Shown: piece by piece, positions 1 to 64,000 of the stretch
Layout of the letters: every line of letters starts with the position of its first letter
Numbering within the stretch: the first letter of the stretch is position 1
Assembly (NCBI GenBank): GCA_018262705.1
Contig: JADFDQ010000008.1
Coordinates: 62,001-126,000, forward strand
Source of the DNA: Xanthomonas sp.
Lineage (GTDB): Bacteria; Pseudomonadota; Gammaproteobacteria; Xanthomonadales; Xanthomonadaceae
Direction: 5' to 3'
DNA: 64,000 bases
Notes under the pieces: model-generated
The model's input: only the letters and a program-made list of their open reading frames with translations
What the model was told of the DNA's origin: nothing
Database searches by the model: none
Position numbers and translations under genes: made by a program

Positions 1-16
1 AATGTCATTAAAAACT

Positions 17-40
17 GGATCCCGGTTTGCGCCGGGATGA
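17..40. repeat. Short palindromic repeat upstream of argE
   Basis: A 7-bp perfect stem (ATCCCGG at 19-25, CCGGGAT at 32-38) closes a 6-base loop. Its form resembles the small intergenic palindromes common in proteobacteria. It lies 20 bases before the argE start, so it could act as the end of an upstream gene or as an mRNA-stabilising hairpin. The upstream gene is outside the window. Confidence 0.5.
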
Positions 41-59
41 CAAGCAAAAGGTAATCATC

Positions 60-1145
60 ATGCTTGATACCGTTCTCAACCACCTCAAAGCCCTGGTGTT
101 GTTCGACACCCGCAACCCGCCGCGCCTGATTGGCACCGGCGGAATCTTCGACTACATCCGCGCGCAGCTTCCCGGATTCCGGATCAAGGTCGAAGACCAC
201 GGCGACGGCGCGGTGTCGCTGCTGGCAATCCGCGGCGCGCCGCAGTGCGTGTTCAACGTGCATTTGGACACGGTGCCTTCGTCAGGCGCGTGGACGGCCG
301 ATCCGATGAAACTGCGGGTCAGGAAAGATCGCGCGATCGGCTTGGGAGTCTGCGACATCAAGGGCGCGGCGGCCGGTCTGCTGGCCGCGGCGCAGGCGAC
401 AAAAGGCGCTGCGGCTTTCCTGTTCAGCAGCGACGAGGAAGCCAACGATCCGCGCTGTATTTCCGCATTCCTGGGGCGTGACCACGGTTTCCATGAGGCG
501 ATCGTCGCCGAGCCCACGCGCTGCGAAGCGGTGTTGGCGCATCGCGGGATCAGCTCGGTGCTGCTGAAATTCAAGGGCGAGGCGGGGCATGCCTCGGCCG
601 CCAACGCGCTGCAGTCCAATGCCCTGCATCAGGCGATGCGCTGGGGCGCCAATGCGCTGGAGCTGGTCGAAGCAGAGGCGGCCAGCCGCTTTGGCGAGCT
701 GAGCGGACTGCGTTTCAACATCGGCAAGGTCGAAGGCGGGATCAAGGCGAACGTGATCGCGCCCAGCGCCGAGGTGCGCTTCGGGTTCCGACCGCTGCCG
801 TCGCAGGATATCGACACACTCCACAAGCGCTTTGGCGCCTGTGCGCAGACCGGCGTTCTGGATCGCTATGAAGAATCTTTCCGCGGCCCGTCGCTGCCGG
901 CCGGCGATCCCGCCCACGCGCAGCAGCGTGCACAGGAGGCGCGCGCACTGGCGCAGTCGCTGCAGCTGCCGGTCGGTGTGGCGGTCGATTTCTGGACCGA
1001 AGCGGCGCTGTTTTCGCAGGCCGGCCTGACCACCTTCGTCTACGGGCCGGGCGATATCGCCCAGGCCCATGCCGCCGACGAATGGGTGGCGCTCGACCAG
1101 CTGCAGCGCTACACCAAATCCATTGCCCGCATCCTCGGAAACTGA
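60..1145 (+). CDS. argE: N-acetyl-L-citrulline deacetylase (ArgE-type M20 metallopeptidase)
   Basis: This enzyme removes the acetyl group from N-acetylcitrulline (in most other bacteria, the homologue acts on N-acetylornithine) in cytoplasmic arginine synthesis. The 361-residue product carries M20-family zinc-site motifs: NVHLDTVP (first His/Asp), GLGVCDIKG, SSDEEAND (catalytic and metal Glu) and VAEPT. The motifs FDTRNPP, EAVLAHRGISSV and VYGPGDIAQAH closely match, from memory, the Xanthomonas campestris acetylcitrulline deacetylase, so that substrate is preferred. The ATG at 60 was chosen because the N-terminus MLDTVLNHL matches the family; a frame reaches back to 27 but encodes nothing family-like. 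The gene is followed after 3 bases by the fused argB. An acetylornithine carbamoyltransferase gene would be expected just upstream, outside the window. Confidence 0.9.
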   Translation: MLDTVLNHLKALVLFDTRNPPRLIGTGGIFDYIRAQLPGFRIKVEDHGDGAVSLLAIRGAPQCVFNVHLDTVPSSGAWTADPMKLRVRKDRAIGLGVCDIKGAAAGLLAAAQATKGAAAFLFSSDEEANDPRCISAFLGRDHGFHEAIVAEPTRCEAVLAHRGISSVLLKFKGEAGHASAANALQSNALHQAMRWGANALELVEAEAASRFGELSGLRFNIGKVEGGIKANVIAPSAEVRFGFRPLPSQDIDTLHKRFGACAQTGVLDRYEESFRGPSLPAGDPAHAQQRAQEARALAQSLQLPVGVAVDFWTEAALFSQAGLTTFVYGPGDIAQAHAADEWVALDQLQRYTKSIARILGN

Positions 1146-1148
1146 GCC

Positions 1149-2513
1149 GTGACCCCCGTCCTCGATCCTTGCGCCGTGCACGATCCCCAGACCCGCCAGA
1201 CCATCGTGCGGTTGCTGTCCAGCATGGGCAGCGCCAAGGAAATTTCGCAGTACTTGAAGCGCTTCTCGCAGCTCGATGCCGCGCGCTTTGCCGTGGTCAA
1301 GGTCGGCGGCGCGGTGCTGCGTGATGACCTCGACGCGCTGGTGTCCTCGCTGGCCTTCCTGCAGGACGTGGGCCTGACCCCGATCGTGTTGCACGGTGCC
1401 GGTCCGCAGCTCGATGCCGAACTGTCCGCGGCCGGCATCGTCAAGCAGACCGTCGATGGGCTGCGCGCTACCTCGCCGCAGGCGCTTGCCATCGTGCGCA
1501 AGGTGTTCCATGCCCAGAACCTGAAGCTGGTGCGCGCGCTGCAGGCCGCCGACGCGCGCGCCACCTCGATCGTGTCCGGGGTCTTCGAGGCCGATTATCT
1601 GGACCGCGAGCGCTACGGTCTGGTCGGCGGCATCGAGCAGGTGCACACCGCGCCGATCATCGACAGCTTGCAGGCCGGTTCGATTCCGGTGATCGCCTCG
1701 CTCGGCGAAACCGAGGGCGGGCAGATTCTCAACGTCAACGCCGATTTTGCCGCCAACGCGCTGGTGCAGGCGCTGCAGCCCTACAAAATCGTCTTCCTCA
1801 CCGGCACCGGCGGCCTGCTCGATGCGCGCGGTCGGATCATCGACTCGATCAACCTGACCACCGAATACGAGCACCTGATGCAGCAGCCGTGGATCGACGG
1901 CGGAATGCGGGTCAAGATCGAACAGATCAAGGCGCTGCTGGACGGACTGCCGCGGGCTTCGTCGGTGTCGATCACGCGGCCGTCCGAGCTGGCCAAGGAG
2001 CTGTTCACCCACAAGGGCTCGGGCACGTTGGTGCGGCGCGGCGAGCGTGTGCTGGAAGCATCGTGCTGGAATGAACTCGATGTGCCGCGGCTGCGGCAGC
2101 TGGTCGAATCGGCGTTCGGGCGGCGTCTGGTGACGGACTATTTCGAGCGCACTCGGCTGCATCGCGCCTACGTCAGCGAGAGCTATCGTGCGGCGGTCGT
2201 GCTCACGCAGGAGGATGCGGGTCTGTACCTCGACAAGTTCGCCGTGCTCGACGACGCCCAGGGCGAAGGACTGGGCCGCGCGGTCTGGCAGGTGATGCGC
2301 GAGCAAAACCCGTCCCTGTTCTGGCGTTCGCGCCACGGCAATCCGGTCAACGCGTTCTATTACGCGGAATCGGACGGCTGTATCCGTCAGGAAAAGTGGC
2401 GGACCTTCTGGTATGGAGACGCGGACTTCGCGCGGCTTGAGCGCTATCTGCAGCAGTGCGCAAGCCGGCCTGCGACGCTGGAGGAGGAGTCGGACACAGG
2501 CGAGATGCGTTGA
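1149..2513 (+). CDS. argB: Bifunctional N-acetylglutamate kinase/synthase (ArgB-ArgA fusion)
   Basis: This 454-residue protein catalyses the first two steps of arginine synthesis: acetylation of glutamate, then phosphorylation of acetylglutamate. The N-terminal amino-acid kinase domain (about residues 20-290) shows VVKVGGAVL near the start, VLHGAGPQ for acetylglutamate binding and [13 protein letters not shown]. The C-terminal DUF619-type GNAT domain (about 300-440) includes [19 protein letters not shown], the acetyl-CoA pyrophosphate loop, and [13 protein letters not shown]. This domain order is the vertebrate-like NAGS-K form known from Xanthomonadales. It starts with GTG three bases after the argE stop, which suggests translational coupling; an internal ATG at codon 26 is less likely because it would remove the N-terminal helix. 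Arginine feedback is expected from the family. Confidence 0.93.
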
Positions 2514-2590
2514 AGCGCATCACGCCCAGGAAAGTGCCCGAGGCAGAAGCGAAGGGTGAGCCTGGACGCATGGAGAGTGAAGTGGAAAAA

Positions 2591-3529
2591 ATGAGAACAG
2601 GAATTGTCGGCGCACGCGGCCATACCGGCGCGGAATTGATTGGCTTGATCGCAGCGCACCCGCGCTTCGAATTGGCGTTTGTCACCTCACGCGAATGGGA
2701 CGGCCAGCGCCTGGCTGACCACAACGCTGCCTACACGGGGCAATTGCGCTATAGCAATCCCGCGCACGAAGACTTGCCAACCCTCGGTGCCGATGTGGTG
2801 ATTCTGGCGCTGCCCAATGGCAAGGCCTCCGCCATCGTGCAGGCATTCGACGCGGCCGGCGTGGACCCGGTCATCATTGATCTATCGGCCGACTACCGTT
2901 TCGACCCCAGTTGGTATTACGGCCTGCCGGAGTTGACCCGCCATCTCTACACAGGCCAGCGCCGGATCAGCAATCCTGGCTGCTATGCCACCGCGATGCA
3001 GCTGGCCATCGCGCCGATGTGCAATGTATTGGAAGGCGCGGTGCAATGCTTTGGGGTGTCTGGCTGTTCCGGCGCCGGCACCACGCCCAGCGACAAAAAC
3101 AATGTGGAATTGCTGCGCGACAACCTGATGCCCTATGCACTCACCGGGCATGTCCATGAGCGCGAAGTCTCCCGTCAGTTGGGGCATGCGGTGGAGTTCA
3201 TGCCGCATGTGGCAGCGCATTTTCGTGGCATCGCCTTGACTGCGAATTTGCACCTGTCTATCGCTTTTGATTTGGATGAAGTGCTGGCGCGCTATCGCAA
3301 TCGCTATGCGGGCGAGCGCTTGGTGCATGTGCAAGAGGCCGCGCCGTGGGTCAGCCGGATTGCAGGCCGCCACCATGTCGAAATTGGCGGTTTTACCTTG
3401 AGTGGCGATGGCCGGCGTTTGGTAGTGGTGGCGACCGAAGACAATTTGTTGAAAGGCGCGGCCACGCAAGCGATGCAGAACATCAACATGGCGTTTGGTT
3501 TGGACGAATTTGCAGGCATTCCCCTGTAG
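2591..3529 (+). CDS. argC: N-acetyl-gamma-glutamyl-phosphate reductase
   Basis: Reduces N-acetylglutamyl phosphate with NADPH to the semialdehyde, the third step of arginine synthesis. The 312-residue protein has the Rossmann start [17 protein letters not shown] and the catalytic cysteine motif SNPGCYATA (Cys131). [10 protein letters not shown] and the C-terminal [14 protein letters not shown] segment are family-typical. The ATG at 2591 sits next to the conserved [10 protein letters not shown] start; an in-frame ATG at 2570 would add seven residues. The gap to argB is 77 bases. The TAG stop (3527-3529) lies inside a GTAG REP element, so the repeat defines the last codon of the gene. Confidence 0.93.
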
Positions 3530-3587
3530 GAGCGCACATCGGGGCGCGACCTCGGGATGCCAGTCGCGCCCAAACGTGCGCTCCTAC
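3526..3587. repeat. GTAG-type REP element between argC and argH
   Basis: A 62-base imperfect palindrome begins GTAGGAGCGCAC and ends GTGCGCTCCTAC, with a second inner pair around GGGGCGCGAC / GTCGCGCC. Related copies occur at 17339, 23812, 39270 and 54820. GTAG at one end of a hairpin is the hallmark of REP elements moved by RAYT (REP-associated tyrosine) transposases, as in the SMAG elements of Stenotrophomonas. It likely forms an mRNA hairpin between argC and argH. Confidence 0.85.
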
Positions 3588-3617
3588 AAATTAAGACAAT
3601 CAGGACCAGGTGACGAT

Positions 3618-4913
3618 ATGTCCGATCTACTTTGGCAAAAACCCGGTGTGGCGGTGGATGCACAAATCCAGCGTTTTCTTGCGGGCGATGACGTGATTCT
3701 GGATCGCGAATTCTTCCTGCACGACATCACCGCCAGCACCGCGCATGCCGAGGGCTTGCAGCACGTCGGCATCCTCAGCGTTGACGAGTTGGCTGCGCTC
3801 AAGCGTGAATTGGCGCAGCTCGCCGAGGACTTCAGCAGCGGTGCATTCGTGCTGGATGCACAGTACGAAGATTGCCATTCCGCCATCGAAGCGCGGCTCA
3901 CCGAACGCTTGGGCGATGCCGGCCGCAAGATCCACACCGGGCGCAGCCGCAACGACCAGATTCTGGTGGCCACACGGTTGTGGCTGAAGGAAAAATTGGC
4001 GCGTGTTGCCGAATTGTCGCGTGACATCGCCAAGGTGGCATTGGACCGCGCGTCTGCCGAAGCGATGTTGCCGATTCCCGGTTATACCCATATCCAGCGT
4101 GCGGTGGTGTCATCCGCTGGCATGTGGTGGGCGGGCTGGGCAGAGGCGTTCATCGATAACGCCATTCGTGCGCGCAGCACGGTTGCCTTGGTCGACTGCA
4201 ACCCGTTGGGCACGGCGGCCGGCTACGGCGTCAACCTGACATTGGATCGCGAACACACCACGCAGGCGCTGGGTTTTGCGCGCATGCAGATTTCGCCGAT
4301 CTACGCGCAACTGTCGCGTGGCAAATTCGAGCTGGCCGCATTGGAAGCACTGGGCAGCGCCACCCTGGATTTGCGTCGCATTGCATGGGATCTGTCGCTG
4401 TTCACCAGTGGCGAATATGCCTTCGTGGCGTTGCCGGCGCAGTACACCACCGGCAGCTCGATCATGCCCAACAAGCGCAACCCCGACGTGATCGAATTGA
4501 TGCGCGCCACCCATGCCAGCGTGGCGGCGGCGCGGACCGAAATCGAACAATTGTTGTCGTTGCCGTCGGGCTATCACCGTGACCTGCAAAACAGCAAGCC
4601 CGCCATCGTGCATGGCTTTGGGCGTGGCTTGGCGGCATTGGAATTGTTGCCGGCGTTATTGGCCAATCTGGAATGGCGGCCTGACAAGCTGCGCGCCGCG
4701 ATGGATTCGGGCATGTACGCCACCGACGTGGCCGTAGAGGCCGCCATTGCCGGGGTGCCGTTCCGCGAAGCCTACAAAGCCGCAGCGGCGGCGGCCGACA
4801 GCGCGGGCTTGGGGCGCACGCCGGAGGGTTCCCTGCAGGTGCGCACATCTCCGGGCGCGGCGGCGGATTTGCGGCTAGGGATCCTGAATACGCGGTGGCG
4901 CGCTTTGGCCTGA
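3618..4913 (+). CDS. argH: Argininosuccinate lyase
   Basis: Splits argininosuccinate into arginine and fumarate, the last step of the pathway. The 431-residue protein belongs to the fumarase/aspartase superfamily: TGRSRNDQ near residue 115, GYTHIQRA with the general acid His158, and the signature [12 protein letters not shown] with the catalytic serine at about 281. The ATG at 3618 gives the usual [10 protein letters not shown] start and follows an AGG-rich ribosome site at 3605-3612. The gene is separated from argC by 88 bases, mostly REP element, so it may be in the same transcript but not coupled to it. In Xanthomonas proB-proA follow here; in this window they do not. Confidence 0.95.
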
Positions 4914-5188
4914 AATTGCCGTGCCGCGCGTTTTATTGATCGGAGCGGCATGGGGCGATGCAGGGCGGTGGTTTCCAGGTGCTTGCTGGCAATTGCTTGC
5001 CGGGGAAGTCGCATGGTGGCTAAAGCTGGGCTAGAGTCAATGCATTGGGGTAATACGCGGGCTGGATTCGGGGTCGGGGGCCGGACGCCACAGCATCAAG
5101 GCGTGGGATCGTGATCCCGGATTCATCCCGAACTGTCGGGATGTGGGCGTGTTGTTGCCGATTCGCGAAGCCAGGGGGATAGCCTTCG
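4914..5188. other. Intergenic leader before the CHAT gene, with two hairpins
   Basis: Two small palindromes lie in the leader: GGGATCGTGATCCC (5105-5118) and a perfect 8-bp stem CATCCCGA/TCGGGATG (5124-5143). TAATAC at 5051-5056 could be a -10 box, but no convincing -35 box precedes it. A strong ribosome site AGGGGGA (5172-5178) serves the CHAT gene. The region marks the change from arginine genes to the secretion cluster and probably holds its promoter. Confidence 0.4.
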
Positions 5189-7417
5189 ATGCGAAAACTG
5201 ACTGTACGACTTCGGGAGCGCCGCACCGCGCTGGCCGTGGCTCTGGCGGGGCTACTCGTCTGCGGATCGGCCTTTGCCGATTGTGCGCCCACGGCAATGG
5301 CGCTTGCGACGGCCGGCTCGGCCGCCCCCTTGCCAGCGCCGCCGTCACCGCAGACTGTCGCCCCCCGGGTAGCGGTTGCCGGCAACCCGACGCGGGAAGC
5401 GCTGGAGGCCATGAGTCGGCTGCAGGATGCCGATACCGCCTTGTCGCTCGCCGCCGAAGGCGCCGCCCTGTACGCGCAGGAACGGGTCAAGCTGGGCGGC
5501 TACGCCTACTGCAGTCAGGCCGTGGAACTGGCGGATCTGGGCGAGCTGCGCGAAAGCGCGCGGGCGGCAAGCAAGGCCCTCCATGTGGCGCTGGAAACCG
5601 GCAATCCGGATCTGCTCGGCAAGGCCTACCGCGATCTGGCGATCGCTTTCAGCTACGCCGGCCAGTTGGAACGTGCCGAACAATTTGCAACCCTAGCGCT
5701 GAAATATCCGGGCGTGGATCCGACCCAGGTGCTGGGGCCGGCGCACAAGATCCTTGGCGACGTGCGCGCACGGCAAGGGCGCTATGCCGAAGCGATCGCC
5801 CTGTACGACCAAGCCAATGGCGAAAGTTCACCGCGCTTCCAGCCGCTGGTAGCGGCTTCGCTGGCCAACGCCTTGATTCAGTCCGGCGATCTGGTTCGCG
5901 CCCGCAACACGCTGGACGCCCTGCCGGAGCCGGCCGACGGCGCCCTGCGTGCCCAGCTTGCTCGCACGCGTGGCAAGCTGCTGCTGGCCGAAAATCAACC
6001 CGATCAAGCGCTGACGGTGTACCGCCAGCTGGCCGAACTCCCGATCAATGCCGCCGGCGGTGACGGCGTGTTCTACCGCGCTTGGGCGTTGGACGGTGTT
6101 TCCCGTAGCCAAGCTGCCCTGGGCGACGAGGCGGGCGCCGCGCGGTCGCTGGATGAAGCGCTGACCGAGTTCGAACGTGCCCGCGTGCAGTTCCGCAGCG
6201 ACGAGTTCAAGATGGGGCTGTTCTCCGACGCGCAAGACGTATTCGAACGCGCGATCGCCCTGCACGACAAGCTCGGCCAGACCGATCAGGCCTTCGACAT
6301 CAGCGAACGCAGCCGCGCCCGCGCGCTGCTCGATTCGATCGCCGGCCGTGCCGACCTGAATGCCAACGAGACCACCGCGCTCGACGTCCAGGCCCTGCGT
6401 GCCGGACTGGCGCCCGATGAGGCGGTGGTGGCTTTCCACACCCTGCCGGATCATCTGGTGGCCTGGGTGTTGACCCGCGACGGGGTGCGCGAGGTGCGCT
6501 TCCCGACCGCGCTGCCGCGCGCCGATCTGGTCAAGCTGGTGGAAGCCTATCGAACGGCCTTGATCGGCCGCAACGCGGGGATTGGCACGGCCGCCGACCA
6601 GATCGGTCGCTTGCTGCTGGCGCCGCTGCAGATTCCGGCCGGCAAGCGCATGATCATCGTGCCGCACGGCCCGCTGCACTATCTGCCGTTCCAAGCGCTG
6701 CGGCTGGACGGCAAATACCTGATCGAACGCAACCCGGTGTCGCTGGCGCCTTCGGTCAGCATCGCCGCAAGGCTGGCTGCGCACGCACCGACGGCGCAGG
6801 CGCAGCTGTTGGGCTTCGGCAATCCCACCGTCGATGCCAGCGTGGCCGCGCCGCTGCCCGGCGCCGAGCGTGAGGTGCGATCGCTGGCCGCGGATTTCTC
6901 CGACGCCCGGCTGTTCTTCGGCGCCCAGGCCACCCGCGACAATTTCGACGAGTACGCCCCGCAGTCGCAGCTGGTGCACGTGGCGTCCCACGCGATGGTG
7001 GACACCCTCGATCCGCTGCACTCGAAAGTCCTGTTCACCGACGGCAACGGCCAACCGGTCTACCTCGAAGCCAAGGACGTGATGGCCCTGAAGCTGGACG
7101 GGGTCTCCCTGCTCACGCTGTCGGCCTGCGAATCCGGTCTGGGTCGGGTGGAAAATGGCGACGAAGTGCTGGGCTTCACCCGCGCCTTCCTGTCGGCCGG
7201 CACCTCCAGCCTGCTGGCCTCGCTGTGGCCGGTGTCCGACGCCGCGACCGAAAAACTGATGACCACGTTCTACGGCGATCTGGCCAAGGGCAGCAACGCG
7301 CAGGACGCCATGCGCGACGCCCAGCGCGCCGTGCTGGCCAATCCGGCCACCGCGCATCCGTATTACTGGGCGCCGTTCAATCTGATCGGCAACTGGCGGC
7401 TGCGGGTGGCGCGGTGA
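5189..7417 (+). CDS. Exported TPR-CHAT caspase-like protein
   Basis: A 742-residue protein with a classical signal peptide (positive start, hydrophobic 13-29, cleavage after AFA at residue 30). Residues about 60-370 form helical TPR-like pairs rich in alanine. The C-terminal CHAT domain (about 400-740), related to caspases, keeps the putative catalytic pair: His601 in HVASHAMVD and Cys647 in LTLSACESGLG; GPLHYLPFQAL and NRFLSAG-like ARAFLSAGTSSL segments are also typical. The prediction is a cysteine peptidase acting outside the cytoplasm. It is followed after 29 bases by TpsB and then TpsA, suggesting one operon and a role in processing or controlling the secreted adhesin; this role is inferred. 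A Craspase-type CRISPR role is unlikely because the protein is exported. Confidence 0.85.
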   Translation: MRKLTVRLRERRTALAVALAGLLVCGSAFADCAPTAMALATAGSAAPLPAPPSPQTVAPRVAVAGNPTREALEAMSRLQDADTALSLAAEGAALYAQERVKLGGYAYCSQAVELADLGELRESARAASKALHVALETGNPDLLGKAYRDLAIAFSYAGQLERAEQFATLALKYPGVDPTQVLGPAHKILGDVRARQGRYAEAIALYDQANGESSPRFQPLVAASLANALIQSGDLVRARNTLDALPEPADGALRAQLARTRGKLLLAENQPDQALTVYRQLAELPINAAGGDGVFYRAWALDGVSRSQAALGDEAGAARSLDEALTEFERARVQFRSDEFKMGLFSDAQDVFERAIALHDKLGQTDQAFDISERSRARALLDSIAGRADLNANETTALDVQALRAGLAPDEAVVAFHTLPDHLVAWVLTRDGVREVRFPTALPRADLVKLVEAYRTALIGRNAGIGTAADQIGRLLLAPLQIPAGKRMIIVPHGPLHYLPFQALRLDGKYLIERNPVSLAPSVSIAARLAAHAPTAQAQLLGFGNPTVDASVAAPLPGAEREVRSLAADFSDARLFFGAQATRDNFDEYAPQSQLVHVASHAMVDTLDPLHSKVLFTDGNGQPVYLEAKDVMALKLDGVSLLTLSACESGLGRVENGDEVLGFTRAFLSAGTSSLLASLWPVSDAATEKLMTTFYGDLAKGSNAQDAMRDAQRAVLANPATAHPYYWAPFNLIGNWRLRVAR

Positions 7418-7446
7418 GCGCCGCAACGGGACGAGACGAGGACGTG

Positions 7447-9132
7447 ATGATGGAACACCACAACGACTGCCCGCCGCGCCGCCCGGCTCGCCTGCGACCG
7501 GCCCGCCTGCGCCTGACCATGCTGGCGGTCGCGCTGGGCCTGGGGCTGCCGGCCACGCCGGCGCTGGCCGTCGATGCCGCTCCGCAGGACACGCCGCAGC
7601 AGGCCCAGTCTCTGCCCGAGCCGCAGATGGCGCGGCAGGCGCAGGCCAGCTTCGTGCTGCAGGGTGTCGAATTCGTCGGCGTGACCCTGGTGCCGGAATC
7701 GGAGCTGCAGGCTGCGGTCGCCGACCTGATCGGTCAAAGTGTCACTTTCGCCGACCTGCAGCAGCTCACCGTCAAGGCGGCGGCGGTGTACGCGCGGCAC
7801 GGCTACGGGCTGGCGCAGGTATTCGTGCCGGTGCAGGAGGTGGTGGAGGGTCGGATCAAATTGAGCGTGCTGGAAGGCAAACTGGGCGAGGTGTCGATCG
7901 AGATCGCCGAAGGCGCGCCGATCCACCGCGAACGCGTGGCCGGGATGCTCTCCGTGCTCAAGTCAGGCGAGCCGCTGAGCACGAACGAATACGAGCGGGC
8001 GATGCTGCTGCTGTCCGATCTGCCCGGCATCAAGCCGCAGTCAACCGTCACGGTGGGCTCGTCTTCTCAGACCAACGATCTGCGCGTCCAGGTCGATGCC
8101 CGCGACCGCTTCCAGTTCGCGTTGGGGCTGGACAACAACGGCACCCGCGATTCCGGTCGATTGCGGCTGACCGGCAGCCTGCGCTGGGCCAGCCCATTCG
8201 AGCGCGGTGACAACCTCGACCTGCGGATCATGGCCGCGCAGGGCATGCACACCGCGTTCGGCCGGATTTCCTACGAAACCCCGGTCGGCTATGCCGGGTT
8301 GCGCATCGGCGGCGGGCTGGCGCGGGTGCAATACGAGTTGGGCGGGCCGTTCGCGCCGCTCAAGCCCACCGGCGTGGGCAATGTCGCCGACCTGTCGTTC
8401 AACTACCCGCTGATCCGCCAGCGCACCACCAACCTGTTCCTGCGCGGTGCGGTGGAACGCAAGTCGCTGACCGACCGCTACGAAGCAGTGGGCCTGGAAA
8501 GCCGCAAACGCATCAACGGCGCCAGCCTTGGGCTGGCGCTGGAGCACCGCGACCGCTGGGGCGGAGGCGGCTACAACAGCGCCAATGCGCAACTCTATCG
8601 CGGCACGCTGCAGCTGCTCGACCCGATGGCCAAGCTGCTCGACAAGCCGCCGTTTGGCTATGCCACCGAGGGCAGTTTCACCAAGTTCACCCTGCAGGCG
8701 GCGCGGTTGCAGTATCTGGCGCCGCGCTGGAGCCTGTACGCGAGCGTCGGCTTCCAGTCCGCCAGCCGCAACCTCGATCCCTACGAAAAACTGTCGCTGG
8801 GTGGGCCCAAGGCGGTGCGCGCCTATGCCACCGGCGAGGTGCTGGTCGATGACGGTTGGCTGGGTTCGTTGGAACTGCGTTTCTCACCGCGACCGGAAAC
8901 CACGCTGTATGCGTTCTACGACGCGGCGCACGGTGACATGTACCACCGTCGTCGCAGCTTCGATCCGGACCTCGGCCGCAGCCTGCGCGGCTACGGCCTC
9001 GGCTTCAGCTGGAGCAAACCCGGCAACGTGAGCATGAATCTGAGCGTGGCCTGGCGGGCCACCGGCCCCGGCCTGACCGACGGCGGCGACCGCAATCCGC
9101 GTATTTACTGGTCGATCCAGAAGGCGTTCTGA
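7447..9132 (+). CDS. TpsB/FhaC-type two-partner secretion outer-membrane transporter
   Basis: This 561-residue protein should form a 16-stranded outer-membrane barrel that exports the TpsA encoded next. It has a signal peptide (cleavage near TPALA, residue 41), a ShlB-type POTRA domain (about 69-145, starting FVLQGVEFVGVTL) and a second POTRA (about 150-225), then the barrel. The conserved VRGY loop motif appears as VRAYATGE near residue 457, and the protein ends in phenylalanine, as expected for recognition by the BAM complex. The ATG at 7447 was chosen because GAGG lies five bases upstream; the next codon is also ATG. The TpsA start follows its stop by 11 bases. Confidence 0.92.
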   Translation: MMEHHNDCPPRRPARLRPARLRLTMLAVALGLGLPATPALAVDAAPQDTPQQAQSLPEPQMARQAQASFVLQGVEFVGVTLVPESELQAAVADLIGQSVTFADLQQLTVKAAAVYARHGYGLAQVFVPVQEVVEGRIKLSVLEGKLGEVSIEIAEGAPIHRERVAGMLSVLKSGEPLSTNEYERAMLLLSDLPGIKPQSTVTVGSSSQTNDLRVQVDARDRFQFALGLDNNGTRDSGRLRLTGSLRWASPFERGDNLDLRIMAAQGMHTAFGRISYETPVGYAGLRIGGGLARVQYELGGPFAPLKPTGVGNVADLSFNYPLIRQRTTNLFLRGAVERKSLTDRYEAVGLESRKRINGASLGLALEHRDRWGGGGYNSANAQLYRGTLQLLDPMAKLLDKPPFGYATEGSFTKFTLQAARLQYLAPRWSLYASVGFQSASRNLDPYEKLSLGGPKAVRAYATGEVLVDDGWLGSLELRFSPRPETTLYAFYDAAHGDMYHRRRSFDPDLGRSLRGYGLGFSWSKPGNVSMNLSVAWRATGPGLTDGGDRNPRIYWSIQKAF

Positions 9133-9143
9133 GGAGCAAAGTC

Positions 9144-12100
9144 ATGAGCGCGAACAGCAACAACCGCAAACACACCCAGCGTCGGCCGCGTCGCGGTCGC
9201 TTGGCCCTGGCATTGGCGATGGCGCTGCTGGCGCCGGCGGCGTGGAGCCAGTCGCTGCCGGATACCGGCACGGTGGCATCCGGTGCCGCCACCTCCAATC
9301 TCGACGTCGGCGGCATCATGAATCCCGGCGGCGCCGGCACGGCGATGACGATCACCCAGACCTCGTCGTCGGCGATCATCAATTGGGAATCCTTCAACGT
9401 CGATACGGCCGCCACGCTCACCTTCGTCCAGCCGGATGCCGGCAGCGTCCTGCTCAATCGCGTGATCGGCAACATTTCCGGGATCATCACGCCCTCGATC
9501 ATCAATGGGACCATCGCGTCGAACGGCAATATCTTCCTCGTCAATCCGATGGGCATCCTGTTCGGGGCTGGTTCGTCCGTCAACGTCGGCGGGCTGGTGG
9601 CCTCGACCCTGGACATCACCGACGCCGATTTCCTCACCGGTGCCGGCATGGCCAATCCGCATTACGTGTTCACGGCCGGCAATCCGTTCGTGGGGTACGC
9701 CATCGTGAACCAGGGCGCACTGAGCACGGTTGCGGGTTCGCAAGGCACCATCGCGCTGCTGGCCGCGCGGATCGAAAATCAGGCGGGAGGCACGATTTCG
9801 GCGCCCGGCGGCAGCGTGGTGTTTGGCGCCGCCAGCGGCGCGAACCTGGATTTCTTCGGCGATGGTCTGACCACGGTGACGCTGACCGGCAACGGGTTGG
9901 AGCTGGACGTCTACTGCAACATCAGCCCGGTACCTACGTCCTCCTGCCTCGGCGGCATCGAGAGCATCGGCAACATCGCCGCGGTCGGCGGTCACGTCGA
10001 AATGCGCACCCAGACCCAGGATGGCAATCCGCAGCCAATCGGCACCGGCCTGTTCACCGAGCCGTCGAACGGTGGCCGGATCTGGATTGGTGGCAGGATC
10101 GACGCCCGCGCATCCGCGACCGATGTCGGCTCGATCATCCTCGATGCCGGGCAGGGCAACGTCGATATCGGCGGCGTTGCCGGACAAACCGCCTGGATCA
10201 ACGTCAATTCAACCGCGGCCGGGCAAAATGCGGGCACCATCTTCGTCCGCGGCAACCAGATCTTCACCTATCTGTGCGTCGGTCCAGGTGGGGTCTGCGC
10301 GGGCAATGATTCGCTGGGCTGGCTCGACGCCACCGCCTACGGCGCCGGCGCCAACGGCGGCCAGATCACCATCGACGCCGGCAACCTTTTCTACCACACG
10401 GGCGTTGTCCAAGCGGCCGCCGCGTCCGGTGCGGGTGGCACCATTCAGATCAATGCCGGTGACGCGCAGATCTACAACTGGATCACCGCCGAAGGATTGG
10501 GGGGCAATGGTGGCACCATCAACCTCACCGCGCCCAACATCCTCCTGCATCGCGGCCAGTTGCTCTGGCTTGGCGGCCCCGGGATCCTGTATTCACAGGC
10601 GGTGCTGTCGGCCTACGGCTCCACCAATGGCGGCACGGTCAATCTGACCGGCGACCTGAACGTGGTGGATCTGGGCAATGTCATACCTGCCGATCCCGAG
10701 TACCAAGCGGTCATCAACGTGCGCGGCATGAACGGCAACGGTGGTGCGGTGGACGTGCAGGGCGGCACCACCGTCGACATCGACGCCACTTGGTTCGTGA
10801 ATGCCGATGGCACGGCCAATGGTGGCTCCGTCAACCTGTCCGCCATGTACATGTACGTCCACGGTGACATGACCGCCAATGGTGACGTGACCGGCGGCAG
10901 CATCGACCTTTATGCCAATTACAACCTGGATGTCAGTGGTAATTTGACTGCCAACGGCGATGTCGATGGCGGTTCGATCACGTTGTATGGCTCTGCCGAT
11001 GTGACGGTTTCCGGCACGCTGACCGCCAATGGCGGCATGACGCCTCTCCCGGCCAACAGCATCGGCAATGGCGGCACGATCAACGTGACCGGCAGCGATG
11101 TCGACGTGAGCGGCAATCTCTACGCCAGGGGCGGCAGCCAGCAATACATCGATCCCAACAATTCCAGCCTGAATCGGTACAGCTTCGGCGGCCATGTCTA
11201 CGTCTACGGCGATTCCGTCAACCTGAGTGGCCTGTTCGACACCACCGCCCTGAATGACTGGGGCACGGTCCAGACCGATGCGTATACCTACCTGTTTGCG
11301 GCTGCGACGACCAATGTGACTTCGGGCGCGTGGTTCATCGACAGCAACGAGGTCTGGGTGACCACGGCAGCCGGCGCCAGCGCACATAATTTGGGAGCTG
11401 TACTCGTCGATCAAACCTTGGCGCAGTCATTGGACAACGGCACCAGCATCTATCTGAATGCAGACAACACGGTATACAGCGCATCGGGTAGCGGCGCGGT
11501 AAACATCGACTCCGGGGCATCGATCACATCCAGTTACGGTTTGCTGAACCTGCTGGCGCTCAACGGGATCTTCGGCAGCGGTTTCACCATGAACGCCGGC
11601 TGGGGGGTGTTCCTGGATGCGACGGGATCGGATATCCAACTTGACAACTTCACGATGGGCGGCGGTACCGTCAAGATGCAGGGCAACTCCGTTTCCCTGA
11701 CTTCAGGACACATCAACACATCCGGAGGGGGGTTCGAAGCCACCGCAACCACCAACGGCATCAGATTCTATTCGACGTGGATCGACGATTCCGGTGACGG
11801 CGACATCCACCTGGATGCGTCGGGTTCCTTGTACGGCATCAATGCACGGTATGCCTACCTCGACACCGACGGCGGTGACATTTCGATCGATGCCGGCGGC
11901 AACGGCGTTTTCCTTGCCAACGGCGCAATTTTGAGCGGGGGCGGTGCGATCACGGTCACCGGGACGGCAATCGGCACTGACTACTATGCCGTCACGGTGC
12001 GCGATACGACCCTCGACAGCGGCGGTGGTGACATTGCGATTATCGGCAACCACCTCGGCTATCAGGGCGGTGTGTTGATCCAGAACTCCGTTGTCGAAAG

Positions 12101-14636
12101 CACGGGGGGCGACATCAGCATTGATGGCGATACCGCTGGCGGCAGCTCCAGGAATGGCGTAGTCATGTATGCAGCCCAGATCGACAGCGGTGCCGGCGCG
12201 GTTGCCATCACCGGAGGCGGTGATGGCAATGTCTCGGTTTCCATCTATGGCGGAACGATTGACGGCACCGGCATCTCCATTTTTGGTGACGGAGCGTCGT
12301 ACGCCGGGGTCATGATTTCCGGATACGCCGAAATCACTGGCTTGGGCGGCGACATCCATATCTCCGGCCAGGGCTACACCACTGGCGTGCTCTTGTCCGA
12401 GGTACAGATAAACAACTGCTGCGGGAAAATCGTGCTCGAGGGAGACGGCGGCGAAGGCGGCCTTCTTGTTTACGACACGACCATCAGCGGCAGCAGCGAC
12501 ATCACGTTGACCGGCACGGGTGGCGGTTCCACCGGGATGGGTGTACGCGTCGAGACATCCAGCGTGAGCAACACCGGCGGCAACATCAGCATCGAGGGCG
12601 ATGCCGGCGGCGGCGACATGTCCGTGTATCTGAACGCGGCCCAGCTCTACAGCACGACCGGCACGATTTCGATCACTGGCAGCGGAGTATCCAATACTGC
12701 AGTCAACGTCCAAGGCGGATCGGTTGACGGTGGCTCCATCTCCATTCTCGGTGATGGCGCGAGAAATTTCGGGGTCATGATCGAAGGATCTGCTCAGGTC
12801 ACCAGCGCCGGCGGCGACATCCATATCACTGGCCAGGGCGACAACGCTGGCGTGATGTTGTACACGGCGCAGATAGCCAGTGGCGGCGGAAACATCCTGT
12901 TCGATGCGGACGGCGGCATAGACGGCCTCCTTGTTGACGGTACGACCATCGCCAGCAGCGGCGGCAGCATCGAAATCGGCGGGCACGGCGGCAGCGGCGC
13001 GGGCGTCGACCTGGACGCCGACTCGAGCGTGGATGCGGGCGCGGGAATGGTCATCGTGCGCGCCGCCAATGATGGGATCAGCGATGCGATCGTGCTCCAC
13101 GGCAGCATCACCAGCACGACGGCAGTGAACCTGCGCCCGCTCGACGAAACCGACGCCATCTATCTCGGCAGCGGCAACGGCTTCGTGCTGGACAACGCCG
13201 AGCTGGCCAATATCACCTCGCTGTGGCTGGTGATCGGCAGTGCCCAGCAGCAGGGCGCGATCCAGGTCATGAGCAACATCCTCTATGGCGGCAACCTGAC
13301 GCTGCAGAACCAGGGGGGCAACGCCAGCATCTTGCTGAATGCCATGCTGGATGTCTCCGGCTACACCCTGGGCCTGTTCAGCGGCGGCAGCATCGTCCAG
13401 ACCAGCGCCGGCGCCATCCATGCCGAAAGCCTGCTCGCGATGGCCAAGGACGACGTACTGCTGAACGATGCCCAGAACGATGTGACGGGCAATACCCTGG
13501 CCGGCAGCGCGGGCGGGCAATTCCTCTATCTCGACGCCAATGGGCTGGCCATTGGCAATGTCTCGGCCTACGGCTTCAATGTCAGCACGGGATCGACGAC
13601 ATCCATCGGAAGCTTGGGCATCTCCGCCACCGACATCCTGGTGCAGACGCTGACCGGCGATCTGACCCTGAACGGCAACGTGCAGGGCGACAATGTTGAT
13701 CTGGTCGCGGCTGGGGTGTTCCTCAACCCGGGCGGCGCGACCATCACCGCCAGCAATGCCTGGCGGGTCTGGGCCAGCACCTGGATCGGCGAGGATCGAG
13801 GTGGATTGGTGGGCAGCGGATCGCTTCCGAACCTGTACAACTGCACCTACGGCGGTTCCTGCGGCGTCACCGTGGGCAGCGGCAACCACTTCATCTACAC
13901 CCAGCAGCCGACCCTGACCGTGACCGGCGATGACTTCAGCCGCGAGTATGGCGACGCCAATCCCGTGTTCACGTTTACGGCAAACGGACTGATTCTTGGT
14001 GACACGCTGGCCAATGTGCTGTTCGGTTCGGTGGGCAGTTCCACCAGCAGCGGCAGCAACGTCGGTCTCTACCTGATCGGCGGCAGCTTCACTTCACCTG
14101 CGGGCTATGCGATCAACTTCCTGCCGGGATCCCTGACCATCACCCCGGCGACCTTGGTGTTCACGTCCGATCCGCTGACCTGGTACATGGGGATGCCGTT
14201 CCCGGCATTCACCGGTACGGTCACCGGTTTCAAGAATGGGGAAACACTGGCGCAGGTCTTCCCCAATGGCTTGCTCTGGGAAGCCATCATCGGCCCAACA
14301 GGACAACTGATGCCCGGGTATTACCCGATCTTCGGGATGGGCAATGCGCTGAACTACGTGATCGTGCAAGCGCCGTCCAACCAGACGGCCTTGTATCTGT
14401 TGCCGCCGCCGGAATCATCGAGCCGGCCGCTGGATTTCATCTCCGAGCCGGTGGAAACCTTCGTCTATGAAACCAATTTCGAGACGGTGGCCATGTGCCC
14501 GCTGACGCTTACCGGCGATGACAAGGAACTGGCCGGCGGCGATCCGCTGGGCAACGAATGGTCGAAGGTGCGCAAGCGCCTGAACCTGGTGAACTGCTTC
14601 AGCAACGACCGTCGCGGCGGCTGCGGCAGCTTCTGA
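9144..14636 (+). CDS. Giant TpsA filamentous-haemagglutinin-like adhesin with MBG-like domains
   Basis: A 1830-residue exported protein, the probable cargo of the adjacent TpsB. After a long signal peptide (arginine-rich start, cleavage near AAWS, residue 35), residues about 36-260 form a TPS secretion domain with the NPMGILFG variant of the NPNGI motif. Residues 260-1570 are glycine/serine/threonine-rich beta-helix repeats, including a 155-157-residue tandem duplication (residues 988-1300). Two MBG-like beta domains follow (about 1588-1665, with REYGDANPVFTF, and 1668-1750). The tail has three cysteines, in AMCPL, VNCFSN and GGCGSF. Its ribosome site GAGGAG overlaps the tpsB stop. Family knowledge suggests adhesion or biofilm; the actual ligand is unknown. 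Confidence 0.9.
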   Translation: MSANSNNRKHTQRRPRRGRLALALAMALLAPAAWSQSLPDTGTVASGAATSNLDVGGIMNPGGAGTAMTITQTSSSAIINWESFNVDTAATLTFVQPDAGSVLLNRVIGNISGIITPSIINGTIASNGNIFLVNPMGILFGAGSSVNVGGLVASTLDITDADFLTGAGMANPHYVFTAGNPFVGYAIVNQGALSTVAGSQGTIALLAARIENQAGGTISAPGGSVVFGAASGANLDFFGDGLTTVTLTGNGLELDVYCNISPVPTSSCLGGIESIGNIAAVGGHVEMRTQTQDGNPQPIGTGLFTEPSNGGRIWIGGRIDARASATDVGSIILDAGQGNVDIGGVAGQTAWINVNSTAAGQNAGTIFVRGNQIFTYLCVGPGGVCAGNDSLGWLDATAYGAGANGGQITIDAGNLFYHTGVVQAAAASGAGGTIQINAGDAQIYNWITAEGLGGNGGTINLTAPNILLHRGQLLWLGGPGILYSQAVLSAYGSTNGGTVNLTGDLNVVDLGNVIPADPEYQAVINVRGMNGNGGAVDVQGGTTVDIDATWFVNADGTANGGSVNLSAMYMYVHGDMTANGDVTGGSIDLYANYNLDVSGNLTANGDVDGGSITLYGSADVTVSGTLTANGGMTPLPANSIGNGGTINVTGSDVDVSGNLYARGGSQQYIDPNNSSLNRYSFGGHVYVYGDSVNLSGLFDTTALNDWGTVQTDAYTYLFAAATTNVTSGAWFIDSNEVWVTTAAGASAHNLGAVLVDQTLAQSLDNGTSIYLNADNTVYSASGSGAVNIDSGASITSSYGLLNLLALNGIFGSGFTMNAGWGVFLDATGSDIQLDNFTMGGGTVKMQGNSVSLTSGHINTSGGGFEATATTNGIRFYSTWIDDSGDGDIHLDASGSLYGINARYAYLDTDGGDISIDAGGNGVFLANGAILSGGGAITVTGTAIGTDYYAVTVRDTTLDSGGGDIAIIGNHLGYQGGVLIQNSVVESTGGDISIDGDTAGGSSRNGVVMYAAQIDSGAGAVAITGGGDGNVSVSIYGGTIDGTGISIFGDGASYAGVMISGYAEITGLGGDIHISGQGYTTGVLLSEVQINNCCGKIVLEGDGGEGGLLVYDTTISGSSDITLTGTGGGSTGMGVRVETSSVSNTGGNISIEGDAGGGDMSVYLNAAQLYSTTGTISITGSGVSNTAVNVQGGSVDGGSISILGDGARNFGVMIEGSAQVTSAGGDIHITGQGDNAGVMLYTAQIASGGGNILFDADGGIDGLLVDGTTIASSGGSIEIGGHGGSGAGVDLDADSSVDAGAGMVIVRAANDGISDAIVLHGSITSTTAVNLRPLDETDAIYLGSGNGFVLDNAELANITSLWLVIGSAQQQGAIQVMSNILYGGNLTLQNQGGNASILLNAMLDVSGYTLGLFSGGSIVQTSAGAIHAESLLAMAKDDVLLNDAQNDVTGNTLAGSAGGQFLYLDANGLAIGNVSAYGFNVSTGSTTSIGSLGISATDILVQTLTGDLTLNGNVQGDNVDLVAAGVFLNPGGATITASNAWRVWASTWIGEDRGGLVGSGSLPNLYNCTYGGSCGVTVGSGNHFIYTQQPTLTVTGDDFSREYGDANPVFTFTANGLILGDTLANVLFGSVGSSTSSGSNVGLYLIGGSFTSPAGYAINFLPGSLTITPATLVFTSDPLTWYMGMPFPAFTGTVTGFKNGETLAQVFPNGLLWEAIIGPTGQLMPGYYPIFGMGNALNYVIVQAPSNQTALYLLPPPESSSRPLDFISEPVETFVYETNFETVAMCPLTLTGDDKELAGGDPLGNEWSKVRKRLNLVNCFSNDRRGGCGSF
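12105..13043 (+). repeat. Internal tandem duplication of about 470 bp in tpsA
   Basis: Two consecutive units of about 157 codons match in order: GG(D/N)ISI(D/E)GD at 12105 and 12576, then GVM(I)SG/EGS, then GGDIHI(S/T)GQG at 12345 and 12810, then DTTI/GTTI. The units have diverged, so the duplication is old enough for drift. Shorter, weaker copies of the GGDISID module precede it. It lengthens the beta-helix stalk. Confidence 0.75.
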
Positions 14637-14642
14637 GTGGAA

Positions 14643-14674
14643 GGAGCCGTCCGCGACCGGTGGCGGACGGCTCC
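14643..14674 (+). terminator. Strong hairpin after tpsA
   Basis: A perfect 12-bp stem (GGAGCCGTCCGC at 14643-14654, GCGGACGGCTCC at 14663-14674) with an 8-base loop begins 7 bases after the tpsA stop. No T-run follows, so it is either a weak intrinsic terminator or a 3' mRNA-protecting hairpin closing the CHAT-tpsB-tpsA unit. Confidence 0.7.
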
Positions 14675-15000
14675 GGGATGGTTGGAACCCTTCCGGGGTG
14701 GATTGGGGATGAATCGAGCCTGACTCACTCGATCCGGTTTTGCGGGGTTTTCGGCGTTTCCAAGGGGGCGAGACTGCGTCGGAATTATTCAATACAATCA
14801 ATAATTTGATGCATATCGTCGGGCGGTTCGCAAATCCGGATACTGCGCTGCAAGGCTTTTTCAAATTGCGAGTGCAGGTCAAACGAACGCGCGCGTTGTC
14901 CGGTTGTCTCCGTCCAAGGCGTATTGATGGACAAGCGGGCGAACAATGTTTGGACGCCCCCCCAAGTGGCCGGATGGCCACGGTGTCAGGAGAATGGAAA
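14675..15000 (+). promoter_or_regulatory. Leader of the OmpA-family gene with an AT-rich patch
   Basis: The stretch 14782-14815 is strikingly AT-rich for this window and includes TACAAT at 14793-14798, a plausible -10 box, though no good -35 box is seen. That would give a leader of about 200 bases. AGGAG at 14988-14992 is the ribosome site for the ATG at 15001. No other gene is apparent in the gap. Confidence 0.35.
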
Positions 15001-15657
15001 ATGAGTGTCAAGACCTGGATCCGCGGCACGCTGGCGATCGCCCTGCTGGCGAGTTCCGGTGCCGTGTTTGCGCAAAGTACCCAAGACAGCGAGCCGACCG
15101 TCGATTCGATCGTCAACGCGCTGAAATCGAACAACAACCAGGCCCAGGATGAGCAGACCCGCGCGCTGCGCCCGGGTGCGGCTTCGATGGCGACCACCGC
15201 GCCGGCGGCGGCCCCGGAGGCCGAGTCGGCACCCGCAGCGGCTGCGGCCCCGAAGCCGAAACCGAGGCCGACCGTGAGTCGCCCGCACCGCCCCAGCGTT
15301 GCGGCATCGGCGAATCGCGCTTCGACCAGCATGACGATCAACTTCGAGTTCAACTCGGATCAGATCGCGGGTGACTCGCAGCACGTCATGGCCACACTGG
15401 CCGAGGCATTGGCTTCGCCGCAGTTGGCCGATCGCCAATTCGCCGTGGTCGGTCATACCGATGCCAAGGGGGCGCAGACCTACAACATGTCTTTGTCCGA
15501 GCGCCGCGCCGCTGCGGTGCGTGCCTATCTGGTCGCGCACGGCATCGACGCCAGTCGCCTGACTGCGGAGGGCAAGGGCGAGAGCCAGCTGCTCAATGCG
15601 CGCAATCCGGGCGCCGCCGAAAACCGTCGCGTCGAAATCATCGCGACCGGCAAGTAA
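15001..15657 (+). CDS. OmpA-family peptidoglycan-binding protein
   Basis: A 218-residue exported protein: signal peptide (cleavage after VFA, residue 22), a short polar segment, an alanine/proline-rich linker (about 58-95), and a C-terminal OmpA-like domain (about 105-215). The domain shows INFEFNSDQI, VVGHTDAKG, NMSLSERRAAAVRAYL and ENRRVEI, the residues that contact diaminopimelate in peptidoglycan. There is no lipobox and no N-terminal barrel, so it is probably periplasmic and bound to the wall. It lies between the TPS cluster and a GumN-like gene; no direct functional link is shown. Start choice rests on the AGGAG site 8 bases upstream. Confidence 0.9.
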   Translation: MSVKTWIRGTLAIALLASSGAVFAQSTQDSEPTVDSIVNALKSNNNQAQDEQTRALRPGAASMATTAPAAAPEAESAPAAAAAPKPKPRPTVSRPHRPSVAASANRASTSMTINFEFNSDQIAGDSQHVMATLAEALASPQLADRQFAVVGHTDAKGAQTYNMSLSERRAAAVRAYLVAHGIDASRLTAEGKGESQLLNARNPGAAENRRVEIIATGK

Positions 15658-16004
15658 GCATCGAAAGCCAGCTTCCCTCGACCGCCACGACTGTCGGGAG
15701 GGGGACTGGCGGCAGGGCCCGGGGACGGCAGGATGGACGGCCGGTGCCATCGCATTGCTGCGGTGGGCCGGCCGGGTGTACTAAAGAAGAGGGCTGAACA
15801 ACTCCATCCTGCAGTTGTCAGACCTCGCTAAGTCCGGCACATGCCCGGACTCGGCTCACACGAACCAATCACTTGCGTGATCGATTCGTGGTCGGCCATC
15901 CTTGGTCGACATGAAGTTCTGAATGATTCAGGGCTTTCTTAACGAAGGTCCGACGCGCGGTGCATGGATGCAAGCAGTCGTTGGGGATAACGAGTGCCGG
16001 GATC
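15658..16004. other. Intergenic region with two palindromes
   Basis: This 347-base gap holds no convincing gene. A 7-bp hairpin AGTCCGG/CCGGACT (15831-15851) could end the ompA-like transcript, although no T-run follows. A larger interrupted palindrome (15859-15890: CACGAA...ATCAC-TTGC-GTGAT...TTCGTG) is symmetrical enough to be an operator or a hairpin. Neither recurs elsewhere in the window as far as I can see. Confidence 0.4.
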
Positions 16005-17099
16005 ATGACGCGATTCGCGATCGACGACTGCAGGTTGCCCACAGCATGGCGTGGGCGTCGCACGCCAGGCCGCGTGCGCAAATGCTTGCTGGCCCTGTTG
16101 GCTCTCGCCGTCGGCGCGGCGTTTGCAGGGCAACCGCAGGATCCGCCGCAGCAACAGCAAACGCCGCAGCAACCCGATGCCACTCGCAGCCTGAGCGCCC
16201 CCGCGGCCACCCGCGCCGCCGCCGGTTCCCGCCTGCGGCCGGGCGTTCCCGATGTGCGTGGCGTGCTGTTCCGGGTCACCGCGCCGAAGGCCGCCGTTCG
16301 TGGTCGGCGAGCAGGATCCGATGCACCGCGAGCCGGTGTTGGCTACCTGTTCGGAACAATCCATTTCGGCACCCCGGAAGAGCAAGGGATCGATTACGGC
16401 AAGCTCGGCAAGCTGATCGAAGGCGTCACCGTGTTCGCCAATGAAGCGGACGCCGACGCTCGCTGGGATCCCGCGTTCAACGCGCTGATGTACCTGTCGC
16501 CGCAAACGCCGCTGTCCAGCTTGATCGATGCCGAGGGCATGGCGCAGGCCAGACAGTTGTTGCCGGAGGTCAAGGAAGCCGATCTGCAGCGGATGAAGCC
16601 GTGGACCGTGCTGACCCTGCTGGAAGCGCGCGGGGAGGGCACCACCTACGCGAGCCTTGATACCCGGATGCAGAAGATGGCGCGCGCCGCCGGCAAGCGG
16701 TTGGTGCATCTGGAGTCGGTGGAAGACCAGCTGCGGGCGCTGGATTGCGTCCCGACCCGGGAACAGGCGCAGGTGCTCGCCGAACGCCTGCGCCGCCCGT
16801 GGTTCCTGCAGGCCGATTCGGCCGAAGCCATGGCTGCGTATCGGGGACGTGACCTCGGCGCCTGGCTGGCCAACGTCGACCGCATGGACGGTCTCGACGA
16901 TGCCGCCAAGGCAATCGAACAACGCTCGCGCCTGTGCCTGCTGGAAAACCGCAACACCCGCTGGATCGAACAAATCGAAGCGCTGTACCGCGGCGAACCG
17001 ACGCTAATCGCCGTCGGCGCCCTGCACCTGGCCGGTCCGAACGGACTGATCGCCCGCCTGCGCAAGGACGGCTTTACGGTCGAAGAAGTGCCGTTTTAG
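16005..17099 (+). CDS. TraB/GumN-family exported protein
   Basis: A 364-residue protein of the TraB/PrgY/GumN (Tiki-like) family. GYLFGTIHFG is the first family motif, FANEADAD supplies a conserved acidic pair, and LIAVGALHLAGPNG is the C-terminal motif; in Tiki proteases equivalent His and Glu residues bind metal, so hydrolase activity is possible. A hydrophobic stretch (CLLALLALAVGAAFA, about residues 27-41) is a signal peptide. The ATG at 16005 leaves an unusually long N-terminal region; a GTG at 16074 would give a standard signal peptide and may be the true start. A glutamine/proline-rich spacer follows the signal. Confidence 0.8.
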   Translation: MTRFAIDDCRLPTAWRGRRTPGRVRKCLLALLALAVGAAFAGQPQDPPQQQQTPQQPDATRSLSAPAATRAAAGSRLRPGVPDVRGVLFRVTAPKAAVRGRRAGSDAPRAGVGYLFGTIHFGTPEEQGIDYGKLGKLIEGVTVFANEADADARWDPAFNALMYLSPQTPLSSLIDAEGMAQARQLLPEVKEADLQRMKPWTVLTLLEARGEGTTYASLDTRMQKMARAAGKRLVHLESVEDQLRALDCVPTREQAQVLAERLRRPWFLQADSAEAMAAYRGRDLGAWLANVDRMDGLDDAAKAIEQRSRLCLLENRNTRWIEQIEALYRGEPTLIAVGALHLAGPNGLIARLRKDGFTVEEVPF

Positions 17100-17124
17100 C
17101 GGCGGCGCGGCTTGCACGCAGGCA

Positions 17125-17149
17125 CAAAAAAACCGCCGGATGGCGGTTT
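17125..17149 (-). terminator. Intrinsic terminator of tRNA-Pro
   Basis: Read on the minus strand, an 8-bp stem AAACCGCC/GGCGGTTT with a 4-base loop runs directly into a T-run. It lies 22 bases past the tRNA 3' end and also between the convergent GumN-like gene and the tRNA. Confidence 0.9.
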
Positions 17150-17171
17150 GCTTGCGTGACACTGACCGGAT

Positions 17172-17248
17172 TGGTCGGGGAGACAGGATTTGAACCTGCG
17201 ACTTCTACGTCCCGAACGTAGCGCTCTACCAGGCTGAGCTACACCCCG
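17172..17248 (-). tRNA. tRNA-Pro (anticodon CGG), CCA encoded
   Basis: A 77-base cloverleaf on the minus strand. The anticodon arm is CTACG-TTCGGGA-CGTAG, giving anticodon CGG for codon CCG; the T arm has GGTTCAAATCC, and the 3' end is ACCA. The D loop contains AGCCTGGTAGA. The acceptor stem pairs except for a U6-U67 mismatch. CCG is frequent in these GC-rich genes. Confidence 0.95.
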
Positions 17249-17338
17249 ACAGCCAGAGCCCGCCATTCTATAGAGAATGCGCCTGCCACGGCAAGAGCAA
17301 GGGCAGCGCATGCCACGATTGCCACATGGCAAAACCCC

Positions 17339-17421
17339 GTAGGAGCGCACCGCAGGGGCGCGATTGGCGTCGGCGCCTGCCCCATCGCGCCTCTCGGCCT
17401 GCGGCCTCGATGCGCTCCTAC
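17339..17421. repeat. GTAG-type REP element upstream of fimT
   Basis: An 83-base palindrome starts GTAGGAGCGCACCGCAGGGG and ends TGCGCTCCTAC, with the internal CTCGGCCTGCGGCCTCGA block also seen in the copies at 23812, 39270 and 54820. It lies between the tRNA and the pilin operon, about 140 bases before fimT. The rest of the gap 17249-17564 shows no gene. Confidence 0.85.
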
Positions 17422-17564
17422 AGCCGCGATCTCGATGTGATCCTGCGGCCCCCGGTCCCCGCCAACCCAACCGCCCATCCCCATCATCGGCCCGCCCATC
17501 GGTCTTCGGTGGCATAGTTGCGAACTCACGCATAATGTGTGCAGTGCCTGAAACCGGGGGCGGT

Positions 17565-18089
17565 ATGTCGCAACGCAGTAAAAATTCAGGATGTTGCTCC
17601 AGTCGCGGCTTCACGCTGGTGGAGCTGATGATCACGGTGGCGGTGATCGCGGTGATTGGTGCCATCGCCATTCCCGGCATGAGCACGATCATCAAGCGGA
17701 ACCGCCTCAAGAGCCAGGCCGAAGACGTGGTGGGTACCATGCAGCTGGCGCGCTCGGAGGCAATCCGGACCAATGCCCGCATCACCGCCTGCGTCTCTGC
17801 GGCGGGCGTCACCTGCAGCACGAGTGCGCAGCGTTTCGTCGTTTTCAATGGGGCAAATGAAGTTCTGCGTGAAGTTTCCCTGCCGGCGGATGTGCAGGTC
17901 AGCGGACCGGCGGCGGGCATCGTGTTTCGTTCCTCCGGGCGGATCGATTCCAGCCTGCCCGCAGCGGATCGCGTCTTTGTAGTCTGCATTCCCGATGCCG
18001 ATCTTGGCGAAAATCAGCGGGAAATCACCGTGGCCCTGGGTGGTGCCTCCACGAGTGAGTCCAAGAACGGCGGGGGGAGCTGCCCATGA
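17565..18089 (+). CDS. fimT: Type IV pilus minor pilin, FimT/GspH family
   Basis: A 174-residue minor pilin. A short leader ends in the prepilin peptidase site G-FTLVELM with the conserved Glu5, followed by a hydrophobic helix (about residues 20-42). LARSEAIRTNARI and the beta-rich GspH domain follow; it ends with a cysteine pair region. It would be processed by PilD and help prime or form the pilus tip, and FimT homologues can bind DNA during uptake. The ATG at 17565 gives a 16-residue leader and follows a G-rich ribosome site. It overlaps pilV by ATGA. Confidence 0.88.
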   Translation: MSQRSKNSGCCSSRGFTLVELMITVAVIAVIGAIAIPGMSTIIKRNRLKSQAEDVVGTMQLARSEAIRTNARITACVSAAGVTCSTSAQRFVVFNGANEVLREVSLPADVQVSGPAAGIVFRSSGRIDSSLPAADRVFVVCIPDADLGENQREITVALGGASTSESKNGGGSCP

Positions 18090-18562
18090 AGAAGCCCATG
18101 AAGGAACCGATCTCCTTCCCGCGGACGCAGCGCGGTCTGAGCATGATCGAAGTGCTGATCTCCGTGCTGGTGCTCGCTCTCGGTCTGATGGGCATGGCGG
18201 CGATGCAGGCGCTGGCGCTGCGTGGTGGCCAAAGCTCGCTGGAAAATTCACAGGCAGTCATGGCCAGCAATTCCATCATCGAAGCCATGCGCGCCAATCG
18301 TGCCAATGCCGCCGGTTATGCCTTTGACGGCACGGCTTCCTGCGGCACGGTTCCTGCGGCCGGGCTGACGCTGGCGTCCTGGGACGTTCGCCAATGGACG
18401 CTCCAGCTCAAGACCGCCATCGGCAATGATCCCGCGGATCCGGGAACCTGCGGAAAGATCGTCAACAAGGGGGGCGGTGTTTTTGCGATTACCGTGCAAT
18501 GGGACGATCGGCGTTCCGGCGGCAGCCAGACCCGGCAGGTGACCACGGAGGCCGCCATATGA
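18086..18562 (+). CDS. pilV: Type IV pilus minor pilin PilV
   Basis: A 158-residue minor pilin with the processing site G-LSMIEVL and helix VLISVLVLALGLMGMAAMQ, characteristic of PilV. RANRANAAGYAFDG and the C-terminal ITVQWDDRR strand are typical of the family. The first ATG (18086) overlaps the fimT stop; a second ATG at codon 5 is also possible. It overlaps pilW by four bases, indicating coupled translation of the set. PilV, PilW, PilX and FimT are thought to build the priming complex that carries PilY1. Confidence 0.9.
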   Translation: MKKPMKEPISFPRTQRGLSMIEVLISVLVLALGLMGMAAMQALALRGGQSSLENSQAVMASNSIIEAMRANRANAAGYAFDGTASCGTVPAAGLTLASWDVRQWTLQLKTAIGNDPADPGTCGKIVNKGGGVFAITVQWDDRRSGGSQTRQVTTEAAI

Positions 18563-19446
18563 AGCAGTTGCATGTCCGATATTCTGCGCAGGGCTTCAGC
18601 CTGATCGAAATGATGATTGCCCTGCTGCTGGGCCTGATCGTCCTTGGTGCGGCCTTCGTCCTGTTCGTGGGGAACCTGCGAACCTTCAATTCCAACGACG
18701 GGCAAAATCGCGTGCAGGAAAATGCGCGGGTGGCCTATGAGATGTTGGCGGGTGATGTGCGTTCCGTCGGAACCACGGCGTGCACCCGGGAATCGTCGGT
18801 ACGCGGGCAGGATGCCAACAGCGACACGTTCCGTGCGCCGCTGGGCGGAACTGCCAGCAGCCTCACGACGGTCGGCGTTGACGAGATGGCCTACCGCGTC
18901 GATCCGGACAACAGCAATGCCAGCCATGTTACCTTGCTGGACAGCACGCCCTCGGCCTCGGATATCTTCAACGACGGCGACGTCGTGATGATCTGCAACG
19001 GTTCGATGACCGGTTTTGCCACCATTGATTCCATCAGCGGTCAGCAGATCAACTTCGACACCCCGCTGGAATTCAACCCGGTCGATACGGTGGGCGCCTC
19101 TCGGGCCAGCATTTCGATCGGTCGCCTGCGCACGACCACCTGGTCGGTGGCGCCCAACGGTGGCCCGACCGGGAGCTCGCTGTACGTGAACCTCAATGAC
19201 GGCGCGGGCAACCAGGAAGCCGCGGTCGGCATCCAGCCGTGGACGCTGCTGTTTCATCAGGCGCAAGGCGGCAATGCCAACGTGTATGCGCCGGCGACGG
19301 GCGCATCGTTCAGTTATCAGAATGTGGATGCCGTGAACATGGTCATGCCCATTCGCGCCATCATCCCCGGGAATACGCCGGGTGAATCCAACCAGGTGAA
19401 CCGGAATCTTGCCGCCACGATTGCCATCCGCAACCGCGCGCGCTGA
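18559..19446 (+). CDS. pilW: Type IV pilus minor pilin PilW
   Basis: A 295-residue minor pilin: leader ending QG-FSLIEMM, hydrophobic helix IALLLGLIVLGAAFVLFVG, then QENARVAYEMLAGDVR, a stretch diagnostic of PilW. The remainder is a beta-rich globular head that is larger than in most minor pilins, as usual for PilW. The start at 18559 overlaps the pilV stop codon. Confidence 0.9.
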   Translation: MKQLHVRYSAQGFSLIEMMIALLLGLIVLGAAFVLFVGNLRTFNSNDGQNRVQENARVAYEMLAGDVRSVGTTACTRESSVRGQDANSDTFRAPLGGTASSLTTVGVDEMAYRVDPDNSNASHVTLLDSTPSASDIFNDGDVVMICNGSMTGFATIDSISGQQINFDTPLEFNPVDTVGASRASISIGRLRTTTWSVAPNGGPTGSSLYVNLNDGAGNQEAAVGIQPWTLLFHQAQGGNANVYAPATGASFSYQNVDAVNMVMPIRAIIPGNTPGESNQVNRNLAATIAIRNRAR

Positions 19447-19461
19447 CCAAGCAGGAAGGCC

Positions 19462-20001
19462 ATGAACAAATCACCCAAAACACAACGCGGTGTCTCCCTG
19501 CTGGTCGTGCTGATCCTGCTGGTGGTGATGTCCGTACTCGGTATTGCCGTCATGCGCAGTTCGGTCATGCAAGAACGCATGGCCGCCAATCTGCGTGACC
19601 GCAGCGTCACGACGCAAGCGGTTGAAAATGCGTTGGCGCAGGCCATGAATGTCACATTGCCGAGCGATCCTCAAAATGGCGTGACGAGCGACCCGCCCGA
19701 CAGTTCCACCGATTGCCCGATCTCCGGCTCCAAGGTCTGCGGCCCGCTTGCGCAGTCGCCGGCAGAGGGGGGGGCAGCGTGGATCGCGGGCCCCACCTTG
19801 AATGGCGTCAGGACGGAATACTGGATCCAGTATCTGGGGCGGAACCAGGCTTTCCAGGAAAGCGGTGGCGTGGTTCCCAATCCGGGCAGCCAGCAGACCG
19901 GCCCGCTGTTCCGGATCACCGCGCAGCGGCACCACGACCAGCCGGAACGTGCACAAGTGACGCTGCAAACCGATGTCATCTACAGCCTGCCACGCCTGTG
20001 A
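19462..20001 (+). CDS. pilX: Type IV pilus minor pilin-like PilX
   Basis: A 179-residue protein with the PilX-type N-terminus RGVSLLVVLILLVVMSVLG followed by MQERMAANLRDRS. It lacks the Glu5 of classical pilins (the helix begins VSLLVVLIL), as is usual for PilX/PilK-type proteins. AGGAAGG at 19452-19458 is the ribosome site. Cysteines in DCPIS and KVCGP may form a disulphide. The pilY1 start follows by 7 bases. Confidence 0.87.
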   Translation: MNKSPKTQRGVSLLVVLILLVVMSVLGIAVMRSSVMQERMAANLRDRSVTTQAVENALAQAMNVTLPSDPQNGVTSDPPDSSTDCPISGSKVCGPLAQSPAEGGAAWIAGPTLNGVRTEYWIQYLGRNQAFQESGGVVPNPGSQQTGPLFRITAQRHHDQPERAQVTLQTDVIYSLPRL

Positions 20002-20008
20002 GCCCGTC

Positions 20009-23000
20009 ATGAAGACCAAGAACATGGCCCATATCAATGTCCGCAGCCGCCGTTCCTGGTGGAGTCTGCCGCTCGCTTGCCTGGCGACCGTCCTCTCGCT
20101 GCCGGTATCGGCCGCCACCCTCGCGGTGGATATCCCGGGCGACCCACTGACGGCAGGTGCGCGCGTGCCGCCGAACATCCTGTTCGTGCTGGATGATTCC
20201 GGGTCGATGGCGTTCAATTACATGCCGGATTCGGTGCCATCGGTCAGTGTCATCAGCAATAGGCTTGCATACACGCGCAATTCGCTGGCCTACAACCCTT
20301 ACATGACCTACCTGCCTTGGACCAAGCCCGACGGCACCCGAATGACCGGAGGTACCAGCTACAGCGCCGTATATGGCAGCTTCAACATGGCAGGTACCAA
20401 CACGATCGATCTTGCGAATACATCCAGTTGCAGAAACTACAACTACAACGACGGGGGAACGTGGGACGAAGGATCCGGTGGCACCAGTGTCTGCGGCGGA
20501 GTACAGACGTTCTATGTGCCCAAAGACCCAAGCGATACCAGCGAGACCTATCTGTCCAATGGCTACAACTACTACCGCTTCCAGATCTTCACCGACGGCG
20601 TCATCGTGCGAAGCTGGTACGGTGCCCGTACCGGCACCAGTTCCCCCTACAACCGGGGCTTGAACGGCCGGAATTGCAGCACGAATACCGGCAACAACTG
20701 GCGCGACTGCACCCAGGTGACGCCGACGGGACGAACCGAAGCGCAAGAACGCGAGAACTATGCCACCTGGTTCTCCTACCACCGGACCCGCATCAAGGCG
20801 GCGAAGGCGGGCGCCAGCGAGGCGTTTTCGCCGCTGACGCGCGACGTGCGCGTGGGCTTTCGCACCATCTGGCAACGCGGGCCGAACCACAGCGCCCCGA
20901 TTCCGGTCACCAAGGACGAAGGGCGCTTTGCCAATGACGGTGGATCAACCAACCGCGACGATTGGTACGCGGCATTGTTTGGCGCAATGGCCTACAACGG
21001 CACGCCGCTGAAGGGCGCTCTGCAGAATGCCGGCAAGTATTTTTCGGATGACGATGCCACCGGGGCCTACGGACCCGAGGCAGTAGCCAACCAGATCAGC
21101 TGCCGCCAGAATTTCACCATCCTGACCACCGACGGCTATTGGAACAACGATTCCAACTATTCCGCCGTCAATGAGCAGGACAATAATTCGGGCACGACCA
21201 TCACCGGACCCGGCGGACGCACGTACAAATACACGGCGAAAGCGCCATACAGCAGCAGCAACAGCAACAACCTGGCCGACGTCGCGATGTACTACTGGAA
21301 GCGCGACCTGCGCTCGGACCTGGACAACAACGTACCCACCAGCACCACCGACGACAGCCATCCCAGATTGGGCGATCCGGCGTTCTGGCAGCACATGGTG
21401 ACCTTCAGCATCTCGATCGGCCTCGAGGGCACCACGGGCTGGGGTTCGATCGACGATGTGCCAAACAACGCGAGCTGGCCTTCGGTAACGAGTGATTCGC
21501 AAGCGACGATCGACGACCTGTTGCACGCAGCGGTCAATAGCCACGGCACCTTCGTGGCCGCCACCAACCCGCAAGCCTTCACCCAGGGCCTGCAGGCGGC
21601 CTTGGCCACGATCGCACAGCGCACCAGCGCGGCGTCGAACGTCGCGACCAGCGCCTTCCAGATCCGCTCCGGCGGCAAGGTCTTCAACGCCGCCTACATC
21701 ACCGGTCGGTGGACCGGCACGATCAATGCCTGGAATCTGGATTCCAGCAACGTCCCGTCCTCGCTGGCCTGGGCCAGTTCGGTGCCGTCGTATGCGTCGC
21801 GCAAGGTGTTCACCCGCGAAGCCGGCACCGGCAGAACCTTCCCGACCTCGACCCAGACGTCGGCGCTGGCGCGCACCGGTGGCCCGGTCAACTTCGAGGT
21901 CACCGGAGCGAACAACGCCAATTACATCAAGGGCGATTCCAGTCAGGAAAAGCGCAATGGTGGACTGCTGCGCGATCGTCCCAACAACGCGCTGGGCGAT
22001 ATCGTCAACTCCTCGCCGTTCTACGTGAACGACACCAGCACCCTCTACGTCGGAGCCAACGACGGCATGCTGCATGCGTTTGACGTGGCCAATGGCAAGG
22101 AATTGTTTGCCTACGTGCCTGGCCTGATCAAGATGTCCGAACTTTCCATGATCAGCCGAGGGGATTACGAAAATGCCCACCGTTGGTATGTGGATGGCCC
22201 GGTGGCTGTGACCGATCGCCAGCTGACGCCGGGTGCGAATTATCTGGTGGGCTCCCTCGGCCGCGGCGGCAAGGGGATGTATGGACTGAACGTCACCACC
22301 CCAGCTTCCTTCGGGGTTGCCGATGTCAAGTGGGAGATTGCAGAAACGCCGCTCAGCAACATGGGCATGGTGACCGGGCGTCCGGCATTGGCGCTGGTCA
22401 ATACGTCGGCTACGGTCAAGACCGCGGCGGCCGTGGTCGGCAACGGCGTCAACAGCACCAACAACAAGGCGGTGCTTCTCGTCGTCAATGTCCAGACCGG
22501 CGCGGTGATTCGTGAAATCGATACCGGTGCGGGCAGTGCTGCCCAGCCCAATGGGCTGTTTGCCCCGACGGCGATTCTCGGCGCGGATGGCAAATCGATC
22601 GCCTATGTGTATGCCGGCGACCTTCTGGGCAATGTCTGGAAGTTCGATCTGACTGCCACCAATCCGGCAAGCTGGACCGTCAAGCGGCTGTTCCAGGCGA
22701 AGTCCGCCGATGGCACTGGCGTTCCGCAGCCGATCACCGGCGGTGTCACGATCGCCACCAATCCGGTGACGTTCAAGCGCTGGGTGTTCTTCGGCACGGG
22801 CTCGTTCATGACGGTGGCTGATACCAACGACAAGACGCCGCTGAAACAGGGGATCTACGGCTTCGAAGATACCGATGCGCAGCTGCAGTACACCGATCTC
22901 GTCAAGCGCACCATGATCAATACCGGTGCAACCCAGAGCGGCTATCCGGTGCGGACCTTCGAAGCCAAGGCGGATCTCAACCCGGGGGCCAAGGGCTGGT

Positions 23001-23380
23001 ATGTCAGCCTGCCCGCCAACGGCGAGCGCATCGTCCAGGATGCGCAGTTGCTCGCCAATGCCTTGGTGACGGCCAGCATGATTCCGGCAACCAACATCTG
23101 CGATGCAACGGGCACCGGCTACATCAATGCCGTGGACGCGTTCACGGGAACCAGCCTGGGAACCTCGCTGTTCGACCTGAACAACGACGGCAGCACGGCG
23201 GACAACAACATCGGCGGCATCGCGGTCGGATCCGTGGATGTGGGAGTCGGCGTGCCGACGCTTCCGGTGTTCATCGACGGGCAGATGATCGTCACCGGTT
23301 CGGCGGGCAATCTGGCAACCACTCGCACCCACGGCAGCATCTGGCGCACGGTTTCGTGGCGCGAATTCAGGAAGGATTGA
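20009..23380 (+). CDS. pilY1: Type IV pilus tip adhesin PilY1
   Basis: A 1123-residue exported protein. After the signal peptide (cleavage near VSAA, about residue 36) an N-terminal von Willebrand A-like region has the metal-site motif DDSGS (residues 62-66), LTTDGYWNND and related segments. The C-terminal half (about 640-1100) is the Neisseria PilC-type beta-propeller: DIVNSSPFYV, YVGANDGMLHAFD and GSLGRGGKGMYGL. A calcium-loop-like sequence DLNNDGSTADN sits at about 1056-1066, like the loop that controls retraction in Pseudomonas PilY1. The start at 20009 gives a proper signal peptide; another ATG lies at 20024. Confidence 0.93.
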   Translation: MKTKNMAHINVRSRRSWWSLPLACLATVLSLPVSAATLAVDIPGDPLTAGARVPPNILFVLDDSGSMAFNYMPDSVPSVSVISNRLAYTRNSLAYNPYMTYLPWTKPDGTRMTGGTSYSAVYGSFNMAGTNTIDLANTSSCRNYNYNDGGTWDEGSGGTSVCGGVQTFYVPKDPSDTSETYLSNGYNYYRFQIFTDGVIVRSWYGARTGTSSPYNRGLNGRNCSTNTGNNWRDCTQVTPTGRTEAQERENYATWFSYHRTRIKAAKAGASEAFSPLTRDVRVGFRTIWQRGPNHSAPIPVTKDEGRFANDGGSTNRDDWYAALFGAMAYNGTPLKGALQNAGKYFSDDDATGAYGPEAVANQISCRQNFTILTTDGYWNNDSNYSAVNEQDNNSGTTITGPGGRTYKYTAKAPYSSSNSNNLADVAMYYWKRDLRSDLDNNVPTSTTDDSHPRLGDPAFWQHMVTFSISIGLEGTTGWGSIDDVPNNASWPSVTSDSQATIDDLLHAAVNSHGTFVAATNPQAFTQGLQAALATIAQRTSAASNVATSAFQIRSGGKVFNAAYITGRWTGTINAWNLDSSNVPSSLAWASSVPSYASRKVFTREAGTGRTFPTSTQTSALARTGGPVNFEVTGANNANYIKGDSSQEKRNGGLLRDRPNNALGDIVNSSPFYVNDTSTLYVGANDGMLHAFDVANGKELFAYVPGLIKMSELSMISRGDYENAHRWYVDGPVAVTDRQLTPGANYLVGSLGRGGKGMYGLNVTTPASFGVADVKWEIAETPLSNMGMVTGRPALALVNTSATVKTAAAVVGNGVNSTNNKAVLLVVNVQTGAVIREIDTGAGSAAQPNGLFAPTAILGADGKSIAYVYAGDLLGNVWKFDLTATNPASWTVKRLFQAKSADGTGVPQPITGGVTIATNPVTFKRWVFFGTGSFMTVADTNDKTPLKQGIYGFEDTDAQLQYTDLVKRTMINTGATQSGYPVRTFEAKADLNPGAKGWYVSLPANGERIVQDAQLLANALVTASMIPATNICDATGTGYINAVDAFTGTSLGTSLFDLNNDGSTADNNIGGIAVGSVDVGVGVPTLPVFIDGQMIVTGSAGNLATTRTHGSIWRTVSWREFRKD

Positions 23381-23385
23381 AGGAC

Positions 23386-23793
23386 ATGACGAAGCGGAAT
23401 CCGACCTTGAAGCGTAGCGCTGGTTTCACCCTGATCGAGCTGCTGGTGGTGGTGGCGATCATTGGCGTCCTTTCTTCGATTGCCTATCCGTCCTACGTGG
23501 ATCACGTGCGCAAGACCCGCAGGGTGGCGGCGGAAGCCTGTCTCTCCGCCCTGGCCCAGCAATTGGAGCGCTGGTACACGACCAACATGACATATGTCGG
23601 CTTTGCCCCGAGTTTTGCCGCCTGCGATCCGAAAATCAGGAATGAGTTCTACAACATCCCCACGCCAGCGCCAACGGCGCGGGCATATACCCTGACGGCG
23701 ACGCCGAAAGGGTCGCAGTCCGGCGATTCCTGCGGAACCTTGACTCTCGACCAGGCGGGAACCAAGAACCCGTCAACCGGAGGCTGCTGGTAA
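23386..23793 (+). CDS. pilE: Type IV pilin PilE-like
   Basis: A 135-residue pilin with site AG-FTLIELLVVVAIIGVL and a conserved AYPSYVDHVRKTRRV helix end, as in PilE minor pilins of Xanthomonadaceae and Pseudomonas. A C-terminal cysteine (GGCW) can pair with DSCGTL to form the D-loop. The ribosome site AAGGA is five bases before the ATG, five bases after pilY1. It closes the minor-pilin operon; it could act as tip or minor pilin rather than the main fibre subunit, which is usually encoded elsewhere. Confidence 0.88.
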   Translation: MTKRNPTLKRSAGFTLIELLVVVAIIGVLSSIAYPSYVDHVRKTRRVAAEACLSALAQQLERWYTTNMTYVGFAPSFAACDPKIRNEFYNIPTPAPTARAYTLTATPKGSQSGDSCGTLTLDQAGTKNPSTGGCW

Positions 23794-23811
23794 AGAGCCA
23801 AGGAAGGATCT

Positions 23812-23911
23812 TCGCGCCTCTCGGCCTGCGGCCTCAATGCGCTCCTACAACAGCCGCTTCGATGCGCTGACGGCTGCCATGTAGCAGCGCACCGCAGGGG
23901 CGCGATCGGCG
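23812..23911. repeat. Degenerate GTAG-type REP pair after pilE
   Basis: Two REP half-units lie in reverse order: CTCGGCCTGCGGCC...GCGCTCCTAC (to 23848), then GTAGCAGCGCACCGCAGGGG (from 23881). A C replaces G in the second GTAGGAG, so it is decaying. It separates the pilin operon from nuo. Confidence 0.75.
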
Positions 23912-24053
23912 TGCGATACGGCGCACCATCTGATGCGAAATCTGACGCTCAATCCGGCGCAGCACTGGCCGGCAGCGCATCGCGGCGGGTAGAATAGGCG
24001 GCTGTCGGCTGACGATCTTTCTTCGTCGGCACCTCACCCCGCAAGAGGCACGC
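23912..24053 (+). promoter_or_regulatory. Upstream region of the nuo operon
   Basis: TAGAAT at 23990-23995 is a possible -10 box for nuoA, about 60 bases before the start; the sequence about 19 bases upstream of it (CTGGCC) is a poor -35 match. AGAGG at 24043-24048 is the ribosome site. No operator could be assigned. Confidence 0.3.
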
Positions 24054-24410
24054 GTGCTGGCCGAGTATCTGCCCCCTCTGCTGTTCCTGATCGTCGCCAC
24101 CGGGATCGGCATCGCGCTGATCGTCATCGGCAACGTGCTGGGCACCAAACGCCCGAGTCCCGAGAAGCTCTCGCCCTACGAGTGCGGCTTCGATGCGTTC
24201 GAGAACGCGCGCATGCCGTTCGATGTGCGCTACTACCTGATCGCGATCCTGTTCATTGTGTTCGATCTGGAAATCGCTTTCGTGTTTCCATGGGCGGTCG
24301 TGTTCCGCGATCTGGGCGTGTTCGGGCTCATCGAGATGGGCACCTTCCTGGTGCTGCTGGTGATCAGTTTCGCGTACGTGTGGAAGCGCGGCGCGCTGGA
24401 GTGGGAATGA
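24054..24410 (+). CDS. nuoA: NADH-quinone oxidoreductase subunit A
   Basis: A 118-residue inner-membrane subunit of complex I with three transmembrane helices (about 5-30, 62-85, 90-112). [16 protein letters not shown] and the conserved [18 protein letters not shown] helix are diagnostic; the acidic residues in FDLE line the membrane-arm entry. It starts with GTG, and its stop overlaps the nuoB start (ATGA). It opens a complete 14-gene nuoA-N operon on this strand. Confidence 0.95.
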
Positions 24411-25000
24411 GCAACCTCGTTCAAAGCGTTCTCGATGTCGCCAACAACCCGCTGCCGGACGGGCGGCTGGACGACATCCTTCGCGCCGACGGCGGCGCCG
24501 AACACCTGCGTCAGAACGGCTATTTCACGACCTCGCTGGACGCGCTGTGGAATTGGGCGCGCACCGGCTCGATGTGGCCGATGACCTTCGGTCTGGCCTG
24601 CTGCGCGGTGGAAATGATGCACGCCGGCGCGGCGCGCTTGGATCTTGACCGCTACGGCGTGGTGTTTCGCCCGTCTCCGCGCCAGTCCGACGTGATGATC
24701 GTGGCCGGCACCCTGGTCAACAAGATGGCACCGGCGCTGCGCAAGGTCTACGACCAGATGCCCGATCCCAAGTGGGTGATCTCGATGGGCAGCTGCGCCA
24801 ACGGCGGCGGCTATTACCATTATTCCTATTCGGTGGTGCGCGGCTGCGACCGCATCGTGCCGGTGGACGTCTACGTCCCGGGCTGTCCGCCGACCGCCGA
24901 GGCGCTGGTGTACGGCATCTTGCAGCTGCAGAAGAAAATCCGTCGGCTGGAACAGAATCCGTTCTCCAGGGCGCCGAAGGCCGAGGGCGCGCGCGCATGA
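24407..25000 (+). CDS. nuoB: NADH-quinone oxidoreductase subunit B
   Basis: A 197-residue peripheral-arm subunit that holds the terminal iron-sulphur cluster N2 and passes electrons to quinone. Cluster ligands are visible in [10 protein letters not shown] (tandem cysteines), GSCANGGG and [10 protein letters not shown]. The C-terminal tail after KKIRR is charged and slightly longer than in E. coli. The start overlaps nuoA, and the stop overlaps nuoC, each by ATGA. Confidence 0.96.
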
Positions 25001-25758
25001 GCCAGCCGCTGATCGAAGCGCTCGCCGCCCGTTTCGGCGCGGATGCGGTCAAGGTCGCGCAGCCGCGCGGCGAGGTGACGCTGGAACTGACACCGGATAC
25101 CTGGCTGTCGGCGGCGACCGACCTGCGCGACAACTTTGGTTTCGACACCTTCATCGATCTGTGCGGCGTCGATTACCTCGGCTACGGCGGCGACGAGTGG
25201 GACGGCGTCGAAGCGTCGTGGCACGGCTTCGGCCGCGGTGCCGAAGGTTACGGCCCGGGCCGTTTCAACTGGGGCGAAGAGCCCAGCCATCAGGTGCCGA
25301 CGCCGGAAGGCATCACGCCCGATGTCCGCCCGACGCAGCGCTTCGCGGTGGTCATGCACCTGCTGTCGATCCTTCACAACCAGCGCGTGGCGCTGCGCTG
25401 CTACGCGCCCGACGACGGCTTGCCGGTGGTGCCTTCGGTCACCGGTGTCTGGCGTGGCGCCGATTGGTACGAGCGCGAGGCGTTCGATCTGTACGGCGTG
25501 ATTTTCGACGGCCATCCGGATCTGCGCCGCATCCTGACCGACTACGGTTTCGTCGGCCATCCGTTCCGCAAGGATTTCCCGCTGATCGGCAACGTCGAAG
25601 TGCGCTACGACCCCGAACGCAAGCGCGTGGTCTATGAGCCGGTCACCAGCGTCGTCCCGCGCGTCGGCGTGGCGCGCGTGATCCGCGACGACAGCCGCTT
25701 TGCGACCGCCGAGGAAGAAACCGAGCACCGCATCCTCGACCGCGAGGCCCGCCGATGA
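24997..25758 (+). CDS. nuoC: NADH-quinone oxidoreductase subunit C
   Basis: A 253-residue peripheral subunit, separate from nuoD (the two are fused in E. coli). The family signature [24 protein letters not shown] is present in order (residues about 156-180), followed by [14 protein letters not shown]. An insertion after about residue 60 ([18 protein letters not shown]) enlarges the central loop, as in other Xanthomonadaceae. Its start lies inside the nuoB stop. Confidence 0.95.
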
Positions 25759-27065
25759 ACGCGCACGTGCAGCCCAGCCCGGAACCGTTCGCGAGCAATC
25801 CGGCCGAAGCCCGGCAGGAGATTCGCAACTACACGCTGAATTTCGGGCCGCAGCATCCCGCCGCGCACGGCGTGCTGCGCCTGATTCTGGAAATGGACGG
25901 CGAAGTGGTGCGGCGCGCCGATCCGCACGTCGGCCTGCTCCATCGCGGCACCGAAAAACTCGCCGAATCCAAGCCGTTCAACCAGTCGATCCCGTACATG
26001 GACCGGCTGGATTACGTCTCGATGATGTGCAACGAGCACGCCTACGTGCGCGCCATCGAAACCCTGATGGGGATCGAGGTGCCCGAGCGCGGGCAGTGGA
26101 TTCGCACCTTGTTTGACGAGGTCACCCGCGTCCTCAACCACCTGATGTGGCTGGGCTCGAACGCGCTCGACCTGGGCGCGATGGCGGTGTTCCTGTACAG
26201 CTTCCGCGAGCGCGAAGAGCTGATGGACTGCTACGAGGCGGTTTCCGGCGCGCGCATGCACGCGGCCTACTACCGTCCGGGCGGCGTCTACCGCGACCTG
26301 CCGGATGTGATGCCCAAGTACAAGGAATCGCCCTGGCACAAGGGCAGCAAACTCAAGCGCTTCAACGAGGCCCGCGAGGGGTCGCTGCTCGACTATCTCG
26401 AACACTTCACCCGGACATTCCCGAGCCGCATCGACGAATACGAGACCCTGCTGACCGAAAACCGGATCTGGAAGCAGCGCACCGTCAGCATTGGCGTGGT
26501 CACTCCGGAACAGGCCAAGGCTTGGGGCATGAGCGGCGCGATGTTGCGCGGTTCTGGCATCGAGTGGGATCTGCGCAAGAAGCAGCCCTACGCCAAGTAC
26601 GCCGAGGTCGATTTCGACATCCCGGTCGGCGTCAACGGCGACTGCTACGACCGCTATCTGGTGCGGATGGCCGAGATGCGCCAGTCCAACCGCATCATCG
26701 CCCAGTGCGTGCAGTGGCTGAAGGCCAATCCCGGCCCGGTGATGGTCAACAACTACAAAGTCGCGCCGCCCAGCCGTAGCGAGATGAAGCACAGCATGGA
26801 AGCGCTGATCCACCACTTCAAGCTGTTCTCGGAAGGCTATTGCGTGCCCGCCGGCGAAACCTACGCCGCGGTGGAAGCGCCCAAGGGCGAGTTCGGCTGC
26901 TACCTCGTCAGCGACGGCGCCAACAAACCGTTCCGCGTCCACCTGCGCGCGCCCGGCTTCGCGCATCTGTCGTCGATGGATGAAATCACCAAGGGCCACA
27001 TGCTCTCGGACGTGGTGGCGATGATCGGCACCTACGATCTGGTGTTCGGCGAGGTGGATCGATGA
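25755..27065 (+). CDS. nuoD: NADH-quinone oxidoreductase subunit D
   Basis: A 436-residue quinone-site subunit related to [NiFe] hydrogenase large subunits. [15 protein letters not shown] near residue 32 contains the quinone-contacting His loop; [21 protein letters not shown] and the C-terminal [18 protein letters not shown] are highly conserved. A 20-residue extension precedes the conserved part. The start overlaps nuoC (ATGA). Its stop is followed by a GC array rather than directly by nuoE. Confidence 0.96.
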
Positions 27066-27268
27066 GCGGCCGGGGACCGGGCACCGGGCACCGGGTGCCG
27101 GATATTGTCGTTTCGCGCGCCATGCGTTTTGGTGCGCGCGGGGCAGCCTCCGCGCACTTTGGCGTGCGCCACACCCTGTCGCTAACCGCCGGTCCCCGGT
27201 CCCCGGTTCCCGGTCCCCAACGACCTGTTCCCGGTTCCCGGTTCCCGGTCCCGGAGTTCCACGCATGA
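27062..27268 (+). repeat. GC array (inverted arms) between nuoD and nuoE, with an open bridging frame
   Basis: The G-rich arm (27070-27101, units such as GGGCACC) follows the nuoD stop, and the C-rich arm (27188-27253, units such as CCCGGTTCCCGGT) precedes nuoE, enclosing about 85 unique bases. A frame of 68 codons begins at the ATGA of the nuoD stop and ends in a TGA that overlaps the nuoE ATG. Its product is proline/glycine/arginine-rich and unlike any nuo protein, so I do not call it a gene; it may simply keep ribosomes moving across the insert. Confidence 0.75.
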
Positions 27269-27792
27269 AAGTCACTGGCAATTTCGAAGCCTGCCGCAAC
27301 GTCGATCCGATGGTCGCGCTGGCGGAGACGACCCGCGGCCACATCGACCACTGGCTGACCAAGTTCCCCGCGCTGCAGCGGCGTTCGGCCGTGCTGCAGG
27401 GCCTGCACGCGGCGCAGGAGCAAAACGGCGGCTGGCTGACCGACGAGTTGATCGCGGCGGTGGCCAAATACCTCGGCATTCCGCCGGTGTGGGCCTACGA
27501 GGTCGCCACCTTCTATTCGATGTTCGAATTGCAGAAAGTCGGCCGCAACAGCGTCTCCTTCTGCACCAACATCAGCTGCTGGCTCAACGGCGCCGAGGAT
27601 CTGGTCGCCCACGCCGAAAACAAACTGGGCGTGAAGTTGGGCGAATCCACCGCCGACGGCCGCGTGTATCTGCGCTGCGAGGAAGAGTGCGTGGCCGGCT
27701 GCTGCGGCGCGCCGGTGGCCGTGATCAACGGGCACTACTTTGAAAAGCTCACGCCGCAGAAGGTGGACGAGCTGCTGGACGGGCTGAAGTAA
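27265..27792 (+). CDS. nuoE: NADH-quinone oxidoreductase subunit E
   Basis: A 175-residue thioredoxin-fold subunit of the NADH-dehydrogenase module with the [2Fe-2S] cluster N1a. Ligand cysteines lie in FCTNISCWL and [22 protein letters not shown] and [13 protein letters not shown] are family-typical. GGAG in the array (27252-27255) may be the ribosome site. The stop overlaps the nuoF start (TAATG). Confidence 0.95.
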
Positions 27793-29159
27793 TGATCGGA
27801 CATCTCTACTACTCGGATGCCACCGGCCCGGTCGGCCCGGCGCCGAAGGAACACCAGGCGGTCTTCACCACGCTGCACTTCGACCGCCCGTGGTCGTACG
27901 AAAACTATCTGAAGACCGGCGGCTATCAGGCGCTGCGCAAGATTCTCACCGAAAAAATTCCGCCGGCGCAAGTGATCGAACTGGTCAAGGCGTCGGGGCT
28001 GCGCGGCCGCGGCGGCGCCGGCTTTCCGACCGGGCTGAAGTGGAGCTTCATGCCCAAGCACGATGGCGAAAAATACATCCTGTGCAATTCGGACGAATCC
28101 GAACCGGGCACCTGCAAGGACCGCGACATCCTGCGCTACAACCCGCACTCGGTGATCGAAGGGTTGGCGATTGCCTGCTACGCCACCAACACCAAGGCGG
28201 CTTACAACTACCTGCGCGGCGAGTTCCATCTGGAACCGTTCGAACACGTCGAAGAAGCGCTGGTCGAAGCCTACAAGCACGGCTGGCTGGGCAAGAACAT
28301 CCTCGATTCCGGCGTGGACATCGACATCTACAACGCGCTCGGCGCCGGCGCCTACATCTGCGGCGAGGAAACCGCGCTGATGGAGTCGCTGGAAGGCAAG
28401 AAGGGCATGCCGCGCTTCAAGCCGCCGTTCCCGGCCAACTTCGGCCTGTACGGCAAGCCGACCACGATCAACAACACCGAGACCTACGCCTCGGTGCCGG
28501 CGATCATTCGCAACGGCCCCGAATGGTTCATGGCGCAGGGCATCGCCAACAGCGGCGGCTGCAAGATCTTCTCGGTGTCCGGGCACGTCAACGCGCCGGG
28601 CAACTTCGAAGTGAAAATGGGCCTCCCGTTCAAGGATCTGCTGGCGATGGCCGGCGGCGTGCGCAGCGGGCACAAGCTCAAGGCGGTCATCCCCGGCGGT
28701 TCGTCGATGCCGGTGCTGCCGGGCGAGGTGATGCTGGGCCTGACGATGGATTACGACGCCATCAAGAACGCCGGCTCCGGCCTCGGTTCGGGCGCGGTGG
28801 TGGTGATGGACGAAACCACCTGCATGGTGCGCGCCTGCCAGCGCATCAGCCGCTTCTACAAGAACGAAAGCTGCGGCCAGTGCACGCCCTGTCGCGAAGG
28901 CACCGGCTGGATGAACCGCATGCTCAACCGCATCGCCGCCTTCGAGGCCAACCTCGACGACCTGAAAATGCTGCGCGCGGCGGCCGGGCAGATCGAAGGC
29001 CACACCATCTGCGCCTTCGGCGAGGCGGCGGCGTGGCCGGTGCAGGGCTTCCTGCGCCATTACTGGCACGAATTCGAATACGCGATCGTGAACAAGCGTT
29101 TTTATGTGGACGACGCGCTGGCGGGGACGCTGGTGAACGGTGCTGAGGTGACGGCATGA
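27792..29159 (+). CDS. nuoF: NADH-quinone oxidoreductase subunit F
   Basis: A 455-residue flavoprotein that oxidises [20 protein letters not shown] (about 71-86) is the NADH-binding loop, [14 protein letters not shown] and [16 protein letters not shown] bind FMN, and [10 protein letters not shown] holds three ligands of cluster N3 with a fourth cysteine in [13 protein letters not shown]. The start overlaps the nuoE stop by one base. Its stop overlaps an ATG that opens a short frame through the next GC array. Confidence 0.96.
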
Positions 29160-29251
29160 CGAAGTTTGCTGCGCAGGTACCCGGTACCCGGTTCCCGGTT
29201 CCCGGTTCCCGGCCCCCAGTTCCCGGTCCCCAAGCGGGGGCACGCGCATGA
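29156..29251 (+). repeat. GC array between nuoF and nuoG, with an open bridging frame
   Basis: C-rich units (CCCGGTACCCGGTTCCC and variants, 29177-29231) precede nuoG. A 31-codon frame starts at the ATGA overlapping the nuoF stop and ends in a TGA overlapping the nuoG ATG at 29248, exactly as in the nuoD-nuoE gap. Only the C-rich arm is present here. Confidence 0.75.
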
Positions 29252-31461
29252 GCGCCCAGCCCGTCAACCCGAGCCTGCCGCCGGATCAGGTCACCATTTT
29301 CATCGATGGCGTCGAACTGGCCGCGCCCAGGGGTTCGATGATCATCCAGGCGGCCGACAAGGCCGGGATCGCGATTCCGCGTTTTTGCTACCACCCGAAG
29401 CTGCCGATCGCGGCCAACTGCCGCATGTGCATGGTCGACACCGAAGTCGGCGGCCGCCCTTCGCCCAAACCGTCGCCGGCCTGTGCGACGCCGGTGATGG
29501 ACGGGATGAAGATCCACACGCACAACGCCAAGGCGATGCAGGCGCAGCGCAACGTGATGGAGTTCCTGCTGATCAACCATCCGCTCGACTGCCCGGTCTG
29601 CGATCAGGGCGGCGAGTGCGAGCTGCAGGATCTGGCGCTGGGCTACGGGCGTTCGGTCAACCGCTTCGTCGAGCGCAAGCGCTCGGTGGCCGACGAGAAC
29701 CTCGGCCCGCTGGTGTCCAGCGACATGACCCGCTGCATCCACTGCACGCGCTGCATCCGCGTCACCGCGGAAATCGCCGGCACCTACGAGCTGGGCGGCA
29801 TGTACCGCGGCGAGGATCTGCAGATCGGCACCTATGACGGCAAGCCGCTGACCACCGAACTGTCCGGCAACGTGATCGACGTTTGTCCGGTCGGCGCGCT
29901 GACCGACAAGGTGTTCCGCTTCAAAGCGCGGCCGTGGGAAATGATCGCGCGGCCCTCGCTGGGCTACCACGATCCGCTGGGCAGCAACCTGTTCCTGCAC
30001 ACCCGTCGCGGCGAGATCCTGCGCTGCGTGCCGCGCAGCAACGAAGCGGTCAACGAATGCTGGCTGTCCGACCGCGACCGCTATGCCCACGCCGGCCTGT
30101 ATTCGGAAGACCGCGCCAGCGCGCCGATGCTGCGCGAAAACGGCCAGCTGCGCGATGCCAGCTGGGACGAAGCGCTGGCGCGTGCGGCGCAAATCCTCAA
30201 GGCCCATGCCGGCGACGCACTTGGCGTGCTGGTGCATCCGGCCACGTCGAACGAGGAGGGCGCGCTGCTGGCGCGGCTCGCGTCGGGTCTGGGCAGCGGC
30301 AATATCGACCACCGCATCTCCCAGCTCGACCTGTCCGACGGCGCGGTGGCCGAACCGTTTGGCATGCCGGTCGAGGAGATCGACAAGGCCGACGCCATCG
30401 TCATCGTCGGCAGCAACATCCGCCATGAAGTGCCGCTGCTGCACCAGCGCATCCGCAAGGCGTGGAAGGCCGGCGCGCGTGTGCACGTGGTCAATCCGGT
30501 CGATTTCGATTTCAGCTTCGACATCGCCGGCAAGCACATCGTTGCTCCGTCCAAACTTGCCGACGCGCTGGGCGACGTCGATCTGGGCGAAGCCAGCCAT
30601 GCCGTGGTCGTCGTCGGCGCGGTCGCGGAAAACGGTCCGCACGCGGCGGCGATCCGCGCCGCTGCGTCTGCCTTTGCCGCCAGGACCGGCGCCAAGCTGT
30701 GCCGGATCCCGCAGGGCGCCAACGCACTGGGCCTGACCCGGCTCGGTGTGCTGCCGTCGCATCACGGCGCGCTGGACATGCTGCGTGATCGTCGCGCTGC
30801 CTATGTCCTGCACGGCATCGAACCGGCGCTGGACTGCGTCGATCCGATTCTGGCGATGGAAGCGCTGGGCGCTGCGCAGGTGATTGCGCTGAATGCTTAC
30901 GCCAGCGAATCGCTCAAGGCGGTAGCCGACGTGATCCTGCCGATCGGCGCGTTCCCGGAAACCGAAGCCAGCCTGACCAACCTCGACGGCATCGAACAAC
31001 AGGCGCTGCCGGCCGGCAAACTGCAGGGCGCCGCCCATTCCGGCTGGCGCGTGCTGCGCGCGCTCGGCGGCGATCTGGGTCTGCCCGACTTCGAATTCAC
31101 CACGCTGGAAGGTTTGCGCGAAACCCTGCAGCCGGTCACCGTCAACGTGGCCCGTGGTTCGGCTCCGAAAACCGGCAGCGGTCTGGAACTGGCCGTCACC
31201 CGCGCGATCTACCGCACGGACGCCGTGATCCGCCGCTGCGAGGCGCTGCAGGCGCACCCGCTGACCCAAGGCCCGCGCGCCTGCGTGCAGCCCGACGATG
31301 CCGCCGGCATGGCCGACGGCGCGATGGGGCGGCTCGGCGCGGCCGCGCTGCCCATCGTGCACGACATCCGCGTTGCCCGCGGCTGCGTCTGGATCGAAAC
31401 CGGCTATGACGCCACCGCGCCGCTTGCGGCTGCGGCCACCGCGGATCTTGCCCGCCCATGA
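29248..31461 (+). CDS. nuoG: NADH-quinone oxidoreductase subunit G
   Basis: A 737-residue subunit with the longest chain of iron-sulphur clusters. N1b ligands lie in [16 protein letters not shown] and ACATPVM; N5 uses [18 protein letters not shown] with its histidine ligand; N4 uses [10 protein letters not shown] plus VCPVGAL. The additional cluster N7 of E. coli and Thermus is not seen: the region after VCPVGAL has no CxxCxxxC motif. The molybdopterin-like C-terminal domain is degenerate, as in most bacteria. The stop overlaps the nuoH start. Confidence 0.95.
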
Positions 31462-32561
31462 TGACTTCCATGCTCAATCCGCTGATGACCTACGCGATCG
31501 ATCCGCTGCGCGATGCGCTGCTGGGCCTCGGGACCGTCGGCATGCTGGCCTGGATCGTGCTGAAGATCCTGCTGATTGCCGTTCCGGTGATCCTCGCGGT
31601 CGCCTTCTACGTGGTCTGGGAGCGCAAGCTGATCGGCTGGATGCACGTCCGCCACGGACCGATGTACGTCGGCTGGGGCGTGTTCCAGGCGTTTGCCGAC
31701 GTCTTCAAGCTGCTGTTCAAGGAAGTCGTGCAACCCTCGCTCGCGCATCCGGTGCTGTTCCGGCTGGCGCCGATGCTGCTGCTGGTGCCGGCGTTCGCGG
31801 CCTGGGCGGTGGTGCCGTTCGACGCGCAGGTGGTGCTGTCCAACGCCAACGCCGGCGTGCTCTACCTGCTGGTGATGACGTCCCTGGGCATCTACGGCGT
31901 GATCATCGCCGGCTGGGCCTCGAACTCGAAGTACGCGTTCCTTGGCGCCATGCGCGCGTCGGCGCAGATGATCAGCTATGAAATCGCCGCCGGTTTCGCG
32001 TTGGTCGGCGTGCTGGTTGCGGCCGGCACCTTGAATCTGTCCGAAATCGTGATGGCGCAGTCGGGCAATGGCGGCTTCACCGAATGGTTCTTCATTCCGC
32101 TGGCGCCGCTGTTCGTGATTTATTTCGTCTCCGGCGTGGCCGAAACCAATCGTCTGCCGTTCGACGTGGTGGAAGGCGAATCGGAAATCGTCGCCGGCCA
32201 CATGGTCGAATACTCCGGCTCGCAGTTCGCGCTGTTCTTCCTCGCCGAATACGCCAACATGATCCTGGTCAGCATCCTGACCCCGATCTTCTTCCTCGGC
32301 GGCTGGCTGTCGCCGATTCCGGCGGCCTGGATCCCTGACATCCCGGTGGTCGGCATGCTGCTCGGCGACGGCTGGTGGTGGCTGATGGCCAAGATGTTCT
32401 TCTTCGCCAGCTGCTTCATCTGGTTCCGCGCCGCGTTTCCGCGCTACCGCTACGACCAGATCATGCGGCTGGGCTGGAAAGTGTTCATTCCGATCACCAT
32501 CGCGTGGATCTTCGTGACCGCGCTGCTGGTGTATTTCGGCATCCTCGAGGCCGGGAGGTAA
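31458..32561 (+). CDS. nuoH: NADH-quinone oxidoreductase subunit H
   Basis: A 367-residue membrane subunit (about eight helices) that joins the peripheral arm and forms part of the quinone chamber. [20 protein letters not shown] near residue 55, [19 protein letters not shown] (the acidic loop) and [21 protein letters not shown] are invariant features. The ATG at 31458 overlaps nuoG; a second ATG follows immediately. Confidence 0.96.
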
Positions 32562-32565
32562 GGGC

Positions 32566-33057
32566 GTGGGCAAGATCGTTTCCTACTTCAGGAGCCTGAT
32601 GCTGATCGAGCTGGTCGGCGGCCTGTGGCTGACCTTGAAGTATCTGTTCCGTCCCAAGTACACGCTGATGTACCCGATGGAAAAGACCCCGATGTCGCCG
32701 CGCTTCCGCGGCATCCACGCGCTGCGCCGCTACGCCAATGGAGAAGAGCGCTGCATCGCCTGCAAACTGTGCGAGGCGGTGTGTCCGGCGCTGGCGATCA
32801 CCATCGAGGCTGGCCCGCGCGAAGACGACGGCACCCGCCGCACCACCCGCTACGACATCGACCTGTTCAAGTGCATCTTCTGCGGCTTCTGCGAGGAGTC
32901 GTGCCCGACCGACTCGATCGTGGAAACCCATATCCACGAATACCACTTCGAACAGCGCGGCGAAAACATCCTCACCAAGCCCAAGCTGCTGGCGATCGGC
33001 GACCGGCTTGAATCCGAAATCGCCGAACGCCGCGGCGCCGACGCCCCGTACCGCTGA
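32566..33057 (+). CDS. nuoI: NADH-quinone oxidoreductase subunit I
   Basis: A 163-residue ferredoxin-like subunit carrying clusters N6a and N6b. Two full motifs are visible, [12 protein letters not shown] and [12 protein letters not shown], preceded by an amphipathic membrane-anchoring helix ([17 protein letters not shown]). The GTG start at 32566 follows GGAGG at 32553-32557, at the end of nuoH. Confidence 0.96.
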
Positions 33058-33068
33058 AGCAGGCACGC

Positions 33069-33719
33069 ATGGACTTCGACTATCCAACCCTTTCCTTCCT
33101 GTGCTCGGCGGCGGTGGCGACCATCGCCGCGCTGGCCGCGATCAGCGCGCGCAACACGGTGCACGCCGTGCTGTGGCTGGTGCTGACCTTCTTCTCGGTG
33201 GCCTGCACCTGGATCGTCGGCAACGCCGAGTTCCTCGGCCTCGTGCTGGTGCTGGTCTACGTCGGCGCGGTGATGGTGCTGTTCCTGTTCGTGGTGATGA
33301 TGCTCGACATGGAGCGGGTGCCGCTGCGCGAAGGCTTCGTGCGCTACCTGCCGGTCGGGCTGATCGTGGCCGCGGTGATGCTGGCGCAGATGCTGGTGCT
33401 GATCGGCGTGCGCGGCGCGACGCAAACCCCGCTGCCGGCCGATCCCGCCGCCGCCGCCGGGTTGTCCAACACCCAGTGGCTGGCGCAGGCGCTGTTCACC
33501 AATTTCCTGCTGCCGTTCGAAGTGGCGGCGGTGATCCTGACCGTGGCGGTGGTGGCGGCGGTGATGCTGACCCTGCGCCGGCGCGAAGGCACCCGCCACC
33601 AGAATCCGTCCGAGCAGGTGCGCGCGCGTCCATCCGAGCGCCTGCGCATGGTGAAGATGCAGGCGGTGCGGCCCGCGCCGCCGGCACCGCCGGCAGCGAC
33701 CGAGGAGGTCAAGCCATGA
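33069..33719 (+). CDS. nuoJ: NADH-quinone oxidoreductase subunit J
   Basis: A 216-residue membrane subunit with five helices. [20 protein letters not shown] is the conserved helix with the pi-bulge that moves in the coupling cycle. The C-terminal tail (about 180-216) is arginine- and proline-rich and longer than in E. coli. The stop overlaps nuoK by ATGA. Confidence 0.95.
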
Positions 33720-34039
33720 ACGCACTGTTGACCGGACTGTCCCTTGGCCACTACCTCGCGCTGGGCGCGGTGCTGTTTTGCATCAGCGTGGCGGGACTGT
33801 TCTTGAACCGCAAGAACGTGATCATGCTGCTGATTTCGCTGGAACTGATCCTGCTGTCGGTGAACATCAACTTCGTCGCCTTCTCGCGCGCCATGGGCGA
33901 TGCGGCGGGGCAGGTGTTCGTGTTCTTCATCCTGACCGTGGCGGCTGCTGAAGCGGCCATTGGTCTGGCGATTCTGGTGACCTTGTTCCGCAACCACCGC
34001 AGCATCGACGTTGCGGACATCGACACCTTGAAGGGGTGA
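33716..34039 (+). CDS. nuoK: NADH-quinone oxidoreductase subunit K
   Basis: A 107-residue, three-helix membrane subunit. Two buried glutamates that take part in proton transfer are visible in [15 protein letters not shown] and [11 protein letters not shown]. It has a slightly extended N-terminus. It is translationally coupled to nuoJ and followed by a 60-base gap before nuoL. Confidence 0.96.
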
Positions 34040-34099
34040 GCTGATCGCCCCTCCGCGCTTCCACCCAACGCAAGACCGAGTTCCCGACAAGACGACCTC

Positions 34100-36160
34100 A
34101 TGGCCATTTCCCAAACCCACCTCATCCTGATCGTGCTGCTGCCGCTGCTTGGCGCGCTGATCGCGGGCTTGCTCGGCAGTTTCGTGGGCCGCAAGGGCGC
34201 ACACACGCTGACCATCCTCGGCGTGGCGGCCAGCTGCGCGCTGTCCTGCTACGTGCTTTGGCAATTGATGCAGGGCGCGCCGAGCTTCAACGAGAACGTC
34301 TACGGCTGGCTGCAGGCCGGCAGCATCTCGGTCAACGTCGGCTTCATGATCGACAAGCTCAGCGCGATGATGATGGTGGTGGTCACCTTCGTGTCGCTGC
34401 TGGTGCACGTCTACACCATCGGCTACATGGCCGACGACGACGGCTACACCCGCTTCTTCAGCTACATCTCGCTGTTCACCTTCAGCATGCTGATGCTGTG
34501 CATGAGCAACAACTTCATGCAGCTGTTCTTCGGCTGGGAGGCGGTGGGCCTGGTGTCCTATCTGCTGATCGGATTCTGGTACAAGAAGCCGAGCGCGGTG
34601 TTCGCCAGCCTCAAGGCCTTCCTCGTCAACCGCGTCGGCGATTTCGGATTCCTGCTCGGCATCGCCGGCGTGCTGTATTGGATCGGCACGCTCGACTACG
34701 CCACCGCGTTCGAACACGCGCCGGCGATCGCCAACCAGACCTTCGAGTTCTTCCCCGGCCACGCCTGGTCGGTGCCGACCATCATCTGCATCCTGCTGTT
34801 CATCGGCGCCATGGGCAAGTCGGCGCAGGTGCCGCTGCACGTCTGGCTGCCGGACTCGATGGAAGGCCCGACCCCGATCTCGGCGCTGATCCACGCCGCG
34901 ACCATGGTGACTGCCGGCATCTTCATGGTGGCGCGGATGTCGCCGCTGTTCGAGCTGTCGCCGACGGCGCTGGAATTCGTGCTGTTCATCGGCGCGACCA
35001 CCGCGTTCTGGACCGGCCTGATCGGCATGGTGCAAAGCGACATCAAGCGCGTGGTGGCCTATTCCACCCTGTCGCAGCTGGGCTACATGACGGTGGCGTT
35101 GGGCGTGTCGGCCTATTCGGCGGCGGTCTACCACCTGATGACCCACGCCTTCTTCAAGGCGCTGCTGTTCCTCACCGCGGGCAGCGTGATCATCGGCATG
35201 CACCACGAGCAGAACATGTTCAAGATGGGCGGCCTGCGCAAGTACATGCCGATCACCTTCTGGACCACGCTGATCGGCACCCTGGCGCTGGTAGCGATGC
35301 CGTTCTTCAGCGGCTACTACTCGAAAGACACCATCATCACCGCGACCGAACTGCACGCCGCCGCGCGTCCGGGCGACATGATTGCGCAGTACGCGAAATG
35401 GGCGGTGATTCTCGGCACCTTCGTCACCAGCTTCTACAGCTTCCGCCTGCTGTACCTGACTTTCTTCGGCGAGGAGCGCTTCCGCAAGGTCGCTTCCGAC
35501 CACGGCCACGATGACGCCCATGCGCACGACGACCACGGCCACCACGGCGTGCACGAACCGAAGGAATCGCCGTGGGTGGTGACCGTGCCGCTGGTCATCC
35601 TTGCCATCGCTTCGCTCGGTGTCGGCTTCTTCACCGCCGGTCCGATGCTGTTCGGCACCGATATGATGGGCCATTCCGAACAAACGCCGTTCTTCGCCGG
35701 AGCGATCCAGGTGCTGGCGCAAAACGACATGGTGGCCAAGGTCGCCGAAGAGTTCCACGGCCCGATCGCGTTTGCCCTGCACGGTTTCACCACGCTGCCG
35801 TTCTTGCTGGCTTTCCTGGGGTTCGCCACCGCCACGCTGCTCTACGTCATCAAGCCGGAACTGCGCGATAGCGTCGTTCGCGCGCTGGCGCTGCCGATCA
35901 AGGTGCTGCAGCGCAAGTTCTACATGGACGATCTGTGGATCGGCGGGCTGGCCGGCGGCAGCGTGCAGCTCGGCAAGGCCTCGGATCTGGTCGATGCCCG
36001 CGTTGTCGATGGCGTGTTCGTCAACGGCAGCGCCAACCTGATCGGCGTGATCGCCGCGATTTCCCGCAAGGTGCAATCCGGCTACCTCTACCACTATGCC
36101 TTCGCAATGATCGTCGGCCTGGTGGTGCTTCTGGCCATGATCCACCACTTCTGGGCGTAA
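34100..36160 (+). CDS. nuoL: NADH-quinone oxidoreductase subunit L
   Basis: A 686-residue antiporter-like subunit with the long lateral helix at its C-terminus. GWEAVGLVSYLLIGFW contains the key glutamate, LHVWLPDSMEGPTPISALIHAATMV-type segments contain the proton-channel lysine/histidine region, and YSTLSQLGYM is conserved. A loop at residues 467-485 has eight histidines in 19 residues and could bind metal ions; it is an insertion relative to E. coli. No overlap with its neighbours. Confidence 0.95.
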   Translation: MAISQTHLILIVLLPLLGALIAGLLGSFVGRKGAHTLTILGVAASCALSCYVLWQLMQGAPSFNENVYGWLQAGSISVNVGFMIDKLSAMMMVVVTFVSLLVHVYTIGYMADDDGYTRFFSYISLFTFSMLMLCMSNNFMQLFFGWEAVGLVSYLLIGFWYKKPSAVFASLKAFLVNRVGDFGFLLGIAGVLYWIGTLDYATAFEHAPAIANQTFEFFPGHAWSVPTIICILLFIGAMGKSAQVPLHVWLPDSMEGPTPISALIHAATMVTAGIFMVARMSPLFELSPTALEFVLFIGATTAFWTGLIGMVQSDIKRVVAYSTLSQLGYMTVALGVSAYSAAVYHLMTHAFFKALLFLTAGSVIIGMHHEQNMFKMGGLRKYMPITFWTTLIGTLALVAMPFFSGYYSKDTIITATELHAAARPGDMIAQYAKWAVILGTFVTSFYSFRLLYLTFFGEERFRKVASDHGHDDAHAHDDHGHHGVHEPKESPWVVTVPLVILAIASLGVGFFTAGPMLFGTDMMGHSEQTPFFAGAIQVLAQNDMVAKVAEEFHGPIAFALHGFTTLPFLLAFLGFATATLLYVIKPELRDSVVRALALPIKVLQRKFYMDDLWIGGLAGGSVQLGKASDLVDARVVDGVFVNGSANLIGVIAAISRKVQSGYLYHYAFAMIVGLVVLLAMIHHFWA

Positions 36161-36178
36161 GCCGGCAACCGACACTTG

Positions 36179-37708
36179 ATGGATATCACAAGCGTGACCC
36201 ACTGGCCCCTGCTAAGCCTCCTGATCTGGCTGCCGATCCTCGGCGGCGTGTTCTCGCTCATCGTCGGCGATCGCCGACCGGACGCGGCACGCTGGACGTC
36301 GCTCGTCTTCGCGATCGTCACCCTTGCGCTGACCGTGCCGCTGTTCATGGGCTTCGATCAAACCACCACGGAAATGCAGTTCGTCGAACTGCACGAGTGG
36401 ATCCCGGCCTTCAACATCCAGTACCACCTTGGCGTGGATGGCCTGTCGGTGCCGCTGATCGGGCTGACCACGCTGGTCGGCGTGCTGGTGCTCATCGGCG
36501 CCTGGGGCTCGGTGCAAAAGCGCGTTGCCCAGTACTACGCCAACCTGATGTTCCTCGAAGGCGTGATGATCGGCGTGTTCTGCGCGCTCGATTCGATGCT
36601 GTTCTACGTGTTCTTCGAAGCGATGCTGATCCCGATGTTCCTGGTGATCGGCATCTGGGGCGGCCCGCGCCGGATCTACGCCGCGCTCAAGTTCTTCCTG
36701 TACACCTTCCTCGGCTCGGTGTTCATGCTGGTCGGGCTGATCTACCTGTACATGAAGGGCGGCAGCTGGCAGATCGCCGATCTGGCCGCGATGCCGCTGA
36801 GCATGACCGAGCAGACCTGGCTGTTCTTCGCCTTTTTCGGCGCGTTCGCGATCAAGGTGCCGATGTTCCCGGTCCACACCTGGCTGCCCGACGCCCACGT
36901 CGAAGCACCGACCGGCGGCTCGGTGGTGCTGGCTGCGATCATGCTCAAAATCGGCGGCTACGGCTTCCTGCGCTTCACCCTGCCGGTGGTTCCCGACGCC
37001 GGGCAGGAATGGGCGTGGCTGATGATCGCCTTCAGCCTGATCGCGATCGTCTACGTCGGCATGGTGGCGCTGGTGCAGACCGACATGAAGAAGCTGGTGG
37101 CGTATTCCTCGGTTGCGCACATGGGCTTCGTGATCCTCGGCACCTTCATCGCGTTCTCCCTGGTGCGCGTGGCCGGCGCCAACGACACCGCGATCTTCGG
37201 CCTGCAAGGGGCGATGGTGCAGATGATCAGCCACGGCTTCATTTCCGGCGCGATGTTCTCCTGCGTCGGCGTGCTCTACGACCGCCTGCACACGCGACAG
37301 ATCAAGGACTACGGCGGCGTGGCGCGGGTGATGCCGTGGTTCGCGCTGTTCTGGGTGTTGTTTGCGATGGCCAACGCAGGCCTGCCGGGCACCAGCGGCT
37401 TCGTCGGCGAGTTCGTGGTGATCCTCGCCAGCTTCCAGGCCCACCCGCTGATTGGCCTGAGCGCCGCGTTGACCCTGATGATCGGCGCCGGCTACTCGCT
37501 GTGGCTGACCAAGCGGATCATCTGGGGCGACGTCACCAACGCGCCGGTGCTGACCATGAAGGACATCAACATGCGCGAGTGGATCGTGCTTGGGGTGTTC
37601 GGGTTGGGCACGATCGCGCTGGGCGTCTGGCCGCAGCCGCTGACCGACCTGATGGGGCCGAGCATTGCCCACCTCGTCGACCAGCTCGCCGCGAGCAAGC
37701 TGCTGTGA
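36179..37708 (+). CDS. nuoM: NADH-quinone oxidoreductase subunit M
   Basis: A 509-residue antiporter-like membrane subunit. FYVFFEAMLIPMFLVIGIWG holds the essential glutamate; FPVHTWLPDAHVEAPTGGSV and YSSVAHMGFVILG are hallmarks. The ATG at 36179 is preferred over a TTG one codon earlier. The ribosome site is weak, so coupling to nuoL (18 bases upstream) may help. Confidence 0.95.
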   Translation: MDITSVTHWPLLSLLIWLPILGGVFSLIVGDRRPDAARWTSLVFAIVTLALTVPLFMGFDQTTTEMQFVELHEWIPAFNIQYHLGVDGLSVPLIGLTTLVGVLVLIGAWGSVQKRVAQYYANLMFLEGVMIGVFCALDSMLFYVFFEAMLIPMFLVIGIWGGPRRIYAALKFFLYTFLGSVFMLVGLIYLYMKGGSWQIADLAAMPLSMTEQTWLFFAFFGAFAIKVPMFPVHTWLPDAHVEAPTGGSVVLAAIMLKIGGYGFLRFTLPVVPDAGQEWAWLMIAFSLIAIVYVGMVALVQTDMKKLVAYSSVAHMGFVILGTFIAFSLVRVAGANDTAIFGLQGAMVQMISHGFISGAMFSCVGVLYDRLHTRQIKDYGGVARVMPWFALFWVLFAMANAGLPGTSGFVGEFVVILASFQAHPLIGLSAALTLMIGAGYSLWLTKRIIWGDVTNAPVLTMKDINMREWIVLGVFGLGTIALGVWPQPLTDLMGPSIAHLVDQLAASKLL

Positions 37709-37757
37709 GCGCGAACATGATCAGCTTTCGACCGCACTTCGAATCGATTTTCAGGAC

Positions 37758-39221
37758 ATGACAACGATGCAGGCCACCCTTGCCATGCCGGCCGCCAGCG
37801 AACTGGTGCCGCTGATTCCGGAGATGACGCTGGCCGGCCTCGGCTTCCTGCTGCTGATGCTCGACCTGTTCGTGAGCGACGCGCGGCGCGGCATCACCCA
37901 CGTGCTTTCGGTGCTGGCGCTGTTGCTGATTGCCGCCATGATCCTGCTTGGCGTCGGTGCCGGCGACGAGGCTTCGACGCTGTCCGGGATGTTCGTCCGC
38001 GACACCATGGCCGACGTGCTCAAGGTCGGCACCTGCATCCTGTCGGCCATCGCGCTGCTGTTCATCTGGCCGGATCTGCGCGAGCGCGGAATCTACAAGG
38101 GCGAGGTCTCCGTGCTGGTGCTGTTCGCCGTGCTCGGCATGATGCTGCTGATTTCCGCCGGCTCGCTGGTGATGGTCTATCTCGGCCTGGAACTGCTGGC
38201 GCTGAGCTCGTACGCGCTGGTGGCGATCGACCGCGACAACCCGCTGGCCTCGGAAGCGGCGATCAAGTATTTCGTGCTCGGCGCGCTGGCTTCGGGCCTG
38301 CTGCTGTACGGCATGTCGCTGGTCTATGGCGCCACCGGCAGTCTGGATCTTGCGACCATCCGCAGCATGACGATGGGCGTCGAGCATCCGATGCTGCTGC
38401 TGGCCGGCGTGGTGTTCATGACCGCGGGTGTGGCGTTCAAGTTCGGCGCCGCGCCGTTCCACATGTGGCTGCCCGACGTCTACCACGGCGCGCCGACGCC
38501 GATCACGCTGTTCATCAGCTCGGCGCCCAAGCTGGCGGCGTTCGCGATGGTGGTGCGCCTGTTCGGGGTCGGCACCGCGCCGCTGGCCGAGCACTGGCAG
38601 CCGCTGATGGCGGTGCTGGCGACGCTGTCGCTGGTGGTCGGCAACGTGATTGCGCTGGTGCAGACCAACCTCAAGCGCATGCTGGCCTATTCGACGGTGT
38701 CGCACGTCGGCTTTGTTTTCCTCGGCTTCGCCGGCGGCGGCGCGGAGGGCTATGCCGCGGCGATGTTCTACGTGATCGCCTATGCGCTGATGGCCACCGC
38801 CGCGTTCGGCGCGATCGTGGTGATGGCGCGACGCGGCTTCGAGGCCGACCAGATCGCCGACTACAAGGGCCTCAATTCACGCGATCCGTGGAGCGCGGCG
38901 CTGGTGCTGTGCGTGATGGCGTCGCTGGCCGGGGTGCCGCCGTTCCTCGGCTTCTGGGCCAAGCTGGCGGTGCTGCGCGCGGCGATCGATGGCGGCGTCT
39001 TGTGGCTGGCCATCGTCGGTATCGTGTTCGCGGTGATCGGCGCGTACTACTACCTGCATGTGATCAAGGTGATGTATTTCGATGAGCCGACCGGCGAGCC
39101 GCTAGTCGCGCGCGACAACGGGATCATGCGCTTCACCTTCGCCGTCAACGCGCTGGCGCTGTTGGTGCTGGGCGTGTTCTGGAACCCGATCATGGCGTGG
39201 TGCCAGGCGTCGTTCGCATAG
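37758..39221 (+). CDS. nuoN: NADH-quinone oxidoreductase subunit N
   Basis: A 487-residue third antiporter-like subunit that ends the operon. MVYLGLELLALSSYALVA, FKFGAAPFHMWLPDVYHGAP and YSTVSHVGFVFLGF are diagnostic. The ATG at 37758 follows AGGA and gives the expected first helix after a short leader. A GTAG REP follows about 50 bases after the stop and probably protects or ends the transcript. Confidence 0.95.
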   Translation: MTTMQATLAMPAASELVPLIPEMTLAGLGFLLLMLDLFVSDARRGITHVLSVLALLLIAAMILLGVGAGDEASTLSGMFVRDTMADVLKVGTCILSAIALLFIWPDLRERGIYKGEVSVLVLFAVLGMMLLISAGSLVMVYLGLELLALSSYALVAIDRDNPLASEAAIKYFVLGALASGLLLYGMSLVYGATGSLDLATIRSMTMGVEHPMLLLAGVVFMTAGVAFKFGAAPFHMWLPDVYHGAPTPITLFISSAPKLAAFAMVVRLFGVGTAPLAEHWQPLMAVLATLSLVVGNVIALVQTNLKRMLAYSTVSHVGFVFLGFAGGGAEGYAAAMFYVIAYALMATAAFGAIVVMARRGFEADQIADYKGLNSRDPWSAALVLCVMASLAGVPPFLGFWAKLAVLRAAIDGGVLWLAIVGIVFAVIGAYYYLHVIKVMYFDEPTGEPLVARDNGIMRFTFAVNALALLVLGVFWNPIMAWCQASFA

Positions 39222-39245
39222 GCGCGCATTGAAGCCACGTCTCGC

Positions 39246-39366
39246 AGGAGCGTATCGAGGCCATGTTTCGTAGGAGCGCACCGAGGCCGCAGGCCGAGGG
39301 GCGCGAACACGATCGAGATACGGATGTTCGACCCCGAGCGAATCGCGCCCCTGCGGTGCGCTCCTA
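39246..39366. repeat. Compound GTAG-type REP between nuoN and yeiP
   Basis: A degenerate half-unit (CAGGAGCGTATCGAGGCC, 39245-39262) precedes a full palindrome from GTAGGAGCGCACCGAGG (39270) to TGCGGTGCGCTCCTAC (39366). The convergent genes nuoN and yeiP both end at it. The last bases contain the yeiP stop codon, TAG on the minus strand (39364-39366). Confidence 0.85.
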
Positions 39367-39930
39367 CTCGGCGCGGCCTGCGAATTCGCCGGTCGTGGTG
39401 TTGACCCAGACCTTTTCGCCGCTGCCGATGTATTCGGGCACCATGATCTCGATGCCGGTCGCCAACTTGGCCGGCTTCGGACGCTTGGTCGCGGTGCCGC
39501 CCTTGAGTTCCGGCGGCGTCTCGACGACTTCGATCGCCACGCTCTGCGGCAGCTGGATCGCCACCGGCACATCTTCGATCAGCTGCACGAAGATGCCGGT
39601 CAGATCGTCGGTGATGTAGCCGGCGGCATCGCCAACGGCATCGGCGTCGAGCGTGTAGGGCGTGTAGTCCTCGTCATCGAGAAACACGAAGGCCTCGCCG
39701 TCCTTGTACGAATACGTGCACTGGCGCCGGCTCATGTCGACTTCGCGCAGGTCATCGTCGCCGTCGAAGCTGGCGTCGAGCTTGGCGCCGCCGGGAATCG
39801 CGTACATCACGAAGCGGTAGCGCACGTTGCCGCCGCGTCCTTGCGGGCTGCTGCGCTCGATGTCGCGGATCTGATACACGCCGCCGTTGTGTTCAACGAC
39901 GTTGCCTTTCTTGAGGTCGTAAGCTTTCAT
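39364..39930 (-). CDS. yeiP: EF-P paralogue YeiP/EfpL
   Basis: A 188-residue three-domain elongation factor P paralogue that would help ribosomes pass difficult proline-containing stretches. [51 protein letters not shown] and the ending GRAE match YeiP rather than EF-P. The tip loop SPQGRGG carries Arg32, equivalent to the unmodified arginine of E. coli EfpL. The start [12 protein letters not shown] is fixed by homology, yet the bases just before the ATG are a C-rich array with no Shine-Dalgarno. The stop codon lies in a REP element. Confidence 0.93.
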
Positions 39931-39980
39931 GGGGACAGGGGCCGGGGTAGGGACCGGGTACCGGGGACCGGGAACCGGAT
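39931..39980 (-). repeat. GC array abutting the yeiP start codon
   Basis: On the yeiP coding strand this is a run of CCCGGTTCCCGGTCCCCGG-like units that ends CTGTCCCC directly against the ATG. It is related to the arrays before nuoE and nuoG. It fills most of the 87-base gap between the SDR gene and yeiP and leaves no room for a normal ribosome site. Confidence 0.8.
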
Positions 39981-40017
39981 GGAGGAAGGGCAGACCGAAA
40001 TGGCGGTTGCGTTCGGA

Positions 40018-40788
40018 TTACTTCGGGGCGAGCCGGGTGGCACCGTCGAGGCGGATGGTTTCGCCGTTGAGATAAGTGTTTTCGAGGATGAAGCCGACCA
40101 GCGCCGCGTATTCGGCCGGCTGGCCGAGCCGGGCTGGGAACGGGATGGTGGCTTCCAGCGAAGTGCGCACGGCGTCGGGCATGCCGTCCACCATCGGGGT
40201 CCAGAACACGCCGGGGGCAATGGTCATCACGCGGATGCCGAAACGCGCCAGCTCGCGTGCCATCGGCAGGGTCATGCCGACCACGCCGCCCTTGGAGGCA
40301 GAGTAGGCGGCCTGCCCGATCTGGCCCTCGAACGCGGCGACCGAGGCGGTGTTGACGATCACGCCGCGTTCGCCGTCGGCGCCGGTGTCGTTGTGCTGCA
40401 TCAGGTCGGCGCAGGCCTTGGCGACGTTGAAGCTGCCGATCAGGTTGACCATCACCGTGGTGCGAAACTGCGCCAGCGGCATCGTGCCGGTCTTGCCCAA
40501 TACGCGGCCGGCGCCAAGAATTCCAGCGCAGTTCACGGCGACATTCAGGACGCCCATGAAATCCCGGGCCGCAGCAACATTGGCGGCCACCTGTTCTTCG
40601 TCGCTGACGTCGGTCATGAAGAAGCGCGCATTGTCCGCGCCCAGCTCGGCCACGGCGGCCGCGCCTTTGTCCTCGTTGATGTCGAACAGAGCGACCTTGC
40701 CGCCGCTGGCGACGAGCTGCGTTGCGGTGGCGAAGCCGAGACCGGAAACGCCGCCGGTGATCACGGCGCGAACGTGGTTGAGCTGCAT
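40018..40788 (-). CDS. 3-hydroxyacyl-CoA dehydrogenase, SDR type II (HSD17B10-like)
   Basis: A 256-residue short-chain dehydrogenase that probably oxidises 3-hydroxyacyl-CoA (or 2-methyl-3-hydroxybutyryl-CoA of isoleucine breakdown) with NAD. AVITGGVSGLGFAT is the nucleotide-binding glycine motif, VNCAGILGAGR replaces NNAG, and the catalytic YSASKGG lies near 165. RLGQPAEYAALVGFILENTYLNGETIRLDGA is the typical end of this subfamily. It lies upstream of yeiP on the same strand. The ATG at 40788 matches the conserved start. Confidence 0.85.
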   Translation of the reverse strand: MQLNHVRAVITGGVSGLGFATATQLVASGGKVALFDINEDKGAAAVAELGADNARFFMTDVSDEEQVAANVAAARDFMGVLNVAVNCAGILGAGRVLGKTGTMPLAQFRTTVMVNLIGSFNVAKACADLMQHNDTGADGERGVIVNTASVAAFEGQIGQAAYSASKGGVVGMTLPMARELARFGIRVMTIAPGVFWTPMVDGMPDAVRTSLEATIPFPARLGQPAEYAALVGFILENTYLNGETIRLDGATRLAPK

Positions 40789-40930
40789 CGGGTGATCCTG
40801 AAGAGGACAAACCGCAATTTTAGCGGATGACCGAGGACGATGTTCCTGCGTTGCTTTCGATGCGGCACAGGGAGGGCGGGGCAGGGTGATTGAGCGATCC
40901 GGCACGGTCCTGCGCCGGCTTCGATACCGG

Positions 40931-42790
40931 TTATGGCTTTACCGCATCCGGTCCGGACGGCTGCGTCGCAAACATGGCTTCGATACGCTTCAGGCCCTGC
41001 GTGTCGATGCCTGCTGCGCGCAGGGCCTGGATGCTTTCGAGGATGGCCTCGCGAAAGGAATCGCCTGGCAAGGGCTGGCGTTTCAAGAACCCGGCGCAGA
41101 GTGCTTCGGCCTCGGTCTGGCGCCCGGCCAGTGACAGGGCCAGCGTCTTGTTGGCAAATACCCACTGCTGGTTCGGCTCAAGCGCGATGGCTTCGTCCGC
41201 CGCTTTGATGGCAGCAGGATAATCCCCGGCCAGAACGTACACGTAGCTGAGATTGCCGATCGTGTCGAGGATGCTTGAGGGGGCGACTTGGCGCTGGATG
41301 CGCAGCGACTGTTCGAGATATTCGGCGCCCTTGCGAACGTTGTCCCTGCCGCCCAGATCGACGTAGGCCACGCCAAGGTTGTTCAGCGCGCTGGCGATGC
41401 CGCTGTGCATTTCGTCCGGATACAGTTGCCTGCGAATCGCAAGAGCGCGCTCGTACCAGGGCACGGAGGATCCATCGCCTAGAACACGGTGGGCGGCGCC
41501 AAGATTGTTCAGGGTTCCGGCGATGTCTTCGTGGATGCCGTCTGGATACAGCTGTTCACGGATGCGCAAGGCGCGGCTGTAGTCTTCGATGCCATTCCTG
41601 ATGTCGTCGGCATCGCCCAGTTCGACGTAGGCGATGCCGCGGTTGTTCAGCGTACCGGCGATGTCATTGCCGATGCCGTCCGGCTGAAGCTGTTCGCGGA
41701 TGGACAGGGCGCGGTTGAAGTAATCGATGGCCTTGCGCTTGTTGACGGGCCCGTTGAGGTCGACATAGGCGGTGCCGAGATTGTTGAGCACGTTGCCGAT
41801 GTTTTTGTTCGGCCCCTCCGGGTGGAGTTGCTCGAACATGGCCAACGCACGCCCGTAGAAATCAATAGCCGTGGCCGTGTTGGTCGTGCCGCCGAGGTCG
41901 CTCCAGGCGATGCCGATGTTGTTGGTCAGCAGCGCGATGTCGTCGTTGCCCCCGCTTGGATGCTGACGGCGCGCGATATCCAATGCTTCCTGATAAATCG
42001 GGATCGCTTCCCGATATTTGCTCAGCGCCACCAGCGCGATCCCGAGCTGCAGCAGCCCCTTGCCGATCCTGCGCGGGTCGCCGCTGGCGCGATCCTGAGC
42101 AAGGTTGTCGCGGTAATAGCGTTCGGCGTCCTTGAAGGTTCCGAATGACCTGAAGTAGGTATTGATGTCCAGACGGTAATGCTGCTGCTGGCCGGCAGCG
42201 ACGAAATCCACCTCGGTCATGGCGCCGACGGTGTCGTCCTCGTCGATCCTGATTCTGCCTTCCCGGCGCACTTCCACCGTGCCTTCATCGACCTGGAAAG
42301 TGATCTCCTGCGCCGGGACGACGGTGACGGTGTATTCGGTGCCGCGCACCAAGGCCTGAAAGTTGCGGTGGCTGACGTTGAAGAAATTCAGCGCACTCTT
42401 GACGGAGAACCGGCTCTGGCCGGCGTCCTGGCTGTATTCCTCGCCTTGACCGCTGCCGGAAGTGACGGTCAAGCGCGCGCCTGGCATCAGCCGAATTCCA
42501 TTGCCGTTGCTGCTCTCAAATTGCAGCGTGGTGCGCGGCGGCGCTTCCAGCGTGGTTCCGGAGGCAAACCGGGTTCCTGATCGAACGTCCTGCTGGCTGG
42601 AAGCCGTGGCGCTGCGCAGGGTCACCTTGATCCGCGCAGAGGGTGCCGGCGTACCAGCCACCTCGATCCGCTTCAGGGTGAGCGCCCAGTCTTCGGCGTG
42701 GCATCGCGCGGAAAACACCAGAAGGACGAATGCCAGTACTGCAAAAACAAGGCTGTTCCCCGCTCTTGGATGCATGTTCGCGTGGACCAT
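40931..42790 (-). CDS. Exported FecR-domain and TPR protein
   Basis: A 619-residue protein with a signal peptide (about 1-32, cleavage after CHA), a FecR-like beta domain (about 70-200: SGTRFASGTTLEAPPRTTLQ, VRGTEYTVTV, DEGTVEVRREGRI), and at least seven kinesin-light-chain-like TPR units (about 235-590) of about 44 residues built on LNNLGxAYVDLG and IREQLxPDG. FecR domains usually sit in anti-sigma factors, but here no cytoplasmic sigma-binding part or transmembrane helix after the signal is visible. The role is unknown; a periplasmic scaffold is likely. ATG codons exist at 42790 and 42775. It is divergent from the methyltransferase-like gene. Confidence 0.8.
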   Translation of the reverse strand: MVHANMHPRAGNSLVFAVLAFVLLVFSARCHAEDWALTLKRIEVAGTPAPSARIKVTLRSATASSQQDVRSGTRFASGTTLEAPPRTTLQFESSNGNGIRLMPGARLTVTSGSGQGEEYSQDAGQSRFSVKSALNFFNVSHRNFQALVRGTEYTVTVVPAQEITFQVDEGTVEVRREGRIRIDEDDTVGAMTEVDFVAAGQQQHYRLDINTYFRSFGTFKDAERYYRDNLAQDRASGDPRRIGKGLLQLGIALVALSKYREAIPIYQEALDIARRQHPSGGNDDIALLTNNIGIAWSDLGGTTNTATAIDFYGRALAMFEQLHPEGPNKNIGNVLNNLGTAYVDLNGPVNKRKAIDYFNRALSIREQLQPDGIGNDIAGTLNNRGIAYVELGDADDIRNGIEDYSRALRIREQLYPDGIHEDIAGTLNNLGAAHRVLGDGSSVPWYERALAIRRQLYPDEMHSGIASALNNLGVAYVDLGGRDNVRKGAEYLEQSLRIQRQVAPSSILDTIGNLSYVYVLAGDYPAAIKAADEAIALEPNQQWVFANKTLALSLAGRQTEAEALCAGFLKRQPLPGDSFREAILESIQALRAAGIDTQGLKRIEAMFATQPSGPDAVKP

Positions 42791-42945
42791 GTCGGATTCC
42801 CTGGAAGCGATGCGTCCTGGAGGCTTCCATCTTTATTTACACGAAAGCAGTGCGGCGGACCGGCCACCGTCCGTCTGAAATCCCGGGCGGCACTTGCAGA
42901 GGTCGGGCTGCCGGTGTGGAATCAAAGGTCGGCCGTTCTGTCCTG

Positions 42946-43416
42946 ATGCGTATGGGTGCTCTCGAACTGAAGATTCCGCCGCCGCTGGTGGCGCTAGTCT
43001 GTGCGCTGCTGGCCTGGCAGCTGGCCCGCACCATGCCGACGCTGGTTCTGCTGCCGGGCGGGCTGCGTGTGCCGATTGCAATTTTTCTGGTCGGGATCGG
43101 ATTTGCGTTCGCAGCTGCCGGCCTGCTTGCCTTTCGTCGCGCCCACACGACGATCAACCCGCATTCGCCGACGGCGACGCGATCCATCGTACGCACCGGT
43201 CCCTACCGGTTCACGCGCAACCCGATGTATTTTGGTTTGGCCTGCGTGCTGATCGGGTTCTGCGTCTGGCTCGGCAATCCGGTCGCATTTCTCGCAGTTG
43301 CGATATATGTGGCTTATCTCACCCGGTTTCAGATCGTTCCGGAAGAGCGCGTCCTTGCCGAGAAATTTGGTGCGCCGTATCAAGACTATCTGCGCGCCGT
43401 GCGGCGCTGGATCTGA
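42946..43416 (+). CDS. Isoprenylcysteine carboxyl methyltransferase (ICMT)/PEMT-family membrane protein
   Basis: A 156-residue protein with four to five hydrophobic segments and the S-adenosylmethionine-binding C-terminal pattern GPYRFTRNPMYFG ... EERVLAEKFGAPYQDYLRAVRRW, as in bacterial ICMT/phospholipid methyltransferase relatives. The substrate cannot be told from sequence. The ATG at 42946 is chosen because the hydrophobic part begins soon after; another ATG lies two codons later. It faces the GNAT gene, with only 31 bases between the stops. Confidence 0.8.
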   Translation: MRMGALELKIPPPLVALVCALLAWQLARTMPTLVLLPGGLRVPIAIFLVGIGFAFAAAGLLAFRRAHTTINPHSPTATRSIVRTGPYRFTRNPMYFGLACVLIGFCVWLGNPVAFLAVAIYVAYLTRFQIVPEERVLAEKFGAPYQDYLRAVRRWI

Positions 43417-43447
43417 GACGGTGGGGATTGCCGGCCGCTTGCCTGGA

Positions 43448-43942
43448 TTACAAATCCTTCAGAAAGAAACTGTCGCAGCCGCCGTGTCCGGTCGCGCCCA
43501 ACGCTCCGTCGATGCGAGTGAAACCACTGCGTTCGTACAGGCGCATCGCCGCGTCCATGCCGGTGAAAGTTTCCAGATAGCAGCGGGTGAAACCGAACCC
43601 GCGCGCCGCATCCAGGCAATGGGTCATCATCGCGTTGCCGGCGCCCAGGCCGCGCGCCTGCGGCAGGAAATACATCTTGCGCAGCTCGCAGACGTCGGAC
43701 TCGGCACCGGCAAGCGGCGCAATACCGGCACCGCCAAGCACGCGACCATCGCGTTCGAGTACGAAGTAGGCGTGGCGCGGCTGCGCGTAGGCCCGGCTCA
43801 TCCAGTCCACTTCCGGGTCGGAGATGGCAAAGCCTGATCCGGTGGCGCCGAATTCCGGCATCACCGTGCGGATGATGCCGGCGATCGCCGCATCGTCCGT
43901 TGCGGTGATCGGGCGGATGAGAAAATCGTGCGGAAGCGTCAC
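43448..43942 (-). CDS. GNAT-family N-acetyltransferase
   Basis: A 164-residue acetyltransferase. LRKMYFLPQARGLGAGNAMM contains the Q/RxxGxG/A acetyl-CoA loop and CYLETFTGMDAAMRLYERSGF is the usual helix-strand end. The acceptor substrate is unknown. It starts with GTG only three bases after the stop of the PAS-GGDEF-EAL gene, so it is the last member of that transcript. Confidence 0.85.
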   Translation of the reverse strand: MTLPHDFLIRPITATDDAAIAGIIRTVMPEFGATGSGFAISDPEVDWMSRAYAQPRHAYFVLERDGRVLGGAGIAPLAGAESDVCELRKMYFLPQARGLGAGNAMMTHCLDAARGFGFTRCYLETFTGMDAAMRLYERSGFTRIDGALGATGHGGCDSFFLKDL

Positions 43943-43945
43943 GGC

Positions 43946-46414
43946 TCAGTCCTGCTGCGCCAGCATGCGTTTGGCCAGCTCGCCCGGCGGCAGGCTGGGG
44001 CCGAACAGAAAGCCCTGTCCGATCATGACTCCAAGGCGCAGCAAAAAATCGCGCTGTTCCTCGGTTTCCACACCCTCGGCGATCACTTCCAAACCTAGGC
44101 TGCTCGCGACGCCAACGACGGCCTGGCAGATCGCCACGTCGGAGCGGTTTCCCGGGACACCGCGCACGAAGCCCTGGCTGAGCTTGAGGCCGTGGATGGG
44201 CAGGCGGCGCAGGTAGTTGAGCGCGCTGTAGCCTTCGCCGAAATCGTCGATGGTCAGCCGCACGCCGAGGCTGCGCAGTCCGTCGAACACGAGTCCGCTG
44301 TCGAGGGTGTCTTCGACCAGCACGCGTTCGGTGATCTCCAGTTCCAGCGCGTGCCCCGGCAAGCCTGCTTCCTTGAGCATCTCGCGCACGCTGGCGACCA
44401 GATCCTCGCCGACGAATTGCCGGTAGGAAACGTTCACCGCAATCCGCTGGATCGGCAGGCTTTGCTCCCGCCAGCGCCGCATCTGGGTGCAGGCTTCGTG
44501 CAGCGCCCAGTGGCCGATGCGGATCACGTCGCCGCTGTTTTCGGCGAGTTCGATGAAACGTTCCGGCGCGACCTCTCCCAGGTCCGGATTGTTCCAGCGT
44601 ATCAGAGCCTCGGCGTGGAGAATGCGACCGCTGTGCAGGTCGACCTGCGGCTGGTAGGCGAGGTGGAATTCGCCGTTGTCCAGCGCGCGCGGCAGCCGGG
44701 TTTCAATCTGCATGCGTTCCTGCCGGGCGCGGTCGAGGGCCGGCGAGAAGTTCTGGAAGCCGTTGCGATGCAGCCGCTTGCTCGCATACATGGCCACATC
44801 GGCGCTCTGGATCAGACGCTTGGGCGTCATGCCGTCGTCCGGCGCGCGGGCGAGGCCAATGCTCGCGCTGACGGAAAATTCCGTTTGCCCCAGTTCGAAG
44901 GGATCGGTGAACACGCTCTGGATGGATCGCGCCAGCCGCTCGGGGCGCTCGCGATCGTCCAGGTTGCGGCAAGCGACCAGAAATTCGTCGCCGCCGAAGC
45001 GCGCAACCAGACCTTGCGCGCCCACCGCCTTGCGCAAGCGGTGCGCGACTTCCATCAGCAGACGGTCGCCGGCGTCGTGGCCGAGGGCGTCGTTGACGAT
45101 CTTGAAACGGTCGAGGTCGACGTAGAGCACGGCGAGATCCGGGCCGTCCTTCGCCGCCAGCCCGGACTGGATGTATTCGAGGATGGCGTCGCGGTTCAGC
45201 AGTCCGGTCAGGGCGTCGGTTTGCGCCTGCGTGCGCAGGGCGTGTTCCGATTGCTTGGCCTCGGTGATGTCCTGCAGGGTTCCGGTGATTCGTTTGCGCC
45301 CCGGGTCCAGCGGATCCGGTTCGCCGATCATCCGCAGCCAGAATTGCGAGCCGCTGCGGGTGTGTCCGCTCAAGTCGAGTTCAAACCCGGTCGCGCCGCG
45401 GATGGCGCGCAGGGTCTTGCGCAGATGCGCGCCGTCCTCTTCGTCGAGGCACTTTTGCAGCACCGACATGGTGGCTGGCGGATCCTTGCGGCGCAGGATG
45501 CGGATCGATTCTGCGGTCAGATGCAGCGCATCGCTCTTTCGATCCCATTGCCAGCCGCCGATCTGCGCCAGTTCCTGCACGCGCTCGAACAGGGCCTTGT
45601 CGCGCTGCAGTTTGGTGATGTCGACGCCGAGCACAATCGCACACCAGGCGCTGTTCGCACCTTGCTCGATCTGCGGAATCGCAGTGACGGAAGTCCAGAT
45701 CAGCCGCTGTGTGCTGCGCTGGAACAGGCCAACGATCGCGCCGTGGACCGCGACGCCGTTGCGCAGTGCGCGGATGTGCGGATACTCCCCCAGCGCCATT
45801 GGCTGACCGCTGCCGTCGATGAATATCCAGTCTTTGGGATCCAGCGTGGTGCCGCCTTGAGCGTCCGAAACAAGACCGTAGATTCGCGACGCCGCCGGGT
45901 TCATGTAGGTCACGCGCCCGCTTCGATCGTGAACGGTGATTGCCTGATCCAGCGTGTCCGCCAGCGCGAGGTGGCGGGAGTTGGCGGCGTTGCGATCGCC
46001 GAGGTCGCGGGCAATGGCGAGGATGCCGTCGACGTCGTCCGACTGGAGGCGCGCCGAATGCACTTCGACCTGGAATCGCGTGCCGTCCGCGCGCTCGTTG
46101 AAGGTTTGTGCAATATGGGTTTTCCCGGCGTCGATCGCTTCCAGCACCGGCGCCAGAAAGTGCTGTGGCAGGGCCGGGTTGAGAATTCGGACGTGCTGTC
46201 CGACCAGTGAGTCCAGCGTCCTGCCGTGGGCCGTCAGGCAGGCCGCGTTGGCGTCGAGAATGACGCCCTCGCGGCTGAGAACGAGGGTCGCATCGGGAAT
46301 GGCGTCGAGGAACATCCTGTGCGTGCGGGCAGCGGCTTCGGATGTCTGATCGGGCGCCGGGTTTCCCGACTTGCCGGGCGGTTTTTTTCGACGCGGGGCC
46401 TGCGGCTGCGTCAT
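43946..46414 (-). CDS. PAS-GGDEF-EAL cyclic-di-GMP signalling protein
   Basis: An 822-residue cytoplasmic protein with three PAS-like domains (about 30-145, 150-270, 280-395), a GGDEF domain (about 405-560) and an EAL domain (about 575-815). The synthase site is intact (RFGGDEFLV), but no RxxD inhibitory site precedes it. The hydrolase part keeps EALIRW, NVSYRQF, EITERV, IDDFGEGYSAL and EGVET with QGFLFG; the usual KID metal motif reads KLS, so one metal-contacting aspartate is lost. No transmembrane segment is seen. Its start overlaps the liuE stop, which ties c-di-GMP signalling to leucine catabolism genes. Confidence 0.9.
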   Translation of the reverse strand: MTQPQAPRRKKPPGKSGNPAPDQTSEAAARTHRMFLDAIPDATLVLSREGVILDANAACLTAHGRTLDSLVGQHVRILNPALPQHFLAPVLEAIDAGKTHIAQTFNERADGTRFQVEVHSARLQSDDVDGILAIARDLGDRNAANSRHLALADTLDQAITVHDRSGRVTYMNPAASRIYGLVSDAQGGTTLDPKDWIFIDGSGQPMALGEYPHIRALRNGVAVHGAIVGLFQRSTQRLIWTSVTAIPQIEQGANSAWCAIVLGVDITKLQRDKALFERVQELAQIGGWQWDRKSDALHLTAESIRILRRKDPPATMSVLQKCLDEEDGAHLRKTLRAIRGATGFELDLSGHTRSGSQFWLRMIGEPDPLDPGRKRITGTLQDITEAKQSEHALRTQAQTDALTGLLNRDAILEYIQSGLAAKDGPDLAVLYVDLDRFKIVNDALGHDAGDRLLMEVAHRLRKAVGAQGLVARFGGDEFLVACRNLDDRERPERLARSIQSVFTDPFELGQTEFSVSASIGLARAPDDGMTPKRLIQSADVAMYASKRLHRNGFQNFSPALDRARQERMQIETRLPRALDNGEFHLAYQPQVDLHSGRILHAEALIRWNNPDLGEVAPERFIELAENSGDVIRIGHWALHEACTQMRRWREQSLPIQRIAVNVSYRQFVGEDLVASVREMLKEAGLPGHALELEITERVLVEDTLDSGLVFDGLRSLGVRLTIDDFGEGYSALNYLRRLPIHGLKLSQGFVRGVPGNRSDVAICQAVVGVASSLGLEVIAEGVETEEQRDFLLRLGVMIGQGFLFGPSLPPGELAKRMLAQQD

Positions 46415-47313
46415 CGCGCCGCCAGCGCCTTTCCGGCCCGACTGTTGGTTTCGCGGCCGAGCAGGTCGGCCAGCCAGTGGCCGGTATCGGCCAGCGCAAC
46501 AAGATCGACGCCGGTGCGGATGCCCAGCCCGTGCAGCATGTAGACGACATCTTCGCTGGCCACGTTGCCGGTGGCGCCCTTGGCATAGGGGCAGCCGCCG
46601 GCGCCGGACACCGCGCTGTCGATGACGCCGACGCCTGCTTCGAGGCAGGCGAGGATGTTGGCCAGCGCCTGTCCGTAAGTGTCGTGGAAGTGCACGGCCA
46701 GCGCCGCCATCGGCACTTCGGTCGCAACCGCCTGCAGCATCGCTCGCGCCTTGCCCGGCGTGCCGACGCCGATCGTGTCGCCCAGCGAGACTTCGAAACA
46801 GCCCATGTCGAACAGCGCTTTGGACACGCGCACGACGTCCGACAGCGGCACCTCGCCCTGATACGGACAACCAAGCACGGTGGAGACGTAGCCGCGCACC
46901 TTCACGCCGTCGTCCCTGGCGCGCTCCAGCACCGGCGCGAAGCGCTCCAGCGATTCGTCGATACCGGCGTTGGTGTTCCTGCGGTTGAACGCTTCCGAGG
47001 CAGCGGTGAACACCGCCACTTCGCGAGCGCCGGCTGCACGGGCGCGATCAAAGCCCTGCAGGTTGGGCACCAGCACCGGGTAGTCGACGCCTTCGACGGG
47101 ATGGATGCCTGCGAGCACCTCGGCGGCGTCGGCCATCTGCGGCACCCATTTCGGGCTGACGAAGGCGGTGGCTTCGATGGTGCGCAGTCCGGTTTTCGCG
47201 AGCCGATCGATCAGTTCGATCTTGGCCGCCGTGCCGATGTCGATTTTTTCGTTCTGCAGCCCGTCACGCGGACCGACTTCGACGATGCGAACCTCGGGAG
47301 GTGCGTTCGTCAT
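46411..47313 (-). CDS. liuE: Hydroxymethylglutaryl-CoA lyase
   Basis: A 300-residue TIM-barrel enzyme that splits HMG-CoA to acetoacetate and acetyl-CoA, the last step of leucine degradation. EVGPRDGLQNE near the start supplies the substrate/metal residues, and SGAGGCPYAKGATGNVASED holds the catalytic cysteine in the expected loop. LHFHDTYG-like VHFHDTYGQAL binds the metal through two histidines. Its start overlaps the stop of the lipoprotein gene and its stop overlaps the PAS-GGDEF-EAL start. Confidence 0.95.
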   Translation of the reverse strand: MTNAPPEVRIVEVGPRDGLQNEKIDIGTAAKIELIDRLAKTGLRTIEATAFVSPKWVPQMADAAEVLAGIHPVEGVDYPVLVPNLQGFDRARAAGAREVAVFTAASEAFNRRNTNAGIDESLERFAPVLERARDDGVKVRGYVSTVLGCPYQGEVPLSDVVRVSKALFDMGCFEVSLGDTIGVGTPGKARAMLQAVATEVPMAALAVHFHDTYGQALANILACLEAGVGVIDSAVSGAGGCPYAKGATGNVASEDVVYMLHGLGIRTGVDLVALADTGHWLADLLGRETNSRAGKALAAR

Positions 47314-47942
47314 GGTTTTACCGGTGGCGCATTTTCCGCCGGCGTGACGGCGGGCGCGCGCTGCAGTTCAATGCTCGGCGTGTCGACGAAGAACTCCGGG
47401 TGCTCCTGCAGGATTTTCGAAATCCGCTGCGGATTACCGGCAACGAAATTACGGTACACGCGATCCGAATCGCTGTCGGAGCGGCCTGTGTTGGAGGACT
47501 GGTAGCCGCCGATGCGGCCCTGCAGGATCGCTTCTGCGATTTTGGCGTGATCCGGGGCGTAGACGCGCAGGATGTCGCCGTCGCGCTGGTAGCGCCACAG
47601 AACGTGGCCGCAGTAGGTGTGGTTCTCGCCCACGCAATCGGTCTCGTTGCTGTCGTTGCGAACGTCAAGAAACTCTCCGTGAGCGTTGCGGATGAGGGTG
47701 ACGTTCAATGGCTTGAGCTTGCCCGCGTCGACGATGTTGCGACAATCGCTCGTGATCTCCATGATTTGCGGGGCGCCGGCGTCCGTTGCGTCGGAATCGT
47801 GCGGTATCCAGCGCCCGGGCCAAGCGGGATCGCACTGGACGGCCGTGCCTTCCGGCAGCGACTCAAAGACGGTGCTCGAACATCCGCCGAGCAGTGCGGG
47901 CAGGGTGAGCAGCAGGCAGCACAGAATCGAACGCATGGTCAT
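47310..47942 (-). CDS. Lipoprotein of unknown function coupled to leucine catabolism genes
   Basis: A 210-residue protein with a lipoprotein signal (LPALLGGC, lipidation cysteine at about 21). I do not recognise the mature domain. It is rich in acidic residues and has cysteines in VQCDPAWPG, SDCRNIV, DCVGEN and YCGHVLW, enough for two disulphides. WPGRWIP at its start resembles small periplasmic beta proteins. It overlaps liuD upstream and liuE downstream by ATGA each, so it is produced with them. Confidence 0.75.
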   Translation of the reverse strand: MTMRSILCCLLLTLPALLGGCSSTVFESLPEGTAVQCDPAWPGRWIPHDSDATDAGAPQIMEITSDCRNIVDAGKLKPLNVTLIRNAHGEFLDVRNDSNETDCVGENHTYCGHVLWRYQRDGDILRVYAPDHAKIAEAILQGRIGGYQSSNTGRSDSDSDRVYRNFVAGNPQRISKILQEHPEFFVDTPSIELQRAPAVTPAENAPPVKP

Positions 47943-49933
47943 TCCTCCAACGTGGCCAACACCGTATCGGCTTCGACGAATTCGCCGGGCTGGGCGCGAA
48001 TTTCCGCGATCACGCCGTCGCGCGGCGCTTTCAGCGCCAATTCCATTTTCATTGCTTCCAGCACCAGCACCACGTCGCCTGCGTGCAGCGCCGTTCCCGG
48101 GTTTGCCTTGATGACCACCACGCGTCCGGGCATCGGAGCGCGGATGCGGTGATCGTCGCCGGCACCACCGACGGCGTCGCGATGCAGCGTTTCAACCTGG
48201 GCCAGCCGCAGGCGGCGGTCGCCGTTGTGGACGTCGATCATGTTGCCGACGGCGGTTGCATGGAAGCGATGCATCGCGCCGTCGATGCGCAGGGTGAGCG
48301 TCCCGTCGGCGAGACGTGCGCCCGCCACCTCAAACCGGGTTGCGTCCAGCGCGATGGAATAGCTGCCAGCGTTTCCTGCGGCAAGGATTTCGATCTGGCG
48401 GTCGGCGTGTTCGAACACGAGGCGGCGCTGGCCCGGTGCGCCCAGTCGCCAGCCGTCGCAGGCGTTCCAGGGTGCGGTCGGGTCTGGCGTCCGGAGCGCA
48501 CTGATGCGCGCCTCGGCTTCCTGCTGCAGCAGGCGCGCCGTTGCCGCAGCGACCAGCAGCAGCGGAGCGTCCGTGGCGGGCGCAAAGAACTCTTCAAGAT
48601 GGCGATCGAGGTAGCCGCTATCGATGTCGGCGTCGACGATGGCCGGATGCCGGATCAGCCGTTCGAGGAAAGCGACGTTGGATTTTGGCCCGCGCACGCG
48701 GCATTGCGAGAGCGCCTCGCGCAGACGCGCCAGCGCGCGCGGACGGTCTTCGTCCCAAGCGACGAGTTTGGCGATCATGGGATCGTAGAAGATCGTGACG
48801 GTATCGCCTTCCACCACACCCGATTCCAGCCGCACATGCCGCGACGACGGCGGCAGTTGCAGGGTAGAGAGCGTGCCGGAGCCCGGCAAAAAGCCGGCGT
48901 CTGGATCTTCCGCATACAGCCGCACTTCGATGGCGTGGCCGTGCTGGACGATCTGTTCCTGCGTTTTCGGCAGGGTCTCGCCGGCGGCCACGCGCAGCTG
49001 CCATTCGACCAGATCGAACCCCGTCACTTCCTCGGTCACCGGATGTTCGACCTGCAGGCGCGTGTTGATTTCCATGAAGTGGAAATCGCCACCCTTGCCG
49101 ACGATGAACTCCACGGTCCCCGCGTTTTGGTAGTCGATGGCGCGCGCGGCCAGCACCGCCGCCGCGCCCATGCGTTCGCGCAGCTCGGGCGTCAGGAACG
49201 GCGAGGGCGATTCCTCCAGCACTTTCTGGTAGCGGCGCTGGGCCGAGCACTCGCGCTCGCCGAGGTGGATGGCGTTGCCGTGGGCGTCGGCGAAGATCTG
49301 GAACTCGATGTGGCGCGGGTGTTCGACGTAGCGCTCGAGCAGGACGCGCTCGCGGCCGAAGGCGTTTTTCGCCTCGCGCTGGCAGCTTTCCAGATTCGCT
49401 GAAAATTCCTCGCGGCTGCGCACGATGCGCATGCCTTTGCCGCCGCCGCCGTAAGCGGCCTTGATCATCAGCGGATAGCCGATGCGGTTCGCTTCCTGCT
49501 GCAGCTGCGCCGAATCCTGATCCTCGCCGGTGTAGCCCGGCACCACCGGCACGCCGGCCGCGGCCATCAGATCCTTGGCGCCGGCCTTGCTGCCCATCTT
49601 GCGCATGGAATGGCCGGGCGGGCCGATGAAGACGAGGCCGGCCGCAGCGACCGCGTCGGCGAAGTCGGGGTTTTCGCTGAGGAAGCCGTAGCCGGGGTGG
49701 ATCGCCTGCGCGCCGGTCGCCTTGGCCACCGCGATGATCGCATCGCCGCGCAGATAGCTGTCCTGCGGGCGCGGGCCGCCGATCGGATGCGCCTCGTCGG
49801 CCAGCCGCGCGTGCTGGGCGTCGGCGTCGGCGTCGGAGAACACGGCCACGGTGCGGATGCCGAGCTTGCGCGCGGTGCGGATCACGCGGCAGGCGATTTC
49901 GCCGCGATTGGCGATGAGGATGGTGTGGAACAT
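47939..49933 (-). CDS. liuD: 3-methylcrotonyl-CoA carboxylase, biotin-carrying alpha subunit
   Basis: A 664-residue subunit: biotin carboxylase domain (about 1-445: ILIANRGEIACRVIRTA, GYGFLSENPDFA, the ATP loop AAYGGGGKGM, HIEFQIFADAHGN, ERECSAQRRYQK), a linking domain, and a C-terminal biotinyl domain with EAMKMEL (biotin on Lys629). It carboxylates 3-methylcrotonyl-CoA with LiuB in leucine degradation; the other candidates (acetyl- or propionyl-CoA carboxylase alpha subunits) fit less well given its neighbours. ATG at 49933 overlaps the liuC stop (TGATG). Confidence 0.93.
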   Translation of the reverse strand: MFHTILIANRGEIACRVIRTARKLGIRTVAVFSDADADAQHARLADEAHPIGGPRPQDSYLRGDAIIAVAKATGAQAIHPGYGFLSENPDFADAVAAAGLVFIGPPGHSMRKMGSKAGAKDLMAAAGVPVVPGYTGEDQDSAQLQQEANRIGYPLMIKAAYGGGGKGMRIVRSREEFSANLESCQREAKNAFGRERVLLERYVEHPRHIEFQIFADAHGNAIHLGERECSAQRRYQKVLEESPSPFLTPELRERMGAAAVLAARAIDYQNAGTVEFIVGKGGDFHFMEINTRLQVEHPVTEEVTGFDLVEWQLRVAAGETLPKTQEQIVQHGHAIEVRLYAEDPDAGFLPGSGTLSTLQLPPSSRHVRLESGVVEGDTVTIFYDPMIAKLVAWDEDRPRALARLREALSQCRVRGPKSNVAFLERLIRHPAIVDADIDSGYLDRHLEEFFAPATDAPLLLVAAATARLLQQEAEARISALRTPDPTAPWNACDGWRLGAPGQRRLVFEHADRQIEILAAGNAGSYSIALDATRFEVAGARLADGTLTLRIDGAMHRFHATAVGNMIDVHNGDRRLRLAQVETLHRDAVGGAGDDHRIRAPMPGRVVVIKANPGTALHAGDVVLVLEAMKMELALKAPRDGVIAEIRAQPGEFVEADTVLATLEE

Positions 49934-50718
49934 CAAGACGTCATCCAGTTGGGCTTGCGCTTGTCGAGGAAGGCGGACAGACCTTCCTGGCCTTCCGGCG
50001 AAACGCGCAGGCGGGCGATCAGCGCGGCGTTGTCGGCATCGTGACGGGCGCCGTCGGCGTGGGCGCAGACGGCGCGTACCAGCTGCTTGGCGCTGGCGCA
50101 GGCGATCGGCCCGGTTTTCAGCAAAAGTTCGATCTGTCGTTGCACCGCCGTGTCGAGCGCGGTCGAATTGACCACGGCGTGCAGCAAGCCGATGCGCTGC
50201 GCTTCGGCGGCGTCGAAGATTTCCGCGCTAGCGAAATAGCGGCGGGCGTGGCGCGGACCGATCGCGGCGATCACGTAGGGCGAGATCACCGCCGGCAGCA
50301 GGCCGAGCTTGCTTTCGGTCAGGCCGAATCTGGCTTCGGGCACGCCGATGGCGATGTCACAGCAGGCGACGAGCCCAACCCCGCCGCCGAACGCCGCGCC
50401 CTGCACGCGGGCGATGGTCGGTTTCGGCAGTTCATCGAGCTTGCGCATCAGCCGCGCCAGCGCCAGCGAATCCTTGCGGTTATCGTCCTCGCTGGCAGCG
50501 GCCATGCCGCGCATCCAATTGAGGTCGGCGCCGGCCGAAAACGAGGGGCCTTCGGCTTCCAAAACCACGATGCGAACCGACGGATCATTGCCGACCGTTT
50601 CCAGCGCCTGTGACAGCTCGACAATCAGATGATCGTCGAAGGCGTTGTGCACCTGCGGACGCGCCATCCGCAAGCGGACGACCTGGCCGTCGCGAAGCAG
50701 CTGCAGGGAAGAGGTCAT
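49933..50718 (-). CDS. liuC: Methylglutaconyl-CoA hydratase (enoyl-CoA hydratase family)
   Basis: A 261-residue crotonase-fold enzyme that likely hydrates 3-methylglutaconyl-CoA to HMG-CoA. FSAGADLNWMRGM forms the oxyanion hole and VQGAAFGGGVGLVACCDIAIG the second; EARFGLTESKLGLLPAVISPYV carries the acidic catalytic residue. These match LiuC more than general hydratases. It lies directly ahead of liuD with one-base overlap. Confidence 0.92.
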   Translation of the reverse strand: MTSSLQLLRDGQVVRLRMARPQVHNAFDDHLIVELSQALETVGNDPSVRIVVLEAEGPSFSAGADLNWMRGMAAASEDDNRKDSLALARLMRKLDELPKPTIARVQGAAFGGGVGLVACCDIAIGVPEARFGLTESKLGLLPAVISPYVIAAIGPRHARRYFASAEIFDAAEAQRIGLLHAVVNSTALDTAVQRQIELLLKTGPIACASAKQLVRAVCAHADGARHDADNAALIARLRVSPEGQEGLSAFLDKRKPNWMTS

Positions 50719-50772
50719 GCGTGAATCCGCCGGTTGTGAGCCCCAACCGACTATGATAACGGCAGTCGCATT

Positions 50773-50793
50773 CCGACGCAGTTGCTGCGTCGG
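50773..50793 (-). terminator. Hairpin between the zinc-ribbon gene and liuC
   Basis: A perfect 9-bp stem CCGACGCAG/CTGCGTCGG with a 3-base loop begins 15 bases after the zinc-ribbon stop. No T-run follows on the minus strand, so it may cause partial termination or protect upstream mRNA rather than separate the two parts fully. Confidence 0.5.
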
Positions 50794-50808
50794 GTCAAGC
50801 GATCCGAT

Positions 50809-51159
50809 CTAGTGCCGCCTGCGCTTGTCAGGCGATGCCGCCACCGCTTCCACGGTGACGGTAAAACTGCGTTCCTCACCCGGGAACACCGCGCCCACGC
50901 CGGCGACGTGACGGCCGATCTCCTTGCCGCGCTCGTCGCGGATCACCACCACCACGGTGTATTCGAAGGCACTGTCGCGGGTGCCGTTCAGGATGCCTTC
51001 CACCTGCAGAGGCACCGATCGCGTGCTTGCCGAGTCCGGTGAATCGAGTCGCAGATACCCTTTGCACGCCGGACACACCGGCGAGCTTTCGAGAATGGTG
51101 GCTTTGCAGTGCGGGCAAGTGCGGGTGGCCCCCACTGCGCCCGGGCGCGGCCCGCTCAT
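50809..51159 (-). CDS. Small zinc-ribbon protein
   Basis: A 116-residue protein with an N-terminal double-CxxC zinc ribbon (CPHCKATILESSPVCPACKG, residues about 16-35) joined to a beta-rich domain (about 50-108, with EYTVVVVIRDERGKEIGRHV) resembling a beta-sandwich. I do not know its function. It overlaps the bactofilin stop by ATGA, so the two are co-translated and may work together. No signal peptide is seen. Confidence 0.7.
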   Translation of the reverse strand: MSGPRPGAVGATRTCPHCKATILESSPVCPACKGYLRLDSPDSASTRSVPLQVEGILNGTRDSAFEYTVVVVIRDERGKEIGRHVAGVGAVFPGEERSFTVTVEAVAASPDKRRRH

Positions 51160-51656
51160 GCGGTCGGGCCACCCTCCGGCTTGCCGCCTTCCTTGCCCCA
51201 GCCACATTCGACGTGGCCGCGGATGCGCGAACCCGGCGCGACGGTCAGGCTGCCGGCCTTGACGTCGCCGGTGATGGCGCCGGTGTTGAGCAGTTCCACA
51301 TGCTGTGCGCCGGAGATATTGCCTTCCAGCTCGCCGGCCAAGGCGACCTTGCTGGCGGCGATCGCGCCGGCCGTCACCTTGGCGCCCTTGTCGACGGTTA
51401 GGTTGCCCTGCACCTTGATGTCGCCCTTGAAACGGCCGGCGATGCGGATGTGGCCGCTGCCTTCGATCTTGCCTTCGATGGTCAGATCGGAGGCGATGAT
51501 CGATTCGCGCGCGCCACTGTCTGCGCTGCGCACAGCCGCGGGCGTCGCTGCTGGTGTCGGCGCGGGTTCGGCGGCGACCGTAGGCTGGCGCGGCGGATCG
51601 AAATGGATGGGCTCGTTCGCCTTGGGTGCCGGCGTGCTGTCTTTCCAGATGGCCAT
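51156..51656 (-). CDS. Bactofilin
   Basis: A 166-residue polymer-forming cytoskeletal protein. A proline/alanine-rich N-terminus (about 1-60) precedes the right-handed beta-helix core (about 62-155) with repeated units such as IEGKIEGSGHIRIAGRFKGDI, shown here in two overlapping parts (IEGKIEGSGHIRI, AGRFKGDIKVQG). A glycine-rich tail follows. Bactofilins shape cells or position enzymes. The ATG at 51656 has GAGGAG eight bases upstream. It sits between liuB and liuC on the same strand. Confidence 0.9.
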   Translation of the reverse strand: MAIWKDSTPAPKANEPIHFDPPRQPTVAAEPAPTPAATPAAVRSADSGARESIIASDLTIEGKIEGSGHIRIAGRFKGDIKVQGNLTVDKGAKVTAGAIAASKVALAGELEGNISGAQHVELLNTGAITGDVKAGSLTVAPGSRIRGHVECGWGKEGGKPEGGPTA

Positions 51657-51760
51657 GAACGGATCTCCTCGGGGGCGGACTTGCGAGGCTACCACCGATT
51701 TGCCGTCATTTGTTGCCTGAATGGGCGAGTTGCGCACCGTAAGTGCTTGGCAAGCATGAA

Positions 51761-53371
51761 TTACATCCGGAACACCCCAAACCGCGTGCGGTCTTCGATC
51801 GGCGCATTGAGCGATGCCGACAAGCCCAGCCCCAGCACCCGGCGGGTGTCGGCGGGGTCGATGATGCCGTCATCCCACAGCCGTGCGCTGGCGTAGTAGG
51901 GGTTGCCCTGGTCTTCGTATTGCTGGCGAAGGGGGGCTTTGAAGGCTTCTTCCTCCTCCGGTGTCCACACGCCGCCCTTGGCTTCGATGCCGTCGCGCTT
52001 CACCGTGGCCAGCACGCTGGCGGCCTGTTCGCCGCCCATCACGCTGATGCGCGCATTCGGCCACATCCATAAAAAACGCGCACCGTAGGCGCGGCCGCAC
52101 ATCGCGTAATTACCGGCACCAAAACTGCCGCCGATCACCACGGTAAATTTCGGCACGTGCGAGCAAGCCACGGCGGTCACCATCTTGGCGCCATCCTTGG
52201 CGATCCCGGACTGTTCGTATTTCTTGCCGACCATGAAGCCGGTGATGTTCTGCAGGAACACCAGCGGAATGCCGCGCTGGTTGCACAGTTCGATGAAGTG
52301 CGCGCCCTTGAGCGCGGATTCGGAAAACAGGATGCCGTTGTTGGCGATGATGCCGACCGGGTAGCCGTGCAGGTGGGCGAAGCCGGTGATCAAGGTCTTG
52401 CCGTAGCGCGCCTTGAACTCCTGCAGCTCGCTGCCGTCGGTGATGCGGGCGATGACTTCGCGGATGTCGAACGGGCGGCGCGGGTCTTTCGGCACGATGC
52501 CGTACAGCTCTTCGCTGGCATACAGCGGTTCGCGCACCGGCACGGTGGCCACCGGCAGCGTTTTCTTGCGATTGAGCGAGGCCACCACCCCGCGCGCGAT
52601 TTCCAGCGCGTGGCGGTCATCCTCGGCGAAATGATCGGCCACGCCCGATATGCTGGTATGCACATCGGCGCCGCCCAGCGTTTCGGCATCCACCACTTCG
52701 CCGGTGGCCGCTTTCACCAGCGGCGGGCCGCCAAGGAAGATGGTGCCTTGTTCCTTGACGATGATGGATTCATCGGACATCGCCGGCACATAGGCGCCGC
52801 CGGCGGTGCAGCTGCCCATCACGACGGCAATTTGCGGGATGTTTTCCGCAGACAGTCGCGCCTGGTTGTAGAAGATCCGGCCGAAGTGCTCCTTGTCCGG
52901 GAACACTTCATCTTGCAGCGGCAAAAACGCGCCACCGGAATCGACCAGATAGATGCACGGCAGGTTGTTCTCACGCGCCACTTCCTGCGCGCGCAGATGC
53001 TTTTTCACCGTGATCGGGAAATAGGTGCCGCCCTTGACGGTGGCATCGTTGGCGACGATCACCACCTCTTGCCCCATCACGCGGCCAATGCCGCAGATCA
53101 TGCCGGCGGCGGGCGCCTTGCCGTCATACATGCCCTCGGCGGCCAGCGGCGCAATTTCCAGAAACGGCGAACCGGGATCAAGCAGGGCGCCGATGCGCTC
53201 GCGCGGCAACAGCTTGCCGCGCGCGGTGTGCCTAGCCCGCGCTTTCTCGCCGCCGCCGTCAGCGGCGTGTGCCAGCCTGGCCTTGAGTTCATCGACCAGC
53301 GCACGGTGGAAGGTCGCGTTGTCGATGAAATCCTGCGAGCGGGGATCGAGCTGCGTGACAAGAGCGGGCAT
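51761..53371 (-). CDS. liuB: 3-methylcrotonyl-CoA carboxylase, carboxyltransferase beta subunit
   Basis: A 536-residue carboxyltransferase that moves CO2 from biotin on LiuD to 3-methylcrotonyl-CoA. [37 protein letters not shown] and [20 protein letters not shown] are typical of the MCC beta subunit, as is the ending [12 protein letters not shown]. Length fits the family. It is divergent from rlmD, with a 108-base gap that should hold its promoter. Confidence 0.94.
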
Positions 53372-53479
53372 CGAACGGATCCTGGTGGCAAGACCCATAA
53401 GGATACCGCTCGATGCCGAAGCCCGCCTTGCAACGGCCGCGGTTTGCGACAATGGCGGGCCGTCCAGCATGGAATCCTT

Positions 53480-54817
53480 GTGGCCCGCATCGACCAGACG
53501 CCGAAGACCCTGCATATCTCCGACCTCAGCCACGACGGCCGCGGCGTGGCGCGCTGGCCGGAGGGGCACGCGCAGGCCGGCAAGGCGGTGTTCGTGTCCG
53601 GTGCGCTGCCTGGCGAAATCGTCAGCGTGCAGCAGACTGCGCGTTCCAAGCATTTCGACGAGGCGAAAACGCTGGAGGTGTTGCAGGCCTCGCCAGATCG
53701 CGTGGCGCCGCGTTGTCCACATTTCGGTGTCTGCGGCGGCTGCGTGTTGCAGCATCTCGAGGCGGGCAAGCAGATCGACTACAAGCAGCGCGTACTGCTG
53801 GACAACCTGCAGCGCATCGGCCACGTCGCGCCGCAGACCGTGCTGCCGCCGCTGCGGGGCGAGAGCTGGGGCTATCGGCGCAAGGGCCGCTTGTCGGTGC
53901 GCCGGGTCGAGAAAAAAGACAAAACCCTGGTGGGCTTCCGCGAAACCGATCCACGCTTCGTGGCCGATTTGCGCGAGTGCCACACGTTGGTACCGCAGAT
54001 CGGCTTCAAGCTGGATGCGCTGGGTGCGTTGGTGGATGGCATGGATGGCCGCCGCGACATCCCGCAGATTGAATTCATCGCCGGCGATGCCGCCACGGTA
54101 TTGGTGTTTCGCCATCTGCAAGCGCTGTCCGACAACGACAAGCAGGCCTTGGCCGCATTTGCGCAGGCGCATGATTTCGACATCTTCCTGCAACCGGGTG
54201 GGCTGGATTCGGTGCATCCGCTCAATGGGCAAGCGCCGCAGCTGTCGTTTCAGTTGCCGCAGTGGCAGATCGAACTTAATTTCCGCCCGCTGGATTTCAT
54301 CCAGGTCAACGCCAAACTCAATCAGGCGATGATTGCGCGCGCGCTGGACTTGCTCGATGTACAGCCGGGTGAGCGCGTGCTGGATCTGTTCTGCGGGCTG
54401 GGCAATTTCACCCTGCCGCTGGCGCGGGTGGTGGGCGAGGGCAGCGTGGTGGGCGTGGAAGGCGATGCCGGCCTGGTGGCGCGGGCGCGCGCGAATGCGC
54501 AGCACAACGGGCTGAGTCATGTGCAGTTCCATGCCGCCGATCTGGCGCAGGATTTGGCCGGGCAGGCGTGGCTGAAGCAGGGCTTCGACAAGCTGCTGCT
54601 GGATCCGGCCCGCGCCGGTGCGCTGGAAGTGCTCAAGCAATTGCCGCTCAAGGGGCTCAAGCGCATCGTGTATGTCAGCTGCCACCCCGGTTCATTGGCA
54701 CGCGATGCCGGCTATCTGGTGAATGAAGCCGGCTGGATGCTGCGCGACGCCGGGGTGATGGACATGTTCCCGCACACCGCGCACGTGGAGTCGATTGCGG
54801 TGTTTGAACCCATATGA
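53480..54817 (+). CDS. rlmD: 23S rRNA (uracil-5-)-methyltransferase RlmD
   Basis: A 445-residue enzyme that methylates U1939 of 23S rRNA. The TRAM domain is followed by the [4Fe-4S] ligands [10 protein letters not shown] (Cys79, 85, 88) and Cys167 in [22 protein letters not shown] binds S-adenosylmethionine; DPARAGA and [11 protein letters not shown] (catalytic Cys401) complete the site. The usual SCNP motif reads SCHP. No in-frame ATG lies near, so the GTG at 53480 is proposed. The stop is followed within three bases by a REP element. Confidence 0.93.
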
Positions 54818-54819
54818 CT

Positions 54820-54943
54820 GTAGGAGCGCACCGCAGGGGCGCGATACGCGCGATACCCTGTAGGAGCGCACTGAGGCCGCAGGCCGAGGGGCGCGATGGG
54901 ACAGGTGCCGACATCGGGTCGCGCCCCTGCGGGGCGCTCCTAC
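54820..54943. repeat. Double GTAG-type REP after rlmD
   Basis: Two GTAGGAGCGCAC starts (54820 and 54860) share one closing arm, GCGCCCCTGCGGGGCGCTCCTAC-like, ending at 54943. The first half-unit contains CCGCAGGGGCGCGATACGC; the second holds GAGGCCGCAGGCCGAGGGGC. It starts two bases after the rlmD stop and ends 40 bases before the CYTH gene. Confidence 0.85.
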
Positions 54944-54982
54944 TTGGGTCAGGGTGGTAGCTTGCATCAGGGAGAATTGGAC

Positions 54983-55504
54983 GTGGGCATCGAAATCGAG
55001 CGCAAGTTCCTCGTCACCAGCGGGGCCTGGCGCCCGCAGGCACACGCATCAACGGCGATGGCGCAGGGCTATCTCAACGACATCGGCATGGTCGATTCGG
55101 GCGCGATGCAGGCCTCGGTGCGGGTGAGGATCGAGGGCGAGTCGGCCTTCCTCAACATCAAATCGCGCGAGCTCGGCGCACGCCGGCAAGAGTTTGAATA
55201 CGCCATCTCGCTGGCCGATGCGCAGGCGCTGCTGGCCTTGTGCGTGGGTGGGCGAATCGAAAAGACCCGGCATTACGTGCAACATCAAAACCACCTATGG
55301 GAAGTCGATGAATTCTCTGGCGACAACGCCGGGCTGGTGGTGGCCGAAATTGAACTGGACGATGAACGCGAAGCGTTCGCGCACCCCAACTGGCTCGGTG
55401 CCGAGGTGACAATGCTTCCGCGCTACTACAATCTCGCCTTGGCCTCGCACCCGTATTCGCACTGGGGCGAAGACGAGCGCAGCCCGACCAAATTCGAAGG
55501 ATGA
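54983..55504 (+). CDS. CYTH domain protein (inorganic triphosphatase-like)
   Basis: A 173-residue protein with the CYTH tunnel motif GIEIERKFLV (ExExK) at its start, then paired charged strands (VRVRIEGE, FLNIKSRE, FEYAI, EVDEF, VVAEIELDDE). Family members hydrolyse inorganic triphosphate or bind phosphorylated ligands. GTG at 54983 follows GGGAGA; earlier in-frame codons run into the REP element and are rejected. It is followed after 4 bases by nagZ. Confidence 0.88.
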   Translation: MGIEIERKFLVTSGAWRPQAHASTAMAQGYLNDIGMVDSGAMQASVRVRIEGESAFLNIKSRELGARRQEFEYAISLADAQALLALCVGGRIEKTRHYVQHQNHLWEVDEFSGDNAGLVVAEIELDDEREAFAHPNWLGAEVTMLPRYYNLALASHPYSHWGEDERSPTKFEG

Positions 55505-55508
55505 ATCC

Positions 55509-56561
55509 ATGCTGTTGATTGGCGTTTCCGGCCACACGCTGAGCGAACGCGAGCGCGACTGGCTGCAGCACGCGGCCTGCGCCGGGGTCGTGCTGTTTTC
55601 CCGCAACTTCGCCTCGCGCGCGCAGGTGACCGAACTGACCCAGGCAATCCGCGAAGCCGCGCCGCGGCCGCTGCTGGTGTGCGTGGATCAAGAAGGCGGG
55701 CGCGTGCAGCGCTTCCGCGACGGCTATGCGCCGCTGCCGGCGCTGCGCGGCTTTGAGGAGCTGTACCGACGCGACGCCGAGGCCGCGCTGCAGCTTGCGC
55801 GCGAGCACGCCTGGCTGATGGCCAGCGAAATCCGCGCGACCGGGCTCGATCTGAGCTTTGCGCCGGTGGTCGATCTGGCGCGCGGCAACCGTGCGATCGG
55901 CAACCGCGCCTTCGCCCACGATCCCGACATCGCCGCCGCGTTCGCCCGCGCCTACGTGGCCGGCATGCACGAGGCCGAGATGGTGGCCACACTCAAGCAT
56001 TTCCCCGGCCACGGTTCGGTGCCGGAAGACACCCATTTCGATGCCGCCACCGATTCGCGTTCGCTGGACGAATTGCGCAACGCCGATCTGGTTCCATTTG
56101 CGGCTGGCATTGCCGCCGGCGCCGACGCGGTGATGATGGCGCACGTCACCTATCCACGGGTCGCGCCGGAGCCGGCCGGCTACTCGAAGCGCTGGATCGA
56201 GGACATCCTGCGCAGCGAAATGGGGTTCCGCGGCGTGGTGTTTTCCGACGACATCGGCATGGCGGCTGCGGGCAGCGCCGGCGGCGTCAAGGCGCGCATC
56301 GACGCCCATCTGGACGCCGGCTGCGATGCGGTGCTGGTGTGTCATCCGCAGATGGTCGACGCGTCGCTGCGCGCGGTGGAAGGACGCAGCCTGCAGACCC
56401 TGCGACTCGCCGGCCTGATCGGTCGCGGCGCACTCGGCTGGGAGGCGCTGTTGGCCGACGATCGCCACGCCAGCGCGCTGCGCGAAATGGGCGTCGTTCC
56501 GAATGCAGGCGTCGATGCGGCGATCCATTCCGGTGCCAACGATGCAGGAGGCGTGGCATGA
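55509..56561 (+). CDS. nagZ: Beta-N-acetylhexosaminidase NagZ
   Basis: A 350-residue cytoplasmic GH3 enzyme that removes N-acetylglucosamine from recycled cell-wall fragments. VDQEGGRVQRF, KHFPGHGSVPEDTH (catalytic histidine loop), and VVFSDDIGM with the nucleophile aspartate are all present. LAREHAWLMASEIRATGLDLSFAPVVDL also fits, here noted in pieces. AAGGA precedes the ATG. Its stop overlaps hpt. Confidence 0.95.
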   Translation: MLLIGVSGHTLSERERDWLQHAACAGVVLFSRNFASRAQVTELTQAIREAAPRPLLVCVDQEGGRVQRFRDGYAPLPALRGFEELYRRDAEAALQLAREHAWLMASEIRATGLDLSFAPVVDLARGNRAIGNRAFAHDPDIAAAFARAYVAGMHEAEMVATLKHFPGHGSVPEDTHFDAATDSRSLDELRNADLVPFAAGIAAGADAVMMAHVTYPRVAPEPAGYSKRWIEDILRSEMGFRGVVFSDDIGMAAAGSAGGVKARIDAHLDAGCDAVLVCHPQMVDASLRAVEGRSLQTLRLAGLIGRGALGWEALLADDRHASALREMGVVPNAGVDAAIHSGANDAGGVA

Positions 56562-57115
56562 GCCGTCCGAAGCTCTCCGAAGCGCTGCCGACGTCAAAGC
56601 TGCTGTTCGACCGCGCGGCACTGGAAGCGGCGATCGCGCGCATGGCCGGCGAAATTCGCGCCGCTTTTGCTGAAGGCGAGGTGCCGGTCTATCTGACCGT
56701 GATGAACGGGGCGATGCCGTTCGCTTCGCAGCTGGGCTTCGCGCTGGGCGCGCTGGGACAGGATCTGGAGTTCGACTATCTGCACGCCACCCGCTACCGC
56801 GGCGAAACCCACGGCACCGAGCTGGTCTGGCTGCACCGTCCGGCAACACCGCTTACGGGGCGCAAGGTGCTGCTGGTGGACGACATCCTCGACGAAGGCC
56901 ACACGCTGCTGGAGGTCGTGCGCTGGTGCAAGGCGCAGGGTGCGAGCGAAGTGCGGGTTGCGGTACTGACGCGGAAGATTCACGACCGCTGCGTCGATGG
57001 CATCCGCGCCGATCACGTCGGCGTCGAGCTGCCCGACGCGTTCGTGTTCGGCTACGGGATGGACTACTACGAACAGGGGCGCAATCTGCCGGCGGTTTAT
57101 GCGTTGGCGGATTGA
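56558..57115 (+). CDS. hpt: Hypoxanthine-guanine phosphoribosyltransferase
   Basis: A 185-residue purine salvage enzyme. VLLVDDILDEGHTL is the PRPP-binding loop, VYLTVMNGAMPFA the second phosphate site and DYLHATRYRGETHG the flexible loop. It overlaps nagZ by ATGA and precedes a nucleoside phosphorylase gene, so wall recycling and purine salvage share a transcript. The same nagZ-hpt-mtnP neighbourhood is known from Pseudomonas. Confidence 0.93.
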   Translation: MSRPKLSEALPTSKLLFDRAALEAAIARMAGEIRAAFAEGEVPVYLTVMNGAMPFASQLGFALGALGQDLEFDYLHATRYRGETHGTELVWLHRPATPLTGRKVLLVDDILDEGHTLLEVVRWCKAQGASEVRVAVLTRKIHDRCVDGIRADHVGVELPDAFVFGYGMDYYEQGRNLPAVYALAD

Positions 57116-57192
57116 TGCGGTATGCCCATGTCGTGTGCGGGCACGCAGGTAATATCTGGCCGCAAGGTCCTGAAATTTTGGTGGAGCATTGA
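57115..57192 (+). other. Possible 25-codon bridging frame between hpt and mtnP
   Basis: An ATG overlapping the last base of the hpt stop (TGATG) opens a 25-codon frame that ends 3 bases before the mtnP ATG. GTGGAG near its end also serves as the mtnP ribosome site. It may only couple translation; the peptide (MRYAHVVCGHAG...) resembles nothing I know. Confidence 0.25.
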
Positions 57193-57195
57193 CGG

Positions 57196-57945
57196 ATGAC
57201 CATTGAACTCGCCGTGATTGGCGGTACCGGCGTCTATGCGCTGGGCGAATTGGCCGACGTGGAATCGTTGCATCCGGACACGCCCTACGGCGCGCCGTCC
57301 GGGCCGATTCGTATCGGCACGTTGGCCGGAAAACGCGTGGCGTTTCTGGCGCGTCACGGCGAAGGCCATGCCTTGCCGCCGCACAAGGTCAACTACCGCG
57401 CCAATCTTGCCGCGCTGAAGGCGCTGGGTGCCTCCCGTGTGCTTGCGCTGAATACCGTCGGTGGCATCACCGAGCGCTTCGGCCCGCGCGTGCTGGCCTG
57501 CCCGGACCAGTTGATCGATTACACCTGGGGACGGATTTCAACGCTTGGCGAAGAAGCGGGAAGCGAGGTGCTGCACGTCGATTTCGGCGAACCGTATACC
57601 GCGTCGGCGCGATCCGCGATCCTCGATGCAGCGCTGCGTGCCAACGTCGATGTTGTGTTCGACGGCTGCTATGGCGCGACCCAGGGGCCGCGGCTGGAAA
57701 CCAGGGCCGAGATCGTGCGAATGTGCCGCGATGGCTGCGATCTGGTCGGCATGACCGGCATGCCGGAGGCTGGGTTGGCGCGGGAGCTCGGACTGGATTA
57801 CGCGTGTCTTGCGATCGTGGCGAATTGGGCAGCGGGCGCTGGTCCGGAAGACGAAGCCGTCATCACCCTGCAGGACGTTCTGGATAACGTGAAGGCGGCC
57901 ATGGCGGACGTGCAACGCCTGCTGTTGTCCATGCTGGAAAGCTGA
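57196..57945 (+). CDS. mtnP: S-methyl-5'-thioinosine phosphorylase (MTAP family)
   Basis: A 249-residue nucleoside phosphorylase. LAVIGGTGVYALG binds phosphate, ARHGEGHALPPHKVNYRAN and LNTVGGITERFGP follow, and YGATQGPRLETRAEI plus DLVGMTGMPEAGLARELGL form the base site. Pseudomonas and Xanthomonas relatives prefer methylthioinosine, formed after deamination of methylthioadenosine, so that product is favoured over a plain MTA phosphorylase. It ends the nagZ-hpt set. Confidence 0.88.
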   Translation: MTIELAVIGGTGVYALGELADVESLHPDTPYGAPSGPIRIGTLAGKRVAFLARHGEGHALPPHKVNYRANLAALKALGASRVLALNTVGGITERFGPRVLACPDQLIDYTWGRISTLGEEAGSEVLHVDFGEPYTASARSAILDAALRANVDVVFDGCYGATQGPRLETRAEIVRMCRDGCDLVGMTGMPEAGLARELGLDYACLAIVANWAAGAGPEDEAVITLQDVLDNVKAAMADVQRLLLSMLES

Positions 57946-57986
57946 GCCTGCCGCCGGAAATTGCGGCTGCGCTGCGCACAAAAGAA

Positions 57987-58016
57987 AACGGGCCCGCCGT
58001 TGCCGGCGAGCCCGTT
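57987..58016 (-). terminator. Intrinsic terminator of the alanine-rich lipoprotein gene
   Basis: A stem AACGGGC/GCCCGTT with an inner CGCCG/CGGCG pair is followed on the minus strand by TTTTCTTTTG. It lies 21 bases after the stop of the lipoprotein and, for mtnP on the other strand, 42 bases after its stop. Confidence 0.88.
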
Positions 58017-58036
58017 CCAATCCCTTGCGATGGGGA

Positions 58037-58330
58037 TTACTTGCCTTCAGCCGGAGCAGCGGCGGCGTCGGCCGGAGCAGCAGCCGCGTCGGCCGGAGCA
58101 GCGGCGTCGGCCGGGGCAGCGGCGTCGGTCGGAGCAGCGGCGTCGGCCGGAGCAGCGTCGGCAGCCGGGGCGGCGTCGGCCTGGGTGGCGTCGACCGGAG
58201 CAGCGGCGTCGGCCGGAGCAGCGGCGTCGGCGGCCGGAGCGGCGGCGTCAGCGGCCGGGGCTTCGGTCTTCTGGCAGGCCGACAGGGCGAGCACGCCAGC
58301 GGCGAGGAGCACGATGAGCTTGTTGTTCAT
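58037..58330 (-). CDS. Alanine/proline/aspartate-rich small lipoprotein (copy 1)
   Basis: A 97-residue lipoprotein with lipobox LSAC (Cys19) and a mature part made almost wholly of short AADAAAP / PADAAA units. Such a chain is unlikely to fold and may be a flexible spacer or wall-span tether. It resembles the next gene upstream in signal and composition, so the two look like a tandem pair of paralogues. The repeats at DNA level (GCGGCGTCGGCCGGAGCAG-like) favour slippage, so length may vary between strains. Confidence 0.8.
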   Translation of the reverse strand: MNNKLIVLLAAGVLALSACQKTEAPAADAAAPAADAAAPADAAAPVDATQADAAPAADAAPADAAAPTDAAAPADAAAPADAAAAPADAAAAPAEGK

Positions 58331-58460
58331 GAAAAATTACCCCAAAGAGAGTTGGAAACAGTGGTTGGAACGGACTAACGCCAGTGTGCTTAGCAGACCG
58401 GCGTCGGCCGGTGGTTCGTTGCACTGACTTACAAACAGCTCCGGAACGAACCGAAGCACG

Positions 58461-58486
58461 AAAAAGCCGCCGGCGCACCGACGGCT
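58461..58486 (-). terminator. Intrinsic terminator after lipoprotein copy 2
   Basis: Minus-strand stem AGCCGTCGG/CCGGCGGCT (one G-T pair, 4-base loop) runs into TTTTTC. It isolates copy 2 from copy 1, which therefore needs its own promoter in 58331-58460. Confidence 0.9.
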
Positions 58487-58533
58487 CCCCCGATTTTTGG
58501 CTACAAACCCGGCGCGATTATACGCCGAATTGC

Positions 58534-58821
58534 TTACTTGGCCTCGCTGCCGGTCGCAGCAGCTTCTGCCTGGTCGGCAGTCTGCTGGGTCGCTTCCGGC
58601 GTTGCCGCGGCATCGGCCGGAGCCGCGCCTTCGACCGGAGCGGTCGCCTCGGCCGAAGCGGCGTCGGCCATGGCATCGGCCGGAGCCGGAGCTGCGTCGG
58701 CAGCCGGAGCATCGGCGGCCGGCGCTTCCGTGGAGGCAGCGGCATCGGCGGCCGGCTGCTGGCTGCAGGCGCTCAGGGCGACGCCCAGCGCCATCGCGAG
58801 CAGAATCTTGTTGATCGACAT
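58534..58821 (-). CDS. Alanine-rich small lipoprotein (copy 2)
   Basis: A 95-residue lipoprotein with lipobox LSAC (Cys19) and a mature part rich in alanine, aspartate, proline and glutamate, with less regular repeats than copy 1. No domain is recognisable. A well-formed promoter upstream and a terminator downstream show that it is a stand-alone gene and probably abundantly made. Confidence 0.82.
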   Translation of the reverse strand: MSINKILLAMALGVALSACSQQPAADAAASTEAPAADAPAADAAPAPADAMADAASAEATAPVEGAAPADAAATPEATQQTADQAEAAATGSEAK

Positions 58822-58880
58822 GATGATGGATTCCTTAATTGGATGAATTCATTGCGACGCGTACAGTGCGCGCACCTACT

Positions 58881-58908
58881 ATGATGGGGATCGAGCGCGC
58901 GCTGTCAA
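58881..58908 (-). promoter_or_regulatory. Promoter of lipoprotein copy 2
   Basis: On the minus strand a perfect -35 box TTGACA (58908-58903) is separated by 16 bases from CATCAT (58886-58881), matching four of six -10 positions. The start codon lies about 55 bases downstream. It is the best sigma-70-like promoter in the window. Confidence 0.65.
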
Positions 58909-58949
58909 GAGTTTGGCCGCTTTTTTTTCATCCTGACGTTTAACATTTT

Positions 58950-60125
58950 TCATACAAGTTCGATTGCCATGGCGGTTGCTTCGCCGCCTCCGATGCACAA
59001 CGAAGCCACGCCACGCTTGCCGCCGCGGGCCTGTAGCGCATGGATAAGCGTCACCAACAGACGTGCGCCGCTGCAGCCGATCGGATGGCCGAGCGCGAGC
59101 GCGCCGCCGTTCACATTCAGCTTTTCGTGCGGGATGCCGAGCTCGGTCATCGGCGCCATCGCCACGCAGGCGAAGGCTTCGTTGATTTCGAACAAATCGA
59201 CGTCGGCCACGTTCCAGCCGGCCTTGGCCAGCACGTTTTGAACCGCGGCTACCGGCGCGGTGGTGAACCATTCCGGGGCCTGCGCGTGGGTCGCGTGGGC
59301 CGCAATGCGGGCCAGCGGCTTGGCACCGGAGGCAGCAGCAGCTTCCGTGGACATCACAACGAGGGCGGCGGCACCGTCGGAAATTTTCGATGACGAAGCG
59401 GCCGTCAGCACGCCGTCCTTGCCGAAGGCGGCGCGCAGGCCCGGAATCCGGCTGATATCGATTTTGCCGGGCTCCTCGTCCTTGTCGACCACGACTTCGC
59501 CCTTGCGGGTCTTGACGGTGACCGGAACGATTTCGGCGTCAAAGGCACCCGAGGCCATGGCCGACTGCGCGCGCTTGGCGCTTTCGGCGGAAAACGCGTC
59601 GACTGCGGCGCGGTCGTAACCGTACTTGGCGCAGGCGGCATCGCCGAACACGCCCATCGCCTTGCCGTCGTAGGGGTTGGTCAGGCCGTCCCAGGCCATG
59701 TGGTCTAGCATTTCGGCGCTGCCGTAGCGGATGCCGGTGCGCGAGTTGTTGAGCAGGTGCGGGGCATTGGTCATCGACTCCATGCCGCCGGCCACCACCG
59801 CCTGCGCGGAGCCGGCCTTGATGATGTCGTGGGCCAGCATCACCGCCTTCATGCCGGATCCGCAGACCTTGTTGATGGTGGTGCAGCCCGCGGCATCGGG
59901 GATGCCCGCCGCGCGCGAGGCCTGGCGCGCGGGAGCCTGGCCCAGGCCAGCCGGCAGCACGCAGCCCATGATGACTTCGTCCACCTTGTCGGGGGCCAGT
60001 CCGGCCTGCGCCAATGCGCCCTGGATGGCGACGGTGCCGAGTGCCGGCGTGGGCGTGCCGGTGAATTGGCCGAGGAAGGAACCAATAGCGGTGCGCTTGG
60101 CACCGACGATGACGATATCGCTCAT
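58950..60125 (-). CDS. Acetyl-CoA C-acetyltransferase (thiolase)
   Basis: A 391-residue biosynthetic-type thiolase. The acyl-accepting Cys88 lies in NKVCGSGMKAV; GHPIGCSGAR (His347) and Cys377 in SLCIGGGEATA complete the triad. It condenses or cleaves acetoacetyl-CoA, so it could finish leucine breakdown after HMG-CoA lyase makes acetoacetate, or isoleucine breakdown together with the SDR gene. It is divergent from the subtilisin gene. Confidence 0.93.
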   Translation of the reverse strand: MSDIVIVGAKRTAIGSFLGQFTGTPTPALGTVAIQGALAQAGLAPDKVDEVIMGCVLPAGLGQAPARQASRAAGIPDAAGCTTINKVCGSGMKAVMLAHDIIKAGSAQAVVAGGMESMTNAPHLLNNSRTGIRYGSAEMLDHMAWDGLTNPYDGKAMGVFGDAACAKYGYDRAAVDAFSAESAKRAQSAMASGAFDAEIVPVTVKTRKGEVVVDKDEEPGKIDISRIPGLRAAFGKDGVLTAASSSKISDGAAALVVMSTEAAAASGAKPLARIAAHATHAQAPEWFTTAPVAAVQNVLAKAGWNVADVDLFEINEAFACVAMAPMTELGIPHEKLNVNGGALALGHPIGCSGARLLVTLIHALQARGGKRGVASLCIGGGEATAMAIELV

Positions 60126-60242
60126 GGGGGACTCCGAAAGTGGGACGTCGGATGCTTCGACAGCTCCCGATTATGGCGCAATCCGCGTGACGTGTTGCAT
60201 TGCCGCAATTTTGCCTGTCGTTGCAGAAGGTTGCTGCGGCCG

Positions 60243-60271
60243 TTGCGCTCGACGTGCGGGTGGCTTAGAAC
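60243..60271 (+). promoter_or_regulatory. Candidate promoter of the subtilisin autotransporter gene
   Basis: TTGCGC (60243-60248), a 17-base spacer and TAGAAC (60266-60271) form a plausible but imperfect sigma-70 site, 33 bases before the start codon. The gap 60126-60304 shows no other feature. Confidence 0.35.
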
Positions 60272-60304
60272 ATCGTCTCAGGGACGGAACGTGGGGAACG
60301 ACCG

Positions 60305-63232
60305 ATGCGCATCCAGAGGTGGAATTCGGCAACCGCACCGCGGCGTGCGCCGACGTTTGCGGCTTTGTCCTGCACGATCGCGCTGCTGCTGGCCGCTTGC
60401 GGCGGGGGCGGCGGTGGCGCGGTGCGCTCCAATCCGCCGCCTACGACCCCGGGCACACCGCCGCCCACGGTTCCGGATTTCACCCCCAACGTCGCCAACG
60501 ACGCTTCGCTGCAGGTTAATCCGCCGATCGTTCCGGGCCTTGGCGCGGCGGCCGTCTTGCCGCAGTACAGCCAGCATCTGGTTCTGACCAATGCCGCGGG
60601 TGCGCTGGGCGCCGGCCTGACCGGGCAAGGTGTCATCATCGGCTTGCTCGACACCGGCGTGAATCGAAACAATCTTGCCTTGCAGGGGCGGGTGGTCGCC
60701 AATTTCATCCACATCGATCCGGCCACCAACGACACCAGCGTCGACGACGTGGTCGGCCACGGCACGGTGGTGGCGGAAATGGCCGCCGGCAAGGGGATCG
60801 GCAACTGGGGCGGCGGCGTCGCGCAAAGCGCGCAGATTGTCGTTTCGCGGATCATCGACGACACCCCGCCGCCGGACGATGGCTCGGGCCAGGGCAATGA
60901 AATCCACGTCGGCGACGGTTACGGCGATTTCTTCGCTCAGGTCAACGGCGAACTGGCCGATGCCGGCGCCAGAATCATCAACAATTCCTGGGGCGGGGTG
61001 TACTGGTCCGATCCGGCGGTGACCGCGCAGCTGGATGCGGCGTGGCGACAGTTCGTGGTCGCCCGCGGCGGACTGATCGTGTTTGCCAACGGCAACGAAG
61101 GCGCCGATCCGCGTTATGCGGGCGAACCGTCCGATATCGCGCGGCTGCCCACGCTGGCCAATGATCCCGACCTGGCGAAAGGCTGGCTCACCGTCGGTGC
61201 GCTGGATCCCAACAACCCGACCCAACTGACTTCGTACTCGCAGCAGTGCGGCAGCGCGATGAACTATTGCCTCGTCGCGCCCGGCAACGTGATCTTCATC
61301 GACCCGCAGGCCAAAGTGGGCGATGCCAGCTACAGCCTCTACCAGGGCGGCGGCACCTCGTATGCGGCGCCGCAGGTGTCCGGCGCAGCCGCGGTGGTGT
61401 GGTCGGCGTTTCCGTATTTCAACAACGACCAGGTGCGGCAGACGGTGCTGGCTGCTTCCAAGGACCTTGGCGCGCCGGGCGTCGATCCGGTGTTCGGCTG
61501 GGGCCTGCTCGATGTGACCAAGGCGGCGATGGGGCCGAGCAATTTCGCCTGGGGCGATTTTTCGGTGTCGTTCAGCGGCAACTCGGTCTGGCGCAACGTC
61601 ATCATTGGCAGCGGTGGATTGATCAAAGGCGGCAGCGGCATCCTGACCCTGACCGAAGCCGGCAAATTCACCGGCGCCACGCGCGTCAACGCGGGTGGTC
61701 TGGACGTGCGCAAGGGGCTGCTGTCCGACCTGACCATCGCCAACGGCGCAACCGTCTGGGGCAGCGGAGCCTTCGGCGGCCGCGTCGACAACGGTGGACG
61801 CTTTCTCGTCGGCTCCGGCACGACGACGATCGCCGGCAACTACGCGCAAACCGCCACGGGCAATCTCGGCGTGTGGCTGGGCAATTCGCTCAAGATCACC
61901 GGCAGCGCGAACATCGCAGGAACGATGTCGGTTCTCGGCATGAAGTCCGGATACACGACCCACAGCCAGGAGACCCTGCTGACCGCCAACGGCGGCGTCA
62001 ACGGAACGTTTTCCGCGCTGAAAGCGGCGCCCAATGTGTTCCTGATCGCCTCGCTGTCGTACAACCCCAATAACGTGTTCCTCGACATCAGCCGGATCGA
62101 CGTCAGCAAGGCCGCGGCGGGCATGGGACTGACCGCCAGCGCGCTGGAATCGGCGCAGCGGGTGGAAGCGGCGATGGTGGCGATCGACGGCCAACTCGGC
62201 GGCATTGTGCCGGGTGGAATCAGCGCCTCCTTCATCGACGCGGCCGGAGCGTTCCAGCAGGCGACGAGCGCCGCGCAGGCGGAGTCTTCCTTGCGCAGCC
62301 TGTCGGGAGAGATGCATGCCGCGTCCACGGCCATGACCTTCGACGCCATCGACGCCGGGCGGCGGGCGCTGGGGCTGCGCGTGGCTGCGCTGGCGCAGGC
62401 ACCGGCGCGGGCAGGCGGCTGGTATCGCGATCTGGCCAGCAGCGGACAGCTGGCGCAATCCGGCATGGATGGCGTGGGCATGGATTCGCGCGGTGAAATG
62501 ATCGGCAACGACTGGCGCGTTGGATCCAATGCCGTCGTCGGCGTGGCCATGAACCGACTGGAGCAGAACAGCTGGCTGGGTGCCTTCGGTGATCACAGCC
62601 AGGGGCGCCAGAGCGAGATCCAGCTGTACGCGGCGACCTGGCGCGGTCCGTGGCAGGCGCAGGCGCAGTTTGCCGCTGGTTCATTCCAGCGCCAGATGCA
62701 GCGCAACCTGCTGCTGGGTTTGATGCAGGATGCCGTCGCGAGCCGGCTGTCGGGAAGCTATACGGGAGCGTCCGCCGAAGTCGGGAGGCGGTTTGCGCTG
62801 GGCGGCGCGACCTTGACGCCCTATCTGGGCGCACAGTACGTGCGCGTTGCCAACGCTGGGTTCAACGAAGGCGGTCAGACTGGATTCGGCCTGCGCGCCG
62901 GCGGCTGGAATGCGAGCCGCTGGCAAGGGCTTGCGGGCGTGCGCGCCGAACGCGGCTGGCGGATGGGCGAGGTCGATCTGCGCCTTGATGCCCGCGCCGA
63001 ATGGCAGCAGACGCTGGCCGAGCAGGGTCTGCTGTTCAACGCCAGCTTCAGCGGGCTGGATCAGTGGGCCCCCTTGCAGGGCATCGGCCTGTCGCGTCGC
63101 AGCCAGCTGTATGGCGTGGGAGTGACGGCGCTGATCGGGCGCAACGCGATGCTGCGGTTTGACGTCAGCCAGCGCGAAAGCGCGATCGGCAAGGCCGGCA
63201 CAGTCATGCTGTGGGGCAGGTATGGGTTTTGA
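60305..63232 (+). CDS. Subtilisin-like autotransporter with lipoprotein signal (SphB1-like)
   Basis: A 975-residue protein. The signal ends in LLLAAC followed by six glycines and a proline-rich linker, so it is probably lipidated. The S8 protease domain (about 85-410) has the triad Asp116 (LLDTGV), His152 (VGHGTVV) and Ser352 (GGTSYAAPQVSG). A beta-helical passenger (about 420-600: GGSGILTLTEAGKFTGAT) and a C-terminal autotransporter barrel (about 690-975, ending GRYGF) follow. This arrangement is that of Bordetella SphB1, which stays on the surface and cleaves a TpsA protein. ATG 60305 has GGGGAACG upstream. Confidence 0.92.
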   Translation: MRIQRWNSATAPRRAPTFAALSCTIALLLAACGGGGGGAVRSNPPPTTPGTPPPTVPDFTPNVANDASLQVNPPIVPGLGAAAVLPQYSQHLVLTNAAGALGAGLTGQGVIIGLLDTGVNRNNLALQGRVVANFIHIDPATNDTSVDDVVGHGTVVAEMAAGKGIGNWGGGVAQSAQIVVSRIIDDTPPPDDGSGQGNEIHVGDGYGDFFAQVNGELADAGARIINNSWGGVYWSDPAVTAQLDAAWRQFVVARGGLIVFANGNEGADPRYAGEPSDIARLPTLANDPDLAKGWLTVGALDPNNPTQLTSYSQQCGSAMNYCLVAPGNVIFIDPQAKVGDASYSLYQGGGTSYAAPQVSGAAAVVWSAFPYFNNDQVRQTVLAASKDLGAPGVDPVFGWGLLDVTKAAMGPSNFAWGDFSVSFSGNSVWRNVIIGSGGLIKGGSGILTLTEAGKFTGATRVNAGGLDVRKGLLSDLTIANGATVWGSGAFGGRVDNGGRFLVGSGTTTIAGNYAQTATGNLGVWLGNSLKITGSANIAGTMSVLGMKSGYTTHSQETLLTANGGVNGTFSALKAAPNVFLIASLSYNPNNVFLDISRIDVSKAAAGMGLTASALESAQRVEAAMVAIDGQLGGIVPGGISASFIDAAGAFQQATSAAQAESSLRSLSGEMHAASTAMTFDAIDAGRRALGLRVAALAQAPARAGGWYRDLASSGQLAQSGMDGVGMDSRGEMIGNDWRVGSNAVVGVAMNRLEQNSWLGAFGDHSQGRQSEIQLYAATWRGPWQAQAQFAAGSFQRQMQRNLLLGLMQDAVASRLSGSYTGASAEVGRRFALGGATLTPYLGAQYVRVANAGFNEGGQTGFGLRAGGWNASRWQGLAGVRAERGWRMGEVDLRLDARAEWQQTLAEQGLLFNASFSGLDQWAPLQGIGLSRRSQLYGVGVTALIGRNAMLRFDVSQRESAIGKAGTVMLWGRYGF

Positions 63233-63235
63233 CGT

Positions 63236-63282
63236 TGGGGACAGGGGTCTAAGGGGACCAGGGACCGGGAACCGGGGACCAA
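63236..63282 (+). repeat. GC array (G-rich arm) after the subtilisin gene
   Basis: GGGGACAGGGG ... GGGACCGGGAACCGGGGACC-like units begin four bases after the stop codon. They belong to the same family as the arrays in nuo and before yeiP, with the G-rich strand reading in the direction of the gene that has just ended. Confidence 0.75.
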
Positions 63283-63366
63283 GTGCGAATGGTTGATCGC
63301 GCGTTTCGCAGACACGCCGAGGAGCCAAACAAAAATTGCAATCTTAAAGATGCCAATTAGCCTTTT

Positions 63367-63438
63367 CCCGATCCCGATCCCGATCCCGATCCCGATCCCG
63401 ATCCCGATCCCGATCCCGATCCCGATCCCGATCCCGAT
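63367..63438. repeat. Twelve perfect tandem copies of CCCGAT
   Basis: A 72-base microsatellite of the hexamer CCCGAT without a single mismatch. It lies in the 233-base gap between the convergent subtilisin gene and liuA. Perfect repeats of this length normally change copy number by slippage. Confidence 0.97.
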
Positions 63439-63462
63439 CCCGGCCCCGGTCCCCGGTCCCCG
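63439..63462 (-). repeat. GC array after liuA
   Basis: CCCGGCCCCGGTCCCCGGTCC-like units run to within three bases of the liuA stop. Read along liuA the strand is G-rich. It pairs as an inverted repeat with the arm at 63236-63282. Confidence 0.75.
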
Positions 63463-63465
63463 ATC

Positions 63466-64000
63466 TCAGTGATTTCCAGCAAACAATTCGCGGCCGATCA
63501 GCATGCGGCGGATTTCGTTGGTGCCGGCACCAATGGCATACAGCTTAGCATCGCGCAGGATGCGGCCGGTCGCAAATTCGTTGATGTAGCCGTTGCCACC
63601 CAGTGACTGGATCGCTTCCAGCGCCACCTGCACCGCGGCTTCGGAGGCGTGCAGCAGGCAGGCGGCAGCATCGATGCGGCTCTTGTGGCCGTTGTCGTAG
63701 TCGCGGGCCACTTGGTAGGCGAATGCGCGCGAGGATTGCAGCGCGGTGTACATGTCCGCAATCTTGGCCTGCATCAATTCGAACGTGCCGATGGCTTGGC
63801 CAAACTGGCGGCGTTCGCGCACGTAGGGCAGGGCGATATCCAGCGCCGCCTGCATCAGTCCGATCGGGCCACCGGACAGCACCAAACGCTCGGTGTTCAG
63901 GCCGCTCATCAGCACCTTGACGCCGTTGTTGATCTCGCCCAGCACGTTTTCTTGCGGGATCTCGCAATTCTCGAACACCAGCTCGCAGGTGTTGCTGCCG
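63466..64000 (-). CDS. liuA: Isovaleryl-CoA dehydrogenase (5' part missing, cut by window end)
   Basis: The C-terminal 178 residues of an acyl-CoA dehydrogenase; the gene runs off the window edge. [42 protein letters not shown] and [22 protein letters not shown] closely follow isovaleryl-CoA dehydrogenase; [10 protein letters not shown] is the usual end of the family. The catalytic glutamate of isovaleryl-CoA dehydrogenase lies in the LNTERLVL helix, unlike medium-chain enzymes. It supplies the first dehydrogenation in leucine degradation, upstream of liuB, liuC, liuD and liuE. Confidence 0.92.

Follow-up and report, generated by a model that had tools for sequence, protein, structure and literature searches.

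CHAT proteases are known chiefly from CRISPR complexes that RNA activates. In one of these, Craspase, mutation of Cys627 of Csx29 is reported to have abolished activity (PMC9729208); Csx30 is reported to interact with Craspase mainly through its C-terminus, and Craspase orthologues to cut at non-conserved sites (PMC11106740). For adhesins of the two-partner secretion (TPS) type, TpsA is reported to be locked in TpsB by disulfide hooks at its C-terminus (PMC5422565, PMC3983070), and tethering of Haemophilus influenzae HMW1 requires the last 20 residues together with a disulfide (PMC3983070). Pseudomonas aeruginosa CdrA, exported by CdrB and thought to be held by such a C-terminal Cys hook, is cut near its C-terminus and thereby released by LapG, a periplasmic cysteine protease, and CdrA truncated so as to lose its Cys residues is invariably released (PMC4694147, PMC11898600). 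Bordetella FhaB/FhaC likewise undergoes proteolytic maturation and release of its adhesin, by SphB1 (PMC5422565). The same 2017 review adds that TPS operons do not seem to include the genes for maturation or release proteases (PMC5422565).

The locus described here, found in a window of 64,000 nucleotides (the whole stretch of DNA analysed), shares features with each of these systems and coincides with none. Like HMW1/HMW1B/HMW1C, it adds a third, dedicated gene to a TPS pair; as far as the accessible text goes, that third partner is a glycosyltransferase in the case of HMW1C. In contrast to LapG, which is described there as transglutaminase-like and c-di-GMP-controlled, and to SphB1, a subtilisin autotransporter encoded elsewhere, the protease gene here is of the CHAT type and stands first in the adhesin operon. 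The LapG family (Peptidase_C93) matched 0 of 25 genomes of the genus, in a search whose control matched in only 1 of 14. The TPR-CHAT architecture and His/Cys dyad are those of Csx29, which binds Csx30 mainly through the C-terminal part of the latter; Csx29, however, works in a CRISPR effector complex and the protein here carries a signal peptide. Assignment to the Csx29 family was rejected (NCBIfam Csx29 model 50.5 bits, cut-off 300). A preliminary description of this DNA had called the system distinct from known TPS processing: that holds for the type of protease and its place in the operon, but not for C-terminal release by a periplasmic cysteine protease, which LapG and CdrA already exemplify. 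Within the open-access literature, so far as its text was available, we found no description of a CHAT or caspase-like protease with a TPS module, and the accessible part of a review covering T5SS and other secretion systems (PMC10778856) contains none of the terms 'CHAT', 'T6SS cluster' or 'T6SS gene cluster'.

A TPR-CHAT gene ahead of a TpsB–TpsA pair

Features of the locus are collected in Table 1. The open reading frames, their coordinates, the 1830-residue TpsA and the short gaps between genes (29 bases between CHAT and TpsB, 11 between TpsB and TpsA), all given in the preliminary description, were reproduced by the ORF list together with Pfam and NCBIfam, as were its signal peptide on the CHAT protein and its intact His601/Cys647 pair by the comparisons below. 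A closing hairpin, also claimed there, fared less evenly: a strong stem exists (the surrounding 127 nt fold at -60.2 kcal/mol, z -2.4), but it lacks a T-run and is absent from the five terminator-like sites.

Table 1. Annotated features at the locus, in window coordinates.
Feature	Position	Strand	Details
TPR-CHAT protein	5189..7417	+	742 aa; ORF, Pfam
Signal peptide of CHAT protein	~5189-5278	+	by eye
TPR block of CHAT protein			~residues 77-326
CHAT domain	6593-7393	+	residues 469-735; PF12770 E 2.5e-66
His601 codon (CHAT dyad)	6989-6991	+
Cys647 codon (CHAT dyad)	7127-7129	+
TpsB, ShlB/FhaC type outer-membrane transporter	7447..9132 (ATG 7447)	+	561 aa; POTRA_2 at 7651-7878
TpsA	9144..14636 (ATG 9144)	+	1830 aa; TPS secretion domain ~9336-9830; MBG_2 ~13914-14138
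CHAT-linked C-terminal tail of TpsA	14406..14633	+	last 76 residues
EWSKVRKRLNL segment	14556..14588	+	residues 1805-1815; corresponds to EW.KVR.RPNL in most relatives
Cys hook C1818-x8-C1827-x2-F1830-COOH	14595..14633	+	candidate disulfide anchor in TpsB
Hairpin 3' of tpsA	14643..14674	+	12-bp stem, without T-run
OmpA-family protein	15001..15657	+	likely ATG 15001; mechanical ORF from 14740
TraB/GumN-family gene	15960..17099	+
tRNA-Pro(CGG)	17172..17248	-

The CHAT domain scores 224.5 bits against a curated PF12770 cut-off of 24, and this segment can be aligned with solved chains of TPR-CHAT/Csx29. Every row of a 22-row alignment keeps His601 and Cys647, and the two residues are present in 58 of 58 CHAT domain matches holding those positions (59 matches from 56 loci, a few of them overlapping or fragments). 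With a domain above cut-off and the dyad kept, the protein is a predicted peptidase. Its N-terminus reads by eye as a Sec signal peptide, MRKLTVRLRERRTALAVALAGLLVCGSAFA/DC, with an AFA/D site and without a lipobox. Of 54 homologous N-termini, which come in part from overlapping loci, 49 passed a simple rule that asks for a hydrophobic run, a basic n-region and small residues at a cut site; of the five misses, four (L043, L048, L196, L198) look by eye like signal peptides slightly below the thresholds and one (L033) was scored on sequence upstream of the likely start, and one pass (L158) rests on a stretch unlike a signal peptide. Since the protein has neither a TPS domain (Pfam) nor a lipobox (by eye), the periplasm is a likelier location than the surface. 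At residue 493, His is replaced by Asn in 17 of the 57 CHAT matches holding the position.

TpsB matches POTRA_2 (1.6e-15) and ShlB (1.4e-25) in Pfam, as a type Vb transporter should, and TpsA carries an N-terminal TPS domain (PF05860, 1.4e-18; TIGR01901, 3.2e-18; Pfam and NCBIfam) and two MBG_2 stretches (Pfam). The host genome (2.49 Mb in 24 contigs) holds a single CHAT match and a single TpsB match. Directly before the MBG domain, window positions 13824-13910 encode a block, LPNLYNCTYGGSCGVTVGSGNHFIYTQQP, that is well conserved across genera.

Conservation and genomic surroundings of the trio

Searched in 99 genomes, the CHAT protein found some match in 49, and the strong matches (67-87%, query aside) all lie within the genus Thermomonas, in 23 of its 25 genomes. 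TpsB occurs in 24 of the 25; the 23 with a close copy (at least 66%) are the same 23 that have CHAT, and the exceptions are G016, with only a 34% paralogue, and G007, with none. HMMs place CHAT, TpsB and, where the DNA reaches that far, TpsA one after another on a single strand at 35 of 35 loci (L032-L048, L112-L125 and L158-L161; L037 covers only CHAT and TpsB, and L122 and L123 overlap in one genome). These loci include Thermomonas, Lysobacter, Stenotrophomonas, Pigmentiphaga, Corticibacter, Caballeronia and a Pseudomonadales MAG, and none has CHAT without TpsB. The same order recurs by tblastn in 17 of 17 Caballeronia regions (the genus of G469).

Our comparison of CHAT loci covered the best 80 of 530 confirmed loci. 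At the 63 more distant loci (L049-L111, many on short contigs), the TpsB, TPS-domain and tail models found no match in any of the DNA covered. These models were built from this clade; the one for TpsB did find the 34% paralogues, whose neighbouring TpsA escaped the TPS-domain model. In two cyanobacterial plasmid regions, the annotation contains no TPS gene. A general association of CHAT with TPS genes is accordingly rejected on the 63 distant loci among the matches listed. Chance neighbourhood is rejected as well, given the conserved order, the co-occurrence and the common tail described below. The linkage of CHAT and TPS genes is thus real and specific, tied by order and co-occurrence. The preliminary description had named, as the finding that would tell against it, that CHAT and TPS genes stand apart in most relatives; within the clade they stand together, and more distant CHAT genes do occur with no TPS gene next to them.

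Mean identity among nine representatives, which include two Thermomonas and two Caballeronia, is 0.57 for the CHAT domain, 0.50 for TPR, 0.48 for TpsB, 0.42 for the TPS domain, 0.32 for the middle of TpsA and 0.41-0.45 for its tail. Several loci depart from the simple arrangement. At L122 (G022) the whole trio is tandemly duplicated, with one CHAT copy split in two frames and a TpsA with a diverged tail behind that copy; at L034/L166 (G006) two tandem TpsA genes, both tailed, follow one CHAT-TpsB pair; and at L121 (G010), positions 7771-13434, TpsB and TpsA share one open frame of 1887 aa, which may be a fusion or a sequencing error.

In most lineages examined, the trio lies within or next to type VI secretion system (T6SS) loci. 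Annotated Caballeronia megaplasmids carry tssJ, CHAT, TpsB, TpsA and tssA in sequence (L209 apparently repeats one of these loci), and the tssJ-trio-tssA arrangement is present in all 17 tblastn regions from that genus. Elsewhere, T6SS genes flank the trio in G634, G729, G769/L041, G749, G470 and Paraburkholderia L169, and TssH flanks it in G676 (with TssK and a TssM-like protein), G693 and Pigmentiphaga G468; four ORFs were confirmed as TssH. No T6SS gene was found near the trio in L043 (a 13-kb contig) or L044 (10-kb flanks). Within Thermomonas, TssC (PF05943) occurs in 18 of 25 genomes, at 30.5-34.8 kb from CHAT in the 14 that hold both on one contig and on separate contigs in the other four, and in G004 the genes for TssH, TssK, a TssM-like protein, TssA, TssB and TssC lie beyond the trio. 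Neither CHAT nor TssC occurs in G007 and G016. This genome and G006, G011, G017 and G021 show no TssC match and all keep the trio; across four T6SS-less genomes (three for TpsA), dN/dS is 0.11-0.17 for CHAT, 0.13-0.18 for TpsB and 0.25-0.33 for the C-terminal 270 codons of TpsA.

The simplest reading is that the T6SS core was lost in this genome; alternatively, the others may have gained it. A TraB relative adjoins tssK in the T6SS clusters of relatives, and the TraB/GumN gene here may therefore be a remnant of a lost cluster. In G004 and G019, a tRNA-Pro(CGG) lies beyond the T6SS genes. In most Thermomonas loci whose flank is long enough, a relative of the OmpA-family gene follows the trio in the same orientation.

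The C-terminal tail of the linked TpsA proteins

Linked TpsA frames range from 1137 to 2395 aa over 27 rows (the shortest is broken, the shortest whole one has 1216, and one is fused to TpsB). As aligned, the bodies of these proteins vary and the tail is common to them: the same C-terminus is present in 26 of the 27, and the exception, L044, ends in another frame, with the tail present in its genome (106 bits). In a tail alignment of 20 of the 27 rows (seven were omitted as redundant or broken), C1785, D1800, L1802, W1806, L1815, C1818, C1827 and F1830, in window numbering, are invariant. The pattern D-x-L-x2-[ED]-W ... C-x(7-9)-C-x(1-2)-F-COOH holds in 51 of 52 tail matches, drawn from 51 loci of which a few overlap (e.g., L122/L123 and L167/L209). 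The terminal Phe is present in all 52, V-R stands three residues past the Trp in 48 of 52 (counted by eye), and the last Cys pair is spaced C-x8-C in 51, with nine residues between in the remaining one.

The Cys pair lies within about the last 20 residues of the linked tails and resembles the anchors of HMW1 and CdrA; compared with HMW1, where the residues are Cys1518 and Cys1528, the tail here is spaced C-x8-C, ends in Phe and includes an EW..VR segment in addition. Two TPS pairs of the genus that lack CHAT serve as controls. In both (L126 in G016, L127 in G014) tpsA precedes tpsB, and the TpsA ends, LQCGQNLPAQLTKDCR (G016) and LQCGQHLPVQLIQDCR (G014), have two Cys in a generic hook; neither of these two ends contains a D.L..[ED]W or EW..VR segment or a terminal Phe. 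The EWSKVRKRLNL segment is a candidate docking or cleavage element, and the conserved tail is a candidate target site, where the preliminary description had named none.

Among 369 genomes sampled across the class, a profile of the tail matched this genome alone, and among 200 genomes in the order of Pigmentiphaga it again matched just one, the query genome. Across the family, with 14 candidates scored per genome for the tail and 2 for CHAT, 30 of 395 genomes have a tail match (one, G007 at 20.6 bits, judged chance) and 29 a strong CHAT match (at least 540 bits). Both occur together in 28, on one contig in 26 and on separate contigs in G005 and G023. The two mismatches are due to contig ends: in G011 CHAT is present and TpsA is cut (L032), and in G720 the contig with the tail, 6.3 kb long, breaks off within TpsA (L157). 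Two further family genomes have a distant CHAT (148-200 bits) and show no TPS match over the 14 kb examined. Fisher's exact p for this co-occurrence is 1e-40 with kinship ignored; as tail and CHAT travel on one cassette, the co-occurrence is partly shared descent. Within Caballeronia (the genus of G469), strong tail matches and CHAT occur in an identical set of 22 of 58 genomes, 18 of which carry both on one contig; one further genome of this genus shows just a weak tail match, dismissed as chance. Weak tail matches in G007, G1044 and, as a second match, G1046 were dismissed as chance, no CHAT, TpsB or TpsA match adjoining them.

A proposed release mechanism and its alternatives

We give an even chance to the reading that the three genes form one envelope system, in which TpsB is predicted to export TpsA; the TpsA C-terminus with its Cys hook would stay in the TpsB pore or the periplasm and tether the adhesin, by analogy with HMW1 and CdrA; and the periplasmic TPR-CHAT protein would dock on the conserved tail and cut in or just before it, much as LapG acts on CdrA, so that TpsA is released or its display changed. 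These features suggest that a dedicated protease controls the adhesin's stay on the cell, and the trio, where it lies near a T6SS, would probably govern how the cell attaches to its neighbours. TPR repeats frequently take C-terminal peptides as ligands, which, at a guess, would suit the terminal Phe of the tail. The two tailed TpsA genes of G006, set against a single CHAT match, fit this release model without proving it. A more far-reaching version, which we put forward only tentatively, is that the periplasmic caspase-fold protease is a built-in release switch reading a C-terminal sorting tail, and that the whole served as a grip-and-let-go device for the T6SS (hold the neighbour, fire, release) that has outlived the T6SS here.

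Tail conservation could also reflect TpsB. Over the nine representatives the partial correlation of divergence between CHAT and tail given TpsB is 0.19 and that between TpsB and tail given CHAT is 0.38; co-divergence was therefore rejected as proof of contact between CHAT and tail, and the tail may serve TpsB alone. This ordering, together with the generic Cys hooks of the two CHAT-less TpsA proteins, speaks for the tail being a plug for TpsB and nothing else, with CHAT working in the periplasm as a quality-control or stress protease on TpsA or TpsB that has stalled. We consider that account unlikely, because the two CHAT-less ends, few as these controls are, lack the D.L..[ED]W motif, V-R and terminal Phe that the linked tails hold almost throughout (51, 48 and 52 of 52, respectively). 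The invariant Phe, as part of a conserved C-terminal signal, and a cysteine peptidase encoded beside its likely substrate would suit a transpeptidase or sorting enzyme that reads the tail, cleaves, and attaches TpsA to some other molecule of the envelope. PorU is the comparison for the logic of such an enzyme. The Cys hook, however, would already offer an anchor, and no additional gene adjoins the trio in every locus compared, which leaves a sorting role distinctly improbable.

We regard it as equally improbable that CHAT serves the T6SS or senses attack and that TpsA is not its substrate. This would explain why the trio lies among or next to T6SS genes in most lineages examined, but five Thermomonas genomes, this one included, keep the trio without TssC, with low CHAT dN/dS in four, and CHAT is never found without TpsB in the 35 loci. 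Very improbable, finally, is a CHAT protein whose main role is that of a TPR chaperone or scaffold, with proteolysis secondary: its TPR block is conserved about as well as TpsB, but the dyad is retained in every CHAT match that could be scored.

If the release reading is true, an exported CHAT protein and its probable substrate in a fixed operon would amount to the envelope's own caspase-like switch, and the short conserved candidate docking site would offer a clean test bed for CHAT specificity. The operon would also be a TPS system that encodes its own release protease, contrary to the wording of the 2017 review (PMC5422565). The T6SS link would join adhesion control to contact-dependent weapons, a testable prediction on how attackers hold and release their targets. 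The preliminary description did not mention this T6SS context. In the window, the interval from argH to tRNA-Pro(CGG) (3495-17248) is variable within the genus, holding either the trio with a T6SS or the trio alone, and two genomes are without CHAT and TssC.
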